Source of the DNA: a bacterium
GTDB lineage: Bacteria > Pseudomonadota > Alphaproteobacteria > Rhizobiales > JAKIUO01
Assembly: GCA_024228495.1 (NCBI GenBank)
Contig: JAAETJ010001012.1
Location: 1 to 64,000, forward strand
Length of the DNA stretch: 64,000 bases
Direction of reading: 5' to 3'
A program made the translations under genes and the position numbers. Below are positions 1 through 64,000 of this stretch, one piece after another. Below the pieces are notes generated by a model. It was not told the DNA's origin, searched no databases, and was given only the letters and a program-made list of their open reading frames with translations. Within the stretch, counting starts at the first letter, position 1. Each line of letters starts with the position of its first letter.

Positions 1-200
1 AAATTATTGTTTATTCTCGCTTTTTTTGTAAAATTTACACAGAAACACAATGTGAATTTGTAAAATTGTAAAGCCGTGCTATTATGCTGGAAATTCAACA
101 AGATAATAATGTGCCTTCAACCAATGGAAGGCAAATCAAGGGTTACAATCCGGTTGTGCCGATTTTACGCGGACACTGCACACTGCTCGTACCAAAACAC
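1..200. other. No gene seen; AT-rich start of window
   Basis: The first 80 bases are strongly A/T-rich. The short open frames on the plus strand here lie largely opposite the transposase remnant at 201-362 and are not credible genes. Nothing else is supported. Confidence 0.5.
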
Positions 201-362
201 TCAACCCGACGCAGCAATGCCACGTTCAAAAGATATGAGCCTCTTCATGTTGCAGACCAGATTCATCATGCCGATGCGGACGCTGGCGCTCGACGCCTCA
301 TAGGTGTGGATAAATTTATGACGCCTGTCCACATTGATGTGGTTCTTGTAACCAATCGCTAA
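201..362 (-). pseudogene. IS5-family transposase remnant with internal deletion
   Basis: Read on the minus strand, one frame gives GYKNHINVDRRHKFIHTYEA, which is the IS5-type 'GYKNHVNVDRRHKLIRRY' block around the second catalytic region. It passes directly into SVRIGMMNLVCNMKRL and FERGIAASG-stop, which resembles the IS5 C-terminus (IGLMNLVYNMRRL). In intact elements more than 100 residues separate these blocks, so the middle of the gene, with the last catalytic acidic residue, is missing. The N-terminal half is absent too. This is a dead fragment. The family call rests on remembered motifs, not a search. Confidence 0.6.
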
Positions 363-455
363 CGATTGATGGGTTTACCCTGGGATTTTTAGAGGTTCCC
401 TTGAGTTGAGATCCTGTTCTATTTCGAATTGGGATTTAAGAACGTTACGCGAGTC

Positions 456-980
456 TCAACTTTCCAGAAACCTTGTAGAGCCGTGGAATTGCAGGGCGAA
501 CATATATGAGAGGAGTTTTCTGTATATTTTGTTCGACAATCTCCAAATATCCCTTGCCTTGTTATCGACCAGCGTGAACTGCTCGACCAGCTTGCCTATG
601 ATGGTTTCGATATAACGCCGCTTGTCCATGATCAATTTGACTATCTCAGGCGACCTTTCATCCCGCATATTGTCCCTCAGAGGTGTATGCATGATGATAC
701 CCTTATTGGCCATTTGCTGCGTAAAATCAGCTCCCAGATAGCCCTTATCGGCCAGCATGTCGCCCCATAAATCATCAACCATATCAAGAGCGGCTTCTCG
801 TTCGCCGCCATTGGCCGCACTCAGGCTGAACTCCCGTATTTCACCATTTGTCGCAACAATCAGATGGCCTTCAAATCCGTAATAGGTTTGTTTTTTTGCT
901 GCACAATGACCGAAACTTGCAACGGTTTGAAATAGCTTGCATCTTCTGGCTCGTGCAAATTTGCAAATCTGCATTGGAAG
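456..980 (-). pseudogene. IS982-family transposase, C-terminal part
   Basis: About 175 codons read openly to a stop at 456. Motifs typical of IS982 transposases appear in order: FARARRCKLF, FGHCAAKKQTYYGFEGHL, REFSLSAAN, LADKGYLGADF, TPLRDNMRD and RRYIETIIGKLVEQF. The DDE-fold core after the first Asp is therefore present, but the N-terminal third of an IS982 transposase (usually about 290-300 residues) is replaced by unrelated IS630-type sequence at about position 980. No flanking inverted repeats were recognised. The two pieces form one long open frame (456-1130), so a naive caller would predict a chimeric transposase. Confidence 0.75.
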
Positions 981-1331
981 GCCGGGGACATAATCGGCCG
1001 GTGCTTTTTCAACAATTTGCGCAAGTTCTCTTCGGTGTTCTGCTGTTAGTTTCGAGGGACGCCCCGACGGTTTCTTGTTGATCAGCCCCTTGGGACCTTG
1101 CTCATTGAAACGAATGACCCAGTCACGCAATGTCTACCGGTCCATCAAACCGACAGCTGCCGCTTGCGTCCGGTTCTTGCCATCGTATATTGCCGCCAGC
1201 GCCATCAGACGACGGCTCTGCCAACCATCACACGCTATTGCTGCCAAACGCCGTAACTCCTCACAACTATAGTCATCCCGCAATTTGATCGCCCCTGACA
1301 TTGCACCTCTCCCAATCAGTTGAAACAACAA
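981..1331 (-). pseudogene. IS630-family transposase, N-terminal part with nonsense codon
   Basis: The minus strand encodes a helix-turn-helix N-terminus of the common IS630 type: RLMALAAIYDGKNRTQAAAV, then LRDWVIRFNEQGPKGL and KPSGRPSKLTAEHRREL. An in-frame TAG at 1136-1134 interrupts the two halves exactly where the family usually has Gln (DRQTLRDWV), so a CAG-to-TAG change is the simplest explanation. The catalytic DDE domain is missing; at about 980 the reading frame continues into IS982-type sequence. The element cannot transpose by itself. Confidence 0.75.
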
Positions 1332-1438
1332 TTATAGAGAATAACAATTTAGTCCTGATGGGAATCCATCAATTGTGAGTCGGCACTTTCTCAAGCTGGT
1401 ATAAGTCATCGCCATGCCTTTGAGATTTCGTCAATGGT

Positions 1439-3052
1439 TCATAGCTTGCCGTCATAAGCTTTGCGACCAATAGGGGTTGCGATAATTGTGAAACGATCCC
1501 CGTCTAATGCTTGCTGCAGTTCTATTTCCAGATCAGTTTCGCTGGCCGCGATTACCCCATTGCCGCCCATGGCAATGGCGACCTTTGCGAAATCTGTCTT
1601 GCCAAAATCGACGCCGAGGTTTTGCCGCCTGGTGCCTCTTTGTTTCAGTTCAATCAACGCAAGAGAGGCGTCTACAAAAACGATAACCACCAAAGGGATT
1701 TTGAGATCGCGCATGGTGGCCAGTTCGCCCAGCACCATTTCAAGACCTGCATCACCGGTGAAGACGATCATCGGTGCGTCAGGTTTGACGAGCTTATAGC
1801 CCAAGGCGAGCGGCAAGGCACATCCCATCGTGCAAAGACCGGTGGATTGCAGCAAGGAGCGTGGCTTATGACATTGCCAAATTTGCGATAGCAAAATCCG
1901 GTGGGCACCGGTATCTGCCGTGGCGATGGTGTCGAGGGGCGCAATCCGGCGCACTGTTTCAATGACCGTTGCTGGTCCCCAGCTTTCGTCAAAACGAAAA
2001 CGCTCGCTCAATTGTTGTTGCGCTTGCGCCATTTTACCGCCGGGCCAGCTTGTCTCCTTGGGTTCCAGACCATAGCTTAACGCCTTTAGCCCTTCTTTTA
2101 TGGAGCAGATAAACGAAAGATCAGCGTGATGGACATAGTGAGTATTTTCGATCAAACAGATCTCAATCGCCTTGGCCGGGTCCCACGGATTGATCCAGCC
2201 ATCACGCATTTCGATGGGATCATAGCCAACGGCCAGCACCATGTCAGCGCTCTCTAATAATGGCAGCACCACTTTATCAGAGCGCTGCGACAGGCCATGT
2301 CCGCCAAGCGCCAATGGATGGTTTTCTGGTAATATACCTTTGGCCTTGTAGGTAGTGACAAGGGGGATCTGGAACCGCTCAACGAACTGCTTGAGCTCAT
2401 CAGTCGCGCCGTCATCATACAGCACATCAAGCCCAGCGACCATAATCGGCTTTTTGCTGGCGGCAAGTTTGGCGCGCGCCTCTTGCAACTGGGTGGATGG
2501 CGCAGGAGTGATTGCGGCGAGGGGTTTGCGCAAGTGTTTGTTAGCAGTTGCATGGAAAGCGGTTGCTACGCGGATCGGAATATCGATATAGACCGGCCCC
2601 GCTCGTCCATCTGTTGCGATCGTAATGGCCTTGTCGATCATCAGATCACTAGCGCCCTCAACGGCAGTGAAGGTCGCCTTGGTGATGGGTGCCATAACGG
2701 CTTTATGATTAAAAACCTGATGGGTGAAGGAGAGCTGGGTGTCCTCATCAATACAACCGGACAACACGATCAATGGCACGCGGTCCTGCTGGGCATTTGC
2801 AATGACATTGAACGCATTGGCAATGCCGGGACCGACCGTTGCCAGCAAAATACCCGGTGCGCCGTTGGCATGATGAGTGCCCTCGGCCATGAAGCCAGCG
2901 GCGTTCTCGTGTTTGGTCAGGGTAAAGCGAATGCCCGCACGAGCCAGTGCTTCCATCATGGCCAGCACCTCTCCGCCGGGAATGCCAAAGGCATGGCGGC
3001 ATCCTGCCTCAAAAAGCCTCTGGGCAATGATATCAACTGTCGTAAGGGTCAT
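1439..3052 (-). CDS. Acetolactate-synthase-like thiamine diphosphate enzyme
   Basis: A cytoplasmic ThDP-dependent enzyme of the acetolactate synthase / benzoylformate decarboxylase superfamily, about 537 residues. The N-terminal pyrimidine-binding domain has FGIPGGEV and the catalytic Glu in KHENAAGFMAEG, followed by TVGPGIANAFN. A central Rossmann domain follows, then the C-terminal PP domain with TGDAGLEMVLGELATMRDL. In that cofactor motif the usual closing Asn is replaced (FVDASLALIELKQ). The ATG at 3052 is chosen because AAAGAGGCAGGA precedes it; the frame extends 13 codons further to a GTG. It follows the acyl-CoA dehydrogenase on the same strand with a 41-base gap, last in a three-gene operon. 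Substrate unknown. True biosynthetic acetolactate synthase is less likely because no ilvN partner is present. Confidence 0.8.
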   Translation of the reverse strand: MTLTTVDIIAQRLFEAGCRHAFGIPGGEVLAMMEALARAGIRFTLTKHENAAGFMAEGTHHANGAPGILLATVGPGIANAFNVIANAQQDRVPLIVLSGCIDEDTQLSFTHQVFNHKAVMAPITKATFTAVEGASDLMIDKAITIATDGRAGPVYIDIPIRVATAFHATANKHLRKPLAAITPAPSTQLQEARAKLAASKKPIMVAGLDVLYDDGATDELKQFVERFQIPLVTTYKAKGILPENHPLALGGHGLSQRSDKVVLPLLESADMVLAVGYDPIEMRDGWINPWDPAKAIEICLIENTHYVHHADLSFICSIKEGLKALSYGLEPKETSWPGGKMAQAQQQLSERFRFDESWGPATVIETVRRIAPLDTIATADTGAHRILLSQIWQCHKPRSLLQSTGLCTMGCALPLALGYKLVKPDAPMIVFTGDAGLEMVLGELATMRDLKIPLVVIVFVDASLALIELKQRGTRRQNLGVDFGKTDFAKVAIAMGGNGVIAASETDLEIELQQALDGDRFTIIATPIGRKAYDGKL

Positions 3053-3093
3053 TCCTGCCTCTTTATACCTTCGTCTAAACCCTCGGAACACAG

Positions 3094-4296
3094 CTATTTT
3101 TCCAGATAGCCATCGCGGGTTTGGGGAAATTTTCGTCCAAATAATTGTGTTGCCAGTACGGTTTTTAGTATTTGCGCGGTGCCGCCGCCAATAGTGAACA
3201 TGCGCGCGTCCCGCACCATGCGCTCCAAGGGTCGGTTGCGCGAATAGCCGGCAGCGCCAAATATTTGTAAGGCGTCATTGCTGACTTTAATCGCGGTCTC
3301 AGAGGCCAGTAATTTGGCCTGTGCGGCCATGGCAATATCAGGAAATCCGCTTTCTCCTGCTGATGCCGCCGCGCGCCAGATCATCAGCCGTGCCGCATCA
3401 AGAGCGGATGCCATATCGCTTATCATCCATTGCAAGCCCTGAAATTCGCAAATTGGTCGGTCGAACTGCTCGCGCGTTTTGGCATAGCCCAGGGCCAGCT
3501 CATATGCCCCAGTAGCAATGCCAAGCGCCACTGTTCCGGCACCAACACGCTGGCCATTATAGGCATTCATTAGTCCGGCAAAGCCGCGCTCCACACCCTT
3601 TGGTGGGGCCACTAGCATATCGTTATCAATCACAAGATCGTTGAAATGGATCTCCGTTTCGGGGATGCCGCGCATTCCCATGGCTGGTTCCCTTGTACCG
3701 ATGGTCAGCCCTTGCGGTGTGCCGCAGTCCGGGTCATGCACCGCGATAAAACCACAGATTCCCAGTTCAATACCGCTCTCATCAAAGGCGCGGGCAAAAA
3801 TGAAATACAATTTCGAGACACCGCCACCAGTGATCCAGTGCTTGGTGCCGTTTAAAATCCATTTATCACCCTTTTTGTCGGCCCGCGTTGTCATGTGTGT
3901 GGCGGCCGACCCGGCATTTGGCTCCGTGATGCAGATCGCTGGCTTGTCTCCCGACAGCACGAGTGCAGCCGTCAACTGCTTTTGCTTTTCGCTGCCATAT
4001 TTCATGATCGCCCCGACGGCACCCATATTGCCTTCGACGACAATCCTTGCCGTGACACCGCAGGTCTTGGCGATCTCTTCGACGACCAGCACAGCTTCGA
4101 GATAGGAAAACCCTTGCCCACCATATTGCCTGGGAATGATCATGCCCATATAGCTGTGTTTAACCAGCGCCTTGACATTGTCCCATGGATATTCTTCCGT
4201 TTTGTCGATCTGCGCCGCTCTTGGTGCGAACTCGGTCTGCGCCAGTTTTTGCGCCGCTTGCTTGATCCTTAATTGCTGCTCGTTCAATGCGAACAT
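3094..4296 (-). CDS. Acyl-CoA dehydrogenase family protein
   Basis: FAD-dependent flavoprotein that introduces an alpha-beta double bond in an acyl-CoA and passes electrons to ETF. The 400 residues match the family's usual size. Visible landmarks are the N-terminal helical domain, AICITEPNAGSAATHMTTRA in the FAD/substrate segment, KHWITGGG, MGMRGIPETEIHF, the RVGAG..ALGIATGAYELAL helix and REQFDRPICEFQGLQW. In the C-terminal block the more common YEGT is IGGGT, so the Glu usual at that site is absent, as in several subfamilies that use another position. Its ATG overlaps the stop of the upstream CoA transferase (TAATG), implying translational coupling. ETF-QO at 47-49 kb could take its electrons. 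Substrate not known. Confidence 0.9.
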   Translation of the reverse strand: MFALNEQQLRIKQAAQKLAQTEFAPRAAQIDKTEEYPWDNVKALVKHSYMGMIIPRQYGGQGFSYLEAVLVVEEIAKTCGVTARIVVEGNMGAVGAIMKYGSEKQKQLTAALVLSGDKPAICITEPNAGSAATHMTTRADKKGDKWILNGTKHWITGGGVSKLYFIFARAFDESGIELGICGFIAVHDPDCGTPQGLTIGTREPAMGMRGIPETEIHFNDLVIDNDMLVAPPKGVERGFAGLMNAYNGQRVGAGTVALGIATGAYELALGYAKTREQFDRPICEFQGLQWMISDMASALDAARLMIWRAAASAGESGFPDIAMAAQAKLLASETAIKVSNDALQIFGAAGYSRNRPLERMVRDARMFTIGGGTAQILKTVLATQLFGRKFPQTRDGYLEK

Positions 4297-5549
4297 TATA
4301 TATGCTCCTTGTTAACTTGGGCGACTTCAATCATATTTAGCTTGTTGAGCTGATCTATTGCCCGATCATCCAGTCCCAGCTGCTCTTTGAGAATTTCTCT
4401 TGTATGCTCGCCGCGCCTTGGCGGAAAAGTGCGATAGCTGACCGGGGTTTTTTCAAATTTTAGGGGATTGGCAATGAGCGCCACCTCTTCGTCGATCATC
4501 TCATGGCTCATATTGATCACCATATCGCGGGCTTTGGTATGTTCATGGCCAAGGCTTTGATCGATAGTTTGTACCGGCCCGCAGGGGACGCCATTTCGCT
4601 CCAGCTCATGGAGCCAGAACTCACTGGTTTGCTGACGGGTTAACTCCTCGATAAGCGCCACGAGTTCATCGCGATGGATGATGCGCGCCGGGTTGGTGGC
4701 AAATTTTTCGTCTTGCGCCAGTTGCGGGGCGTCAGCACAAGCGCAAAATTTCTCAAACTGCGTGTCATTGCCGACCGCCAGCATGAAATAGCCGTCACTG
4801 CTGGCAAACACCTGATAAGGCACAATATTGGGGTGAGCGGTGCCACGGCGCATGGGTACCTCGTTTGAGACCAGATAATTCGTGCCCTCATTGATCAGCC
4901 AAGCCAGCTGGGTGTCATAAAGGCTGACATCAATAAATTGACCTTCTCCGGTTTGATTGCGGTAGTGCAAGGCGGCCAACACGGCCTGGCTCGCATACAT
5001 GCCGCACATGACATCGGCAATGCCAACGCCGACCTTCACAGGGGGCCCATCTGGTGCGCCCGTAATGCTCATAATGCCCCCCATGGCCTGGATCATCGCA
5101 TCATAACCTGGCCGGTGAGCGAGGGGACCGGTTTGACCAAAACCGGTAATGGAACAATAGATCAAATGCGGATTGACCGATGCCAGCGAAGCGTAATCTA
5201 GATGATATTTTTGCAATCCACCGACCTTGTAATTTTCCACCAGAATGTCGGTTTTGGTGGCGAGTTTCGTGACGAGTTCTTGCCCTTTTTTTTGCGAGAG
5301 ATCAATTGCCACTGAACGTTTGTTGCGATTGGCGCACAAATAATAACTTGACCACCCTTCAAGGGATGGATCGTTCGCCTCAATATTGGGAGGTCCCCAT
5401 TTGCGAGTGTCATCGCCATTACCGGGACGCTCAACCTTGATCACATCAGCGCCCATATCTCCCAGATTCTGGGTGAGCGAGGGGCCCGCAAGGATACGGC
5501 TCAGATCAAGAACCTTGATGCCGCTTAAGGGGCCGTTATGAGGAGGCAT
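4296..5549 (-). CDS. CaiB/BaiF family CoA transferase
   Basis: A class III CoA transferase, which moves CoA between acyl-CoA and a free carboxylic acid through an enzyme-bound anhydride. Motifs seen: LSGIKVLDLSRILAGP near the N-terminus, LGDMGADVIKVERPG, the segment ANRNKRSVAIDLSQKKG, the catalytic-Asp region GYDAMIQAMGG, and DVSLYDTQLAWL. About 417 residues from the ATG at 5549, a normal length. That start gives the canonical N-terminus; the frame stays open 24 codons upstream. First gene of an operon with the acyl-CoA dehydrogenase and the ThDP enzyme, which suggests activation, desaturation and C-C cleavage or carboligation of an organic acid. The acid itself cannot be named. Confidence 0.88.
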   Translation of the reverse strand: MPPHNGPLSGIKVLDLSRILAGPSLTQNLGDMGADVIKVERPGNGDDTRKWGPPNIEANDPSLEGWSSYYLCANRNKRSVAIDLSQKKGQELVTKLATKTDILVENYKVGGLQKYHLDYASLASVNPHLIYCSITGFGQTGPLAHRPGYDAMIQAMGGIMSITGAPDGPPVKVGVGIADVMCGMYASQAVLAALHYRNQTGEGQFIDVSLYDTQLAWLINEGTNYLVSNEVPMRRGTAHPNIVPYQVFASSDGYFMLAVGNDTQFEKFCACADAPQLAQDEKFATNPARIIHRDELVALIEELTRQQTSEFWLHELERNGVPCGPVQTIDQSLGHEHTKARDMVINMSHEMIDEEVALIANPLKFEKTPVSYRTFPPRRGEHTREILKEQLGLDDRAIDQLNKLNMIEVAQVNKEHI

Positions 5550-5733
5550 GAAAACATACTTTTTAAACGTTGCCGGTCTGTTGGGATCAGCATACGAGGA
5601 TATCACATAAAATAAAAGCAAGTTTATATGGAATTAATTATTGACATCTAACCAAAGAATTTGGTGGTTCGGACAATAACAAATTCAACCAGATAACCAT
5701 TAATCAGGCAGTCAATTGCCTTTGACTGCTGGT

Positions 5734-7011
5734 CTAAATATAATCCTTGCCTCGCAGCGAATTGAAGAACCGCTTCAATATCCCCCCGCGATTGCCCCCA
5801 TAAGTGTGATGCTGCGAGATGCTATCACCATTCAATATTGTGGCTGCTGGTATGGCCGCTGCCATTTCCGGCTGCGTTTCAACGTGCTCGCTAGCTTCTG
5901 GAACGCTTGGAAATGACTGTTTTTCATGTGCCTCACCGATCTCGTCCGAGGGCTGTTCCACCAGCTTAACCTCTTGCGGAGCGGTTTCCTCATCCTGCAT
6001 GACAATGCCCGCCGTACCGATTGCAGCAGCCGCTGCTCCAGCGGCAACTACGGCTTGCGTATCCACATCAACGTCAGAGAGCAGATCGGCGATCTGTGCA
6101 CTTTCATCTGGAGCAGGTATATCGGGAATGGCGGCTATTTCGACTTCCGGTATCACGGTTTCCTCTGGAACGACTTCGATCACTGCCTCGGGGATCTCTT
6201 CAACCACAAGTTCAACCGGTTCTGGCGCAACCTCGGGAATAGCCGCGATTTCAACAGCCTCCGACACCTCAGCAATCTCCACCACAGGCTCAATTTCCGG
6301 CACAGCGATTGTCTCGATATCCGGCTCTTCGATTTTGGGTGCAGCTTCGAGAACCACCTCGGACATCTCAACTTCTGCCACGTCAGATAAATCTATCTCC
6401 GGCTCAATGGCCTCAATATTGATCGCTGGCAGTGCCGCATCGACCGGTTCAATTTCAACTTCCGGGATTTCAATCAATTCAATTTCTTCGGCAATTTCGC
6501 CGGTCTCAGCGGTTTCAGACGAAAGCTGATCCGCGACCATCGCAGCAGCGACACCCGTTACCGCCGCACCTGTCGCCACGCTTGTCAGATCCAGTCCACT
6601 TTCTTCGACATTTTCTACAACACTTTCTGGGGCGCTTTCTGAAACGGTCTCTATTTCAGATTCGATAGCTGGCTGTACGGCCTCAAGCTCACCTTCCACG
6701 CAACCGACCTCTCTATCCTTCCACCAGTTCGGAAGGACCTGCTGGGCGTTCGGATTGATATTTTGAGTATCCAAAGCTTGCGCAACCGGCTCTTTTGTAG
6801 CAGCAACGGGCGCTTCACCACCATCACCACGTAGCACTTCGCTCACAGCACTCAGTTCTGCGCTCGACATGTCTCGCTCTTGAACCGCTTCGGCAATTTC
6901 ATCAAGCTTTTGAATTGCCATATAGTGTCGATTACCTATCAGTTTCTCATCAGCTTCTTTTCTTAACTCGCGGATTGTATCCAGGAAATTATCTTTTTCC
7001 GGCGTATCCAT
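5734..7011 (-). CDS. Long acidic, low-complexity protein of unknown function
   Basis: 425 residues from the ATG at 7011, which is preceded by GGGAG at good distance. The first 55 residues look helical and normally composed (FLDTIRELRKEADEKL, KLDEIAEAV). A central stretch of roughly 250 residues is dominated by Glu, Val, Ile, Pro and Ala with recurring IPEVEI / EIEPV-like units. Two Ala/Gly-rich hydrophobic patches interrupt it (ATGAAVTGVAAAMVA; VVAAGAAAAAIGTAGIVM). The last 18 residues are basic (GGILKRFFNSLRGKDY). No signal peptide. The layout, folded head, acidic Pro-rich spacer and basic tail, resembles scaffold or adaptor proteins, but no family was recognised. Codon use appears normal, so the frame is likely real. 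Confidence 0.75.
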   Translation of the reverse strand: MDTPEKDNFLDTIRELRKEADEKLIGNRHYMAIQKLDEIAEAVQERDMSSAELSAVSEVLRGDGGEAPVAATKEPVAQALDTQNINPNAQQVLPNWWKDREVGCVEGELEAVQPAIESEIETVSESAPESVVENVEESGLDLTSVATGAAVTGVAAAMVADQLSSETAETGEIAEEIELIEIPEVEIEPVDAALPAINIEAIEPEIDLSDVAEVEMSEVVLEAAPKIEEPDIETIAVPEIEPVVEIAEVSEAVEIAAIPEVAPEPVELVVEEIPEAVIEVVPEETVIPEVEIAAIPDIPAPDESAQIADLLSDVDVDTQAVVAAGAAAAAIGTAGIVMQDEETAPQEVKLVEQPSDEIGEAHEKQSFPSVPEASEHVETQPEMAAAIPAATILNGDSISQHHTYGGNRGGILKRFFNSLRGKDYI

Positions 7012-7225
7012 ATTATCATCTCCCAATCGTTCCCAGTTCGGCCTGTGGGTTCATTGCTGATCCACGGCTCCTCTTCGCAATTATTAGCTAAGCCACGGAT
7101 TCCTCTTTTTTGTCATCCGTGTGTTTATTTCAATCCCTATCCTTTTTAGCGGGTTAAACGGGATTTGTATATGGAAGAAGAGGAAAGCTCAACATCAGCA
7201 TTTCGCAAGGATCGACAACACAAAA

Positions 7226-7262
7226 CAAGAGGCGCATTGTTCAGACGCCTCTTGTTCGGTTT
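7226..7262 (-). terminator. Rho-independent terminator after the DUF1223 gene
   Basis: Perfect 9-bp stem CAAGAGGCG / CGCCTCTTG with an 11-base loop. Read on the minus strand, TTTTGTGTTG follows the stem, fitting the end of the gene at 7301. The plus strand has TTCGGTTTTTT after the stem, so it could act in both directions. Confidence 0.65.
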
Positions 7263-7300
7263 TTTAGACCCGTTTCCAGTGAGAGAGGAAAAAAACGAGA

Positions 7301-8122
7301 CTACCAGTCATTCATTTCAACGGCCGCGACTATCGGGCCGCCATCTCCATCTTGCAAAAGAATAACACAACCATCTATGTTACCCTGCGAAATATGTTTT
7401 TTCGGCAATTTGACAGTCATTTTTTCGCCGTTCCAATGACCGATAGGCGTCAGGTTGCGGACCACATTATGATAGGTCAACAGCTTGCCGCGATTTTCGC
7501 CGCGGCGGATTTCGACACTTTCCTTCTTTGAAACAAGCGCCATCCAAAGGGTAGCCTTTTTTTGCGGGCGTTTATTTTGCATATCGCCAACGGTGATAAT
7601 AAGCGTGCCATCCTTGCTCCCAACACCAAGATCCACGGGAGGGTTTTTGGCCCGTGCCGCACGGCGTTTTTCAATCATTTCTTGAATGGCGCTCTCGTCG
7701 GCCCCATTATGATGCGAGAGACCATCGACAACCACTTGTGGCGTATAAACATGACCGACGCGAAATTGTCTGGCATAGGAATGCTGGCGCTTGGTGAATT
7801 TTGCATGGCCAAACGTATCACGCCAGCCAAGATAGTCCCAATAGTCAACGGACATGGAAAGAGCAATAATGTCTTCTTGAGCAATGAAAGTGGGAAGTAG
7901 AGCATCGGCGCTGGGGCATGAGGAACAACCCTGCGAGGTATATAGCTCAAGCAATATCTTGGAGGTACCATGGCGGAATTTCAGCATTGGGTCACCAGGA
8001 GCACTCATAGCTGGTAGCGTCATGAACAGTGATACCAACAATGCTAGGCCGTAAGCGCCTAACCTTGATAGAAAACATTGCGAATACTGGCTTATCTTCA
8101 CGATTTGGCGTAATTTAAGCAT
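7301..8122 (-). CDS. DUF1223 secreted thioredoxin-like protein
   Basis: 273 residues. A long N-terminal hydrophobic segment (YGLALLVSLFMTLPAMSA) reads as a signal peptide, so the protein should be periplasmic. The body matches DUF1223: LLELYTSQGCSSCPSADALL, with a CxxC-type site, then VDYWDYLGWRDTF, YARQFRVGHVYTPQVVVDG and a C-terminal beta-rich part ending in AAVEMNDW. Family members have a thioredoxin-like fold. The biochemical role is not established; redox activity at the Cys pair is inferred. The start at 8122 has GAGGAG just upstream. Single gene, followed by a terminator. Confidence 0.9.
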   Translation of the reverse strand: MLKLRQIVKISQYSQCFLSRLGAYGLALLVSLFMTLPAMSAPGDPMLKFRHGTSKILLELYTSQGCSSCPSADALLPTFIAQEDIIALSMSVDYWDYLGWRDTFGHAKFTKRQHSYARQFRVGHVYTPQVVVDGLSHHNGADESAIQEMIEKRRAARAKNPPVDLGVGSKDGTLIITVGDMQNKRPQKKATLWMALVSKKESVEIRRGENRGKLLTYHNVVRNLTPIGHWNGEKMTVKLPKKHISQGNIDGCVILLQDGDGGPIVAAVEMNDW

Positions 8123-8340
8123 CGTCTCCTCAAAGCTCCCTATATATTTCTCAAGCCCTCAATTCTATTCGTGCAGGTTCGTTCACATCAATGTCAGAAA
8201 TCTTTGGCAAAGCTCCCAGCAGAAGAACAGTATCCTAAAACCGAGGATCAATTGCCAGTAACAAGTGGGTGAAGAGCCTTGTTTCAAGGGGATATCTGCC
8301 AAAAAGTGCCCCGCAGGTCGCTATTATTAGGGGGGTTGCA
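8123..8340. other. Intergenic region between divergent genes
   Basis: About 330 bases separate the DUF1223 gene (minus) and the YbhL gene (plus). The right part holds the plus-strand promoter listed separately. No open frame or repeat was seen in this left part, apart from the presumed promoter of the DUF1223 gene, which is not clear. Confidence 0.4.
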
Positions 8341-8369
8341 TTGCCCATTTGGAAGCACCATACTATAAT
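8341..8369 (+). promoter_or_regulatory. Sigma-70-type promoter of the ybhL-like gene
   Basis: TTGCCC and a perfect TATAAT separated by 17 bases. Transcription would begin near 8376, leaving a leader of about 80 bases that contains the small hairpin AATGC-GTTA-GCATT (8376-8389). An alphaproteobacterial leader motif named ybhL is known upstream of this gene family; whether this leader matches it could not be judged by eye. Confidence 0.6.
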
Positions 8370-8455
8370 CGAGTTAATGCGTTAGCATTTTTGAGAACCC
8401 CGCAATCACCTATATTGACGGGTTTAACACACAAATAAAGAGGTTTTTAGTCACC

Positions 8456-9232
8456 ATGGCGGAATTTGACAATCAGGGATATGCGCAATCAGAAGCTGGT
8501 TCGCGCACTTCGTACGATGCGGGCCTGCGCGCCTATATGTTCAGTGTCTATAATTATATGGCCATTGGCATCGCCCTCACCGGCGTTATTGCCTATGCGT
8601 TTTTCAGCATGGCAACTACCCAGGACCCTTCATTGGCAGTGGCATCGTTGGGCAATGGCACCATGCTTACTGAACTTGGTCGCACAATTTATATCTCTCC
8701 CCTGAAATGGGTCTTGATGTTTGCACCACTTGGAATGGTCATGCTGTTCGCTGCCACCGCCCATAAAATGAGCCCTTCTATGGCTCAGATGGTCTTTTGG
8801 GGCTTTGCAGTGCTGATGGGAATGTCACTATCCTCCATCTTTATTCGCTATACTGGCACCTCAATCTCACGCGTGTTCTTTGTCACTGCGGCTTCTTTTG
8901 GGGCGCTTAGTCTTTATGGCTATACCACCAAGAAAAACCTGTCTGGCTGGGGCACCTTCTTGTTTATGGGCGTGATCGGCGTGATTATCGCTTCCATTGT
9001 TAACATCTGGCTGCAGAGCTCGGCTCTGCAATTTGCCGTTTCGACGATCGGTGTTCTGGTGTTTGCTGGCCTCACCGCCTACGACACACAGCGTATCCGC
9101 GAAACATACCAATATGTTGCTCATGATGCAGCTGCCGTCAAAAGCGCCGCCATCAACGGGGCTCTGTCGCTCTATCTGGACTTCATCAACATGTTCTTGA
9201 TGATGCTGTCATTATTCGGCGGCGACGAATAG
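8456..9232 (+). CDS. Bax inhibitor-1 / YccA-YbhL family membrane protein
   Basis: 258 residues with about seven hydrophobic segments. The N-terminus is polar (first 25 residues), then membrane spans near 30-55, 78-98, 105-128, 133-152, 160-180, 185-205 and 225-250. Characteristic motifs: FSVYNYMAIGIALTG, SPLKWVLMFAPL, TGTSISRVFFVTAASFGALSLYGYTTK and the C-terminal FAGLTAYDTQRI with ALSLYLDFINMFL. The family (TMBIM / BI-1) forms pH-sensitive Ca2+-leak channels in some bacteria; the alphaproteobacterial members are not well characterised. Single-gene unit with its own promoter (8341) and terminator (9253). Confidence 0.93.
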   Translation: MAEFDNQGYAQSEAGSRTSYDAGLRAYMFSVYNYMAIGIALTGVIAYAFFSMATTQDPSLAVASLGNGTMLTELGRTIYISPLKWVLMFAPLGMVMLFAATAHKMSPSMAQMVFWGFAVLMGMSLSSIFIRYTGTSISRVFFVTAASFGALSLYGYTTKKNLSGWGTFLFMGVIGVIIASIVNIWLQSSALQFAVSTIGVLVFAGLTAYDTQRIRETYQYVAHDAAAVKSAAINGALSLYLDFINMFLMMLSLFGGDE

Positions 9233-9252
9233 CACAAGTCACAAGTGATATA

Positions 9253-9294
9253 AAAAGAGCCCCGGTCAGTCATCTGGCCGGGGCTCTTTTGTTT
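9253..9294 (+). terminator. Rho-independent terminator after the ybhL-like gene
   Basis: A 13-bp perfect stem, AAAAGAGCCCCGG / CCGGGGCTCTTTT, with a 12-base loop and a following TTTTGTTT. It lies 20 bases after the stop codon. Confidence 0.9.
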
Positions 9295-9343
9295 GGGTGT
9301 TAGCTGTTAGGCGTGTCAAGCAACCGCCTATATCGCAAATCGG

Positions 9344-9718
9344 CTAGACCATTGCCAGGCGGGGTTTTGGTTCGAGGATCCGTAGCACCATCTCCAGATC
9401 GCGGCCACGCTTCAATATTTGGCCTCCCGGAGCGATCACACTATAAACGCCTTGACGTCGCGCCAATTTAGGATTTTTTTCGACCCGATAAAGCGGCACT
9501 TCGCTGGCATGGCGAAAGATCGAGAACACCGCCCGTTCCTTCAGCATATCGATCGCGTAGTCGCGCCATTCACCCGCCCCTACCTGCAGCCCATAGAGCC
9601 CCAGGATCAAGTCAAGCTCGGTCCGATTAAAGGAAACCACCTGCTCCTCATGTGAGCACCTGGTGCCGCTCACATGGCCGGTGCTCAGCTTTATTATTAT
9701 TGGGTCACCTTCGCTCAC
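9344..9718 (-). CDS. DUF2794 family protein
   Basis: 124 residues, cytoplasmic. The sequence VSFNRTELDLILGLYG, GEWRDYAIDMLKERAVFSIF, PLYRVEKNPKLARRQGVYSV and GGQILKRGRDLEMVLRIL follows the DUF2794 pattern known from alphaproteobacteria, where it is a conserved single-domain protein without assigned function. Full length for the family. It stands alone on the minus strand, tail-to-tail with the ybhL-like gene. Confidence 0.88.
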   Translation of the reverse strand: MSEGDPIIIKLSTGHVSGTRCSHEEQVVSFNRTELDLILGLYGLQVGAGEWRDYAIDMLKERAVFSIFRHASEVPLYRVEKNPKLARRQGVYSVIAPGGQILKRGRDLEMVLRILEPKPRLAMV

Positions 9719-9875
9719 AACGCCTCCTGCTGAATTGCAATACTCTACCTGTAAGAGTGCGCCCCAATGATCCGCGGGTCAAGCGCACAAGCTCTAAGGG
9801 CCGCTTCTCAATTGGGTAAATATTAACAAGGCCGTAAAACCTACGCGAAATCATCACGAAACTGCCCTATTAAAG
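9719..9875. other. Intergenic, presumed promoter region
   Basis: Lies between the DUF2794 gene (minus) and the candidate structured RNA (plus). TATTAA at 9868-9873 is a possible -10 box for the RNA, but no good -35 box was found at the right distance. No open frame of interest. Confidence 0.35.
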
Positions 9876-10090
9876 TCTTTAGGGAGCCGCAATGTAATGA
9901 TCTCTTGATGATGTTGCAGATGTTCGGCTTCCGGGACTAAAGACGATTTTGGAAAATAGCCCCCAAGCCCCTTTCCAAGGCCTGACCTGGAAGTCGAACC
10001 GCAACAGATCTTTTAAAGAGCGCTCCACTCCCTTTTTGTGATCCCGATGTAGAGTTACTCAAGCTGGCGTCCCCAACGCCAGCTTTTGTG
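9876..10090 (+). ncRNA. Candidate structured small RNA
   Basis: Non-coding stretch that folds locally and ends in a terminator-like hairpin. TCTTTAG (9876-9882) pairs with CTAAAGA (9937-9943), and inside it AGCCG (9885-9889) pairs with CGGCT (9925-9929), with GCAA/TTGC further in. A C- and A-rich single-stranded part follows (9955-10050), then the hairpin at 10061-10085 followed by TTTTGTGTT. This arrangement suggests an independent transcript of about 210 bases or a long leader that terminates before htpG. It does not match the 4.5S, 6S, RNase P or tmRNA features I know. A ten-codon frame, 9908-9940, sits inside the first stem-loop. Confidence 0.4.
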
Positions 10091-10092
10091 TT
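10061..10092 (+). terminator. Intrinsic terminator hairpin upstream of htpG
   Basis: AAGCTGGCGT / ACGCCAGCTT form a perfect 10-bp stem with a five-base loop, followed by TTGTGTT (the last bases of the arm add to a TTTTGTGTT tract). No coding gene precedes it on the plus strand, so it probably ends the RNA candidate at 9876. Confidence 0.7.
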
Positions 10093-10375
10093 ATTAGGGC
10101 AACGGTCTGGTAAATCGCGCCCAATATTACAAACTGGTAAGTATTACCACAGTCTCGCCCTATTTTTTCCGCCGTTCCGCCCCATTCCATTGCCAAAAAA
10201 CAGATGTTGCCTGGCTCGGTTTATCCTACAGGTTTCGGATTTAAAGCCCCCCAGCCCCTCCGAACCATCAAGATGAACCGGGCCTTCAACGCTCCCCCCC
10301 TTTTTCATTGTGATTTGCTCTCAACTCACCTAAAACCTTGTGAAATATTTTATTGAACAAGGGAATTGAACGGCC
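10091..10375. other. Leader / promoter region of htpG
   Basis: Pyrimidine-rich with runs of C (10290-10310). An inverted pair, CCTTGT / ACAAGG, lies at about 10337-10363 immediately before the htpG start, around AT-rich DNA. It could be an operator or part of a sigma-32-type promoter. No open frame is credible. Confidence 0.35.
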
Positions 10376-12358
10376 ATGACATCATCAGACGAACAGAGCG
10401 AAACAAACAACGAAACAATCAATGAAACATCTTATGAGTTTCAAGCCGAAGTCGCGCGACTACTGGAGCTGATGGTGCATTCGGTCTATTCCGAACGCGA
10501 GGTGTTTTTGCGCGAGTTGATCAGCAATAGTGCCGATGCCCTCGATAAATTGCGCTATAAAGCGCTCACCGATGAAACCATGATGCCCGATGATCTTAAA
10601 CTGGCCATCACACTTGTTGCCGACAAGGAGACCAAGACGCTCACCATCATCGATAATGGCATCGGTATGAGCAAGTCTGAACTGGTGGAAAATCTTGGCA
10701 CCATCGCGCGCTCTGGTACCAAGGCCTTCATTGATCAAATCAAGCAAGGTGATGACAGCAATAAGGCAAGCCCTGACCTCATCGGTCAGTTTGGCGTTGG
10801 CTTCTATGCCGCTTTCATGGTGGCTGACCGCGTTGATGTTATTTCCAGGAGAGCTGGATCAGATGAAAGCTTTCAGTGGACCTCGGATGGGAAAGGGATG
10901 TTTGACATCACCGCCCTTGAACAAGAACAAGCTTTTGGCACCAGCATCACCCTACATTTGAAGGACGATGCTGTGGAATTTCTTGAAGAAAGCGAAATCC
11001 AGCGCATCGTGCATACCTATTCTGATCACATTTCCTTCCCTATCTTCCTCAAAGGCGAGGAAAAGGCACCGACGGATAATGATGAGAAGAGCGAGACGGA
11101 GGATGCACAGCAACAGCTCAACGCCGCCAATGCTCTTTGGACCCGCTCCAAAAACGACATTACCCCTGAGCAGTACAAAGAATTTTATCACCATACGGCC
11201 AGCGCCTTTGATGATCCGGCCTTGACCATTCACTACACCGCCGAGGGGCGCCAGCTTTATACCAGCTTGTTATTCGTGCCCTCCATGCCGCCTTTTGATC
11301 TTTATGACGCCCAGCGCAGCGCCCATATCAAACTGTTTGTAAAACGCATTTTCATTACCGATGATGCCGAAATCCTACCCCCTTATCTGCGCTTTGTGCG
11401 CGGCATCGTCGATAGCGAAGACATCCCCCTCAACTTGTCGCGCGAAATGCTGCAAAATAATCCGCTGCTCGCATCCATCCGCAAAGCAGTGACTAACAAA
11501 GTATTGTCTGAGCTGACCAAGCTGGCCGACAATGAAGCGGAAAAATATTTGCAGGTCTGGGAGCATTTTGGGGCCGTCATGAAAGAAGGCCTCTATGAGG
11601 ACGTCGAGCGCCGCGACACGCTTTACAAACTGACGCGCTTCAAATCGACCCTTAACGAACTCGACACCAGGGTTGAGAGCGACAAGTCCGATGACACTGG
11701 TTGGCGCTCCCTTGACGACTATATCAAAGACATGCCCGAAGGCCAGACCGCCATCTATTATCTGGCGGGCGACAATATGGATCAGTTGAAAGCCAGCCCG
11801 CAGCTTGAAGGATATATGGCCCGCGGCCTTGAGGTATTATTGCTTGCCGATCCGGTCGACAGCTTCTGGGTGTCAACCGCGGCCGGGTTTGAGGGCAAAC
11901 CCTTCACCTCGATTACACAAGGGTCTGCAGCTCTTGATGACTTGCCCGTACAAGAGGGTGACGAAACTGAAAAATCTGATGATAGTGATAGCGACGCTCT
12001 GCTAGATCGCATGAAAACGGCGCTCGTAGAAGATGTCGCCGATGTGCAAAAATCATCCCGCCTTGTCGCCAGCCCCGCCTGCCTGATCGCCTCGGCGCAA
12101 GCTCCCGACCGGCAGCTGGAAAAAATGCTGGCCCAGCAAAAAGGCGGTTCCATACCAAGCGTCAAACCAATCCTTGAGATCAATGCCTCGCACGCGATGG
12201 TCAAAGCGCTCAACAGCGCCATTATTGATAATAAGGAAAAGCGTTTTAGCGACCTTGCCTTTTTGCTGCTTGATGAGGCTCGTATTCTGGAAGGCAATGC
12301 ACCAAAAGATCCTGCGAAATTTACGGAGCGTTTGAACAGGCTGTTGCTGGAGGGGTAG
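10376..12358 (+). CDS. htpG: Chaperone protein HtpG (Hsp90)
   Basis: Bacterial Hsp90, an ATP-dependent chaperone working with DnaK/GrpE on unfolded clients in the cytoplasm. 660 residues, somewhat longer than the E. coli protein (624). The GHKL ATPase domain shows ELISNSADALDKLR (47-60), DNGIGM (93-98), LGTIARSGT (107-115) and GQFGVGFYAAFMVADRV. The middle domain carries LYTSLLFVPSMPPFDLYD and YLRFVRGIVDSEDIPLNLSREMLQ. The C-terminal dimerisation domain is complete, without the eukaryotic MEEVD tail. An acidic Asp/Ser-rich insertion (EGDETEKSDDSDSD) lies between middle and C-terminal domains. The upstream CTTGTGA element near 10338 may belong to a heat-shock promoter, but this is weak. Confidence 0.97.
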   Translation: MTSSDEQSETNNETINETSYEFQAEVARLLELMVHSVYSEREVFLRELISNSADALDKLRYKALTDETMMPDDLKLAITLVADKETKTLTIIDNGIGMSKSELVENLGTIARSGTKAFIDQIKQGDDSNKASPDLIGQFGVGFYAAFMVADRVDVISRRAGSDESFQWTSDGKGMFDITALEQEQAFGTSITLHLKDDAVEFLEESEIQRIVHTYSDHISFPIFLKGEEKAPTDNDEKSETEDAQQQLNAANALWTRSKNDITPEQYKEFYHHTASAFDDPALTIHYTAEGRQLYTSLLFVPSMPPFDLYDAQRSAHIKLFVKRIFITDDAEILPPYLRFVRGIVDSEDIPLNLSREMLQNNPLLASIRKAVTNKVLSELTKLADNEAEKYLQVWEHFGAVMKEGLYEDVERRDTLYKLTRFKSTLNELDTRVESDKSDDTGWRSLDDYIKDMPEGQTAIYYLAGDNMDQLKASPQLEGYMARGLEVLLLADPVDSFWVSTAAGFEGKPFTSITQGSAALDDLPVQEGDETEKSDDSDSDALLDRMKTALVEDVADVQKSSRLVASPACLIASAQAPDRQLEKMLAQQKGGSIPSVKPILEINASHAMVKALNSAIIDNKEKRFSDLAFLLLDEARILEGNAPKDPAKFTERLNRLLLEG

Positions 12359-12512
12359 ACAAAATCTCCTGCGCGGTGAGCAGAAAAGGGCTAACCCCTT
12401 TCAACCCCGTTTTAAGTGATGGGGATTGGGGACAAGTCCCCAACACTATCCGTGAGGATTTTTCCTAATCGCAATGAGTGCAAGGTTGCGATTAAGTGTT
12501 AGGAATTCTGGT

Positions 12513-13355
12513 ATGAGGTTTTTGATAAAGGGGTTTTTTCTAACCGCTGTGCTTGTCATGGGCGCAACTATTGCGCTGCCATTGCTACCCGGTGGTCAGC
12601 ATTTTCTTGATCGTGTTGAGCGCAAGGCCCGCATGGGATTGCATCAGGTGTTTTATCGTTGGAACAGACCCCTGCCTACAACCCCTCGCTTGAAAAAACT
12701 AAAAGCACGATTGAACTATCAGGGGCTCGAACTTGGCGCACCGATCTTCATGCGCATTTTCAAAAAAGAAGCCAGGCTGGAAATCTGGATCAAGGATAAA
12801 AAAAGCTTCAAGCGGTTTGCCAGCTATCCGATCTGCTATTATTCGGGGCGCCTTGGTCCCAAACAAAAACAAGGCGACCGGCAAGCGCCCGAAGGCTTTT
12901 ATAGCGTCTCCAAGCACCAGCTCAATCCCAATTCGCGCTGGCATCGCTCCTTCAATCTTGGCTATCCCAATCTGTTTGATCGCTCGCACAAACGCACCGG
13001 CAATTATTTGATGGTGCATGGTGGCTGCTCGTCAATTGGATGCTATGCCATGACCAATGATGTCATTGACGAAATCTGGACCATCATCACGCAAGCCCTC
13101 AGGCACAGCCAGCCGCGCTTTGCAGTGCATGTCTATCCGTTCAAAATGAGCCAGCACAATATGAAGCGTTATCGCAAAAACAAATGGCATTCGTTCTGGA
13201 AAGACTTGCAAAAAGGCTATGATCTGTTCGAGCAGACCAAAGTGCCTCCCAAAGTCAGCGTCTGCAAGGGCCGCTATCAAACAAGCCCGGGGCGCAAGGG
13301 ATCAACTGGCAACGCCGCCCTTCGCAAACAATGTGTGCGAGAAGTAAGGCTATAA
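12513..13355 (+). CDS. YafK-family L,D-transpeptidase-like murein enzyme
   Basis: About 280 residues from the ATG at 12513 (preceded by AGGAA); an upstream ATG at 12474 is less well placed. The N-terminus is a hydrophobic signal or anchor (FLIKGFFLTAVLVMGATIAL), so the enzyme faces the periplasm. The YkuD-fold catalytic domain of the YafK subfamily follows: PIFMRIFKKEARLEIWI, GRLGPKQKQGDRQAPEGFY, SFNLGYPNLFDRSH, and the active site HGGCSSIGCYAMTN with catalytic Cys and His. E. coli YafK (DpaA) cuts the peptidoglycan-Lpp bond. The substrate here is unknown. A second, larger paralogue lies at 29188-31026. A GC-rich hairpin TTGGGGA / TCCCCAA (12426-12443) lies upstream. Confidence 0.88.
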   Translation: MRFLIKGFFLTAVLVMGATIALPLLPGGQHFLDRVERKARMGLHQVFYRWNRPLPTTPRLKKLKARLNYQGLELGAPIFMRIFKKEARLEIWIKDKKSFKRFASYPICYYSGRLGPKQKQGDRQAPEGFYSVSKHQLNPNSRWHRSFNLGYPNLFDRSHKRTGNYLMVHGGCSSIGCYAMTNDVIDEIWTIITQALRHSQPRFAVHVYPFKMSQHNMKRYRKNKWHSFWKDLQKGYDLFEQTKVPPKVSVCKGRYQTSPGRKGSTGNAALRKQCVREVRL

Positions 13356-13558
13356 AGACATACCACTGAATATTGAAAACGATTTCAAAGTTAAATATAC
13401 GATAGCACCGGCTCCTTGAAACATTGATGATATCAATCCATAACAGACCCACTTCGGATACAATTTCACTGGCATTATTTGGACGAATTGTCCTACATAT
13501 CTTCAGCATCTTACGTTCAATACGTCTGGCAGCTGAACGCCCTGCGTCAAAAGCCTCC

Positions 13559-14287
13559 CTACCCCACAGCAAGACCTTGCAGATCCGTCAACTCCTTGAC
13601 GCCCTTTTTGGCGAGCACCATCAACTTACCGAAATCATCTTCGGAAAACGGTTCAGCTTCGGCGGTACCTTGAATTTCGACGATGCCGCCTTTGCCGGTC
13701 ATGACGAAATTTGTGTCGGCTTCCGCGTTACTGTCTTCGGGGTAATCGAGATCAAGCACGGCTTCGCCCTTGTAGATGCCGCATGAAACGGCAGCTACAC
13801 TGTCGCGCAACACGTCGGACACCTGTTTATCGCCAAACATGTCGCGAGCGGCCATCCAGTGCAGAGCATCATTGAGCGCTACCCAGGCGCCGGTGATGGA
13901 TGCACATCTGGTGCCGCCATCAGCCTGCAAGACATCGCAATCCACCATGATCATGCGTTCGCCAAGGACTTTCATATCGACCACGGCGCGCAAGGAGCGG
14001 CCAACGAGACGGGTGATTTCCTGGGTACGACCTCCGACCTTGCCCATTGTGCTTTCGCGGCGCATGCGCTCAGATGTGGAGCGTGGCAGCATGGAATATT
14101 CAGCCGATACCCAGCCCTTGCCGCGACCCTTCAGCCACGGCGGCACGCGCTCTTCAACGCTGGCCATACACAAAACATGGGTATTGCCGCATTTTGTCAG
14201 GCACGAACCCTCGGCATGCATGGAGACACCGCGCTCGAAACTAACGGGGCGCATTTCATCATTTTGGCGTTTGCTTGGTCTATTCAA
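13559..14287 (-). CDS. rph: Ribonuclease PH
   Basis: Phosphorolytic 3'-5' exoribonuclease that trims tRNA 3' ends. From a TTG start at 14287 the protein is 242 residues, the normal size, and begins [19 protein letters not shown] like family members. The TTG has GAGGG upstream. The ATG-initiated frame further upstream (14380) would add 31 unrelated residues. Family motifs: [73 protein letters not shown] and [19 protein letters not shown]. It is divergent from hrcA, a common alphaproteobacterial arrangement. Confidence 0.95.
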
Positions 14288-14411
14288 CTTTAAATTTCCC
14301 TCTATAAGGTTTATGTATGCATTGGTCGGCACCATAATCGCGGCTGTCGTGAAAAGTCCATTCATTTGACGCTTTTTCATGCAATCTGATAGGAATGCTC
14401 AAAAATAAACA

Positions 14412-15479
14412 ATGAGGCCCCCCATCAAGAGACTTGAAGATATTGACGAACGATCACGGGAGATTTTCCGACAGGTTGTGGAGGCCTATCTGGAAACCGG
14501 CGAACCCGTGGGTTCGCGACTGATTTCTCGGGCGCTGCCCATGCAGCTGTCTCCGGCATCTGTACGCAATGTCATGACGGATCTGGAAGAGATCGGCTTG
14601 ATCTTTGCCCCGCACACCTCAGCCGGACGCATGCCGACCCAAACAGGCCTGCGCATGTTTGTGGATGGTCTGTTAGAAGTCGGCAATATCTCGCAGACTG
14701 AACGCAATCAAATCAAGAAGCAGATCGGACCGGGGGAAGGGGAAAGCGAGCGGTTGATGGAAGATGTTTTATCTGAAGCATCCGAGCTGCTGTCCGGCCT
14801 TTCGCAATGTGCTGGATTGGTGCTGGCCGACAAAAAAATGGCCCAAATCCGCCATATTGAATTTGTGCCGCTGGAGCCGACCAAAGCGCTGGTGGTACTG
14901 GTTGGAGAAGATGGTGAAGTGGAAAATCGGGTCATTGATTTGCCTAATGGGTTGCCACCCGCCAGCCTCATCAAGGCCAGTAATTTTCTCAATGCCCATA
15001 TAAAAGGGCGCTCAATCATGGAGTCACGCGCCGATTTACAAGTCGAGCTTAAAGCGGCTGGAGCAGAATTGGATTTACTGACGGCGCGCGTTGTGGAATC
15101 CGGGATCGCCGTATGGTCGGGAGGCAATGCGGATGCAAAAAGCCTTATTGTACGCGGCCGCTCGCACCTCATCCGCGACCTCAATGCCGATAAGGATCTC
15201 ACCCGTATTCAGCAATTATTTGATGATATGGAGAGTAAAAAAGACCTTATTGAAATCCTCCAATCTGCGGAAGATGGGTCGGGTGTGCGGATTTTTATCG
15301 GTTCGGAAAATAAAAGATTTTCTTTATCGGGATCTTCGATTATTGTATCGCCCTTCAAGGATAAACAAAAAAAGGTCATTGGCGTGCTCGGCGTAATCGG
15401 TCCAACCAGATTGAATTATGCGCGTATTATTCCTGTCGTCGATTATACAGCCCGCCTGATGGGCCGATTGCTGACTTGA
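14412..15479 (+). CDS. hrcA: Heat-inducible transcription repressor HrcA
   Basis: 355 residues, normal for HrcA. The winged-helix DNA-binding N-terminus has IFRQVVEAYLETGEPVGSR and SPASVRNVMTDLEEIGLI followed by PHTSAGRMPT. The GAF-like middle and the insertion domain follow, with the C-terminal PVVDYTARLMGRLL. HrcA normally binds CIRCE inverted repeats upstream of groESL or hrcA-grpE. No TTAGCACTC-N9-GAGTGCTAA element was seen between rph and hrcA, so its target is probably elsewhere. grpE follows 72 bases later on the same strand. Confidence 0.96.
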   Translation: MRPPIKRLEDIDERSREIFRQVVEAYLETGEPVGSRLISRALPMQLSPASVRNVMTDLEEIGLIFAPHTSAGRMPTQTGLRMFVDGLLEVGNISQTERNQIKKQIGPGEGESERLMEDVLSEASELLSGLSQCAGLVLADKKMAQIRHIEFVPLEPTKALVVLVGEDGEVENRVIDLPNGLPPASLIKASNFLNAHIKGRSIMESRADLQVELKAAGAELDLLTARVVESGIAVWSGGNADAKSLIVRGRSHLIRDLNADKDLTRIQQLFDDMESKKDLIEILQSAEDGSGVRIFIGSENKRFSLSGSSIIVSPFKDKQKKVIGVLGVIGPTRLNYARIIPVVDYTARLMGRLLT

Positions 15480-15551
15480 TTTCACCAGACCTTTTTCGTA
15501 TCCGGCAGAACAATTAGTGTAAAATTCATCATCACGGAGCCATCAAGCTTA

Positions 15552-16247
15552 ATGACAAACGACAAAAAACAAGACGCCCCGAAATCGGCTGATGTGCCAG
15601 CGCAAAACGATGAAGTCGAAATTCTCATCGATGAGGATGGTGAGCTTTTGCCCGGGCCCATGGAACTGCTGGAAATCGAGATCGCCGATCTTAAAGATCG
15701 CTATTTGCGCCAGGCCGCGGACATGGAAAACCTGCGTAAACGCACAGAACGCGAGCGTACTGATATCAAAAAATATGCAGTGAGCGAATTTGCTCGCGAT
15801 ATTTTACCACTTTCCGACAATTTCCAGCGCGCTATTGATGCGGTGCCAGCAGGTGCTGCCGCACAGGACGAGGCGCTCAAAAGCTTTCTTGATGGCGTTA
15901 AAATGAACGAACGCGAACTGCAAAAAGTGCTGGAGCGCCACGGGGTCACACAATTGGATCCCAAGGGTGAAAAATTCGACCCCAATCAGCATCAAGCGGT
16001 GCAGCAGATCGAGAATACCGAGCTGCCCAACAATACCGTCGTTGAGGTATTTCAAGTCGGCTATGTGATCGCCGAACGGGTTTTGCGCCCGGCTGTTGTT
16101 TCCGTCGCCAAGGGTGGTACCAAAGCGGTCAGCACTCACAAGGAACCACCATTTAGCATGCCAGGTACTGACGCAGAACCTGATACACAAAAAACCGACA
16201 GCGAAGATGGCGACGAACTTGGATCAAACGTCGATAAAAGCGCTTGA
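15552..16247 (+). CDS. grpE: Nucleotide exchange factor GrpE
   Basis: Cochaperone that releases ADP from DnaK. 231 residues. An acidic, disordered N-terminus (about 35 residues) leads into the long dimerising helix (ADLKDRYLRQAADMENLRKRTERER), then a four-helix bundle and the beta domain with GVTQLDPKGEKFDPNQHQAV and VVEVFQVGYVIAERVLRPAVVSVAKG. The C-terminal tail after about residue 190 is longer than usual, polar and acidic (TDSEDGDELGSN). Downstream of hrcA, probably cotranscribed. Confidence 0.97.
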   Translation: MTNDKKQDAPKSADVPAQNDEVEILIDEDGELLPGPMELLEIEIADLKDRYLRQAADMENLRKRTERERTDIKKYAVSEFARDILPLSDNFQRAIDAVPAGAAAQDEALKSFLDGVKMNERELQKVLERHGVTQLDPKGEKFDPNQHQAVQQIENTELPNNTVVEVFQVGYVIAERVLRPAVVSVAKGGTKAVSTHKEPPFSMPGTDAEPDTQKTDSEDGDELGSNVDKSA

Positions 16248-16303
16248 TCAAGCGGCATTTACGCCAACAAGTGATACAAAGTTTGAAGAAAGAACGGTTG
16301 AAT

Positions 16304-16684
16304 ATGAGTGGAAATGAAAAAGAGTATATCGTCGCATTTGACGATAGCAGTGCTTATTGTACACGCCCGGACGCCAGCACCGAGCACGTCAACTGGAACG
16401 ATATAGTCAAGGTGACGATCGAGGCCACCGGTGGCGAAAACGAGGAAGCGCCCGCCCATGTCTGGATTATATGGGGCCGCGAAAACGCATCGGGCTGCGT
16501 TTATCCAGGCGGTGCCACCGGTGCGGAACTGATGCTTTTGGAGCTTAGAAACCGCTTGGACAAATTCGATGTGGGCGCCGTTGGTGAAGCCATGAAATCA
16601 GACAAAAACCAAACCTGGCTGTTATGGCAAGAACCTGACACTGGCACCAACATACCAGAAGATGAAGACCGCGTCGTCAACTAG
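16304..16684 (+). CDS. Conserved hypothetical acidic protein
   Basis: 126 residues from the ATG at 16304, soluble and acidic. The sequence has YCTRPDASTEHVNWNDIVKV, HVWIIWGRENASGCVYPGGATG and LLELRNRLDKFDVGAVGEAM, which resembles a small family of conserved hypothetical proteins seen in proteobacteria next to immunity-like genes. I cannot give it a function. The frame is open to 16244, overlapping the grpE end, but that start would add 20 residues without support. ggt follows within 40 bases, so it may be in one transcript with hrcA-grpE. Confidence 0.65.
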   Translation: MSGNEKEYIVAFDDSSAYCTRPDASTEHVNWNDIVKVTIEATGGENEEAPAHVWIIWGRENASGCVYPGGATGAELMLLELRNRLDKFDVGAVGEAMKSDKNQTWLLWQEPDTGTNIPEDEDRVVN

Positions 16685-16717
16685 GCGGCATATACAGCCA
16701 AATTGAAAGAACCGGTC

Positions 16718-18256
16718 ATGGAAGTTGTCGTCGCGGCGGGACATGAAAGCACGGCCAAGGCCTGCGCCGATATGTTACACGCTGGCGGCAATGCTTTTGA
16801 TGCCGCAATGGCGGGCATGGCTGCGTCCTGCATCCCTGAAACCATCCTTTCATCGCTAGGTGGTGGCGGGTTCATGATGGCCTATCGGGCTGACAGGGAT
16901 GAAACCGTCTTGTATGATTTCTTTGCCCAGACGCCTCGACGAAAACGCCCCACCAGCGAACTTGATTTTCAGGCCATTCACGCCGATTTTGGTCCCGCTA
17001 CCCAGGAATTCCATATTGGTGCCGGTGCGAGCGCCACACCGGGGGCCATTCCGGGCCTGTTTGCCATTCACCGTGATCTGTGTACCCTGCCGCTTGCGCA
17101 AATTCTTGAACCAGCTATCGATCTGGCCCGCAATGGCGTCAAGGTCAACGATTTTCATGCCTATCTGTTTGAGGTCATAGAGCCGATCTTGACCGGCGAT
17201 GCTGCCGTTAAAGCGCTGTTTGCACCCGGCAACTCCCTGCTCAAAAAAAACGATCTGTTCCGCAACGAGGCTCTTGCCCACACCCTTGAAGCGTTGATCG
17301 CACAAGGGGAGCCATTCTTTCGGACAGGCGATCTGGCGAAGGCCATTATTGCGCAATCAGCTCAACAGGGCGGACATCTATGTGCTGCAGACCTTACATC
17401 ATACAAGGTCGAGCGACGCCAGCCGCTTACCCAAACATATCGCGATCAGCAGTTTTTTCTGAACCCAGCCCCTTGTGCAGGTGGCCCGATGATCGGCTTT
17501 GCCCTTGGTATGCTGGCACACCTTTGTCCAGATCGTGTCCCCGACCTTTGCGACCTTGTACAAACCATGTCGCTGACCAATCATGCCCGAAGCGCCAAAA
17601 CCGCTCCCCTTGAACATTTTGCAAATGACAAGCATATCGCGCAACATCTAGCAGAAGCGCAAGACCATCACCCCTCGCACAAAGGCACCACCCATATCAG
17701 CATAATCGACTCAACTGGCAATGCGGCAGCGCTGACCATCAGCAATGGAGAAGGCAATGGGCTGATGCTGGGAGACACCGGCATTATGCTCAATAATATG
17801 CTGGGAGAAGAGGATTTGCATGATGAGGGATTTCATCGCTGGCAAGAGGACCAGCGCCTCTCCAGCATGATGGCTCCGACCATCATCAAGTCGCCCGATA
17901 ACAGTCTGACAGCTCTTGGTTCAGGGGGCTCAAACCGCATTCGTAGCGCCATATTACAGGTCGCCAGCGGTCTTATTGATCATGGCTATTCCCTTGAGAA
18001 TGCCATAGATGCCCCCAGACTGCATTGCGAACAAGGCGGTCTGGTCAGTTTTGAAAATACTCCCGAAACCGCGTCATTTACCCCTATTGCCAAGCAAGAA
18101 CTACTGGCAGCTTACCCCGATGCACATGGCTGGCCGGGTCAGAACATGTTTTTTGGAGGCGTGCACGGCGTGCGCAAAATGCCCAGCGGCGAATGCGAGG
18201 GGAAAGGAGACCTGCGCCGTGCCGGTATTGCCATCAAAATCGACTCCAGCTTATGA
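16718..18256 (+). CDS. ggt: Gamma-glutamyltransferase family Ntn-hydrolase
   Basis: 512 residues from the ATG at 16718; an in-frame TTG at 16703 is an alternative. The N-terminal large-subunit part shows HESTAKACADMLHAGGNAFDAAMAG, LSSLGGGGFMM and GASATPGAIPGLFAIH. The autoprocessing and nucleophile site is KGTTHISIIDSTGNAAALT, where the second Thr would become the N-terminus of the small subunit. SSMMAPTII and GSGGSNRIRSAILQV follow. The protein lacks a signal peptide, so unlike E. coli GGT it would stay in the cytoplasm. The substrate could be glutathione or another gamma-glutamyl compound; it could also belong to the broader GGT-like acylase group. Confidence 0.85.
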   Translation: MEVVVAAGHESTAKACADMLHAGGNAFDAAMAGMAASCIPETILSSLGGGGFMMAYRADRDETVLYDFFAQTPRRKRPTSELDFQAIHADFGPATQEFHIGAGASATPGAIPGLFAIHRDLCTLPLAQILEPAIDLARNGVKVNDFHAYLFEVIEPILTGDAAVKALFAPGNSLLKKNDLFRNEALAHTLEALIAQGEPFFRTGDLAKAIIAQSAQQGGHLCAADLTSYKVERRQPLTQTYRDQQFFLNPAPCAGGPMIGFALGMLAHLCPDRVPDLCDLVQTMSLTNHARSAKTAPLEHFANDKHIAQHLAEAQDHHPSHKGTTHISIIDSTGNAAALTISNGEGNGLMLGDTGIMLNNMLGEEDLHDEGFHRWQEDQRLSSMMAPTIIKSPDNSLTALGSGGSNRIRSAILQVASGLIDHGYSLENAIDAPRLHCEQGGLVSFENTPETASFTPIAKQELLAAYPDAHGWPGQNMFFGGVHGVRKMPSGECEGKGDLRRAGIAIKIDSSL

Positions 18257-18489
18257 CTATGCAACAAACCCTCCTCATTATAGGACTTGTTCAGATCTAT
18301 AACTCCTCAATTCCTAGGGACTGGACACCTAAGGAACTGATCAATTGTAGAAAAAGGGAGCATAGACATCTCAATCTACGCCCCCTCTCGCGCGGAGTAA
18401 AAGTTGCTTTTAAAGGCAATTTTCGTTGGCTGCACAATCTAATAACAGATCAACCGCAACAATCCCGTTTTCTTGAAAACCAACAGTAA
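18257..18489. other. Intergenic region between convergent ggt and globule-like gene
   Basis: Tail-to-tail spacer. It should hold the terminators of both genes. The only hairpin noticed is the one overlapping the stop of the globule-like gene near 18475-18500. No open frame of interest. Confidence 0.4.
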
Positions 18490-18981
18490 TTAGTTGGCTT
18501 TTGGTGCCGGAGCAGGTGCCGGAGCAGGTGCTGCAGCTGCAGGAGGAGCGACTGGTGCAGGTGCGCCATAGCCGTAAGGAGCATAACCATAAGGTGCGCC
18601 ATAGCCATAAGGTGCGCCATAGCCATTGTAGCCATTGTAGCCATTGTAGCCATTGTAGCCATTGTAGCCATTGTAACCGTTATAGCCAGAGCCAGAGCCA
18701 TAACCACGATAGCCATTGTAGCCGTTGCCTGCACCGCGTGCATTACCATTGCCCGAGAAGCCAAAGCTGAAGCCTCCATTTGCATTTCCTGAACCGTTGC
18801 CAGTACCCCAACCAGAACCATCGCCAGCACCATAGCCACGACCGTTGCCCCAGCCATTGTTGTAACCATTGTTGTAACCATTGTTACCCCAACCCCAAGC
18901 ACTTGCGCCACTAGTTACAAGAACAGTGCTACCAAGTGCGAGTACACTGGCAACCAGTGCAGATTTCATAATATTTTTCAT
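18490..18981 (-). CDS. Sulfur-globule-protein-like secreted Gly/Tyr/Asn-rich protein
   Basis: 163 residues from the ATG at 18981, preceded by AGGAG; a longer frame to 19086 has no support. A clear signal peptide (SALVASVLALGSTVLVTSGASA) is followed by WGWGNNGYNNGYNNGWGNG, then FSFGFSGNGNARG, seven GYN triplets, GYGAPYGYGAPYGYAPYGYG, and an Ala/Pro tail ending APKAN. This order closely resembles sulfur globule proteins of sulfur-oxidising bacteria, which coat periplasmic sulfur granules. The call rests on composition and motif order. With the apr locus at 51-54.5 kb it makes sense in a sulfur oxidiser. A structural cell-envelope protein with similar composition is the alternative. A weak hairpin, CCAAC / GTTGG with TTTT, overlaps its stop. 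Confidence 0.7.
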   Translation of the reverse strand: MKNIMKSALVASVLALGSTVLVTSGASAWGWGNNGYNNGYNNGWGNGRGYGAGDGSGWGTGNGSGNANGGFSFGFSGNGNARGAGNGYNGYRGYGSGSGYNGYNGYNGYNGYNGYNGYNGYGAPYGYGAPYGYAPYGYGAPAPVAPPAAAAPAPAPAPAPKAN

Positions 18982-19057
18982 TGTCTTTGATCTCCTCATA
19001 CTATTGTTCCATAGATGCATGGGACATCTTTTCACGGAACGATTACTACTGAGATAA

Positions 19058-19086
19058 ATTCTATACTTATATAGCAGAATATTCAA
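19058..19086 (-). promoter_or_regulatory. Promoter of the sulfur-globule-like gene
   Basis: On the minus strand TTGAAT (19086-19081) and TAGAAT (19063-19058) are separated by 17 bases. Transcription would start near 19050, giving a leader of about 70 bases before the ATG at 18981. This is good sigma-70 spacing with moderate box matches. Confidence 0.5.
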
Positions 19087-19270
19087 ACGTTATGTTATAC
19101 TGCGACAATAAGTGACATTATAACGGCTTTTTCTCATGTACATGTTTTTCGAATATAAGAATTAAGGCATCCCGTAAAAAACGTTTTACAAATCACAGAA
19201 ATTACGGAAAAAACAGTGACAGTAACCGAATTAATCGCAATTTGTCAAGCATGGGTATAGTCTCATGTTT

Positions 19271-19342
19271 ATGGCCAGACTTGCTCGCATTGTTGTTCCT
19301 GAGCTTCCGCATCATGTCACGCCGCGGGGTATAACACAGTAG
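19271..19342 (+). pseudogene. RAYT (REP-associated tyrosine transposase) N-terminal remnant
   Basis: 23 codons reading MARLARIVVPELPHHVTPRG and then a stop. This is nearly the canonical start of RAYT/Y1 transposases (MARLARVVVPGLPHHVTQRG). The HUH motif and tyrosine domain downstream are absent; IS66-type sequence begins some 40 bases later. RAYTs mobilise REP palindromes, and a REP-like inverted pair exists at 57.8-57.9 kb. Confidence 0.65.
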
Positions 19343-19377
19343 CTGCACACTGTCTCAAGCACTGCCATGACATATTA

Positions 19378-20044
19378 TCTGACCACCGAATAGCGCGGCG
19401 ACATCCCTGTCTTTTTGCAAGAGAGCAAGGGCGGCGTGATAGTTCATGATCATTTCAGGCCCTATTATAAATAGTTCGAGGAAATGTTGCACGCTTTGTG
19501 TAACGCCCATCATCTGCGCGAACTCAAGGCCTTGATAAAACATGATAAAGAAACCTAGGCGAGCGAGATATATCAGTTGCTGATATCGGCAAATATGTTC
19601 ATAAGACAGGCCAAAGAGAAGGGTTTGCATGCGCTTTATCCGCCAATTTCGCGGTGTATTTTTGAGCTTTACGATAATATCATGCAGACCGGCCTTGTTT
19701 TTCATCGGTCATTGCCGCCGCTTGAGAAAAGCAAAAGGGGCGGAAGAGAAAAGCGCCGCCCCGGTCATAATTTGCTGCGCCGTTTGCGCGATTTCAATAT
19801 GGACGTGCTGCGCTTTGCCGAGGATTTTGCCGTGCCATTTACCAATAATCTGGCTGAGCAGGATATTCGCATGATGAAGGTGCGGATGAAAATATCCGGC
19901 AGCTTTCGATCCGCAAAAGAGGCGCAGATTTTCGCCACCGTGCGTTCGATAATCTCCACCACCATAAAACAGGCCTGGAATATCCTTGCAACCCTGTCAG
20001 CAAAACCGGATGGTCTCATTCAGGAACTGAGAACTGCGGGCTAG
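19378..20044 (+). pseudogene. IS66-family transposase, C-terminal remnant
   Basis: One frame carries IS66-type motifs: GGVIVHDHFRPYY, LHALCNAHHLRELKALI, GHNLLRRLRDFNMDVLRFAED, VPFTNNLAEQDIRMMKVRMKISGSFRS and AQIFATVRSIISTTIKQ. Three in-frame TAG codons (19391, 19472, 19556) interrupt the first part. The open part starts at 19577 and ends at 20044. The N-terminal half with zinc-binding and first catalytic residues is missing, as are the accessory IS66 genes. Dead element. Confidence 0.85.
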
Positions 20045-20142
20045 CTTGGGAGTTGCGAAAAAATAGCCAACCTTTATGGCAAACTGCGTAGCGTCTTTGA
20101 AATCTACGCCCTGCGCGGAGATCTTGTCGGGCGCTTGTTGCG

Positions 20143-21783
20143 TTAATCCACATCCAGCTGCCAGCCACGGTCTTTGGCGAGCAAGATCATGGCGCGTTCA
20201 GCCAGAGCCGTGACGGTCATCAAGGGGTTGGCTCCCAGCGAACTTGGCACAACGGACCCATCGCAAATATACAGCCCCTCATGCACCCCTTTGCTGTCGC
20301 CATCAAACACCTCACATTTGTGATTGACGACGCCGCTTGATTTATCATCGCCCATGACACATCCGCCTAAAGGATGAGCGGTAGCGTGGGTGTTACCCAT
20401 CATGCTTTCGGCCAGTGGATTCTTGATATATTTGCCGCCAATCGAGCCAGCGACCTTGGTCAACATTTCATCGACGCGCTTGTAAACTGGTTCGTCATTG
20501 ACATTGGGCCAGTCGATAACAACCTTTTCTTTTTCAAGGCGTATCTTGCCCTCACCGCTATCATGAGATACGGCAAAATAAGTCTGGGTGCGGGCCAGAG
20601 GCCCCGCATAAACGCCGCGCAACAAGGCTTTGAGCGCGCCAGCCAGTCGCCCACCGGGGATGAACATCACCGGCATCAAGGGACCCAATGCCGAAGGCAT
20701 GACGCCTTCTTCCACCATCAGCTGATTTTCGAGTACCTCGTCATCTTCATAGGTGATATGGCCAGAAACAGACGCGCCCACAGGCTCAACTTCCACCTTG
20801 GCGGGATAACCAACACCAATCGCGTTTATCGAAATATCAGCATCATAATTAAAGGCAATGATATCGCCATTGGCGGTGAAATTTTCGCCCAATCGCTCTG
20901 ATACAGACAGGCCCTTTTCCCTTGAGCGCAATAAAATAGCAGTGGTGCCAAGCGTTCCAGCTGATAGCACGACATTTTTGGCCGCAACTTTTTGAACATC
21001 ATCGAGCGGTCTGCCCTTTACGTCGAAGCTGTGATAATAAACCAGCCAATCACCGCCGATCTTTTCGATATGAGTGACTTTGGTTTGCGTAAAGATCTGC
21101 GCGCCAAAGCGGACCGCATCTGGCAGATAGGTCAAATCAACGGTGTTTTTAGCGCCCACATTACAACCAGAACAACAATCGCCACACTGGGTACAAGCGG
21201 CCTGGTCAACACCTGCTGGATTGGTCTGATCTTTAAAGCTGATGACCACGGGGGAGTGCTGCATCTTGCCACCGGTCACCTCGGCACCCTTTTTGAGCGC
21301 TTGATATTTGATATAACTACTGGCGTTTTCATCTGTTGCGGGGCGTAGCATGTTATCGGCGCGTTTAAAGCCCTCATCGAGTTCTTCGCCCTCACGTACT
21401 TCATCTGGCCATTGGCTCTTTTCGAACACCCGCTGGTCGGGGCGTAGAGCAACAGCTGCATTAATCAAAGATCCCCCGCCTAGACCCGTGCCGGTCAGCA
21501 CATGCATATGCTTGCCATGACAAAAATCAAACAAGGACGTTTCAGAGCCAGCCGCATGCTTTTTGCCATGAATATAGAGCTCGTTTTTCATATCGGGAAA
21601 ACGGGCGGGAAAGTCGCCAATCAAGAATTCACGCCCGCGCTCGAGTACACAAACGCTTTGCCCGGCTCGGGCCATGCGTGAAGCGGCAACGCCGCCACCA
21701 TATCCAGACCCGATAATAACGGTATCATAGCAGGTTTTCATTTCTTCGAGCGGAAGAGCCAATGGGGCGTTCGGGCGGGTCAT
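20143..21783 (-). CDS. GMC-type FAD oxidoreductase (cholesterol-oxidase-like)
   Basis: 546 residues. FAD-binding N-terminus: DTVIIGSGYGGGVAASRMARAG and VLERG; then LTGTGLGGGSLINAAVALRP. The C-terminal GMC signature is ATAHPLGGCVMGDDKSSGVV and ICDGSVVPSSLGANPLMTVTALAERAM. This layout fits the cholesterol-oxidase / bacterial GMC group that oxidises alcohols. A Cys-rich insert, CTQCGDCCSGCNVGAKNT, around residue 200 looks like an iron-sulfur or metal site and occurs in a subset of these proteins. No signal peptide. Electron acceptor and substrate are unknown. Transcribed alone, facing decayed IS66 sequence downstream. Confidence 0.85.
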   Translation of the reverse strand: MTRPNAPLALPLEEMKTCYDTVIIGSGYGGGVAASRMARAGQSVCVLERGREFLIGDFPARFPDMKNELYIHGKKHAAGSETSLFDFCHGKHMHVLTGTGLGGGSLINAAVALRPDQRVFEKSQWPDEVREGEELDEGFKRADNMLRPATDENASSYIKYQALKKGAEVTGGKMQHSPVVISFKDQTNPAGVDQAACTQCGDCCSGCNVGAKNTVDLTYLPDAVRFGAQIFTQTKVTHIEKIGGDWLVYYHSFDVKGRPLDDVQKVAAKNVVLSAGTLGTTAILLRSREKGLSVSERLGENFTANGDIIAFNYDADISINAIGVGYPAKVEVEPVGASVSGHITYEDDEVLENQLMVEEGVMPSALGPLMPVMFIPGGRLAGALKALLRGVYAGPLARTQTYFAVSHDSGEGKIRLEKEKVVIDWPNVNDEPVYKRVDEMLTKVAGSIGGKYIKNPLAESMMGNTHATAHPLGGCVMGDDKSSGVVNHKCEVFDGDSKGVHEGLYICDGSVVPSSLGANPLMTVTALAERAMILLAKDRGWQLDVD

Positions 21784-21892
21784 GACTAAATACTTTCTGC
21801 TTACTTTGAACTATTTGCGTATACCAGCCCCTCTTTACCGGCAAGCCGTTGGTGGATCAAATCATTCTCGCCAAAAGCACTAATATGCCGCG

Positions 21893-22960
21893 CTATTGGA
21901 ACGTGCGCATCTTTTTCCGCGATCCCAGGGCAAACGGATCTATGACCGCAATGATCTCGCTCTTTGCATCCGACAAGACGAGACGTCTTTGCATTTTGGG
22001 CGTCATATAGAGCCCGCCGTTCTTGTCAACGAGCAAGATTTGCGCAAGTCCCATATTGCGGGCAGTCTCGACCCATGCGGTTGGCCCGGCAACACTGAGC
22101 GCCGTCGCGCCAGCATCAGCCAATGCGCTATTTTTATGGATCACAGTCGCCGAGATGATGTGATCAACCGGCCAGCCGGTGCGCGGGTCGAGGATATGAG
22201 AGTAGCGCTTGCCTTCATGTTCCTTGAAGCGAAAATAGTTACCGGACGTATAAAGCGCCTCTCCTGGCTGCAGATCGACCGTGGCGATCACGCCCCAATG
22301 CCTGGGATGGCGAATGCCTGCGCGCCACAAGCGCGACCCGTAACGGCCAATGATATTGAGATCCCCTCCAGCGTTCAGAACAGCGTTTTTTATACCATGG
22401 CGCTGCAATAGCTGCGCCGCCCAATCAAGGGCCACGCCCTTGGCAAAACCACCAAAATCAAGTTGCACGGCTTTATTCCGCGAGCTAACTACGCCGCTCT
22501 TGATAGTGAGATCTTGCATGGACGGACGGGCTTTGATCAGCTCTCTAATCAGCTGCTTGTCTGGCGGAGGACCCTCTGGCTTGTCGCTTGAATGAAATCC
22601 CCACAGCGCAATCAGCTTGCTAATCGCCGGGTTAAACAATCCGTGGCTCATACGCTCAAAATCTCGTGCCTGATCCAGCAGTGCCGCCATGTCATTGTCG
22701 ATTTTGTGGGGAACACCATTAGCAATTGCCGTATTGAGTGTTCCCAGCTTGCCGGCCTTCCAGGCATGCCAGTCCTTATGGCGTTGTTGAAAGCCATGTG
22801 AGATCAGTGCAACCGACTTATCGCTCATTTCTTTGCTCACGCCATAGAGCGTCAACTCCACCAGCGTGCCAAAAACATAAAGCGTATATTTATGCTCGGC
22901 TGGCCGGGCGCATGAGGAAACAAGGGTGGCAAGCAACAACAAGGCAACGAGCACTCTCAT
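21893..22960 (-). CDS. apbE: FAD:protein FMN transferase (ApbE-like lipoprotein)
   Basis: Attaches FMN covalently to Thr of target flavoproteins such as NqrB/C or RnfD/G. 355 residues. An N-terminal lipoprotein signal with lipobox LVSSC places it at the periplasmic face. Family landmarks: FNPAISKLIALWGFH, VQLDFGGFAKGVALDWAA, NAVLNAGGDLNIIG, YSHILDPRTGWPV and ALADAGATALSV with the Mg-binding Asp/Thr. Its ATG overlaps the stop of the upstream RseC-like gene (ATGA), so the two are coupled. No Rnf, Nqr or other known FMN-acceptor gene lies in the window. Confidence 0.92.
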   Translation of the reverse strand: MRVLVALLLLATLVSSCARPAEHKYTLYVFGTLVELTLYGVSKEMSDKSVALISHGFQQRHKDWHAWKAGKLGTLNTAIANGVPHKIDNDMAALLDQARDFERMSHGLFNPAISKLIALWGFHSSDKPEGPPPDKQLIRELIKARPSMQDLTIKSGVVSSRNKAVQLDFGGFAKGVALDWAAQLLQRHGIKNAVLNAGGDLNIIGRYGSRLWRAGIRHPRHWGVIATVDLQPGEALYTSGNYFRFKEHEGKRYSHILDPRTGWPVDHIISATVIHKNSALADAGATALSVAGPTAWVETARNMGLAQILLVDKNGGLYMTPKMQRRLVLSDAKSEIIAVIDPFALGSRKKMRTFQ

Positions 22961-23430
22961 GTACCGCAGGCCTTTGACGCAAATTCAAATGGGGTGCGAC
23001 GCAAATAAACGGGCACAAAGCGTTGCCCGGCATTTCTGGTGAGGTGCCCGGCAAAAACCAGTCCCCCGGCAAGCCCGACCATCGCGCCAAGCCCTGCAAC
23101 ACCATCACCAAAACCAAGGGCCAAAGCGATCAGTGACAAACCAATCATGGCTAGAAGCGGCAGCATATAAACAGCCAACGAGGCCAGCACCAGATCGCTT
23201 TCTGGCATACCGATAATCACCTGTTCGCCGGTCACCGCATTAAAATCATTTTTGATATGCAACAGATTGCGCTTGCGGCCAAGAAAAATGACCAGCACCG
23301 AGATGCCACAGCCTTTTGCCGCGCCGCAATCATTGCAGGCACTGGTGCGTTTTGCTTCCAGCACAGCCATATCCCCTTCAAGGGCGACAACCGTAGCCGT
23401 AGCCTCGATCAATTCATGTTCACTACTCAT
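22957..23430 (-). CDS. RseC/MucC-type SoxR-reducing system protein
   Basis: 157 residues. The N-terminal domain carries four Cys in CNDCGAAKGCG plus a further Cys in the last residues. Two transmembrane segments follow (LAVYMLPLLAMIGLSLIALALGF and GLGAMVGLAGGLVFAGHL). RseC-family proteins reduce SoxR together with the Rnf-type complex or modulate sigma-E in enterics. The partner here is likely ApbE (overlapping gene). The order rseC-apbE matches redox-membrane clusters elsewhere. Confidence 0.82.
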   Translation of the reverse strand: MSSEHELIEATATVVALEGDMAVLEAKRTSACNDCGAAKGCGISVLVIFLGRKRNLLHIKNDFNAVTGEQVIIGMPESDLVLASLAVYMLPLLAMIGLSLIALALGFGDGVAGLGAMVGLAGGLVFAGHLTRNAGQRFVPVYLRRTPFEFASKACGT

Positions 23431-23439
23431 GGGCTCAGT

Positions 23440-24315
23440 TTAGAGTATCAAGGGTGGCAGTTGCAAACAAAGTTCCGCAGCGCTGATCCCCATCGCCCGA
23501 ATGGTCTTGAGGCTGGTCTCACCATCGCTCTTTGACAGCTTGCGACCCGTCATATCGACCAGCAGGGGATGGTGGAAATAAAGCGGCTCGGGAAGGTCCA
23601 ACAAGATTTGCAGCAGTCGCTGCATACTGGTGGCATAATAGAGATCTTCGCCGCGCGTTACATGCGTCACCCCTTGCAACGCATCATCCACCACTACCGC
23701 GAGATTATAACTTGTGGGCATTTCACGGCGTGCCAGAATCATGTCTCCCCAGTCCAGAGGCGATACGTCGATCACTTGATAGCTGCCATCTTTCTGGCGC
23801 TCACGAAAGCTGATCACATCGGTTTTTTGCAAGGCTAAATCCACCGCTTTTTTCATATTGAGGCGCAAAGTATGAGGCTCCCCGGCCGCAATGCGCGCAA
23901 CCGCTTCTTTTGATGAAATGTCACGATAAATGCCGGGATAGATGGGGAAGCCATCTGGCGTATCCGGCATGGTTGGGGTGAGTTCGTGCTCGGCAATTTC
24001 TCGGCGGCTGGCAAAACAGGGGAACAAAAGACCAAGCTGCTCAAGCTTTTCGAGTGCCTTGGCGTAATTCTCCATATGCTGCGATTGTTTCCAGACCGGC
24101 GTCTCCCAGTCAAGACCAAGCCATGTGAGATCGTCATAAATCTGATCGATAAACTCGTCGCGCGCCCTGCCCCCGTCCACGTCTTCAATACGCAGCAAAA
24201 GCCGCCCCCGCTCCTGTTTGACCAAATGGTCTGTGACCAGCGCCGAATAGGCATGCCCCAGATGCAGCTCGCCATTTGGACTTGGTGCGAAACGAAAAAC
24301 CGGTGATTTACTCAT
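23440..24315 (-). CDS. gluQ: Glutamyl-Q tRNA(Asp) synthetase
   Basis: A truncated glutamyl-tRNA synthetase paralogue that glutamylates queuosine in tRNA(Asp). 291 residues, the size of GluQ and far shorter than GltX because the anticodon-binding domain is absent. The class I motif HLGHAYSA (HIGH) is at residues 18-25 and KLSKSDGE (KMSKS) is near the C-terminus. FAPSPNGELHLGH and LLRIEDVDGGR are typical. The zinc-site region CFASRREI keeps only part of the usual Cys set. Divergent from the glycosylase gene; 9 bases upstream of the RseC-like gene, so possibly in one operon with it. Confidence 0.93.
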   Translation of the reverse strand: MSKSPVFRFAPSPNGELHLGHAYSALVTDHLVKQERGRLLLRIEDVDGGRARDEFIDQIYDDLTWLGLDWETPVWKQSQHMENYAKALEKLEQLGLLFPCFASRREIAEHELTPTMPDTPDGFPIYPGIYRDISSKEAVARIAAGEPHTLRLNMKKAVDLALQKTDVISFRERQKDGSYQVIDVSPLDWGDMILARREMPTSYNLAVVVDDALQGVTHVTRGEDLYYATSMQRLLQILLDLPEPLYFHHPLLVDMTGRKLSKSDGETSLKTIRAMGISAAELCLQLPPLIL

Positions 24316-24350
24316 TGTGCTTTTAAAGTGCTCCTCTTAAGAATTGATCC

Positions 24351-25001
24351 ATGTCCTATCACATTATCAAAACCAACGAAGATATTGCGCGAGCTGTGCA
24401 AAATTTGACCGCCTCGTGCCCGTTAATGAGCGAGGCTCATAAAATCGCCGGTCTGCCACCTTTGCGGCACCATCAAAACAGCTACTCATCTGTTGCACGT
24501 ATCGTCACCGGGCAATTATTGTCAGTTGCCAGTGCGCGCGCCATCTGGATGCGAGTGGAAGCGCTGGCACAGCCGTTTGATCCCCAAAACGTTCTTGCAC
24601 TTGATCATCAGCTGCTCAAAAAAGCGGGACTTTCGAACGCCAAAATTCGCACGCTCAAGGCGCTGGCAAGCGCCATACAACAAGGCGCTGTTGATTTCGC
24701 GCACTTGGCGACACAAGAGAATGGCCTAGTCCGAGAACAGATGATGGCGGTGCATGGCATCGGCCCCTGGACAACCGATATCTACATCATGTTCTGTCTG
24801 GGGCGAGCTGATGGTTTTGCGCCAGGAGATATCGCCTTGGCAAATGCTGTTGGCCTGTTGAAAAAAAGCAATAAACGGCCTACACCAGCTCAGTTGCAAA
24901 AGATGGCAAAAAAATGGAGCCCGTGGCGCGGCGTAGCAGCCAGATTGCTCTGGCACTATTATGGTGCGATCAAAAACACCAAAACTGAAACCAGCGAATA
25001 A
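24351..25001 (+). CDS. DNA-3-methyladenine glycosylase II (AlkA-like)
   Basis: Base-excision repair glycosylase of the HhH-GPD superfamily, 216 residues. The core has IVTGQLLSVASARAIW, then the helix-hairpin-helix MMAVHGIGPWTTDIYIMF and the catalytic Asp in FAPGDIALANAV. RRPTPAQL-like and WSPWRGVAARLLWHYY complete the domain. It lacks the N-terminal TATA-box-like domain of E. coli AlkA, as short bacterial members do. Cytoplasmic. The esterase gene follows 18 bases downstream. Confidence 0.9.
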   Translation: MSYHIIKTNEDIARAVQNLTASCPLMSEAHKIAGLPPLRHHQNSYSSVARIVTGQLLSVASARAIWMRVEALAQPFDPQNVLALDHQLLKKAGLSNAKIRTLKALASAIQQGAVDFAHLATQENGLVREQMMAVHGIGPWTTDIYIMFCLGRADGFAPGDIALANAVGLLKKSNKRPTPAQLQKMAKKWSPWRGVAARLLWHYYGAIKNTKTETSE

Positions 25002-25019
25002 AAAGGTTGATCAACTCGA

Positions 25020-25688
25020 ATGGACATACAACGCCTTGACGGCCCGCACATCAGCTCCTTATCCGGGACGACCAAACAATTAGTCATTATTCTCCATGGA
25101 TATGGGGCCGACGGGAACGATTTAATCCCACTTGGCCGACAATGGCAGCAAATGTTGCCCAATGCGGAGTTCGTGGCGCCCAATGCCCCACAATTTTGTC
25201 AAAACCCGCCCATGGGCTATCAGTGGTTTCCTTTGAACGTCACCATACAGGGGGTAGTCTCGACACCCCAGGAGCGCTGGGACGGGGCACTGGCTGCCAC
25301 GCCATCGCTTGATGCCTTTATCGATGCGGAACTGGCGCGTACAAAGCTTGACCCGTCAAATCTGGCTCTGGTTGGTTTCTCGCAAGGGGCCATGATGGCG
25401 CTACATGTTGGTTTGCGCCGCACCCCCTCACCGGCAGCTATTGTCAGCTATTCAGGTATGCTGCTGGGGCCGGATCATCTGGACACCATCACCGCTAAAT
25501 CGCCCGTTTTTCTGGCCCACGGATCTGTGGATGAAATCGTCCCTTTTGAGGCCATGTCGTTGAGCAAGCAGGCCCTCACAAGCATCGATATAGACGTCAC
25601 GTCCTATGTCGAAGAGGGCATGGGGCATGGCATTGATGGCGAAGCGACCTGGCTAGCAGGCGAGTTTCTGGTCAAAAGTTTTATCTGA
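25020..25688 (+). CDS. Phospholipase/carboxylesterase family alpha/beta hydrolase
   Basis: 222 residues, cytoplasmic, of the YpfH / acyl-protein-thioesterase-like group. Landmarks: LVIILHGYGADGNDL for the oxyanion region, PNAEFVAPNAP, the nucleophile GFSQGAMMALHVGL, Asp in HGSVDEIVPF and His in EGMGHGIDGEA. Catalytic Ser, Asp and His are thus all visible. Short-chain ester or thioester substrates are usual; the natural substrate is unknown. Probably cotranscribed with the glycosylase gene. Its end overlaps the convergent gene at 25681 by 8 bases. Confidence 0.9.
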   Translation: MDIQRLDGPHISSLSGTTKQLVIILHGYGADGNDLIPLGRQWQQMLPNAEFVAPNAPQFCQNPPMGYQWFPLNVTIQGVVSTPQERWDGALAATPSLDAFIDAELARTKLDPSNLALVGFSQGAMMALHVGLRRTPSPAAIVSYSGMLLGPDHLDTITAKSPVFLAHGSVDEIVPFEAMSLSKQALTSIDIDVTSYVEEGMGHGIDGEATWLAGEFLVKSFI

Positions 25689-26193
25689 TCACGCGATTGC
25701 CGCAATAGTTTTCGTGAGCTTGGCGGGCTGCCAGAACCAGCGGTTTATAAGCCAGTCCCAAACGGCTCACGCCCCGGCAAACACTATTGTCGAGGCTGGC
25801 CATGAAGCAGCTATGGCTCGTTTTGTCGATTACATCGTCTAAATGATAATCGGTCATCTGGTAGATGCCTTTGAGCCTATTTTTTTTCATGGTTTTCGAT
25901 AAATTTCCCGTAAATTCCAGATAGATGGCAGGTTCTTCCTGTCGTAGAGCTTTGGCGTATTTTTTGTGCGCCGATCCCATTCGTTGTTCGATTTCGGTGC
26001 AATCAGGAGAAGACGAGCTGCTCGATCGACCAAAACCAAATGAAGGAAATGAGTACGTCGACAGGCTGGTACAGCCAGAAAGGCCAATGGCAAGAACCAT
26101 CAAGGGTGCGAACAAGGAACGCCGATCACGCGCCAAGCACAAAAATGTTTTTTGGCATCTAATTAAATAATAATAAAACAAAAACAAATACAT
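25681..26193 (-). CDS. Putative lipoprotein of unknown function
   Basis: Up to 170 residues, with an uncertain start. The lipobox region MVLAIGLSGCTSL predicts acylation at Cys and a periplasmic or outer-membrane location. A Ser-rich linker (GRSSSSSSPDC) follows. The mature part contains IEQRMGSAHKKYAKALRQEE, MTDYHLDDVID and four Cys in the second half (HSCFMASLDNSVCRGVSR, ENYCGNR) that could form disulfides. The frame begins at an ATG at 26193 with GGGGG nearby but carries a Tyr/Phe-rich N-terminus; a shorter start near residue 20-27 is possible. No family recognised. Confidence 0.6.
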   Translation of the reverse strand: MYLFLFYYYLIRCQKTFLCLARDRRSLFAPLMVLAIGLSGCTSLSTYSFPSFGFGRSSSSSSPDCTEIEQRMGSAHKKYAKALRQEEPAIYLEFTGNLSKTMKKNRLKGIYQMTDYHLDDVIDKTSHSCFMASLDNSVCRGVSRLGLAYKPLVLAARQAHENYCGNRVIR

Positions 26194-26312
26194 GAAAGCC
26201 CCCCAGCCCTTACATTATCTGTACCCTGCTTTATAGGACCAATGCAAGTCTATGTACCCGGCGGCACCACGGTGATCGCCAACTATACTTTGCTGATCTG
26301 ACGAGATGTGCT

Positions 26313-26906
26313 ATGACCTCGCTAAATAAGGAGCTTGATGTGAAAATGATCGCCAAGGGCACTCCGCCGGAAAATTGGCCGGCTTTGGTACTGAACGCCG
26401 ACTATCGGCCGCTTAGCTACTATCCCTTGTCCTTGTGGAACTGGCAGGCAACCGTAAAAGCGGTATTTCTCGATCGTGTCAACATTGTCGACAGCTATGA
26501 TCGTAAAATCCACAGCCCGAGCTTTGAAATCCAGCTGCCAAGCGTCGTGGCGCTTAAAACCTATGTGCGCCCTGCCCTGTATCCAGCCTTTACCCGCTTC
26601 AATGTATTTTTGCGCGATCGTTTTTCCTGCCAATATTGTGGCGATCTTGACGATCTGACCTTTGATCACCTGATCCCGCGCTCAAAGGGTGGCCGCACCC
26701 GCTGGGATAATGTGGTCACCGCCTGCTCGCCATGCAATCTAAAAAAAGGCGCACGCGATGCGAGAACCATAGGCATGTTGCCCATGCAAACGCCTTATCG
26801 CCCCACAGTCTATGAATTGCACCGCAATGGCCGCTCATTTCCTCCCAATTTCCTGCACCAAAGCTGGATCGATTATCTTTATTGGGATACTGAACTGGAT
26901 GAGTAG
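26313..26906 (+). CDS. HNH endonuclease family protein
   Basis: 197 residues at most. PALVLNADYRPLSYYPLSLW and AVFLDRVNIVDSYDR open the protein, followed by FLRDRFSCQYCGDLDDLTFDHLIPRSKGG and NVVTACSPCNLKKG, which is the CxxC..DHxxP..N..CxxC HNH zinc fold. It is a widespread, chromosomally conserved alphaproteobacterial protein; the function is not defined and it need not be mobile. A GTG at 26340 has an ideal Shine-Dalgarno (AAGGAG, six-base spacing) and may be the true start rather than the ATG at 26313. Confidence 0.88.
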   Translation: MTSLNKELDVKMIAKGTPPENWPALVLNADYRPLSYYPLSLWNWQATVKAVFLDRVNIVDSYDRKIHSPSFEIQLPSVVALKTYVRPALYPAFTRFNVFLRDRFSCQYCGDLDDLTFDHLIPRSKGGRTRWDNVVTACSPCNLKKGARDARTIGMLPMQTPYRPTVYELHRNGRSFPPNFLHQSWIDYLYWDTELDE

Positions 26907-27035
26907 GATTGGCGCGGATATCACAATCTATCCACATGATGTGATGCTGCCTTGTGTAAACATTTTTGCTCTCATTGACCTTACTGAATGAACCACGCAT
27001 AGATGGCCTCTCATTAGGTTCCAAAGGTCGAACAT

Positions 27036-28373
27036 ATGGTAAGCGACAAGCAAATCAGCCCAAACAGCAAGCGACAGGAACGCCAGTTGCAGGTGGCTCG
27101 GAAACTGTTTGCAGAGATTGGCGAACAACTCGATGTCGATCTTTGTGTGAAGCTGTGGGATGGCTCGATTGTACCGCTTGGCGAGGATGTGACCAGCGAT
27201 TTGATGATCATCATCAAACATCCCGGCGTCATCACTTCGCTTATGCGCCGTCCCAGACTAGATGTCATTATTCGACATTTTATCAAAGGCATGATCGATT
27301 TTGAGGGTGGCACTTTGCTGGATGTCGGCGTGCGTCTGGCCTTTAAACATACCAGAGGCCGCCTAAAAAAAATTCCCCGGCGTGACATCTTTAATTTCGC
27401 CAAGGCCTTCATGTTTGCGCCAACCCTCAAACCCGGTGAAAGCCGCAGTTTTGGCGGCGATCAAACGGGCAAACCACAAACGCGTACCAAGCAGAGCGAC
27501 AAGGCATTTATTGAGTTTCACTATGATCTTTCCAACGAATTTTATGAGCTGTTTCTGGGCGAGCACATGGTCTATACCTGCGCCTATTTTACCGATTGGG
27601 AAAACACCTTGGACAAGGCCCAGCTTGACAAGCTGGACATGATTTGCCGCAAGCTGCGCCTCGTCCAAGGCGAGCGGTTTTTGGATATTGGCTGCGGCTG
27701 GGGTGGCCTCATTTGTCATGCCGCCAAGCATTATGGAGTCAAGGCCCACGGGGTCACCCTGTCAAGCGAACAATATGATTACGCGGTCAAAAAAATAACC
27801 AATATGGGACTGCAAGACCTTGTCACCATTGAGCTCAAAGACTATCGAGCACTGGACGAGAAATTCGACAAGATCGCCTCGATTGGCATGGCCGAAGCAA
27901 TTGGCGTTGCCAACACAGATGAATATTTTGCCACCGTCAATAGATTGCTTGTCGACAAGGGCCTGTTTCTCAATCATGCCATCGCCCGCAAGGCCAAAAA
28001 GAAAAATAACACATTTTCAAGCCGTCCGGAGCAACGCGCACTGCAAAAATATATCTTTCCTGGCGGTGAACTCGATGATCTGGGCCATACAATTGCGGCT
28101 CTTGAACAGCACAAATTCGAAATTATGGATGTGGAAGGCTGGCGCGAACATTATCAATTGACCACCCAACTATGGTGTGATCGCCTAACCCAGAACAAGG
28201 AGCAGGCCGTCGCGCTGGTTGGAGAGGAAACCTATCGCATATGGGTCGCCTATCTTGGCGGCGCGTCCCTGGCGTTTTTGCGCGGCTCCGCGCGGCTTTA
28301 TCAAACCCTGGTGAGCAAAAACCCGAAGGGGCCAACCAAACTGCCTCCCAGCCGCCACGATTTGTATAAATAG
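27036..28373 (+). CDS. cfa: Cyclopropane-fatty-acyl-phospholipid synthase
   Basis: SAM-dependent methyltransferase that adds a methylene bridge across the double bond of unsaturated phospholipid acyl chains. 445 residues. The N-terminal lipid-binding domain precedes IEFHYDLSNEFYELFLGEHMVYTCAYF, the SAM motif FLDIGCGWGG (215-224), VKAHGVTLSSEQYDYA and the C-terminal KYIFPGGELDDLGH with WREHYQLTTQLW. Cfa activity usually rises in stationary phase and acid stress. Separate transcription unit followed by a terminator-like hairpin. Confidence 0.93.
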   Translation: MVSDKQISPNSKRQERQLQVARKLFAEIGEQLDVDLCVKLWDGSIVPLGEDVTSDLMIIIKHPGVITSLMRRPRLDVIIRHFIKGMIDFEGGTLLDVGVRLAFKHTRGRLKKIPRRDIFNFAKAFMFAPTLKPGESRSFGGDQTGKPQTRTKQSDKAFIEFHYDLSNEFYELFLGEHMVYTCAYFTDWENTLDKAQLDKLDMICRKLRLVQGERFLDIGCGWGGLICHAAKHYGVKAHGVTLSSEQYDYAVKKITNMGLQDLVTIELKDYRALDEKFDKIASIGMAEAIGVANTDEYFATVNRLLVDKGLFLNHAIARKAKKKNNTFSSRPEQRALQKYIFPGGELDDLGHTIAALEQHKFEIMDVEGWREHYQLTTQLWCDRLTQNKEQAVALVGEETYRIWVAYLGGASLAFLRGSARLYQTLVSKNPKGPTKLPPSRHDLYK

Positions 28374-28413
28374 CCGCCATGGTCACGACTCTCCTTACAC
28401 CCCCTACATTGAC

Positions 28414-28457
28414 GCTAACGCGCGCATACACGTTAGCACTTTAATTATTTTTTAGGG
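28414..28457 (+). terminator. Terminator-like hairpin after cfa
   Basis: GCTAACG / CGTTAGC (7 bp, ten-base loop) followed by ACTTTAATTATTTTTT. Placed 40 bases after the cfa stop. Confidence 0.6.
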
Positions 28458-28486
28458 TTATACTGGGGACAGAGAGGACTTTGATC

Positions 28487-28993
28487 ATGTTACCCTGCAA
28501 ACCACTCACCTTTTTTGCCCTGTTCTGGGTATTTTTAATTCCCGGCGCAATCCCCGCGATGAGCGCAAAGGTGACGACTGTAAATGATTGTGAGAAATCA
28601 CCCTTCAGCGGCTCATGGGTCTCAACTGATAAAACTGTGCCATTTTTGTCTAAACTAGAGATTACGGACCTTTGCAAACACATCACAACCAAGCCCGTGG
28701 CGACCAATACTCCATGGGCGGGCGTCCTTGGACAGGAGCGAAACTATTTCTATCGCGAATACAGACTTCGCCCCTCCAGCACCTGTTATCCTCTTGATTG
28801 CGTGTGGGGTCGCTCCAAGGGCCAGGTCGATAGCAATGGGGCGCTGGTCGCAAACTTTCACCTGTTCTTTTCTCGAAGATATTTGAAGTTAACGTGGAAA
28901 AAACAGGCACTCCATATCAATTGGCGAATTCAGTATCTCAGTGGCAAGAAGCCAGACCAGATCGGTGAAACGCTACTGGTACGTACCAACTAG
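28487..28993 (+). CDS. Secreted protein of unknown function
   Basis: 168 residues from the ATG at 28487 (AGAGAGGA lies 8 bases upstream). A signal peptide is clear (PLTFFALFWVFLIPGAIPAMSA). The mature part has NDCEKSPFSGSWVS, LSKLEITDLCKH, RPSSTCYPLDCVWGRSKGQV and the last segment LKLTWKKQALHINWRIQYLSG. Four Cys could form two disulfides. It looks like a small beta-sheet periplasmic protein; no family was recognised. Transcribed as a single gene between cfa and the large YafK paralogue. Confidence 0.65.
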   Translation: MLPCKPLTFFALFWVFLIPGAIPAMSAKVTTVNDCEKSPFSGSWVSTDKTVPFLSKLEITDLCKHITTKPVATNTPWAGVLGQERNYFYREYRLRPSSTCYPLDCVWGRSKGQVDSNGALVANFHLFFSRRYLKLTWKKQALHINWRIQYLSGKKPDQIGETLLVRTN

Positions 28994-29187
28994 TCCTCTG
29001 GCACATTAATTCAGGTCATTAAAACGAGCCAGGATCGCTACATACTCGAACGCATGAATATGTAAAAAACCCATGAAACAATCGTTTATTTTAACGATCT
29101 GGCTAACTTAATACCGTTATTTCCTTGTTATTTCAAACCCTTTTCACTATTCTCATCTCTCTTATTAAATGTGAGGACTGATCCCGC

Positions 29188-31026
29188 ATGGACCTGATCA
29201 GAAAGCGGCAAGCCAATAATATTCGGGCGCGGTATAACTGTGCCGGACTTCTCACTGCTTATTGTCTGTTTGCCCTGTTCACCTCGCTTCCCTCACAATC
29301 TGCCAACCGCGCACAAAATGCCCTGTCCCAGCAGACCGCAAACTTGCCGGCGCTGGACCAATCACCAAAAATTCAGACAAAAAATACCGGCAAGTGGTGG
29401 CAACAGCATCAAGAATTAGCTTTTTTGCATGAAAAGTGGTGGCGGCGCCATTATCCGGTCAAAATGAACGAGACTGCAAAAGCGCCCGCTCAAAAGGACA
29501 AGGCCCAGTTCAAACTGGCCGCTGCCTCAAAGATTGAGCCAACACCCAAACCAGCGAACAAACCTGCAAGCGCCGAAAAACAAACAGCACCACGCACCAA
29601 AGCACCGATAAACACAAAGGTCAAAGCGCCCATCAAGGCCAAGGCCAAACCAGCCGCCCCCGTAAAACTTGCCGCAAACAAACCAAAGCGTGACGTCATC
29701 GCGTCCCCGGCTCTATTGCCAAGCACTGACACGGCCTTGCCCTCGCAAAAACCCCTCATATTGGCAAAAGTGCGACCGCCTGCCAAAATCGCGTTAGCCA
29801 ACCTCTCTCCCCTACCCGCTTCCCTCCTTGGCAATATCGCAGTTAATATCGCCAAACAACCGAACAGCGATTACGAATCTTTGCTGCCTGCCTTCATCAA
29901 AAAAGCCATCAACTCTCATGATAAGCGTGCCGCCATTAAACCCGAAGCAGCTCATTGCGTCGCTGACAATATTGCAGGCTGGTCCGGTATAAAGCTGTTG
30001 CCGCATCACGTGGAATTACTCAAAAAAACCAGCTCCACACCCTCGCAGGTTTCGCTCGCGCTCTCAGCTCGTTTGAACATGGGTGGATTTACGGCCGGCT
30101 CAGAGATTTTCATGCGGATCTTCAAGGACCGTTCAGAACTTGAAGTCTGGTTAAAAAAGGGCGAGCGCTATGCGCTTTACCACACCTATAAAATTTGCCG
30201 CTGGTCAGGATCGTTTGGACCCAAGCTCTACGAAGGAGACAAGCAGAGTCCCGAAGGTTTCTATATCGTCAACCGGCAATTGTTCAAGCGCCCCAGCTGG
30301 AAATGGAAAGGCAGTTTTTCTCTGGGCTATCCCAATGCCTATGACAAGCTGCACGGTCGTACCGGTTCGCTGATCCTCGTGCATGGCGGCTGCACCTCTT
30401 CTGGATGTTTCGCCATGACCGACCCAGTGATCAATGAGGTTTACGAGCTGGCACAACTGGCCCGTGACAATGGCCAAAAGAAATTCAGCGTCCATGTTTA
30501 TCCGTTCAAGCTCACCACTGCCAATCTTGCCAAACACAAACACAGCCCATGGAAGCCATTCTGGAACAATCTCAAAGAAGGCTATGATCTATTTGAAAAA
30601 ACGGGCTTGCCGCCAAGAGTGCGTGTTTGCGACAAGCGCTATGTCTTCGCGCCAAATGGAGTTGATCGGGTCGGTGCTGGCTGGTCAGGCAAAGGATGTT
30701 ATGGGTTGGCGGCCTATATTCAGGGCTGGAAACCCGCCAGCCGTTACGCAAGCAAAAACATGGGCAAACGAGCCAGGCGTGCCGCCCGCAAAACCCGCAG
30801 AGCCGGAGTCCGGTCTCGCTGCAATCTCAATCGGGCCAGTTGCCGTAAATTTGTCGCTCTTAAACGCAATAAATCAAGAAAACGCCGCGCCAAATCGAGC
30901 AAGAGAAAGCGCCTCAGCAAAAAACTGCGCCTGGCTGCCAAGCGTCGCGCTACCATGCAACGCGCCAGAACCATCGGTCGCATGCAAAAAAAACGAGCGT
31001 TCAAATCGAATGGCGGCAATTCTTAA
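29188..31026 (+). CDS. Large YafK-family L,D-transpeptidase-like protein with basic tail
   Basis: 612 residues in three parts. Residues 1-40 include a hydrophobic export signal (GLLTAYCLFALFTSLPS). Residues about 40-280 are low-complexity, rich in Lys, Ala, Pro and Thr, with many KAPI/KAKAKP-type units. Residues about 290-490 form the YafK catalytic domain: EIFMRIFKDRSELEVWL, GSFGPKLYEGDKQSPEGFY, FSLGYPNAYDKLHGRTG and HGGCTSSGCFAMTD with the catalytic Cys. The last 100 residues are Arg/Lys-rich (KRARRAARKTRRAGVRSR, KSRKRRAKSSKRKRLSKK). It shares PEGFY, LGYPN and VHVYPFK with the 12.5-kb paralogue. The tail could bind anionic wall or LPS polymers; that is inference. Confidence 0.82.
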   Translation: MDLIRKRQANNIRARYNCAGLLTAYCLFALFTSLPSQSANRAQNALSQQTANLPALDQSPKIQTKNTGKWWQQHQELAFLHEKWWRRHYPVKMNETAKAPAQKDKAQFKLAAASKIEPTPKPANKPASAEKQTAPRTKAPINTKVKAPIKAKAKPAAPVKLAANKPKRDVIASPALLPSTDTALPSQKPLILAKVRPPAKIALANLSPLPASLLGNIAVNIAKQPNSDYESLLPAFIKKAINSHDKRAAIKPEAAHCVADNIAGWSGIKLLPHHVELLKKTSSTPSQVSLALSARLNMGGFTAGSEIFMRIFKDRSELEVWLKKGERYALYHTYKICRWSGSFGPKLYEGDKQSPEGFYIVNRQLFKRPSWKWKGSFSLGYPNAYDKLHGRTGSLILVHGGCTSSGCFAMTDPVINEVYELAQLARDNGQKKFSVHVYPFKLTTANLAKHKHSPWKPFWNNLKEGYDLFEKTGLPPRVRVCDKRYVFAPNGVDRVGAGWSGKGCYGLAAYIQGWKPASRYASKNMGKRARRAARKTRRAGVRSRCNLNRASCRKFVALKRNKSRKRRAKSSKRKRLSKKLRLAAKRRATMQRARTIGRMQKKRAFKSNGGNS

Positions 31027-31035
31027 TTGGGATGC

Positions 31036-32046
31036 TTATTTCGTTTTAATTGGGCGATCAGGTTGAAAGGCGTGGAACGCAAAAGCGAATGTCACTTCAT
31101 AAGCGACATCTGTTAGTTTGCCATCTATCTTGCGTTGCGCGACGACATTGCCCACATCCCGACCTTTCTTAATGACAGAATTCTCCAGCGCCGAATTTTG
31201 CCCGGCCTGCCAGCCAAGGCTGACATCACCGATTTTTAGTGATCCTTGCTTACGCAACAGCTCCAATGCCACAGCGTGTTTTTTACCATCGCTTTTTATA
31301 ATCACCACGCGCGCCATAGGCGAAATGCCTTTTGGCATATCCCCTTTATACAAAAACGGCGTCGCGGCCCGGTCATAATTGGCGTAGGGGTTGCGGCCAT
31401 AGTCACGCCTTGCTGCGGGGTCACCGCGCAGCACTTTACTGTTTGGAAAACGCTTTTTGAAATTTTCAAATGATTCAAGACGCGAGGGCACAGTCACAAG
31501 TTTAGTGCCCAGCAGTTTGCCGACAATGGCTTCACCTGAAAACTGTTGCCACCAGCTTTCACTCTGACGGTCATACATAACGAGGTCGGAATAGCGCAGT
31601 TTGCCAGTCGTACCAAAATCATATAGCTTGTCGCCAATTTTACGCTCAAAAACGATGGAGGTATTGCACAAGGGGCAATAGGTGACGGTCACTGGCACAC
31701 CGCCGATCACATCATTGACGATCTCGTGCCATATGAGGATACGCAGAGGGTAAGCACGCGCCTCACCATTGATCGACAGGCCGATCACCGGTTCTTGTGG
31801 ACCCAGTTTGGTCTCTTTGTCGATCGCATGAAACAAAGGCCTGTCAATGGAGGGGATGCCATCTTTTGGTGGTCCCCCGGACATGATATCAGCAAAATCA
31901 ATGGAGCTTTTGGAAAAATCAGTTTGCTTCCATTCCTTTTGCCACCATTCCACATTAGATTGTGCACCACTTTGCGCAGCACCAGCAAGTATCCCGATTG
32001 GCACCAGGGCAACCTGCAACAAAATTTTTGAAAATACTGACATCAT
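31036..32046 (-). CDS. DUF3179 domain-containing secreted protein
   Basis: 336 residues. The N-terminus is a signal peptide (LLQVALVPIGILAGAAQSGAQS). DUF3179 is clear: GEARAYPLRILIWHEIVNDVIGG, VTYCPLCNTSIVFERKIG, DFGTTGKLRYSDLVMYDRQSESWWQQFSGEAIVG and LVTVPSRLESFENFKKRFPNSKVL. The two Cys in CPLC could bind metal or heme. Function is not established for the family. Convergent with the large YafK paralogue, divergent from glpD. Confidence 0.88.
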   Translation of the reverse strand: MMSVFSKILLQVALVPIGILAGAAQSGAQSNVEWWQKEWKQTDFSKSSIDFADIMSGGPPKDGIPSIDRPLFHAIDKETKLGPQEPVIGLSINGEARAYPLRILIWHEIVNDVIGGVPVTVTYCPLCNTSIVFERKIGDKLYDFGTTGKLRYSDLVMYDRQSESWWQQFSGEAIVGKLLGTKLVTVPSRLESFENFKKRFPNSKVLRGDPAARRDYGRNPYANYDRAATPFLYKGDMPKGISPMARVVIIKSDGKKHAVALELLRKQGSLKIGDVSLGWQAGQNSALENSVIKKGRDVGNVVAQRKIDGKLTDVAYEVTFAFAFHAFQPDRPIKTK

Positions 32047-32135
32047 TTAATGACTATAAAGATTTGCACTGATATTTACCAATCACAAGACATAATTTAC
32101 TTGTGATGTTGACATTGGGAACTTTAATCCTGACG

Positions 32136-33650
32136 ATGCAACCCATGTATGACATTGCGATCATCGGTGGGGGCATAAACGGTTGCGGAATTGCCCGCGA
32201 TGCTACTGGTCGTGGTCTGAAAACCTTGCTTGTGGAAATGAACGACCTGGCCAGCGGCACCTCTTCTCGTTCCACCAAGCTCATTCATGGCGGCCTGCGC
32301 TATCTCGAACATTATGAATTCGCGCTGGTACGCAAATCACTGATTGAGCGAGAAGTGCTCTGTAAAATAGCCCCGCATATTATCGAACCCTTGCGCTTCA
32401 TATTTCCGCACCACCAGCAAATGCGGCCCATCTGGCTAATGCGCCTTGGCCTGTTCTTGTATGATCATATTGGTGGCCGCAAAGTTCTCCCCTCCAGTAA
32501 AGCGCTTGACCTGACCCGCAACGAGGCGGGAGAAGCTCTGCAAAATTCGTTCACAACAGGTTTTGAATATTCGGACTGCCGGGTAGATGATGCAAGATTA
32601 GTCATTCTCAATGCGATGGATGCGTTTGAGAGAGGAGCCGACATTCTTGTTGGCACAAAGCTTATGAGCGCCCAGCGCGATGATCGCCATTGGAGCCTTC
32701 AACTGCGCGATAAGGAAAACGGAGAACAACATGTGCTTAAAGCCCGCACGCTGATCAATGCGGCGGGCCCCTGGGTCGATGAAGTCGTTGCCAATCGTCT
32801 TCAAATCCGATCCAACAGCGTGGTGCGACAGGTCAAGGGCAGCCATATTCTCGTGCCCCGACTATTTTCCCACAATCGGGCTTATATCTTCCAGAACCCC
32901 GATCAGCGTATAATTTTTGCCATTCCCTATGAGGGCGAGTTCACGCTGATCGGCACCACCGATGTTGATTTCACTGGTGACCCCGGTGATGTTGAGATTT
33001 CGAGCGATGAAACCAGCTACCTGTGCGAGGCTGCCAGTGAATATTTTAAAGAAATTGTTGCTCCGGCTAATGTCGTTTGGAGCTTTGCGGGCGTGCGGCC
33101 CCTGTTTGGCAATGAGAAAACGTCCGCCAGCAAACTGACCCGGGATTATGTGCTAGATCGTCACGGCGAACAAGGAGAACCAGCGCTGCTTAGCATCTTT
33201 GGCGGCAAGATCACGACCTATCGCAAGCTCGCCGAAAAGGTACTGGCCAAGCTTGAAGATCAGCTTCCAGCAAATGTTGGCAAACCGTGGACCAGCAATT
33301 ACCCCCTGCCCGGCGGCGATTTTGAGATCTGTGAGTTCGATAGGCTGGTTGAAAAACTAATGCTTTTGTGCCCGCACATCACGCTGCCACAAGCCAACCG
33401 CCTGATGCGCGCCTATGGCACCCGCGCCTTTAGGATTTTTGCGCCGCACAAAAAATATCTGGCCGTTGGCGAAGATTTTGGCGGCGGGCTGACACAGATC
33501 GAAGTGGAGCATCTCATTGAACATGAATGGGCAACAAACGCCGAAGATATTTTGTGGCGGCGCAGCAAGCTTGGACTGACCCTGTCGCGCCAGCAGCAAA
33601 AACATCTGGATCAATGGCTGCAAGAATATCAAAAGGTGCGTGAGATATGA
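32136..33650 (+). CDS. glpD: Glycerol-3-phosphate dehydrogenase
   Basis: Membrane-associated FAD enzyme that oxidises glycerol-3-phosphate to DHAP and reduces quinone. About 504 residues from the ATG at 32136; the ATG at 32145 gives the canonical N-terminus [23 protein letters not shown]. Other motifs: [43 protein letters not shown] and the C-terminal [12 protein letters not shown], with a DAO_C domain. The stop overlaps the glpK start (ATGA), so the two form an operon. No GlpR-type regulator or glpF is nearby. Confidence 0.95.
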
Positions 33651-35134
33651 GAAATTATGTGTTGGCCATCGATCAGGGAACCACTTCCAGCCGGGCCATT
33701 TTATTCGATCAAAATTTGCAGATCGCTGCCACTGCGCAGCAAGAGTTCAAACAGATATTCCCACGTTCCGGCTGGGTTGAACATGATCCAGAAGAAATCT
33801 GGGATAGCGTATTATCAACTTGCCGCGAGGTCATGAAAAGCCAAAATGTGCAAGCCAAACAGATCAACTCAATCGGTATCACCAACCAGCGTGAAACGGT
33901 TGTTTTATGGGACAAACAAAGCGGCAAATGCCTGCATAACGCGCTGGTCTGGCAGGACCGGCGCACTGGCGATCTGTGCGCCAAACTAAAAGCGCAGGGT
34001 CATGAAAAGCTGGTCTCCAGAAAAACCGGATTATTGCTCGATCCCTATTTCTCGGCTACCAAGATCGCATGGTTGCTGGATCATGTTACGGGAGCTCGCC
34101 AGGCCGCTGAAGAGGGGCGTGTCGCCTTTGGCACCATTGACAGCTTCTTGCTGTGGCGCTTGAGCGGCGGAAGGGAGCATGCAACAGACGCAACCAATGC
34201 CAGCCGCACCCTGCTCTATGATATCTGCAAAGGTGGCTGGAGCGATGAATTGTGCGAGCTGTTCAACACCCCCGCGTCCCTACTGCCGCAGGTCAAAGAT
34301 TGCGCCGCTGACTTTGGTGTTTGCGAGCCTGAGCTGTTTGGCGCTGAAATCCCCATCAACGGCATCGCCGGGGATCAACAAGCAGCCACAATTGGACAGG
34401 CCTGCTTTGCCCCCGGCATGGTCAAATCAACCTATGGCACCGGCTGTTTTGCCATGCTCAACACGGGCGGCACACCGGTGCATTCCAACAACCGATTGCT
34501 CACCACCATTGCCTATCAATTGGGCGGCACTCCCACCTATGCACTTGAAGGCTCGATCTTTATCGCCGGTGCCGCCGTGCAATGGCTGCGCGATGGCTTG
34601 GGCGTGATCGAAAAAGCCGATGAAACCGGTGAGTTGGCCGCGAAGGCTGATCCTCATCAGTCAGTTTATCTGGTACCAGCCTTTGTAGGCCTTGGCGCCC
34701 CGCATTGGGATGCAGATGCACGTGGCGCCATTTACGGCTTGACGCGCAACACAGGACCTGCAGAGTTGGCTCGTGCAGCGCTTGAAAGCGTTTGCTATCA
34801 AACAAAGGATCTGCTGGACGCCATGCAAGCTGACTGGCCGGATATGGATCAAACAATCCTGCGTGTCGATGGCGGCATGGCTGCTTCCTACTGGACCATG
34901 CAGACGCTTGCCGATATTCTCGATATGCCGGTTGATCGAGCGAGCATTACGGAAACAACGGCTCTGGGGGTCGCTTATCTGGCTGGTATGTACACAGGGT
35001 TTTATCCCCCGATTGATGAGTTCAAGCAAAGCTGGTCGTTCGATCGGCGTTTCGAACCCTCGATTGAAGCGGGCGAACGCATCCAAAAAATCAGCGGCTG
35101 GAATAATGCTATAAAAAGAACACTAACGAATTAA
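33647..35134 (+). CDS. glpK: Glycerol kinase
   Basis: Phosphorylates glycerol with ATP. 495 residues, close to the E. coli protein. FGGY-family motifs: [105 protein letters not shown] and the C-terminal [22 protein letters not shown]. Together with glpD it converts glycerol to DHAP. Confidence 0.97.
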
Positions 35135-35184
35135 AAGGAACGGCTGGTTTTTGGTGAACCTGACGATCCTCAACCCATTTTACA

Positions 35185-35244
35185 TCCACCGCTCTCACCT
35201 TAGCCCTCTGCACTTGGGAGAGGGTCGGTGTAAGGGGGGGTGGA
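35185..35244. repeat. Imperfect palindromic intergenic repeat
   Basis: Nested inverted arms TCCACC / GGTGGA, CACC / GGTG and CCCTCT / AGAGGG. It resembles the common proteobacterial CCCTCTCC...GGAGAGGG intergenic palindromes. It sits between glpK and the convergent ybbP, and could serve both as terminator and as a repeat. Copy number in the genome unknown. Confidence 0.5.
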
Positions 35245-35281
35245 ACCTGCAATTCCGGGAAAACTAGCAGCGCTCAAACTC

Positions 35282-37831
35282 TTACGCCTCTCGTAAATAC
35301 ATTGTGCTTTTTTGGCCCAAGATGCGCCAGATGCCAAGCAGGCCCAGCGGCAGGATCAGCACCAGAACGAGGCCGAGAATTTCCACTAACACCCACCAGG
35401 AAAAGATGAAGGGCAGCTCCATCGCATATGTGACGATGAGATAAGCGGCCAGGCCTCCAAACAAGAAGGCAATCAAGGCGCTCAATAAAGCAATCACCAG
35501 ATATTCCATGAAATGGACGCTCAAGATACGTTGTCTCGTCGCCCCCAATACCTTGAAAATTACCGTCTCGCGCAGTCTCGTATTATGGGTCGCAGCCATA
35601 GCTCCAGCCAGCGCCACAACGCCCACCAACAGCAAAACGAAATTGGCGGCTTTCACTGCCACCAAAAGGCCCTGCAACACCCGATCAATGCTGGCCAGCA
35701 CCTCACGCACGGCAATAGGTGTTATATCCGGCAAAGCGGTGATGAGATTGTGGATCAAGCGCCCCTCTAGCTCCACATCATCCTTGTTTGGCAAAGAAAG
35801 GGTTGCTAATATTTTATAGGGAGCGCTTTGCAACGTATTGGGGGAAAAAATCATCACAAAATTTAACGACAGGTTATTCCAGTCGACACGGCGCAGATTA
35901 GCGATTTTTGCTTTGATATCCCGGCCCAGCACATTGACGATAACATCATCGCCAAGTTTTAGACCAAGACCTTTTGCAGTGCCTTCTTCGAACGACACGA
36001 GCGGTGGTCCTTCATAGGTTTTTGACCACCATTTACCCTTGGTAATGACAGAACCTTTGGGTATCTCATGCGCAAATGTCAGACCACGATCACCGCGCAA
36101 AACCCATCCTGTTCCAGGCGCTGGTTTGATCTTTTCCGCCGGAATGCCTGCAAGTGTGGCGAGGCGGCCGCGCAGCATCGGGGCGTCATTGACCCTTATC
36201 CCTGGGGCGCTCGCACTGGCAATCTTTTTGAACCGGGCCAGGTCCGCTTTATCAATATCCAGCACAAAGAAATTTGGCGCATCCCGAGGCAAACCGTTTT
36301 GTAACTCCGTCACCATGGAGTTTTGCACAAGCGATACGGTGGACAACAAGCTAAGACCAATGCCAAGCGATAACATGGTCGTTGTCAGCAATGGCGTGGG
36401 GCCCGCAAGGCTGGCGCGCACCATGGCAAGGTGCGGATTTTTGGGGCGCGGCATAGCGCCAAAGTTTCGTTTCAACAAAGCAGCGATGGCCTTAAATAGA
36501 AAATAGATAACGACAAATCCCCCGCACACAAACAGCGAGACAAGTTTCATATCCGAAAAGACAATCACCAACGTACCAAGCCCTAGAAGCAATGATAAAA
36601 TCAAAGCGATCACGACCCAGCCGGGACCCTTTTTAGAGGAAGTGATTTGCGAGCGATAAAGCTCGGCAGCACGGATTTTACGCGCCTCGCCAAGTGGCCA
36701 CAACATAAAGATCAACGCTACCAAAAACCCGTAAAGGGTCGATAATATCAAGGCCTCCATCGGCAAGCCAAAATACAGTTTGACCGGCAGCATGGAAGCA
36801 ATAAACATGTTGAGTATTGGTGGTAGCGCAATGCCCAGCAACAGACCAAGCCCGATGCCAAGCCCGGCCAGCATCAAAATCTGCAACAGATAAATCAAGA
36901 AAATAACTTCCCCCGACGCGCCAAGGGATTTGAACGTGGCGATGACGTCTCGCTTGCGAGCGATGTGAGAGGTCACCGCATTGGCTACCCCCACCCCGCC
37001 GATAAACAAAGCGGCAAGAGAAATGAGCTCAAGAAATTTCGTGAACCTGTTGATAGCGCGCGAAATGCCAGGCGTTGGATTGGCGCGATCGAGAACAATG
37101 AACCCGGCTTGTGGGAATTTTTCGATCACTTGATCCTTTATTTCATGCACCTGCTTGATCGAACTCGCCCTGTCATGCAGAGCAAGACGCACCGAATAAC
37201 GAATGAGGCTTCCTGGTTGCACCAGCCCTGTGCGCAACAAGGTTTTTTGAGAGATCAACACGCGGGGGCCAAAGTTCAGACGCCCCGACAAGGCATCAGG
37301 CTCCAAAACTATCGTACCAGCAACTGTGATTTTAGCGTCTCCAAGCATAAAGGAACCACCACGTTTAATCGACAATCGCTCAAGCAAGAGCTTGTCTACA
37401 AACGCTGTATTCCCCTGCAGAAGGCTTTGGTCAAATTTGCCATTATTAACAGTAAAACTGCCGGTCATGGGATAGGCTTCGTCCACCGCTTTGATATCTA
37501 CAAGCACCACGCGATCCGGCGTATTGGAGCACGCCTTCTTGCGGGCCATGGACCGCAAAGTGGCGATCAGGCTCGTATCTCCAAAACTGGCGATAAAATC
37601 ACGTTGACGGGCCGTTGGTTCCTTATGCACCAAGGCAAAAGACAGATCGCCACCAAGCAAGACCCGCCCCTGCTCACCAAGCCCGCTCCGCATAGCGCTT
37701 GACAGCACGCCCACCGTGGTGATGGCTGTGACCCCCAGCATGATGCAAACTACCAGTACATAAAAACCAGAGAGCCCGCCGCGCAATTCACGAACCGCCA
37801 GTTTGCCCGCAAGAGATAGATTGCTGATCAT
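35282..37831 (-). CDS. ybbP: FtsX-like ABC transporter permease (YbbP type)
   Basis: 849 residues with the FtsX-domain pattern: one transmembrane segment near 20-40, a large periplasmic MacB_PCD domain, spans near 260-290, 305-340 and 355-380, a central pair near 400-450 and 470-490, a second periplasmic domain, and three terminal spans near 715-740, 765-800 and 805-835. ISLAALFIGGVGVANAVTSHIARK and VLLLVGVVALAGAMAATHNTR are the two conserved FtsX helices. YbbAP-type systems move or strip lipids and hydrophobic compounds, often with TesA. Overlaps ybbA by four bases (ATGA). Confidence 0.92.
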   Translation of the reverse strand: MISNLSLAGKLAVRELRGGLSGFYVLVVCIMLGVTAITTVGVLSSAMRSGLGEQGRVLLGGDLSFALVHKEPTARQRDFIASFGDTSLIATLRSMARKKACSNTPDRVVLVDIKAVDEAYPMTGSFTVNNGKFDQSLLQGNTAFVDKLLLERLSIKRGGSFMLGDAKITVAGTIVLEPDALSGRLNFGPRVLISQKTLLRTGLVQPGSLIRYSVRLALHDRASSIKQVHEIKDQVIEKFPQAGFIVLDRANPTPGISRAINRFTKFLELISLAALFIGGVGVANAVTSHIARKRDVIATFKSLGASGEVIFLIYLLQILMLAGLGIGLGLLLGIALPPILNMFIASMLPVKLYFGLPMEALILSTLYGFLVALIFMLWPLGEARKIRAAELYRSQITSSKKGPGWVVIALILSLLLGLGTLVIVFSDMKLVSLFVCGGFVVIYFLFKAIAALLKRNFGAMPRPKNPHLAMVRASLAGPTPLLTTTMLSLGIGLSLLSTVSLVQNSMVTELQNGLPRDAPNFFVLDIDKADLARFKKIASASAPGIRVNDAPMLRGRLATLAGIPAEKIKPAPGTGWVLRGDRGLTFAHEIPKGSVITKGKWWSKTYEGPPLVSFEEGTAKGLGLKLGDDVIVNVLGRDIKAKIANLRRVDWNNLSLNFVMIFSPNTLQSAPYKILATLSLPNKDDVELEGRLIHNLITALPDITPIAVREVLASIDRVLQGLLVAVKAANFVLLLVGVVALAGAMAATHNTRLRETVIFKVLGATRQRILSVHFMEYLVIALLSALIAFLFGGLAAYLIVTYAMELPFIFSWWVLVEILGLVLVLILPLGLLGIWRILGQKSTMYLREA

Positions 37832-38541
37832 CCGACCTCCGCGATGGTTGGGTTATACGTAGATTTTACGCACCCGTCTTCAATTTTGATTTGCCGTTGG
37901 CAGCGGCCCGCCAGAGTTTCATCATGGGTCACAAGCACCAGCGTCGTGTTATGCGTCTTATGCAGATCAAAAATGAGATCAATAACCTCGCCGCCGGTCT
38001 GGCCATCAAGATTGCCAGTTGGCTCATCGGCCAGCAGCAGGCTTGGCTTTGACGCCAGTGCCCGTGCCAGCGCTACCCGTTGTCGTTCTCCTCCCGATAA
38101 CTGCGCTGGAAAATGATCATTACGGTGCTCAAGGCCGACATCCTCAAGCAAGGCACGCGCCCGCTCAAATGGTTCCGTAGCCCCCGCAAACTCTAGCGGC
38201 AAAGCAGTGTTTTCCAGCGCCGTCATGGTGGGCACCAGATTGAAGGACTGAAACACAATGCCGATATGTTCGCCGCGGATCAGTGCCAGCTGGTCCTCGT
38301 CAAGCGCCGACATCTCATGATCGGCAAACATCACACGACCGCTCGTAACCTGTTCAAGCCCCGCCATCACCATCAATAAGGACGTTTTACCCGATCCCGA
38401 TGGCCCGACAATGCCCACCGTTTCTCCAGTATGGATGGCAAGATTGATATCTCGCAAAATATCAACCGCCCCCGCCCGACTTGAAAGGGTCAAATTGGTA
38501 TCCGATATGTCGATCAGCACTGATTCTCTTGTGGAAGTCAT
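37828..38541 (-). CDS. ybbA: ABC transporter ATP-binding protein (YbbA type)
   Basis: 237 residues, the LolD/YbbA class. Walker A GPSGSGKTS, Q-loop region FQSFNLVPTMTALENTALPLEFAG, signature LSGGERQRVALARALASKPSLLL, Walker B LLADEPTGNLDG and the H-loop VLVTHDETLA. It energises the overlapping permease. Divergent from tesA with about 80 bases between. This is the same trio and orientation known from E. coli (tesA / ybbA-ybbP). Confidence 0.95.
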   Translation of the reverse strand: MTSTRESVLIDISDTNLTLSSRAGAVDILRDINLAIHTGETVGIVGPSGSGKTSLLMVMAGLEQVTSGRVMFADHEMSALDEDQLALIRGEHIGIVFQSFNLVPTMTALENTALPLEFAGATEPFERARALLEDVGLEHRNDHFPAQLSGGERQRVALARALASKPSLLLADEPTGNLDGQTGGEVIDLIFDLHKTHNTTLVLVTHDETLAGRCQRQIKIEDGCVKSTYNPTIAEVG

Positions 38542-38622
38542 AAAACCTGTCTCTTGTTTTTGACGCTGTGATAAGGTTCACTGGTTTGTCACTTAGCCCA
38601 TCGCCCCTATATAGGTCATAGC

Positions 38623-39291
38623 ATGTCTATTTTAAGCCTCTATATTCGAAGCACACAAATATTCGCCCTCGCCTTGTTCGGTTCGCTGTTACAATCGATT
38701 GGCTCACCAAGCTTTGCTGGCGCGGTCAAGCTCGTGGTGCTCGGCGATAGTCTGTCGGCTGGCTATCATTTACCGCAAGGGTCAGGCTTTCCAAAACAAT
38801 TACAATGGCGGCTCAACAAAGATGGCTATCAGGTCAAGATCACCAATGCCGGGATCTCTGGAGACACAACGGCTGGAGGATTGGCACGTCTTTCATGGTC
38901 TGTTCCCAAAGGTACCCATGCGGTGATCGTGGAATTGGGGGCAAATGATGCCCTGCGCGGGGTCAATCCGAAACAAACCTATAAAAATCTCGATAAATTG
39001 ATCGGCAAACTGCGCAAACGCGGCATTAAAGTGCTGTTGGCAGGGATGGAAGCGCCGCGCAATCTTGGCGCTCCTTATGTCAAGACGTTTGGCGCTATCT
39101 ACCCAGCTCTTGCCAAAAAATACCACATCAGCCTTTACCCGTTTTTTCTAAAAGGCGTCGCCCTCCAAAAACGTCTCTTGCTTTCAGATGGTTTGCATCC
39201 CAATGAAAAGGGAGTTGCTATGATAGTTAAAAACATCAAACCGTATGTGGAACGCCTCATCAGACAGGCCGAGCGATCCGCCACCCGTTAA
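38623..39291 (+). CDS. tesA: GDSL-type arylesterase / acyl-CoA thioesterase I (TesA-like)
   Basis: 222 residues with an N-terminal signal peptide (FALALFGSLLQSIGSPSFAG), so the mature enzyme is periplasmic. SGNH motifs: block I VVLGDSLSAGY (Ser), block II NAGISGDTTAGG (Gly), block III VELGANDALRG (Asn) and block V DGLHPNEKG (Asp and His). This is the E. coli TesA / TAP family, with broad esterase, thioesterase and lysophospholipase activity. Divergent position next to ybbAP suggests a linked lipid-related task. Confidence 0.93.
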   Translation: MSILSLYIRSTQIFALALFGSLLQSIGSPSFAGAVKLVVLGDSLSAGYHLPQGSGFPKQLQWRLNKDGYQVKITNAGISGDTTAGGLARLSWSVPKGTHAVIVELGANDALRGVNPKQTYKNLDKLIGKLRKRGIKVLLAGMEAPRNLGAPYVKTFGAIYPALAKKYHISLYPFFLKGVALQKRLLLSDGLHPNEKGVAMIVKNIKPYVERLIRQAERSATR

Positions 39292-39426
39292 ACGCTCCCG
39301 CGTGATCTACTGTCCCTTTCTTCCTACCCACTTTTTGGTATCAAACATACGCTTTTTTTTGCATGACGATGCACTCTGGATTTGTTAGTTTACCAGCAAA
39401 TAACGTTACCTCACGGGAGCTGATAG

Positions 39427-41805
39427 ATGATCAGGCACATAATCTGGTTCGACAAGCTGGGCATGGGCGATGTCCCGCTGGTGGGAGGCAAAAACGCCTC
39501 GCTTGGCGAAATGGTCAGCGGCCTGAAAAGCAAGGGAGTGCGCGTGCCGTTTGGCTTCGCTACCACGGCAGACGCCTATCGCGAATTTATTGCCCATAAT
39601 GATCTCGCCGCCAAGATCGATCGTGAACTTGACGAGCTTGACGTTGATGACATAAAAGCCCTGCAAAAAGCCGGGACGGCGATCCGCGCAATGATCCTTG
39701 CCGCAACCTTTCCGCAAGAGTTTGAATCAGAGCTGGCCAGCGCCTATGAACGGCTGCATGAGCTCGGCGGTTCGCAAAGCTCGGTCGCCGTTCGCTCCTC
39801 GGCAACCGCAGAAGATTTACCCAACGCCTCGTTCGCCGGGCAACAAGAAAGCTATCTCAATGTAGTCGGCCTCAATGATGTACGCCTTGCCGTGCATGAA
39901 GTCTTTGCCTCACTCTATAATGACCGGGCCATCGCCTACCGCGTCCATCAAGGCTTTGATCACAAGCTCGTCGCCCTGTCGGCGGGTGTGCAGCATATGG
40001 TACGCAGTGATCTGGGTAGCTCGGGAGTGATGTTTACGCTTGATACAGAATCAGGATTTCGAAAGGCAGTGTTTATAACGGCGGCTTACGGGCTGGGCGA
40101 AACCGTTGTGCAAGGAGCCGTCAACCCGGATGAGTTTTATGTTTTCAAGCCCAATCTGCAAGCCAATCGCCCCGCCATCCTCAAACGGGTACTGGGCAAA
40201 AAAGCCATTAAAATGATCTATGCCGACAAGGATAGCGCGGACAAGGTGCTGACCATTGACGTGCCAATGGATGAACGTCAGCGTTTTTCCTTAAGCGATG
40301 AGCATGTTGAAGAGCTGGCTCGCTACGCGGTACTGATCGAGCAACATTATGGCCGCCCCATGGATATAGAATGGGTGCTGGATGGCACGGATCAAAAGCT
40401 TTATATCGTGCAGGCGCGTCCCGAAACCGTGGAGAGCCGCACCGATAGTGCGGTCAGTGTCACCTATAAACTGAGAGGCAGCAGCGATGTGCTCGCAACC
40501 GGCCGTGCCATTGGACAGCGGATAGGGGCTGGTACCGTGCGCGTGCTCAGTAATCTTGAAGAGATGGACAAGGTCAAGCCAGGGGATATTCTGGTGACCG
40601 ACATGACCGACCCTGATTGGGAACCCATCATGAAACGGGCGAGCGGCATTGTCACCAATCGCGGCGGACGCACCTGTCACGCTGCGATCATCGCCAGAGA
40701 ACTTGGCGTCCCCGCTATTGTCGGCTGCGATAACGCCACAAGCACCATTTCTGATGGCATTGAGGCAACCGTTTCATGTGCGCAAGGCGAAGAGGGCCGC
40801 GTCTACGCCGATAAACTCGACTTTGAAATCTTGCGTGCCGATGCTGGCGAGATGCCCAAACTGCCCGTCAAAATCATGATGAATGTTGGCAATCCAAGCC
40901 GCGCTTTCACCTTTTCCCAAATGCCCAATGAGGGTATTGGTCTGGCCCGTCTTGAATTTATGGTGAGCAATACGATTGGCGTGCATCCGCGTGCCTTGAT
41001 CGAATATGATCAACAGGACGAAGACTTAAAGCGCCAGATCGACGCAAAGATCTCAGGGTATGATGGGCCTGTTTCCTTTTACGTTGAGAAACTCGTCGAA
41101 GGCATCTCGACCCTCGCCGCCGCCTTTGCTGGTAAACCGGTGATCGTGCGCCTGTCGGATTTCAAATCCAACGAATATGCCAACCTGCTGGGTGGCAAAG
41201 GTTTTGAACCCGATGAAGAAAATCCCATGATCGGTTTTCGTGGCGCCTCGCGCTATATAGCCTCAAGCTTTCGCCCCTGTTTCGAGTTGGAATGTCGGGC
41301 CGTCAAACAGGTGCGAAACGAGATGGGGCTGACCAATCTGGAAATTATGATCCCGTTTGTACGTACACTTGATGAGGCCAGACAAGTAGTTGATCTGCTC
41401 GCGGAAAATGGTTTGAAGCGCGGAGAAAATGACTTACGCCTTATCATGATGTGCGAGATCCCCTCAAACGCTTTACTGGCCAATGAATTCCTCGATTATT
41501 TCGATGGGTTTTCCATCGGCTCCAATGATTTGACCCAGTTAACGCTGGGGCTGGATCGCGACAGTGCACTGGTGGCCGATAGCTTTGATGAACGCAATGG
41601 AGCCGTCAAGGCACTGATGGTCATGGCCATAGAGGCTTGCCAGAAACAGGGTAAATATATCGGCATCTGCGGGCAAGGCCCCTCGGACTATCCAGACCTC
41701 GCCGAATGGCTAGCTAATCTTAACATTAGTAGTTTGTCGCTGAACCCTGATACCGTCACCGACACCTGGCTGCATCTGGCAAAGCACCTGAAAATCGAAG
41801 CCTGA
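39427..41805 (+). CDS. ppsA: Phosphoenolpyruvate synthase
   Basis: Converts pyruvate and ATP to PEP, AMP and phosphate for gluconeogenesis. 792 residues, the same length as in E. coli. The N-terminal ATP-grasp part starts [23 protein letters not shown] and shows [23 protein letters not shown]. The swivelling domain has the phosphohistidine [21 protein letters not shown] near residue 415. The C-terminal TIM barrel has [16 protein letters not shown] and [16 protein letters not shown], with the catalytic Cys in [11 protein letters not shown]. The start follows CACGGGAGCTG. Supports growth on lactate or other C3 compounds, consistent with the lutABC operon downstream. The regulator PpsR is not in the window. 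Confidence 0.97.
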
Positions 41806-41878
41806 GGTTTTTGCTTGATCGCTTGGGGTAAATCTCAATATTATTCCTAAACTCTCTCACTTGCCCGAACCGGTATCC

Positions 41879-42541
41879 CTACCCCACCACAATCACGTGC
41901 AGGTGGCACGGGCCATGGGCACCGGTGATGAGGGTTTGCTCGATATCGGCGGTACGCGAGGGACCAGAGATAAAATTGACGGTGCGGGGCATTTGCGGGC
42001 CGCGCGTGCCCCAGGGTAATTTCAGCCAGGCATCTTCATAAGAACCGACAATATCGCGCACACGGATCAGCACAATATTGGTCTCTGGAAGAAAACTAAG
42101 GGTCACAGGATTTTCGGGACCAGAGGCGACAAACAGGGTGCCAGTTTCAGACACACCGGCAAACGCGTGTGTCAAGGAGAGGACATCTTCTCCAGTTGCC
42201 GGTCCCGACATTATTACGAGATCAGATTGCTCGCTCCAGTCAATTTCGCCAATCAGTTTATCCGCGCCGCATTTAAGCTGATGGGCCAAATCGTTGACAA
42301 TCATATATCGAGCTACTTCGCTGGCAACGTCCGCCAATTCTGACAGGTGAGCCACTGTCGCCTCGACGCTTTCAAGCATTTTGATAAAGTTATCAACCAG
42401 CTCTGGATGAGAGCGCAATGCTCTTTCGGGGATCAGATTGCGCGCATGGTCATCAAGATGTTTGCGCACCACTTCAAGGCGTTCGGGATCACTTGCCGTA
42501 ACACCAAGAGCGCGGCGAATATTTTTAACAAAACCGTTCAC
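41879..42541 (-). CDS. lutC: LutC-type LUD-domain protein
   Basis: 220 residues. LUD-domain protein, third component of the LutABC (YkgEFG) L-lactate oxidation system. Seen: VDNFIKMLESVEATVAHLSEL, DWSEQSDLVIMSGPATGEDVLSLT, SETGTLFVASGPENPVTLSFLPETNIVLIRVRDIVGSYEDAW and the C-terminal ISGPSRTADIEQTLITGAHGP, which is the typical LUD ending. Overlaps lutB by four bases. Partner of the two Fe-S proteins upstream. Confidence 0.85.
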   Translation of the reverse strand: MNGFVKNIRRALGVTASDPERLEVVRKHLDDHARNLIPERALRSHPELVDNFIKMLESVEATVAHLSELADVASEVARYMIVNDLAHQLKCGADKLIGEIDWSEQSDLVIMSGPATGEDVLSLTHAFAGVSETGTLFVASGPENPVTLSFLPETNIVLIRVRDIVGSYEDAWLKLPWGTRGPQMPRTVNFISGPSRTADIEQTLITGAHGPCHLHVIVVG

Positions 42542-43965
42542 AAGCGCCCCTCCCTTTGATGTTTTTTCAGCAAGGACATGAAGGTTTTACCACTGGGGGC
42601 TGGCAGGTCTCGGCTATTCGTCCAGCCAGTGGCCAATGGTAACCAGCGAAAGTTTCGCTTGCACCCTGCAAGTTTTGCAAGCAACGGCATCACTATGCCG
42701 GTCATAAATTGATAGAGTCTTGGTCGTTTGGCGACAATGACCCAAGCGGTTAGAGAGCTTCGCACCAAAACGGGTAGTCCCCCCCCTTGATGATGTTTTT
42801 CGCGCCATTTGCGCATCAGATCCGGCAGCTTGATCCCCATGGGACATACCTGTTCACAGCGCCCACATAAACTCGAAGCGTTCGGCAAATCAGCAGCTTC
42901 ATCAAGACCCAGAAACGAGGGGGTCAAAACAGCACCAATGGGGCCTGGATAAACCCAGCCATAGGCATGCCCACCGATTGATTGATAGACCGGGCAGTGG
43001 TTCATGCAGGCCCCGCAACGAATACAGCGCAGCGCCTCAGAAAACTCACCAGCCAGCTGTTCTGTCCGGCCATTATCCAGTAAGACCACATGATATTCTT
43101 GTGGCCCATCCAGATCTTGCGAGCGTCTCGGCCCTGTCGAAAAGGTCGTGTAAGTGGTGATGGATTGCCCCGTTGCGGAGCGTGCCAGCACGCGTACCAA
43201 CGTGCTCGTATCGTTTAAGGTTGGCACCAGCTTGTCGATGCTGGTGATGACGATATGAACGGGGGCCAGCGATTGCGTCAGGTCGCCATTGCCCTCATTG
43301 GTAACAATCACCGATGAGCCAGTTTGAGCGATAAGGAAATTGGCACCGGTGATGCCAATGTCAGCATTGATAAATTCACTGCGCAACATGTTACGCGCTT
43401 CAAACACAAGCGCGGCCGGGTCGCTAAGATCGCGCCCCGCAGGCAGCTCCTTGTGCACCCGGCGAAAATCCGCTTCGACCTGATCGGCACCCACATGCAC
43501 AGCAGGGGCAACGATATGACTGGGGGGTTCGTTGCGCAACTGGATAATATATTCTCCAAGATCGGTTTCAAGAACCCGCAATCCCGCTTCTTCGAGATGG
43601 TCATTGAGACCGATTTCCTCGGCCACCATGCTCTTGCCCTTGGTAATCAGTCGGGCATTTTTATCGCGGCAAATCTGTAATATCTGCTCGCAGGCATCCG
43701 CTGCCGTATGCGCCAAATGCAAATGCCCACCGCTGGCGACAAGCTGTTTTTCATAGACCTCCAAATAAAGATCCAGATGCTTCAGCGTATGCGTTTTTAT
43801 GGCTTGGCCCTGCTGACAAAGCTCATCAAATTCCGGCAATGCAGCTCGCGCTTTTGCTCGTTTTTCGACGAAGCCACGGCCCAATACTTTCAGAGATTTT
43901 TGCAAGCGCTGGTTTTTGAGGGCATCTTGAGCATTTTCTTTAAAGGAGCCAGCGGTAGATTTCAT
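42538..43965 (-). CDS. lutB: LutB-type iron-sulfur protein
   Basis: 475 residues. An N-terminal LUD domain (LITKGKSMVAEEIGLNDHLEE, ADIGITGANFLIAQTGSSVIVTNEGN) is fused to a ferredoxin domain with two 4Fe-4S motifs: CIRCGACMNHCPVYQ and CGRCEQVCPMGIKLPDL. Cys-rich binding is complete. In the LutABC complex it passes electrons from lactate oxidation to the chain. Same-strand overlap with lutA and lutC (four bases each) shows a tight operon lutA-lutB-lutC. Confidence 0.87.
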   Translation of the reverse strand: MKSTAGSFKENAQDALKNQRLQKSLKVLGRGFVEKRAKARAALPEFDELCQQGQAIKTHTLKHLDLYLEVYEKQLVASGGHLHLAHTAADACEQILQICRDKNARLITKGKSMVAEEIGLNDHLEEAGLRVLETDLGEYIIQLRNEPPSHIVAPAVHVGADQVEADFRRVHKELPAGRDLSDPAALVFEARNMLRSEFINADIGITGANFLIAQTGSSVIVTNEGNGDLTQSLAPVHIVITSIDKLVPTLNDTSTLVRVLARSATGQSITTYTTFSTGPRRSQDLDGPQEYHVVLLDNGRTEQLAGEFSEALRCIRCGACMNHCPVYQSIGGHAYGWVYPGPIGAVLTPSFLGLDEAADLPNASSLCGRCEQVCPMGIKLPDLMRKWREKHHQGGGLPVLVRSSLTAWVIVAKRPRLYQFMTGIVMPLLAKLAGCKRNFRWLPLATGWTNSRDLPAPSGKTFMSLLKKHQREGRL

Positions 43966-44777
43966 TTCTGCTTCCCCTGCTTTGGCCCCTTCATCCCGGC
44001 AATTGGCGGCTCATCACTCATACCTGCCAATATTTCTGCCACATGACGCACCTCGATAGAGCTGCCATCGCGGGATAGTTTTCCCGCCATATTCATCAAA
44101 CAACCCATATCGCCGCCTAGTAGCATCTGCGTATTCGCAGCTTCTATATTAGCACATTTCTTACTGACCATCGCATCCGAAATTTCGGGATATTTAACGC
44201 AGAACATACCGCCAAACCCGCAACAGGCCTCCCCGTCTGACAACTCCGATAACTCAAGGCCGCGCAAGGAGTTGAGCAATGCCCGCGGCTGCTGTTTGAC
44301 GTTGAGCTCGCGTAATCCAGCACACGCATCGTGATAGGTGATGCGCCCGGCAAAACCCCGGTCAACGCTTTGCAAGCCGCATTTATCGACCAAAAAACTT
44401 GTGAGCTCGAAAACCTTGTCTGCAAATGAGATTGCCCGCTCATACTGGTCGGTGTCTTTTAGCAATTCTGGATAATGGGTTTTCAGCATACCGGCGCAGG
44501 ACCCGGACGGGGCGACAACATAATCAAAACTCTCAAAATTCTTGATGACCTCAATGGCAAGCTCTTGGGCGGCCTGGCGATCACCAGAATTATAGGCGGG
44601 CTGACCGCAACAGGTCTGGGTCAGTGGCACCGACACTTCACAACCCGCTTCTTGCAGCAGTTTCATGGCCGCAAACCCAACCACCGGGCGAAATAGATCC
44701 ACAAGGCAAGTGACATACAAGGCAACTCTTGGCAAACCAACTTGCGGGACGTGGAGGGAGTTGATATTTTCGGCCAA
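43962..44777 (-). CDS. lutA: LutA-type (Fe-S)-binding CCG-domain protein
   Basis: 271 residues. Two CCG (DUF224) motifs: TQTCCGQPAYNSGDRQAA in the first half and EACCGFGGMFCVKYPE in the second, with YHDACAGLREL between. VALYVTCLVDLFRPVVGFAA opens the domain. LutA/GlpC/HdrB-like proteins hold an iron-sulfur cluster in such motifs. First gene of the operon, so its promoter should lie at 44778-44888. D- or L-lactate is the likely substrate; glycolate or another 2-hydroxy acid is possible. Confidence 0.85.
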   Translation of the reverse strand: MAENINSLHVPQVGLPRVALYVTCLVDLFRPVVGFAAMKLLQEAGCEVSVPLTQTCCGQPAYNSGDRQAAQELAIEVIKNFESFDYVVAPSGSCAGMLKTHYPELLKDTDQYERAISFADKVFELTSFLVDKCGLQSVDRGFAGRITYHDACAGLRELNVKQQPRALLNSLRGLELSELSDGEACCGFGGMFCVKYPEISDAMVSKKCANIEAANTQMLLGGDMGCLMNMAGKLSRDGSSIEVRHVAEILAGMSDEPPIAGMKGPKQGKQK

Positions 44778-44888
44778 GACGTAAAGCTCCTTTTGTAACC
44801 TTCCCCTCGCACGATAGTTGAGCTACATCTTACAAACAATCGATTTATAAGCAAAATTCAAAGTCCCTGTCAGTTTTCAGAAAATTTT

Positions 44889-45080
44889 ATGTTTGAAGGA
44901 CCCTATGTGCGGGGCGAGCACAATAGGATTTGCGACCATTACCTATTCACTTTTACGCAATGGTTGGAGGCCGATAGCGTCGATCCCGACTTGCTGCTAA
45001 AAATCAGAGATCACCGGCAAATGATGTTGCAAAGACAAAGCGTTCAAACAGCATTGGAAGTGCAACTGCAATCCCATTAG
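44889..45080 (+). CDS. Small protein of unknown function
   Basis: 63 residues: FEGPYVRGEHNRICDHY, FTQWLEADSVDPDLLLKIRD, then a Gln-rich end. Soluble and acidic in the middle. No Shine-Dalgarno box is obvious and no family recognised. It lies between lutA (divergent) and the mannose-1-P guanylyltransferase gene (98 bases downstream). May be real or chance. Confidence 0.35.
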   Translation: MFEGPYVRGEHNRICDHYLFTFTQWLEADSVDPDLLLKIRDHRQMMLQRQSVQTALEVQLQSH

Positions 45081-45178
45081 TGATTTGTTAAGGTCGTTAG
45101 CAATCTTTACCTCCAATTGTCGCTCCATTAGTTTTTAGACGCTATAGTTTCAAGCAAGAAAAACGTGGTGGTAATTCA

Positions 45179-46612
45179 ATGAGTTCTAAAAATAAACAAT
45201 CTATACATCCCTATATTTTGTCAGGGGGTTCAGGCACACGCCTTTGGCCGCTGTCACGAAAATCCTATCCCAAGCAGTTTTTGAAACTTGTTGGTGAAGA
45301 CAGTCTGCTGCAACAAACAGCCAAACGCCTGCGCGGCCCGAATTTTCGCGATCCATCGGTGCTGGCGAACAATGATCACCGCTTTATCATTGCCGAGCAA
45401 ATGCAGCTGGTGGGTGTCAAACCCAAAGACATTATTCTTGAGCCGGTTGGTCGCAACACTGCCCCTGCCGCCCTGGTCGCCGCCCTTCGCAGCGCGCAGC
45501 CCGATGAGGATGCCCTTATCTTGCTGCTACCATCCGATCACATCATCAAGGACGTAGAAAAATTTCAGGAAACCATATTGTCCGGCATCGCTGATGCCAA
45601 CAAGGGGCATCTCGTGACCTTTGGCATCAAGCCAACGGCTCCCGAAACCGGCTATGGTTATATCGAAACAAGCGGCGATCCCCAAATGGCGCTCGACGTG
45701 GAACGCTTTGTCGAAAAACCAGTGCGCGCCAAGGCGAAAGGATATCTGGCGGCTGGTAATTTCTTCTGGAACGCCGGTATCTTCATGTATCGCGCCGGAT
45801 CAATGATCGAGGCTTTTGCCAATCATGCCCCGCAGATCCTCAGGCATTGCCGAGCGGCCCTTGAAAAAGCACAAAGTGATCTTGATTTTTTGCGCCTTGA
45901 TAAACCATCCTATGCGCAATGCGAAAGCATATCCCTTGACTATGCCATCATGGAAAAAGCCAATGGTATCAAATGCATTCCCCTTGAAACTGACTGGAGT
46001 GATCTTGGTGCCTGGTCGGCCATCTGGGATGCCATGGACAAAGATAAAAATGGCAATGTCATCAAGGGTGACGTGGTTATTCATAATACAAAAAACAGTT
46101 TTATCCAAAGTGCCCACGGCACCTGCCTGTCTCTGGTTGGACTGGACAATGTGCTGGCCATCGCCACCAAGGATGCGATCTTGCTGGCCAACAAAGATAA
46201 TGCCCAGGATGTTAAAGCTATCGTTGATAAGCTGCAGGCGTCAGGACGCACAGAAGCGGTGGAACACCGGCGCGTCTATCGACCGTGGGGCTGGTATGAG
46301 CAATTGAGTGCGGGCAACCGCTTTCAGGTCAAAGTACTGATGGTCAATCCAGGAGCACAACTTTCCTTGCAAAGTCATTACCATCGCGCCGAACATTGGG
46401 TCGTGGTCTCTGGTACAGCAGAAGTGCGGGTCGGCGACAAGATCTCCTTATTATCCGAAAATGAAAGCACCTATATCCCCATCGGCACCCTTCATCGCCT
46501 CGGCAATCCGGGTAAACTACCGGCTATGTTGATCGAAGTACAATCAGGCTCATATCTTGGCGAAGATGATATCGAGCGCTATGAAGATGATTTTGGCCGC
46601 GGCGACAGCTAG
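45179..46612 (+). CDS. manC: Mannose-1-phosphate guanylyltransferase / mannose-6-phosphate isomerase
   Basis: Bifunctional enzyme of GDP-mannose synthesis, 477 residues. The nucleotidyltransferase domain has the signature LSGGSGTRLWPLSRKSYPKQF, EPVGRNTAPAALVAAL and FVEKPVRAKAKGYL with FWNAGIFMY. The C-terminal cupin has RPWGWYEQL, PGAQLSLQSHYHRAEHWVVVSGTAEV and YIPIGTLHRLGNPG. Supplies GDP-mannose for polysaccharide, LPS or glycan formation. No other sugar-nucleotide genes are adjacent. Confidence 0.95.
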   Translation: MSSKNKQSIHPYILSGGSGTRLWPLSRKSYPKQFLKLVGEDSLLQQTAKRLRGPNFRDPSVLANNDHRFIIAEQMQLVGVKPKDIILEPVGRNTAPAALVAALRSAQPDEDALILLLPSDHIIKDVEKFQETILSGIADANKGHLVTFGIKPTAPETGYGYIETSGDPQMALDVERFVEKPVRAKAKGYLAAGNFFWNAGIFMYRAGSMIEAFANHAPQILRHCRAALEKAQSDLDFLRLDKPSYAQCESISLDYAIMEKANGIKCIPLETDWSDLGAWSAIWDAMDKDKNGNVIKGDVVIHNTKNSFIQSAHGTCLSLVGLDNVLAIATKDAILLANKDNAQDVKAIVDKLQASGRTEAVEHRRVYRPWGWYEQLSAGNRFQVKVLMVNPGAQLSLQSHYHRAEHWVVVSGTAEVRVGDKISLLSENESTYIPIGTLHRLGNPGKLPAMLIEVQSGSYLGEDDIERYEDDFGRGDS

Positions 46613-46744
46613 CTGCAATTGTGACTGACAAACCGGCCATCTTCTAGGGGAACAATCACCCTCATGAAATTCTCTGTCATGCCCGCTTTCAGCACTGATC
46701 TATCACCATTCAACTAGTAGCTTGTATAACAACCCGGCGCATCA
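46613..46744. other. Intergenic spacer; nothing recognised
   Basis: Between manC and the small lipoprotein-like frame. No open frame, terminator or repeat was identified. Confidence 0.4.
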
Positions 46745-46909
46745 TTAGCCGTATAAAATAAGGTGATTTACGTCCTCGCTGGTCATTTCGTGCATCTGTT
46801 CATAGATTTGTCGGTTCGCCAAAAAGTCTTGTTTGAATTTATTGAGATCAACAGAAGCACTACAATCAGATAACGCTAAAAACAAAACAATCAAAACGAG
46901 GATTTTTAT
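46745..46909 (-). CDS. Small lipoprotein-like ORF with ATA in the start position
   Basis: 54 codons on the minus strand: I/M-KILVLIVLFLALSDCSAS, then KFKQDFLANRQIYEQMHEMTS and the end VNHLILYG. The first part is a good lipoprotein signal with lipobox ALSDC. The codon where ATG is expected is ATA, preceded by AGCAGG and directly by an in-frame TAG. So either the gene lost its start by ATG-to-ATA change, or translation begins at ATA or at an internal TTG. No homologue recognised. Confidence 0.4.
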   Translation of the reverse strand: MKILVLIVLFLALSDCSASVDLNKFKQDFLANRQIYEQMHEMTSEDVNHLILYG

Positions 46910-47143
46910 CTACCTGCTCTCGCGCATATTTATAGGTGAGCAATATCATCCATTATGAGGTACCTAGCTGTCACGCTGGCGAACAACACGCCGAACCGTT
47001 TGCACCAGATTACCACCGAGGGATAATCGCCAGCTATAATCGTTTATGAAAGAACATAATTCTGGTCGCCAATAGTACTCCAAAGAGGGCCGAGCAATAC
47101 GAATTTGCTATTTGTCACATTGCTTGATTGTTTGACGTCACCG
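46910..47143. other. Intergenic spacer; nothing recognised
   Basis: Lies upstream of the small lipoprotein-like frame and downstream of the ETF-QO gene. No terminator, repeat or gene could be supported. Confidence 0.35.
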
Positions 47144-48781
47144 TTACATATTGACATAGTTTGGCCCCTCACCACCATTTGGTGTCACCCAATTAATATT
47201 TTGCCCGGGGTCCTTGATGTCACAGCACTTGCAATGAATACAGTTCTGCGCATGGATCAGTAGTTTTTTCTGACCGCGTTGATCGGCCTCAACATATTCA
47301 TATACGCCAGCCGGGCAATAGCGCACTTCAGGGCCGTCATAGCGAGCCAGATTGACAGTGAGTGGTGCCTGTTCATCTTTAAGCTGCAAATGGCAGGGCT
47401 GATCCTCTTCATGGCTGACTGCCGCAAAGGACAAATTGGTCGCCTTGTCAAAACTGATGACACCATCAGCTTTGAGATAGAAAATTTCTCGCATGGCAGC
47501 AGCTGATTTCAAAGTTTCATGGTCACCATGATGGTGCAGCGTCCATGGTGCACTGCCCAAAAACATATAAGTATCGAGCGCCGCATGGGCAAGACCGCCC
47601 CACAGGCCTCCTTTTGCAAAACCGGGGCGAATATTACGCGCTTTAGTCAGTTCGCGCCAGATCCATGAGCTTTCGACCCTTTGTTGCAGATCCAGTTCGA
47701 GCGGTGGCTGGTCGCAAGCGATTGCAACAAAAGCCGCCTCTGCTGCCAACATGCCCGATTTCATGGCCGTATGCGTGCCTTTGATCTTTGCCACATTGAG
47801 AAATCCGGCTTCACAACCGATCAGGCAACCACCAGGAAAGCTCATCTTGGGAATGGACTGTAATCCACCTTCGTTCAAGGCACGCGCGCCATAAGTGATG
47901 CGCCGCCCCCCTTCGAGGATTGGTTTGATCGAGGGATGGAACTTAAAGCGTTGCAGCTCTTCATAGGGCGATAAATGTGGATTAGGGTAGTCAAGGCCAA
48001 CGATCAAGCCCAGCGACAGCACGTTGTTTTCCTGATGATAAAGAAAGGAGCCCCCATACGTATCTGATTTCAAGGGCCAGCCAATCGTATGCAGAACCTC
48101 TCCAAGCCGGTGGTTTTCCGGTTTGATTTCCCACAGTTCTTTAATACCGATGCCATAGATTTGCGGATCGCAATTGGCGCGCAGGTCAAACTTTTCCATC
48201 AATTGCTTGCCAAGATGGCCGCGACAGCCCTCCGCGAAAAAGGTGTAGCTGGCGCGCAGCTCCATACCCCGTTGAAAACTGGGGCCTTTGCTTCCGTCGC
48301 GCAAGAGACCCATATCACCGGTGGCGACGCCTTTGACCGCGCCACCATCATGATAGATAATCGAAGCGGCCGCAAAACCCGGGTAGATCTCAACTCCCAG
48401 CGCTTCTGCCTCGATGGCTAGCCAGCGACAAAATTCCCCAAGGCTGATAATATAATTGCCTGCATTTCTCATTGATGCTGCAACCGGCAAGGGGAGCGCT
48501 TGAGTTTTGGACAGCATCAGAAACTGGTCTTTAGTGACCTGTGTCTTGAGCGGCGCGTTTCGTTGCTGCCAGTCAGGCATTAGTTCATCAAGCGCCCGTG
48601 TTTCAAGGATGGCGCCAGACAAAATATGTGCGCCTACCTGCGCTCCCTTCTCGACCACACAAACAGAAATCTCGCGCCCATGTTGCAAAGCCAATTGCTT
48701 CAATTGGATGGCGGCGGACAGTCCCGCCGGGCCAGCGCCAACGATCACAATATCAAATTGCATACTCTCGCGACCTGTCAT
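47144..48781 (-). CDS. Electron transfer flavoprotein-ubiquinone oxidoreductase
   Basis: Membrane-associated FAD/4Fe-4S enzyme that passes electrons from ETF (acyl-CoA and other dehydrogenases) to ubiquinone. 545 residues, the normal size. FAD motif DIVIVGAGPAGLSAAIQL, GAHILSGAILETRALDELMPDW, FFAEGCRGHLGKQLM, YGIGIKELWEIKPE, GGCLIGCEAGFLNVAKIKGTHTAMKSGMLAAEA, and the C-terminal cluster NCIHCKCCDIKDPGQNINW. Start may be the ATG at 48781 or at 48763 (closer to the family N-terminus). Could serve the acyl-CoA dehydrogenase at 3-4 kb. The ETF subunits are not in the window. Confidence 0.96.
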   Translation of the reverse strand: MTGRESMQFDIVIVGAGPAGLSAAIQLKQLALQHGREISVCVVEKGAQVGAHILSGAILETRALDELMPDWQQRNAPLKTQVTKDQFLMLSKTQALPLPVAASMRNAGNYIISLGEFCRWLAIEAEALGVEIYPGFAAASIIYHDGGAVKGVATGDMGLLRDGSKGPSFQRGMELRASYTFFAEGCRGHLGKQLMEKFDLRANCDPQIYGIGIKELWEIKPENHRLGEVLHTIGWPLKSDTYGGSFLYHQENNVLSLGLIVGLDYPNPHLSPYEELQRFKFHPSIKPILEGGRRITYGARALNEGGLQSIPKMSFPGGCLIGCEAGFLNVAKIKGTHTAMKSGMLAAEAAFVAIACDQPPLELDLQQRVESSWIWRELTKARNIRPGFAKGGLWGGLAHAALDTYMFLGSAPWTLHHHGDHETLKSAAAMREIFYLKADGVISFDKATNLSFAAVSHEEDQPCHLQLKDEQAPLTVNLARYDGPEVRYCPAGVYEYVEADQRGQKKLLIHAQNCIHCKCCDIKDPGQNINWVTPNGGEGPNYVNM

Positions 48782-49034
48782 TGTCCAAACGATCCTTCGT
48801 CAAATGATGACTAACCGAAATACCCGCAGCTCACTCATCTTCTTATACAAAAATCTGGAGGATTTCAGATCTTAAATAGAGACCATTATGGATTCAAGCA
48901 TGATAACCGTTAGACGGTGATAAAATAGCTATCGATGACCCTTCAAGCTCGAAATATCTAGATGAGTTATAGGAATGTCGCTACAAGATCCCTTCGCATG
49001 ATTTTGCGTAGCGAGACAATAGAGTGGAACAGAT

Positions 49035-49439
49035 ATGGATAATTGTATTTTTTGTAAAATAATCAAGGGCGAGGTGTCTGATTTAATCATCAACGAGACC
49101 GACGATATTATCACCATCTTGTCGCTGGAAGGGCACCCGTTGATTATCCCCAAACAACATATTGAGAATATTTACGGCTTAGAGCCAGACATTGCCTCGC
49201 AAATCATGCGTGAAGCCGTGACCATGGCCAAAGCGGTCCGCGAGACCACCGGGTGCACCGGTCTCAACCTCATTCAATCAAATGGACATGATGCGGGACA
49301 GGAAGTTTTTCACTTTCATCTGCATGTCAGACCGCGCTGGAAAAATGACGGTATCGAAGCGACCTGGAATACCGCGGAACTAGACCGGAAAAAAAGACAG
49401 GTGTTATCAGATAAGCTTCTTGAATATTTTGAAAGCTGA
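49035..49439 (+). CDS. HIT-family nucleotide hydrolase
   Basis: 134 residues. Zinc-site start CIFCKIIKGEV and the histidine triad HFHLHVRPRW at residues 95-104. ILSLEGHPLIIPKQHIENIYGL and LNLIQSNGHDAGQEVFHFHLH show the HINT/Fhit-type fold. Such proteins hydrolyse nucleoside phosphoramidates or dinucleotides in the cytoplasm. Single gene; a decayed ABC gene follows. Confidence 0.93.
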   Translation: MDNCIFCKIIKGEVSDLIINETDDIITILSLEGHPLIIPKQHIENIYGLEPDIASQIMREAVTMAKAVRETTGCTGLNLIQSNGHDAGQEVFHFHLHVRPRWKNDGIEATWNTAELDRKKRQVLSDKLLEYFES

Positions 49440-49509
49440 TGGAGGGGGCAGGCTAACATAACTCCAATGCCATTGATTTGGACAATCTGCGGTTCGGTCA
49501 CACATTCAT

Positions 49510-49676
49510 CACAGGCAACAAGGCGTATGACGTGCTGGTCGGCGAGCGCGATGTCAAGCTATCGGGTGGTCAACGCCAGCGCATCGCCATTGATTGTCCG
49601 CATATTCCTCAAAGACGCGCCCATCTTGTTGCTGAATGAAGCAACACCGTCGCTCGACAGCGAGGTCGAGAGATGA
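49510..49676 (+). pseudogene. Remnant of an ABC exporter ATP-binding domain
   Basis: One frame gives VLVGERDVKLSGGQRQRIAI, the ABC signature. The continuation, FLKDAPILLLNEATPSLDSEVER, lies in another frame and equals the Walker B and D-loop region (ILLLDEATSALDSEVE). A single frameshift near 49590 separates them. Walker A and the membrane domain are absent. It resembles MsbA-like exporters. Dead fragment. Confidence 0.75.
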
Positions 49677-49797
49677 GCGGACAAAACGAAAATGACCCCA
49701 CAAGGGGGGCAGAACCAATTAAGAAATTTTGAATGGAAGCTGATGAATCTTCAATTTTGACGCCAGCATGTTTCGGCAGTATTATGCGTGCCGTGCC

Positions 49798-50307
49798 TTA
49801 AACAGGAACCTTGCGAGCACCTTTGATATCTGGCGGTGCAATGATCGCCCCACCGGCTTCGAATTCTTCATCGGTTGGCTCACGCACTGTCAATATCTCC
49901 AGTGTAAAAATGGCTTCTCTGCCGCAAAGCGGGTTATTGCCATCAACAGTCAGTGACTTGTCATTCATCCTTGTCACGATAAAATTCTTGGACTCACCCT
50001 TTTCATTTTGCGTAACAATAGTAGCGCCGATCTCATGGAATTCCTTTGGAACATTGTCAATGTGATCGGTGAACACCAGCGACTCATCCCTAGGGCCATA
50101 GATTTTACTGCAATCAATTGGTACGTCAATGATATCGCCAGCAGATTTGCCTACGAGCTCGGTAAGGATAGCTGGCAACAAGACGTCATTGTGGCCATGC
50201 ACATAACTCAGCGGAAATTCAACCTCACTGAGTATTTGGCCTGTTTTTTGATCGACCACCTTGAAGGCAAGTTCGACAAATTTGTTGTCTTGTATCGTTT
50301 CGCTCAT
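49798..50307 (-). CDS. FKBP-type peptidyl-prolyl isomerase, SlyD-like
   Basis: 169 residues from ATG 50307 (SETIQDNKFVELAF); an upstream in-frame start at 50370 adds an unrelated Arg/Pro-rich stretch. SlyD-type order: FPLSYVHGHNDVLLPAILTEL, GDIIDVPIDCSKIYGPRDESLV, an IF (insert-in-flap) segment, and VDGNNPLCGREAIFTLEIL with TVREPTDEEFEAG. The metal-binding His-rich tail of E. coli SlyD is missing. Assists folding or metal insertion in the cytoplasm. It is the last gene of the apr-side cluster on this strand; a chaperone role for the Apr iron-sulfur proteins is possible but not shown. Confidence 0.85.
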   Translation of the reverse strand: MSETIQDNKFVELAFKVVDQKTGQILSEVEFPLSYVHGHNDVLLPAILTELVGKSAGDIIDVPIDCSKIYGPRDESLVFTDHIDNVPKEFHEIGATIVTQNEKGESKNFIVTRMNDKSLTVDGNNPLCGREAIFTLEILTVREPTDEEFEAGGAIIAPPDIKGARKVPV

Positions 50308-50355
50308 ATCAAATTCGCAACTAGGTCCATCTGGATGATGTCGACGGGGATTTTG

Positions 50356-50386
50356 CGGCCACGCGAACAAAAAGATCGCGTGGCCG
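50356..50386 (-). terminator. Strong GC-rich hairpin between small gene and slyD-like gene
   Basis: A perfect 11-bp stem, CGGCCACGCGA / TCGCGTGGCCG, with a nine-base loop (ATCTTTTTG-type on the minus strand). No T-run follows on either strand, so it may be a processing or attenuation site instead of a full terminator. Confidence 0.45.
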
Positions 50387-50403
50387 TATCATATCAAGCT
50401 TAC

Positions 50404-50562
50404 TTATGGTTTTTTTGGTGTTTGGTATTTTTGTTCTTTCTGGAAGGGTTCCCAGATAAGATCGTACCCAACATAACCCTTTTCATTTGGCTTCATCTGA
50501 CGGGTTGTCAGGAAGCGAGACTTGCCATCAGGAACTTTTGCTTTGGGGTCTACGTTACCCAT
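50404..50562 (-). CDS. Small conserved-looking protein downstream of apr locus
   Basis: 52 residues: GNVDPKAKVPDGKSRFLTT, RQMKPNEKGYVGYDLIWEPF, QKEQKYQTPKKP. The ATG at 50562 has GAAAGAGGTGATAT upstream, a good ribosome-binding site. Basic, soluble, with no transmembrane segment. The sequence is free of low complexity and looks like a genuine small gene. Not recognised. It lies between the 116-residue gene and the SlyD-like gene. Confidence 0.6.
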   Translation of the reverse strand: MGNVDPKAKVPDGKSRFLTTRQMKPNEKGYVGYDLIWEPFQKEQKYQTPKKP

Positions 50563-50678
50563 ATATCACCTCTTTCATTTTAGCCGGGACAGCCGCTGCA
50601 AGATACATGCAGCTGAAAACAAACCCGACATCTTAAATTCATTGTCTTTCGAAGTCGAAATACTTGGTTCAGGGGCAG

Positions 50679-51029
50679 TTAGAAAATGGATGCACCGAAA
50701 ATCTTGATGTCGTCTTCTTCATAGCCAAGAACCAACCTGCCAAGCCATTCGCCTTCTTTTTTGGTGCTGCGCTGTCTATACAAAACAGTGACATGCTCAC
50801 CGCGACGAATAAGGCCGATATAGTCCATCTCTTCTGACAGGCTCCTCGTAAGCTCACTTTTTGCGAACTGCTTGCCTACCTCAACCTGATCAAGGCCATG
50901 CGCAAGCCCACGGGAAAAGTTCTTAACGAAATCACCGTATTTGCCCGCATTAGACTGCTTGACAAGATCATTCCATAAGGGATGAGCGATCTCAAGTATC
51001 TCATCATCGGTTTTTTCAAGAATGTTCAT
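50679..51029 (-). CDS. Unknown small protein downstream of aprA
   Basis: 116 residues. NILEKTDDEILEIAHPLWND, NAGKYGDFVKNFSRGL, GLDQVEVGKQFAKSELT, IGLIRRGEHVTVLYRQRSTK and EGEWLGRLVLGYEEDDIKIFG. The last part reads like the beta-sheet of an NTF2- or cystatin-like small domain. Soluble, no Cys, no signal peptide. Not recognised. It is separated from aprA by 160 bases with two strong hairpins, so it may have its own promoter. Confidence 0.65.
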   Translation of the reverse strand: MNILEKTDDEILEIAHPLWNDLVKQSNAGKYGDFVKNFSRGLAHGLDQVEVGKQFAKSELTRSLSEEMDYIGLIRRGEHVTVLYRQRSTKKEGEWLGRLVLGYEEDDIKIFGASIF

Positions 51030-51114
51030 CTAAGACTCTTTACTGCAGTTACACCAAGGAGCTTCAATACTGGTGCTCTCTGGTGCAAAAGACTTTATCT
51101 GTCACGTTACCAAA

Positions 51115-51141
51115 AAGATCAACATTTAACATGTTGATCTT
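51115..51141 (-). terminator. Terminator hairpin downstream of aprA (distal)
   Basis: Minus strand: AAGATCAACA, a seven-base loop, TGTTGATCTT, followed by TTTGG (the arm end gives TTTTT). A 10-bp stem placed 48 bases after the aprA stop. Likely intrinsic terminator. Confidence 0.65.
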
Positions 51142-51152
51142 CTTGATTGTTC

Positions 51153-51180
51153 AAACAGACGCTTACATAAGCGTCTGTTT
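51153..51180 (-). terminator. Near-perfect palindrome directly after aprA
   Basis: AAACAGACGCTTA / TAAGCGTCTGTTT with a two-base centre, 8 bases after the aprA stop codon. Without a T-tract it could protect the 3' end of the aprMBA message or cooperate with the second hairpin at 51115. Confidence 0.65.
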
Positions 51181-51188
51181 GTGATTTT

Positions 51189-53108
51189 TTACTTTTTGGC
51201 TTCTTTGGCCTTGATGTCTTTGAGGCCTTTATCTTCCATTTCGTCTTTTTCACCGACGAGATGATACAAAGGTGCTTTTTCCATCGTGTATTCACCTGTT
51301 TTGGGATCTCGGCGAGAAACGGTCAGCACATGCCAATCTTCATCGTCCAACTTCATGTGGTCTCCACGATAATAGTAGCCAGGCCAACGAGTTTCCTTGC
51401 GGAACAGCGTATGCTGGAAGACAGATTCGGATGTCAAGAAGCGATGCTTCAATTCCCAAACACGCAACAACTCATGAATATCCTTGGCAGCCAGATTTTC
51501 AAAATCTTCTTCCATGATCTTCATTTTTTTGAGGCCAATGTTCAGCAGCTTCTCGTTGGTCATGTAGTTAACAGTCACGCCAGCACAATACTCATCCATA
51601 CACTTCTGCAAACGGTCAAGACCCTGCCTTGGATTAATGTAGTGTGGATTGACATCACCAGCGACAATTTCATTACGATAGATTTTATAATGTTCCATCG
51701 GCTTGAAGATCTCTTCACCTCGATTTCTGATCTGATCATCGGAGACTACGATACCGTCTCCTTTACCATCATCGATATACCTGCAAGCAGCTTTGGCAGC
51801 AAGACGGCCTTCTGTAAATGATCCAGATGAAAACGCATGAGGCGTTCCACCGACAGCATCACCAGCACCAAACAGACCTTCAACCGTCATCATGCGGTTA
51901 TAACCCCAGAAATATTCTGGTGGTGAAAGATCTTCTGGTCCACTGGCCCAGCCGCCACAACCTGTTGCATGGGAGCCCATGACATAAGGTTCTGATGTTG
52001 TCAGTTCAGGGTTTTCATATTTGGGGTCCACGTCTGTAGCAGCCCACAATACGGCCTGACCAACAGTCATGCCAAGGAAATTTTCCCAACCGACTTCCTC
52101 CAAATGCGGATCCTGGAACGAATGCATGGTGATCATGTGAATAGGACCGCGACCAGCCGCTACTTCGTTGATAAAGGCATGGTTACGCAAGCAGGTTGGA
52201 ATTGGCTTATGCGATACATGCTGCCCTTCCGTATCCAGATAGGCCTTGCCGACCATTTTGGAGAGTTCAGGGAACCATTTGGATTCATACTCTTCACCAT
52301 TACAGTTTTGAGTATAAGTTTTAAGATGCAGGAAGTAAGCTCCAACAGGGCCGTAACCGTCTTTAAAACGTGCAAGCACGATACGGTTTTCCATCTGAGT
52401 CATCTTGGCGCCAGCGCCAATCATAAGCCCGTAAGCTGAGCCTGACGACCAGGGAGCATACCAGACGCGACCAGCGCCCTCACCAACAGAACGTGGCTTA
52501 AAGATATTGGAAGCACCACCAGCACCACAAATAACGGTTTTGGATTTAAAAACGTGATAGTCACCGGTACGGACATTGAAGCCCACAGCACCCGCGACGC
52601 GGTTTTCTTTGGCATCATCCATTAGAAGATGAGTGACACAGATACGGTTGAAAACTTTGTCGGCTGATTTTTTTGCAGCTTCGGCAACAATCGGCTTGTA
52701 TGACTCACCATGAATCATGATCTGCCAACGCCCTTCACGCATGTAGTTACCCGTGTCAGGGTCTTTCATGATGGGTAAGCCCCACTCTTCGAACTGATGC
52801 ACGGCACTATCAACGTGACGGGCCATATCAAAGGCCAGATCTTCACGAACCATGCCCATGAGATCCATACGAGCATAGCGTACATGGTCTTCCGGGTTGT
52901 TCTCACCCCAGCGTGTACCCATATAGCAGTTGATCGCGTAAAGCCCCTGAGCAACCGCACCAGAGCGATCCATATTCGCTTTTTCAGCAATGACGATTTT
53001 CTTGTCTTTACCCCAGAACCTGGCTTCCCAGGCGGCACCTGTACCACCAAGACCGGCACCAGCGACCAGAATATCAATATCGTCTTCAATAATCGTTTTA
53101 TAAGCCAT
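51189..53108 (-). CDS. aprA: Adenylylsulfate (APS) reductase, alpha subunit
   Basis: FAD subunit of dissimilatory APS reductase, which in sulfur oxidisers makes APS from sulfite and AMP. 639 residues. FAD site LVAGAGLGGTGAAW (14-27), EKANMDRSGAVAQGLYAINCYMG, HGESYKPIVAEAA, YAPWSSGSAYGLMIGAGAKMTQMENR, Arg in LARFKDGYGPVGAYF (247), His in MGSHATGCGGW (380) and GLFGAGDAVGGTPHAFSSGSFTEGR. These correspond to the Arg and His of the known active site. The ATG overlaps the aprB stop (TAATG). Lineage II AprA with AprM is inferred from the neighbouring gene. Cytoplasmic face. Confidence 0.97.
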   Translation of the reverse strand: MAYKTIIEDDIDILVAGAGLGGTGAAWEARFWGKDKKIVIAEKANMDRSGAVAQGLYAINCYMGTRWGENNPEDHVRYARMDLMGMVREDLAFDMARHVDSAVHQFEEWGLPIMKDPDTGNYMREGRWQIMIHGESYKPIVAEAAKKSADKVFNRICVTHLLMDDAKENRVAGAVGFNVRTGDYHVFKSKTVICGAGGASNIFKPRSVGEGAGRVWYAPWSSGSAYGLMIGAGAKMTQMENRIVLARFKDGYGPVGAYFLHLKTYTQNCNGEEYESKWFPELSKMVGKAYLDTEGQHVSHKPIPTCLRNHAFINEVAAGRGPIHMITMHSFQDPHLEEVGWENFLGMTVGQAVLWAATDVDPKYENPELTTSEPYVMGSHATGCGGWASGPEDLSPPEYFWGYNRMMTVEGLFGAGDAVGGTPHAFSSGSFTEGRLAAKAACRYIDDGKGDGIVVSDDQIRNRGEEIFKPMEHYKIYRNEIVAGDVNPHYINPRQGLDRLQKCMDEYCAGVTVNYMTNEKLLNIGLKKMKIMEEDFENLAAKDIHELLRVWELKHRFLTSESVFQHTLFRKETRWPGYYYRGDHMKLDDEDWHVLTVSRRDPKTGEYTMEKAPLYHLVGEKDEMEDKGLKDIKAKEAKK

Positions 53109-53587
53109 TAGTAATACACGCCTTCCTTCAATGTCAGTCCATTTGACTCCAAAGTATGTAGTCCACCTTCATCCAGGCGAATATATTTGGGTTCATTAAA
53201 AAGCAACTCGCCATCTCGCATATCCTTACTTGGTGAAGTAGCATCAGCAAGTTGGGGAATATATTTCCCCCATGGCTTTGTTGTAATCGGTGAAAGGAAG
53301 TTCTTTTCAGTACCATTTCTGAATTTGATTTTCCAGGCGATCGTACCTTTTTCTTCATCGCGAATTACGCGGACACTGCTGCCAAGCGGAGCAAAGTCAG
53401 CATACCCACGCACATTAATGGCGTTATGCGGGCAGGCCTTCACGCAGGAATAGCACTCCCAGCACATATTAGGTTCAATATTATATGCACGACGATAGGT
53501 CTTGTCGATATGCATAATATCCGAGGGGCAGATGTCGACGCAATGACCGCATCCGTCACATCTTGTCATATAAACGAAAGTAGGCAT
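53108..53587 (-). CDS. aprB: Adenylylsulfate (APS) reductase, beta subunit
   Basis: Iron-sulfur subunit of APS reductase, 159 residues. Two 4Fe-4S motifs: CDGCGHCVDICP (Cys 10, 13, 16, 20) and CWECYSCVKACP (Cys 42, 45, 48, 52). The C-terminal arm after residue 100 wraps around AprA in known structures. Shine-Dalgarno AAGGAAA precedes the ATG. Coupled to aprA by overlapping TAATG. Positioned after aprM with a 62-base gap. Confidence 0.97.
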   Translation of the reverse strand: MPTFVYMTRCDGCGHCVDICPSDIMHIDKTYRRAYNIEPNMCWECYSCVKACPHNAINVRGYADFAPLGSSVRVIRDEEKGTIAWKIKFRNGTEKNFLSPITTKPWGKYIPQLADATSPSKDMRDGELLFNEPKYIRLDEGGLHTLESNGLTLKEGVYY

Positions 53588-53649
53588 ATTCGTTTCCTTA
53601 AAATGTTTGATCGAAACTAACTGGTTTCCAGAAGTTTTCGGGTTGATTT

Positions 53650-54492
53650 CTAGTAGTGGTTTGGCCGTTCGCGCTTTATACCAAGTCCCATATTCATTGG
53701 GGCATCTTTCAACAGCTCCATAGAATGGCGCTCTCGTTGCTTGGGATCATCACGGGTAATCGTAGGCAGATCTTCCGCAGATCCGTCAGCTTTGGTAATG
53801 CGTTTTTGATAGGCCGCGGCGGGTTTGAAAAACATATGAGCGAATTTCGACCACAGGACACCACCGAACAAAATCGTTGAAGAAAGGATAAACAAGGCAA
53901 GGACCAAGAGTTCCCATCCAGCTACGTTCGCCGATTGCATATAAGACCAGATCAGCCCGAAGGTTACCGTCGCCAAAAGGGAGAGGATAAACATGTCAGC
54001 TTTAACCAGATGATACCATGTGCGACCCTCAGCCGCGACATCTACCCTGATAAAGAACCAGAACCAATAGCCACCAAATGCGAGCATGAGCGCTCCAAGG
54101 TGCCAAAGTATTGGCCAGATCGTTGGAGTTGAAGCTTTGGCGCCGGGATAGAGGAATACCATGATAGCGGTTGTGGCTACAAAAAGCACAAAACCGTACA
54201 TGCTAAACAGATGAGAAAGTCTGCGCCGCTTGCTCGAGAACTCGGAGGAAGTCAGAACTTCACTCATGCCTGTCTGCGCGGCAATAACCAGTTTTTCGGA
54301 ACTCTCGACTTTCCGGGTAGCGTTTTTCTGCGCGTCCTTGGCATTTTGAAAGAACCATTTGGCACTTTTCTTGTGAAGCGTATCAATCACTGTACCGCCG
54401 ATAACAAGAATCGCCATAGCGATGACGTAGCCCTGCTGGATATAGGCAGGTATTAACTCCGAAAGCTCGGAGAAGGGGTTGATCGTAAACAT
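53650..54492 (-). CDS. aprM: Putative APS reductase membrane anchor AprM
   Basis: 280 residues with five hydrophobic spans: near 20-36 (VIAMAILVIGGTVIDTL), 97-115 (FSMYGFVLFVATTAIMVFL), 128-150, 165-186 and 195-212. The loop between spans 1 and 2 is polar (KDAQKNATRKVESSEKLV), and the C-terminal tail is soluble. Conserved His at LWHLGALMLAFGGYWFWFF and WYHLVKADMF could hold heme. Position directly upstream of aprBA fits AprM, the anchor thought to link APS reductase to the quinone pool in sulfur oxidisers that lack QmoABC. No qmo or sat gene lies in the window. Confidence 0.85.
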   Translation of the reverse strand: MFTINPFSELSELIPAYIQQGYVIAMAILVIGGTVIDTLHKKSAKWFFQNAKDAQKNATRKVESSEKLVIAAQTGMSEVLTSSEFSSKRRRLSHLFSMYGFVLFVATTAIMVFLYPGAKASTPTIWPILWHLGALMLAFGGYWFWFFIRVDVAAEGRTWYHLVKADMFILSLLATVTFGLIWSYMQSANVAGWELLVLALFILSSTILFGGVLWSKFAHMFFKPAAAYQKRITKADGSAEDLPTITRDDPKQRERHSMELLKDAPMNMGLGIKRERPNHY

Positions 54493-55316
54493 GAACTCAA
54501 GGTTCCTTCTTCTGTGGTTATTTCAATGGCTACGCCAGTTGGCGATAGTTCAAGTGCCATGAAAAAAACTTTTTTGCAAGTCCACGATTTGGACATACAA
54601 GATTCCATTAATTCAGCTTTGTTTGTCCGATTTGTCAGCAATTCCAGGTTAGCATCTCAGCAGATTTCTAATGTCTCCAGAAAAATGCAAACACCACCCT
54701 CCCTGGCAAGCCAGATACAAATACAAATGCAAATGCGCATATATTCTGAAATTCGAATGCACAAAGCAAAAGTACACCTAGCAAACAAACAAGCATATTA
54801 CAAACCTGAAAATGATCAATATTGCAATTTATATTGTCTACTCAATAAATATGGTTTCTAACAAAATATTTTTCTACGTATTATTCAATGGTATATGTGA
54901 GTAGAGGCATTATCTTTACTTTACCAAACGCCAATAACGCTATCTTAAAACTATAATAACGAAGCAATCTCACGCACGCATATATTCGCTCGTTGCGACA
55001 GTATGTCATATACAATGAAGTTATGAGCGGGCACAAAGCAATGCGCAAATGTTCCCCAGTCAGGAGAAGTCAACGCTCGAACACTTATCTGACGACGATT
55101 TTTCAACCCTGGCTTTAGAACCCACGGGCGGATAACGCCAGGCACTCTGGGAGACCTTGTGCGCATCTGCTTTTGACGCACGCCAAGTATCGGCGGCGCA
55201 TGTACATGCTTTTGCGCGTGCTACGGGAGCCTGGCCAAAACCGATCCAATTAATGCTTGCTTGATTGATTACCCGCTTCATCTCTATCTACCGGAAAAAT
55301 GAGCTTAGCGCACGCC
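54493..55316. other. Long AT-rich intergenic region upstream of aprM
   Basis: About 820 bases between aprM (minus) and ruvB (minus). The part near aprM must hold its promoter; a GTCC/GGAC inverted pair occurs on the minus strand near 54585, followed by A-tracts. The region 54700-54870 is AT-rich with ACAAATGCAAATGC-type short repeats. A 73-codon minus-strand frame, 55060-55281, with GGTAGATAGAG before the ATG, cannot be assigned and may be chance. No RNA gene recognised. Confidence 0.4.
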
Positions 55317-56357
55317 CTATTCCTCGAACAGACCAAACTGGCCTTTGCCGCCAGATGGCGGGGTGAGTCCCATATGTTTGAAGGCGTGACCTGTGAGCAC
55401 GCGGCCACGAGGGGTGCGGACGACGAAACCTTGCTGGATCAAATAGGGTTCGATGATTTCTTCGAGCGCATCGCGGGGTTCGGACAGTGCAGCCGCTATG
55501 GTCTCGATGCCTACCGGGCCGCCGCCATAATTTTTGGCGATGCAAGTCAAATAGCGATGATCAAGTGCATCCAGCCCGCGTGTATCAACTTCCAGTTTCG
55601 ACAATGCACCATCCGCCACAGCTTTGTCGATCTTGCCAGCCTTTTCAACCAGTGCAAAATCTCGTACGCGGCGCAACAAGCGACCGGCGATGCGGGGGGT
55701 GCCACGAGCGCGGCGGGCAATTTCCAGTGCCCCATCCTTACTCATATCGACGCCCAGAACGCGGGCACCGCGCGAGACGATAAATTCCAACTCATGCTCT
55801 TCATAAAAATTGAGCCGCACCGGAATACCAAAGCGATCCCGCAAGGGGGTCGTCAGCAAACCAGCTCTGGTGGTCGCGCCAACCAGCGTGAATTTGGCCA
55901 AATCTATACGAACTGAGCGCGCCGCTGGCCCCTCGCCAATAATCAAATCAAGTTCAAAATCTTCCATGGCCGGATAGAGGATTTCTTCAACTGCCGGGTT
56001 AAGCCGATGGATCTCGTCAATGAACAGGACATCGCGGTCTTCCAGATTGGTGAGCAAGGCGGCAAGGTCGCCAGCCTTTTGAATGACCGGCCCCGAAGTC
56101 GCCCGGAAATTCACGCCAAGTTCTCGCGACATAATTTGCGCCAGCGTCGTCTTCCCAAGCCCTGGTGGGCCATGAAACAAGACATGGTCCAGCGCATCCT
56201 TGCGCTGTTTGGCACTTTCGATAAACACCCGCAAATTGGCCCGTGCCAGCTCCTGACCGACAAAATCATCGAGCACTTGCGGCCGCAATGATGCTTCGAG
56301 CTCATCCTCCAGCGAGCGCTCACCATCCAGCAATTGTCTATCTGTTTCTTCCACCAA
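55317..56357 (-). CDS. ruvB: Holliday junction branch migration ATPase RuvB
   Basis: AAA+ motor that drives branch migration with RuvA. 346 residues. [19 protein letters not shown], Walker [11 protein letters not shown] (62-71), [19 protein letters not shown], Walker [26 protein letters not shown], sensor 1 [12 protein letters not shown], arginine finger region RDRFGI and the C-terminal winged helix with [15 protein letters not shown]. ruvA and ruvC lie further upstream on the same strand, with one membrane-protein gene between. Confidence 0.97.
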
Positions 56358-56625
56358 AACGAATCACCTTTTCACTCTTTGTTCTTTTTACACTATGGCA
56401 GCGACAAGTTAAAGGGATGTTGCATTTCATTCCGAGGTTCACTGTTCTTTATCCAGAAAAAAGCAATGAACTTTTTTAGAAATAGCAGCACAGAACTTCC
56501 GAAAATGCCCCGCCAATGCCCTAAAAGAGTAATGACCAGAAAGCTGATGATGGCCTGCTTTGGATAGCGTCTGTTATACTCACTCTTATTTCTCGTCTAA
56601 AACCTTCCCGAAAGAAGAATATCTG

Positions 56626-57069
56626 CTACGCCATAACGCATTTTGAGCGGTAAATATCGCGCAGCCGAGGTACCAGATAAAGCGAACAAACAAGCATGAT
56701 GGCAACCAGTTCTGCTACATAAAACCACTGGTTATGCGGAATGGTATTGAAAATTTCAAAAGACCAGATCGCGACCGGGACCACCAAAGCCAAGCCCAGA
56801 AAAATCGTAAATCCGCGCGAGGACAACGTCTTGTTGGAGCCCACAAAAAATATCGCCAGCACCCCGGCTGCCACCGCCACCATAAGCAAAGCAAGTGTCG
56901 ATATGATGCCAACAAGGATGATCTGCTCGTTAAGCAACGCAAATCCCGCCACCACAAGCAATACAAAAAATAACAGGTTGACCGGGTTCGCCAAGCTCAT
57001 GACGACCGCCCCTCCTGCTGACAGGGCTCCGATGATGCGATTATTGGGTAAGTTAGATTTTCCAGACAT
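56626..57069 (-). CDS. Small membrane protein of unknown function
   Basis: 147 residues with four hydrophobic segments: near 30-48 (LLFFVLLVVAGFALL), 50-75, 86-105 and 115-133. The N-terminus is polar; the last dozen residues are basic (RLRDIYRSKC). Inserted between ruvA and ruvB on the same strand. Not recognised. The region 56358-56625 downstream of it shows no gene. Confidence 0.6.
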   Translation of the reverse strand: MSGKSNLPNNRIIGALSAGGAVVMSLANPVNLLFFVLLVVAGFALLNEQIILVGIISTLALLMVAVAAGVLAIFFVGSNKTLSSRGFTIFLGLALVVPVAIWSFEIFNTIPHNQWFYVAELVAIMLVCSLYLVPRLRDIYRSKCVMA

Positions 57070-57169
57070 GTCGACCCTTGCAAACTTTGAACGAGATTTT
57101 TAGTACAAGGTCAGGACCTTAGCATACTCTCCCGCAGCTTTCCAATTTCGCAGTTCTACCCTACGTTTT

Positions 57170-57778
57170 CTATCTCGCCAGCACCTTCAGGCCAAGGCGG
57201 ATCAGCTCGCTTGCGGTGGCTTTGTCGCCAGCTTCACGGGCTGCCGTAGCAATGGCGTCTGACGCCTGTATGGGCGCATAACCCAGATTGGTGAGCGCAG
57301 AGACGGCGTCCGCTGCGGCCATGCCCTCCACTGGACCCGCGCCAACTTCTGATGGTCCCGATCCAATTGGTCCCAATGATGGCACCTTGTCTTTCAGTTC
57401 AATCAACAAGCGCTGTGCGACTTTGGGACCAACGCCGGGTGTCTTGGTAATCGCCGCCTTGTCGCGCATGGCGATGGCGTTAGCGAGATCATGAGGGCTC
57501 ATAGTGCCAAGTACGGCCAGCGCCACCTTGGCACCAACGCCTTGCACGGTTTGCAGCAAGCGGAACCATTCCCTTTCCATCTTGCTGGTGAAGGCAAACA
57601 GCTTCATTTCCGTTTCGCGCACATGGGTTTCGATATGAATTTCAACAGCCTCACCCTTGGCAGGCAGCGCAGCCAGCGTGCGCGGCGAACAATGCACCTC
57701 ATAGCCAACGCCGTTCACATCGATAATAGCCCAGTCCATGCCGGTATCATCTACAAGACCTTTGAGTTTTCCGATCAT
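57170..57778 (-). CDS. ruvA: Holliday junction DNA-binding protein RuvA
   Basis: 202 residues from ATG 57778 ([29 protein letters not shown]), the typical start. The longer frame begins inside the REP-like repeat and is artificial. Domain I OB-fold, domain II helix-hairpin-helix with [18 protein letters not shown] and [22 protein letters not shown], and domain III (last 45 residues) that contacts RuvB. Binds four-way junctions as a tetramer. Confidence 0.95.
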
Positions 57779-57798
57779 GATAAAGATATGCCTCCAGG

Positions 57799-57827
57799 TG
57801 TCATCCCCGCAAAGGCGGGGATCCATA
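57799..57827 (+). repeat. REP-like palindrome, copy 1
   Basis: TGTCATCCCCGC plus AAAGGCGGGGATCCATA, a hairpin of the widespread TCATCCCCGC-GCGGGGATCCA type. It lies just upstream of ruvA and overlaps the artificial N-terminal extension of its frame. Inverted partner at 57898. Confidence 0.8.
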
Positions 57828-57897
57828 CTCCCTGCCCTCTCAATTTATAATAAAGAGCCAGCCGCAAATTCCCTTCTCAATTTTCAGGGCCTGTGGT

Positions 57898-57926
57898 TAT
57901 GGATCCCCGCCTTCGCGGGGATGACA
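57898..57926 (-). repeat. REP-like palindrome, copy 2 (inverted)
   Basis: Reverse complement of copy 1 with one difference in 29 positions. The two copies face each other across 70 bases, as in a REP doublet moved by RAYT transposases. Confidence 0.8.
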
Positions 57927-58017
57927 ACCTGGGAAGTACTCTCACCTGACAGAAACCGGTTTCCAAAGGCTCGCCTTTTGTGCCAGCTGCACAAGATGCT
58001 CGCACGGCGAGCGTATT

Positions 58018-58524
58018 CTATGCACACACCCGCATTTTGAGGTCCTGTATTTTGCGGTGATGCGCATGCGTGATGGCGATGGCCAGCGCGTCGGCGGCGT
58101 CTTCGCTGTCGGGTTTGGCCTTGGGCAATAGAAACGAGATCATAGCGCCGATCTGGTTCTTGTCACCCCGCCCCGTGCCAATCACCGTTTTCTTGACCTG
58201 CGTCGCCGAATATTCCGCAACTTTTAACCCGCACCTAGCCGGCACCACCATGGCGACACCGCGTGCTTGTCCCAGTTTCAAGGTGCTTTGTCCGTTCTTG
58301 TTGACGAAAGTCTGCTCAACGGCGGCTTCCGATGGTTTCCAGTCGGCAAGTGGAATGGCGAGCCCCTTATAGACGCACATCAAGCGGTCCGAGAGATCTT
58401 GCGAAGCATCAGAACGAATGGTACCACAGGCCAGATAGGTCAAGCGAATACCATCTGTTTCAATGATGCCCCAGCCGGTTTTTCGTAAACCGGGATCAAT
58501 ACCAATAATGCGCACAACTGCCAT
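58018..58524 (-). CDS. ruvC: Crossover junction endodeoxyribonuclease RuvC
   Basis: Holliday-junction resolvase, 168 residues. RNase H-like fold with catalytic Asp in [13 protein letters not shown], Glu in [24 protein letters not shown], and the two Asp of [16 protein letters not shown] at the C-terminus. The conserved set D, E, D, D is present. Upstream of ruvA, separated by the REP doublet; yebC lies upstream. Order yebC-ruvC-ruvA-ruvB is widespread in alphaproteobacteria. Confidence 0.96.
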
Positions 58525-58657
58525 CGTAAAAAGCTCCCGCCTTTTTAAAGTTAGATATTTAATGCTTAAGGTTGAATGCGAAGAAAGCGCGGCTCTCTTC
58601 TTCTCACTAAAAATTCAACATTAAACATACAAAATTGGCAAGCGAAGCACCGCTAAA

Positions 58658-59404
58658 CTAGCCGCTCATTTTTTCAATCAGTGAATCTGACACTTCGAAA
58701 TTGGCATAGACATTTTGCACGTCTTCGCTTTCTTCCAAAGCATCGAGTAGCAGCAAAAGCTTCTCACCCTTTTCGTCGTCCAGTTCAATATTGTTTTGTG
58801 GCCGCCAGATAATCTTGATTTCATCCGCCTCGCCAAATTTTTCTTCCAGCGCCTGAGCGGTTTCATGCAGATGGTCGACCTCGCAATAAAGCGCATGCCC
58901 TTCATCTGTTGATTCGCAGTCTTCGGCACCCGCTTCAATGGCTGCTTCAAACATATCGTCAGCCGATGCGGTATCCGCTGGATAGGTCACGCATCCAAGG
59001 CGATCAAAACCAAACGAGACGGCACCGGTTTCCCCCAGATTGCCACCTGCTTTGGCAAATGTGGCGCGCACATCAGAGGCGGTGCGATTGCGATTATCGG
59101 TCAGAGCTTCAACAATGACGCCAACGCCGCCAATACCAAATCCCTCATAACGTACTTCTTCGAAATTATCGCCACCCGCTTCTTGAGATTTTTTTACCGC
59201 CCGCTCAATATTATCCTTTGGCATGGACTGGGAGCGTGCCGCCTTGATAGCGAGGCGCAAACGCGCATTAGCGTCAGGGTCAGGAACCCCCATCTTGGCA
59301 GCGGTGGTAATTTCACGCGCCAGTTTGGAAAAGAGTTTTGAACGCTTTTTATCCTGAGCGCCCTTGCGATGCATGATATTTTTGAATTTTGAATGGCCTG
59401 CCAT
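58658..59404 (-). CDS. yebC: YebC/PmpR family regulatory protein
   Basis: 248 residues, full length for the family. [73 protein letters not shown] and [11 protein letters not shown] are hallmark motifs. YebC-type proteins act as transcription factors or, in recent work, assist translation of proline-rich stretches. Cytoplasmic. First gene of the ruv cluster. Confidence 0.95.
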
Positions 59405-59686
59405 GATAGATCTTCATCCCGTTCTTACTATTTGAACTCTACGTGTGAGAAGGCTCTGGCACCATTTCGTACGTTCTTTGTTCTTATTTAGACGCAGCCG
59501 GGTTACCAGAAGGTTAACTGTCTGTGCTTTATAGCAGAACGGAAGTCAATGTCTGCCGCAGCGCAAAATACACCTTATGTCATTTCGAGACGCCAATTAA
59601 CTTGTCCTTAAACTTGCAAGACTAGGTTGATTGAAATGCAAGCGAGCCCCGCTTTGTTAATGACAATGTAAATGGAGGTCCACTCA

Positions 59687-59926
59687 ATGGCTCACAATGA
59701 TAATATGATGCCCGGCGAAAATGTCCGTATCAGCATGGAAGAACTTTCCGAGCTGCGCAAAAGCGCCGAAGCCCATCTCGACAAAGCCGAGACCGCTTTG
59801 TTTGATGACAGCATCACCGACGAAGATGCCCTGTCGCATCTTGATGCAGCTCTCGCCTGCCTCAACACAATGATTTCTGATCCAGAACATGGCATGGAAG
59901 CCGTGGCCTCAGTCAATATTGCATAA
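59687..59926 (+). CDS. Small acidic protein of unknown function
   Basis: 79 residues from ATG 59687 with TGGAGG upstream; an in-frame ATG at 59672 is itself part of that site. Mostly helical and acidic: VRISMEELSELRKSAEAHLDKAE, LFDDSITDEDALSHLDAALACLN. No signal peptide. Not recognised. Followed by a terminator, so a single-gene unit. Confidence 0.6.
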   Translation: MAHNDNMMPGENVRISMEELSELRKSAEAHLDKAETALFDDSITDEDALSHLDAALACLNTMISDPEHGMEAVASVNIA

Positions 59927-60032
59927 ACATATAAGCAATAGCTAATCCCTCGTAGAGCGTAGTAAATCCCTCAAAACGAGTTGTAAGACGAGCGTAAAAT
60001 ACCTCTTTACAAAAGAGACCTGGAAAATGAAG

Positions 60033-60066
60033 AAGGTGGAACGACAAGCTCGTTTCACCTTTTTTA
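60033..60066 (+). terminator. Rho-independent terminator
   Basis: AAGGTG-G-AACGA pairs with TCGTT-T-CACCTT (one mismatch), five-base loop, followed by TTTTTATTT. Ends transcription of the gene at 59687. Confidence 0.8.
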
Positions 60067-60120
60067 TTTGTCGGACAGATGTTAGATTACGGAAAATCGT
60101 TTTGTAACAAGGTTGGAAAC

Positions 60121-60597
60121 ATGTCCGTTCGTCACTTCTTACTGCTCGCGCCTCTTGTCGTCCTGCTTGCAACACCAATACACGCAGCCAACAGTCCACC
60201 AGACCTTGTTGCTCGGCAGGTGATCGCGCAATGCAAACAAAATAGCGGCGAGAACCGATTTCATCTTCATCGCTGCCTGTTGCAACAATATGAAATTCTG
60301 CTAAAACGAGCTGATATTCTCGTCGACAAACTATTGGGCATGGTGGGTGGTCACAAAAGCTATAGCCGTTACAAAAAAATCCGCTGGAGTGAATCCATCG
60401 CCAAGAGCCATTCTTTGTGGCAAAAACTCATACCCAAGGACTGCGAATGGGAGGCACACATCCTGCCCTCCTTGAAAGGCGCCTCCACAGCCATTGACCG
60501 TTGCGGCATCAAACGAGCCGCTGCACGCGTACAACTACTTGAAAAACGCGTAAAAACACTCGATAATGTCCTGATCAACGATAAGTACAAGGGATAA
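60121..60597 (+). CDS. Secreted protein of unknown function, LprI-like
   Basis: 158 residues from ATG 60121 with AAGGTTGGAA upstream. Signal peptide [18 protein letters not shown]. The mature part has three or four Cys, [31 protein letters not shown] and [15 protein letters not shown] with [20 protein letters not shown], a pattern resembling DUF1311/LprI helical domains with disulfides. That family includes lysozyme inhibitors, but the match is by eye only. The proA TTG start lies 6 bases downstream, so the two may be translated together. Confidence 0.6.
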
Positions 60598-60602
60598 GTA
60601 AC

Positions 60603-61919
60603 TTGACGCAAGACATCCCCCAGGCACCACAAGTTGCCGCGCACAGCCAAACGAGCGAGGACGATATTGCCGCGCTCATGCTTGATGTAGGGCGCAAGGC
60701 GCGCGCGGCCGCCAATACGCTGGCCATTACCACAACGCAAAAAAAAAATGACGCGTTGCTGGCCGCAGCTACCGCGATCCATGATCAGGCTGATATCATA
60801 CTTGCGGCCAATACCAAGGATCTCGAAACGGCTGCCTCGAACAATATGTCTGATGCACTGAAAGATCGCTTGATGCTCGATCACGATCGCATCAACGCGA
60901 TGGCCACCGGTCTTGAAGCCATCGCAGCATTGGCCGATCCGGTTGGCGAGCTGATCGCCGAATGGCGCCGCCCCAACGGACTTGAAATTTCGCGCGTACG
61001 CACCCCGCTCGGCGTCATCGGCATTATTTATGAAAGCCGTCCCAATGTCACCGCCGACGCCGGCGCTTTGTGCCTGAAAGCTGGCAATGCCAGTATCTTG
61101 CGTGGTGGCTCGGACAGTTTTCATTCCAGCAATGCCATTCATCAATGTTTGCTTGCCGGTCTGCAACATGCCGCCCTGCCCAGCGTCGCCATCCAGATGG
61201 TGCCAACCATTGATCGGGCCGCCGTCGGCGCAATGCTCACCGGCCTTGAAGGCAATATGGATGTCATCGTGCCCCGTGGCGGTAAAAGCCTCGTGAGCCG
61301 TGTCCAGCAAGACGCGCGTGTGCCCGTATTCGCTCATCTCGAGGGTCTGGTCCACACCTATATCGATGTCTCCGCAGATCCTGACATGGCCCTTGCTATC
61401 GTCCTCAATGCCAAGATGCGCCGCACGGGCGTCTGCGGTGCCACCGAAACGTTGCTGATAGACCGTAATGGTGCCAAGGAACGACTGCTGCCCATCGTGA
61501 CAGCTTTGCTCGATGCAGGATGCGAAGTGCGCGGCGATGAAACCGTCGGGCTCATAGATCAGCGGATCATCCCGGTTAAATTAAATGATTGGTCAACCGA
61601 GTATCTCGATGCGATCATTTCCATCAAATGCGTCGATGGCGTTGCGGGGGCCATAGCCCATATCGAGCGCTATAGCTCGCATCACACCGAATGTATCATT
61701 GCCGAGAACCCTGTCGCGGTGGCCACCTTCCTCAATGAAGTCGACAGCGCCATCGTCATGCATAACGCCTCGACCCAGTTCGCCGATGGCGGAGAATTTG
61801 GCATGGGCGCCGAAATCGGCATCGCCACAGGACGCATGCACGCACGAGGCCCCATCGGCGTCGAACAGCTGACCTCGTTTAAATATGTGGTGCATGGTTC
61901 TGGGCAGGTAAGGCCATAG
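60603..61919 (+). CDS. proA: Gamma-glutamyl phosphate reductase
   Basis: Second enzyme of proline synthesis: reduces gamma-glutamyl phosphate to the semialdehyde with NADPH. 438 residues from a TTG start that has AAGGGA upstream. Aldehyde dehydrogenase-like fold: [48 protein letters not shown], the catalytic Cys in [16 protein letters not shown], and [34 protein letters not shown]. proB is not adjacent. Confidence 0.97.
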
Positions 61920-61947
61920 CTTTAAGAACAACTGGAAGGCTACCAGA

Positions 61948-62379
61948 TTGGGCAAGCAAGATAATCTTGAAGGTGGCTGTTTGTGCGGCGCTGTGCGATA
62001 TGAAGTTGCAGAGCCGTTTAGCAATGTCGAAGTTTGCCATTGCTCGCAATGCGCGCGCTGGACGGGGCATTTGCTTTCCTCTTTCACAGTACAAAAGAAC
62101 AAATTGACACTCGATGGAGACGAAAATATCGGCTGGTATCAATCAAGCGAACTGGCCAGACGGGGGTTTTGTAAAACCTGCGGATCAAGCCTGTTTTGGG
62201 AGCGTAACAACGCAACCAAAACCGATATTCTGGTCGGCTCACTGGACCGATCCTCCGACCAACCCACCGGCCTTAAAACAACGCGCCATATCTACGTCGC
62301 TGACAAGGGAGACTATTACGATATCGGTGATGGTGTCGTTCAGTTCCCGCAATATGGCAAGGACCCGGAGGAGGGGTAG
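61948..62379 (+). CDS. GFA (glutathione-dependent formaldehyde-activating-like) zinc protein
   Basis: 143 residues starting at TTG 61948. The GFA/CENP-V fold is marked by GGCLCGAVRYEV, CHCSQCARWTGH and FCKTCGSSLFWE, giving the Cys set for two zinc sites. Members bind small thiols, but few act as formaldehyde-activating enzymes. Cytoplasmic. Its stop lies next to that of the broken doc gene on the other strand. Confidence 0.88.
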   Translation: MGKQDNLEGGCLCGAVRYEVAEPFSNVEVCHCSQCARWTGHLLSSFTVQKNKLTLDGDENIGWYQSSELARRGFCKTCGSSLFWERNNATKTDILVGSLDRSSDQPTGLKTTRHIYVADKGDYYDIGDGVVQFPQYGKDPEEG

Positions 62380-62720
62380 TCAGGATGTACGCTCACGCAG
62401 CCATTGCGCAAATGTTTTCTCGTTCATTTCGTTGGCCCCAAGGGTGATCACCATGCTGGTCGCTTCGACTTCGCTTCGACTTCGCTTGCGGTCAGATTGA
62501 GTCCATTTATGCCCAGAAAAGAATAAGCGGCCAAAAACCCTGTTCTCTTGTTGCCATCAACAAACGGATGATTTCAGACAATAGCTATCGTATAGGCCGC
62601 CGCCAGTGCGCACAAATCTGGTGCGGGATCTTCATAAGCAAATAATTGCTGCGGACGGTCATCAGCCACCACCAGCAATCCCTCATCCCACCCCTCTCCC
62701 CCATTTTTATTTTGGAGGGG
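62380..62720 (-). pseudogene. Broken Doc/Fic-type death-on-curing toxin gene
   Basis: Minus strand: NGGEGWDEGLL, RPQQLFAYEDPAPDL, LAAAYTIAIV, stop, [31 protein letters not shown], then in a shifted frame NEMNEKTFAQWLRERTS-stop. This is Doc-like with the Fic motif HPFVDGNKR preceded by an in-frame TGA, and an 11-base tandem duplication (62461-62482) that shifts the frame. The N-terminal quarter is not found. No antitoxin gene is evident. Clearly inactive. Confidence 0.8.
62461..62482. repeat. 11-bp tandem duplication inside the doc remnant
   Basis: CGCTTCGACTT occurs twice in direct repeat and a third partial copy starts at 62483. The extra copy is not a multiple of three and explains the frameshift in the doc remnant. 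Confidence 0.75.
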
Positions 62721-62752
62721 AACGGGAACAAAATGTGCCTCGATTGAGGCCG

Positions 62753-64000
62753 TTATGCGCTTTCTTCCATCGCCTCAAGCTCGTCTATCAAGCCTTCGAT
62801 CATGGCGAGGCCCTTGCCCCAAAAGGCGGGATTGGACGCATCCAGCCCGAAGGGGGCGAGCAGTTCTTTGTGATGTTTGGAGCCACCGGCGCGCAGCATG
62901 TCGAAATATTTTTCGGCGAAGCCGTCTTCAGCGTTTTGATAGACCGCATAAAGGGAGTTCACGAGGCAATCGCCAAACGCGTAGGCGTAGACGTAAAAGG
63001 GCGAGTGGATAAAATGCGGGATATAGGACCAGTAGTTTTCATAGCCCTCATGCAGGCGAATATTGGGACCAAGGCTTTCTTCTTGCACGCTCATCCAAAG
63101 TTCGCCAATGCGCTCTGAGGTCAGTTCGCCTGACTTGCGCTCCGTGTGCAATTTCCGCTCGAACGTATAAAATGCGATCTGGCGCACTACCGTATTGATC
63201 ATATCCTCCACCTTACCAGCGATCATCACCTTGCGCTCGGTCGGTGATTTGGCCTTGTCGAGCAGGGCACGGAAGGTCAGCATTTCGCCAAACACAGAAG
63301 CGGTTTCTGCCAGGGTCAACGGTGTTTGGGCCATCAGCGGTCCCTGCCCGGCAGCCAGCACCTGATGGACGCCATGGCCAAGCTCATGGGCGAGGGTCAT
63401 CACATCACGTGGCTTGCCAAGATAGTTCAGCAAGATATAGGGATGTGCGCTGGGCACCGTGGGGTGCGAGAATGCACCCGGGGTCTTGCCTTTGCGCACC
63501 GGTGCATCGATCCAACCCTTGTCGAAAAACGGTTCCGCAATCTGCGCCATTTCGGAAGCAAAACCGTCATATGCACCAAGCACCGTTTCGCGCGCCTCCA
63601 CCCAACTATAGACGCGGTTGCTATCCATTGGCAGCGGCGCATTGCGATCCCAGAAATCCAGTTTTTCCTCACCAAACCATTTGGCTTTCAAGGCATAATA
63701 GCGATGGCTTAGTCGCGGATAAGCATCCACCACAGCGCTTTCGAGGGCATCCACCACTTCTTTTTCGACGCGATTCCCCAGATGGCGGCTATCAGCAATA
63801 TCCTTGAAACCGCGCCAACGATTGGAAATCTCTACATCTTTAGACAGCGTATTGGTGATAAGCGAAAACAGGCGGATATTTTCGCCCAGCACCTTAGAAA
63901 TAGCAGCGGCTCCCTTGCAGCGTTTGTCACCGTCCGGGTCAGATAAAAGATTCAAAGCCGCCTCAAGTGCCAGCTGTTTACCATCTACTTCAAAGCGAAG
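62753..64000 (-). CDS. pepF: Oligoendopeptidase F (M3 family), C-terminal part, partial
   Basis: The window holds the last 415 or so codons; the start lies beyond 64000, with an open frame to the edge. M3 zinc metallopeptidase of the PepF type: catalytic LAHELGHGVHQVL with the third ligand Glu in TLAETASVFGEMLTF, then YTFERKLHTERKSGELT, GYENYWSYIPHFIHSPFYVYAYAFGDCLVNSLY and FDMLRAGGSKHHKELLAPFG. Degrades oligopeptides of about 7-17 residues in the cytoplasm. Its end lies against the broken doc gene. Confidence 0.93.
   Translation of the reverse strand, partial: LRFEVDGKQLALEAALNLLSDPDGDKRCKGAAAISKVLGENIRLFSLITNTLSKDVEISNRWRGFKDIADSRHLGNRVEKEVVDALESAVVDAYPRLSHRYYALKAKWFGEEKLDFWDRNAPLPMDSNRVYSWVEARETVLGAYDGFASEMAQIAEPFFDKGWIDAPVRKGKTPGAFSHPTVPSAHPYILLNYLGKPRDVMTLAHELGHGVHQVLAAGQGPLMAQTPLTLAETASVFGEMLTFRALLDKAKSPTERKVMIAGKVEDMINTVVRQIAFYTFERKLHTERKSGELTSERIGELWMSVQEESLGPNIRLHEGYENYWSYIPHFIHSPFYVYAYAFGDCLVNSLYAVYQNAEDGFAEKYFDMLRAGGSKHHKELLAPFGLDASNPAFWGKGLAMIEGLIDELEAMEESA

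Follow-up and report, generated by a model that had tools for sequence, protein, structure and literature searches.

The locus analysed here raises the question of what occupies the interval between two divergently oriented genes of a Rhizobiales genome, the DUF2794 gene (9344..9718, - strand, 124 aa; Pfam PF10984, E=2.5e-37) and htpG, encoding Hsp90 (10376..12358, + strand; Pfam PF00183, E=2.4e-110). In the preliminary description of the window, that is the whole stretch of 64,000 nucleotides, this gap was read as devoid of genes, and indeed no conserved gene is present between DUF2794 and htpG. Its positions 9876-10090 were proposed to contain a nested stem, a C-rich linker and a terminator hairpin, fitting either a small RNA or a terminating leader and matching no RNA class known to its author. 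A tRNA/tmRNA search detected none, the Rfam scan of the window at gathering thresholds, with 6S, tmRNA, riboswitch and ROSE families included, gave no family match, and a permissive scan with E values up to 10 gave no match overlapping 9876-10090. The results presented below indicate that the gap carries two tandem elements of one RNA family and that the region first flagged is a real structured RNA, correctly sensed and wrongly drawn.

Element 1 (9848-10093, + strand) comprises an upstream box, a long hairpin and an intrinsic terminator. The flagged region exceeded all of its 200 shuffled versions in folding (z=-3.6), and the hairpin at 9912..10006 has a minimum free energy of -36.9 kcal/mol (z=-4.0). 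In its stem (9912-9917/10001-10006 followed by 9922-9935/9986-9999) the segment UGUUGC-AGAU-GUUCGGCUUCCGGG (9912-9935) pairs with CCUGGAAGUCGAAC-C-GCAACA (9986-10006), and a short inner stem, UUGGAAA/UUUCCAA (9949-9955, 9972-9978), exposes in its apical loop the sequence AGCCCCCAAGCCCC (9958..9971), invariant in the genus. This loop is the C-rich stretch previously taken for a linker. The terminator hairpin, on the other hand, had been recognized properly: it spans 10061..10093, with a stem at 10061-10085 and a T-rich tail, and folds with a z of -5.95. In an alignment of five species of the genus the hairpin and terminator are 98.9% paired, and three pairs changed on both sides, a number equalled in 10 of 500 shuffles; two of the three compensatory changes lie in the terminator stem. 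A protein-coding origin of element 1 was discarded: closely related species differ by one base in the length of the hairpin, which speaks against a reading frame. The covarying hairpin, the conserved box placed at a fixed distance from it and the covarying terminator support the proposal of a small RNA with its own terminator.

The nested stem itself fares differently. The strings TCTTTAG (9876-9882), AGCCG (9885-9889), CGGCT (9925-9929) and CTAAAGA (9937-9943) are present, the stem can form in the sequence of the window, and its inner helix is almost invariant across the five species. Folded alone it gives a modest -21.8 kcal/mol (z=-2.1). However, the compensatory changes brought out by the comparison of relatives fall in the 9912-10006 hairpin and the terminator, and none in the helices of the nested stem, the outer one of which (TCTTTAG/CTAAAGA) is broken in several sequences and was rejected as the structure. 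Moreover, the 5' arms of the nested stem fall inside the upstream box, and its 3' arm is required by the conserved stem, as CGGCUUCC, the segment that it uses, is the 5' arm of the 9912-10006 hairpin. That the nested stem and the terminator would constitute the functional structure of a new RNA class is therefore scarcely credible.

About 290 bp downstream of the flagged copy there is an orthologous copy of BjrC174, overlooked in the preliminary description. Element 2 (about 10141-10298, + strand) is formed by a box and a hairpin (10205..10298; folding z=-4.45) that displays the loop AGCCCCCCAGCCCC at 10245-10258 and folds like element 1. In the permissive Rfam scan the BjrC174 family, RF02355, matched positions 10126-10305 with 27.1 bits (E=0.012), under the 45-bit gathering cut-off of Rfam. 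Model R1, derived from alignment A1 (36 sequences, all from outside the genus of the window), matches 10211-10294 with 44.5 bits (E=1.6e-8 in the window), and this is its single match in the genome (E=1.2e-6). Element 2 combines a long, covarying hairpin and the invariant C-rich loop with the divergent DUF2794 gene and the conserved upstream box, and, as judged from its sequence, it is the ortholog of the sRNA BjrC174. No intrinsic terminator was detected between element 2 and htpG (10298-10375), and hence in this genus the transcript may end by processing or read on into htpG. The proposal that no known RNA class is involved consequently applies at the automatic threshold of Rfam, and does not hold when element 1 is considered as the tandem duplicate of a member of the described BjrC174/RF02355 family.

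The distribution of the family is much wider than its name suggests. Of 199 genomes of the order, 69 contain an RF02355 match, never more than one each; 14 of these matches are above the Rfam cut-off and 55 below it, which implies that the cut-off marks a Bradyrhizobium-like core. Among the best 30 loci, DUF2794 was found in 23 and htpG in 17 (within 1.5 kb), and at least one of them in 27, as counted by hand. In alignment A1, 14 of 18 pairs show compensatory changes, with 77 double-change cells compared with a mean of 19 in shuffles, and the stem has been rewritten around a loop, CAGCCCCC(C)AGCCCC, that is essentially unchanged. In 27 genomes of the order lacking an RF02355 match, model R1 additionally recovered 11 clear members and several weaker ones next to DUF2794. 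Outside the order, it detected the family in 11 genomes sampled from the class, again mostly beside DUF2794; this gene thus adjoins family members both within and beyond the order. The exact 22-nt loop pattern occurs, among the matches listed, in Rhodopseudomonas, Microvirga, Kaistia, Chelatococcus, Bosea, Phreatobacter, Rhodoplanes, Pseudolabrys, Hyphomicrobium and Methyloceanibacter. A terminator is present 3' of the hairpin in 40 of the 69 members, where 0.4 would be expected by shuffling. Neither the loop sequence nor RF02355 gave any hit in literature searches. In Rfam this RNA is limited to Bradyrhizobium and related bacteria, yet it is widespread in Alphaproteobacteria. Diverged relatives were also seen beside DUF2794: locus L298 keeps, at 2010-2068, the box and a GCCCCCCAGCCCC loop on a new stem, L283 has AACCCCAGCCCC, and L294 keeps the box, such a hairpin not being seen there.

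Members of the family share, upstream of the hairpin, the motif TCACAnTTtCGCCnnaTTCnGCC(cttg)....GCC, which is conserved across many genera (L042-L077) and whose spacing to the GTTGCC at the start of the hairpin is almost constant. A matrix of 65 columns, built from 33 genomes of other genera and leaving out GTTGCC, was run over the 127,872 positions of the window. Its two best positions are the boxes of element 2 (10141..10205, 21.6 bits) and element 1 (9848..9912, 16.8 bits), both at exactly the predicted offset, and the third-ranked position scores only 5.0. A shortened pattern of the box occurs once per genome in the 12 genomes tested, and the listed places that were compared correspond to the DUF2794/sRNA locus. 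The box could be either a promoter/activator region or the 5' part of the RNA. If transcription started near GTTGCC, the conserved A at -11, T at -8/-7 and CTTGC near -35 would resemble a sigma-70 promoter with an activator site upstream; on the other side, the box may be transcribed, because the BjrC174 model of Rfam begins further upstream. BjrC174 has been described as an abundant sRNA with a validated promoter, whose activity was the highest of the tested start sites lacking a recognised promoter motif (PMC4842269), and the box may explain why its strong promoter fitted no known motif. Just 5' of the box of element 2, at 10120-10150, there is an inverted repeat TTAC-N6-GTAA, and GTAAC-like repeats are in the same place in several relatives (e.g. 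genomes G034 and G190); the repeat is a possible regulator site. In Brucella, a DUF2794 gene, BAB1_0087, is listed among the genes silenced by MucR (PMC10746212); MucR might act on the shared DUF2794/sRNA region.

The kinship between the two elements is supported by several features. They share the 65-nt upstream box, the GUUGC start and a long stem topped by AGCCCCC[A/C]AGCCCC, and element 1 has the GTTGC, the long stem and the AGCCCCC-AGCCCC loop at the expected distance from its box. By chance, 0.02 matches to the 14-mer AGCCCCCCAGCCCC with no more than a single mismatch would be expected in 64 kb; the window contains three, and two of these are the loops of the elements. Since the box matrix ranks both elements in the first two places at the predicted offset, element 1 appears as a tandem duplicate that includes the control region, and it is very probably a duplicated sRNA gene of the BjrC174-like family. 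The duplicate has diverged considerably. Its stem sequence is unlike that of element 2, R1 misses it under default filters and, with filters off, finds it in the correct register with 9.1 bits, and in the sampled genomes of the order it is found only in the genus of the window: R2, a covariance model built from element 1 only, detects the five genomes of the genus and has no match in the remaining 194. These data could be taken to mean that element 1 is an unrelated, genus-specific sRNA, located beside a true BjrC174 homolog, whose C-rich loop arose by convergence. However, convergence would have to account for a box outscored, among 127,872 positions, only by that of element 2 and lying exactly at the predicted offset, for the GTTGC and loop common to both elements, and for the recognition of element 2 by R2 in three relatives (E=1.4e-4 to 1.4e-3; in the window, E=0.036), and it is accordingly given very little credence.

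The gap thus is likely to contain two tandem sRNA genes, element 2 being the BjrC174 ortholog and element 1 a divergent duplicate retained in the genus. Each would probably be transcribed into a discrete sRNA of roughly 100-180 nt, with a long stem whose loop presents a nearly unchanging C-rich sequence, and the loop would pair in trans with G-rich stretches of mRNAs, altering their translation or stability. Having two copies, whose loops differ slightly (AGCCCCCCAGCCCC and AGCCCCCAAGCCCC), could increase dosage or divide the targets between them. Considered by itself, trans-acting antisense regulation through the loop is only somewhat favoured, by analogy with the precedents of BjrC174, GsrN and PmaR. 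A more tentative and rather doubtful extension would see in the elements sibling riboregulators with diverging target sets, each expressed from a dedicated upstream box seen only at the DUF2794/sRNA locus.

The main rival of antisense action proposes that the family RNAs bind a protein, which would be sequestered or guided by the long stem presenting repeated AGCCCCCC octamers. The loop indeed contains the octamer twice and does not change between distant genera, in contrast to the freely varying stem. Furthermore, a search with the long exact loop complement GGGGCTGGGGG gave only two further sites in the genome of the window and no leader common across the genus, and the pattern GGGGCTGGN{3,10}ATG returned so many sites, most of them probably within coding sequence, that they could not be interpreted; neither search found a conserved mRNA target of the loops. 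Nevertheless, no protein ligand of the AGCCCCCC motif is known, and the C-rich loops of alphaproteobacterial sRNAs that have been functionally studied are linked to mRNA pairing (PMC5869019, PMC6234868), making protein binding unlikely. A cis-acting function is still less probable. One or both elements would then be part of the htpG transcript and control htpG, in line with the leader reading of the preliminary description; this would agree with the position of element 2, which shares the strand of htpG and lies about 80 nt 5' of it, the interval showing no detected terminator, and with the proximity of htpG in 17 of the best 30 loci. However, element 1 ends in a covarying terminator and is separated from htpG by element 2, many members have their own terminator, and some, such as BjrC174 itself, lack htpG in the flank examined.

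With respect to targets of the trans-acting loop, the sequence AAGGGCTGGGGGGCTTTCATG (26211-26191, - strand) ends in the ATG of a lipoprotein-like ORF of 170 aa (25681-26193, - strand) and holds a 15-nt perfect complement, GGGCTGGGGGGCTTT, to the loop AAAGCCCCCCAGCCC of element 2. About 0.02 near-matches to the 14-mer would occur by chance in the window, equivalent by scaling to one or two in a whole genome; where the ORF really starts is uncertain, and in the single relative compared synteny stops short of it. For these reasons the site at 26191-26211 is only a candidate mRNA target of element 2, proposed from base complementarity.

A narrowly named Rfam entry, BjrC174 ('Bradyrhizobiaceae'), turns in this way into a family that spans the order and beyond, whose genomic position is fixed, whose loop hardly varies and whose control region is conserved. 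Finding orthologs and performing genetics become possible in many hosts, including the cultured Rhodopseudomonas, Microvirga, Kaistia and Bosea, and the tandem copy constitutes a natural experiment on the divergence of sRNA siblings.

Loops have been implicated in the action of other sRNAs of this class of bacteria. EcpR1/SmelC291 of Sinorhizobium is likewise a conserved trans-acting sRNA of Hyphomicrobiales that acts via a conserved loop (PMC4414408), but it differs in its loop, UCCGCCGCAUCU, in its divK-pleD/rpmG locus and in having two stem-loop domains; membership in the EcpR1 family is ruled out by the different locus and loop. PmaR (C10) of Agrobacterium is 'spoon-like', with a C-rich loop that is the predicted target-binding site (PMC6234868). 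Compared by described shape alone, it resembles the elements in its long stem and its single-stranded loop with several C-rich regions, while its reported range is limited to Agrobacterium and a single Rhizobium strain. In the case of Caulobacter GsrN, compensatory mutations showed that the C-rich loop binds the katG leader (PMC5869019), and the likeness, drawn by description, lies in the exposed tandem-cytosine loop that pairs with G-rich mRNA sites. Most GsrN homologs lie close to the ecfG/nepR/phyR stress locus and are preceded by a sigma-EcfG promoter, with C. crescentus gsrN itself lying away from that locus (PMC5869019), whereas here the neighbours are DUF2794 and htpG; this different neighbourhood, again compared by description, speaks to some extent against membership in the GsrN family. 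The closest relative is BjrC174 (RF02355, 'Bradyrhizobiaceae sRNA'). Element 2 has the same hairpin, C-rich loop and DUF2794 neighbourhood, and element 1 the same upstream box and architecture and a loop with one change, differing from BjrC174 in that it is an additional copy whose stem is different, which has a terminator of its own and which was found only in the genus of the window. Both elements are under the 45-bit cut-off for BjrC174, in a family that reaches far beyond Bradyrhizobiaceae.
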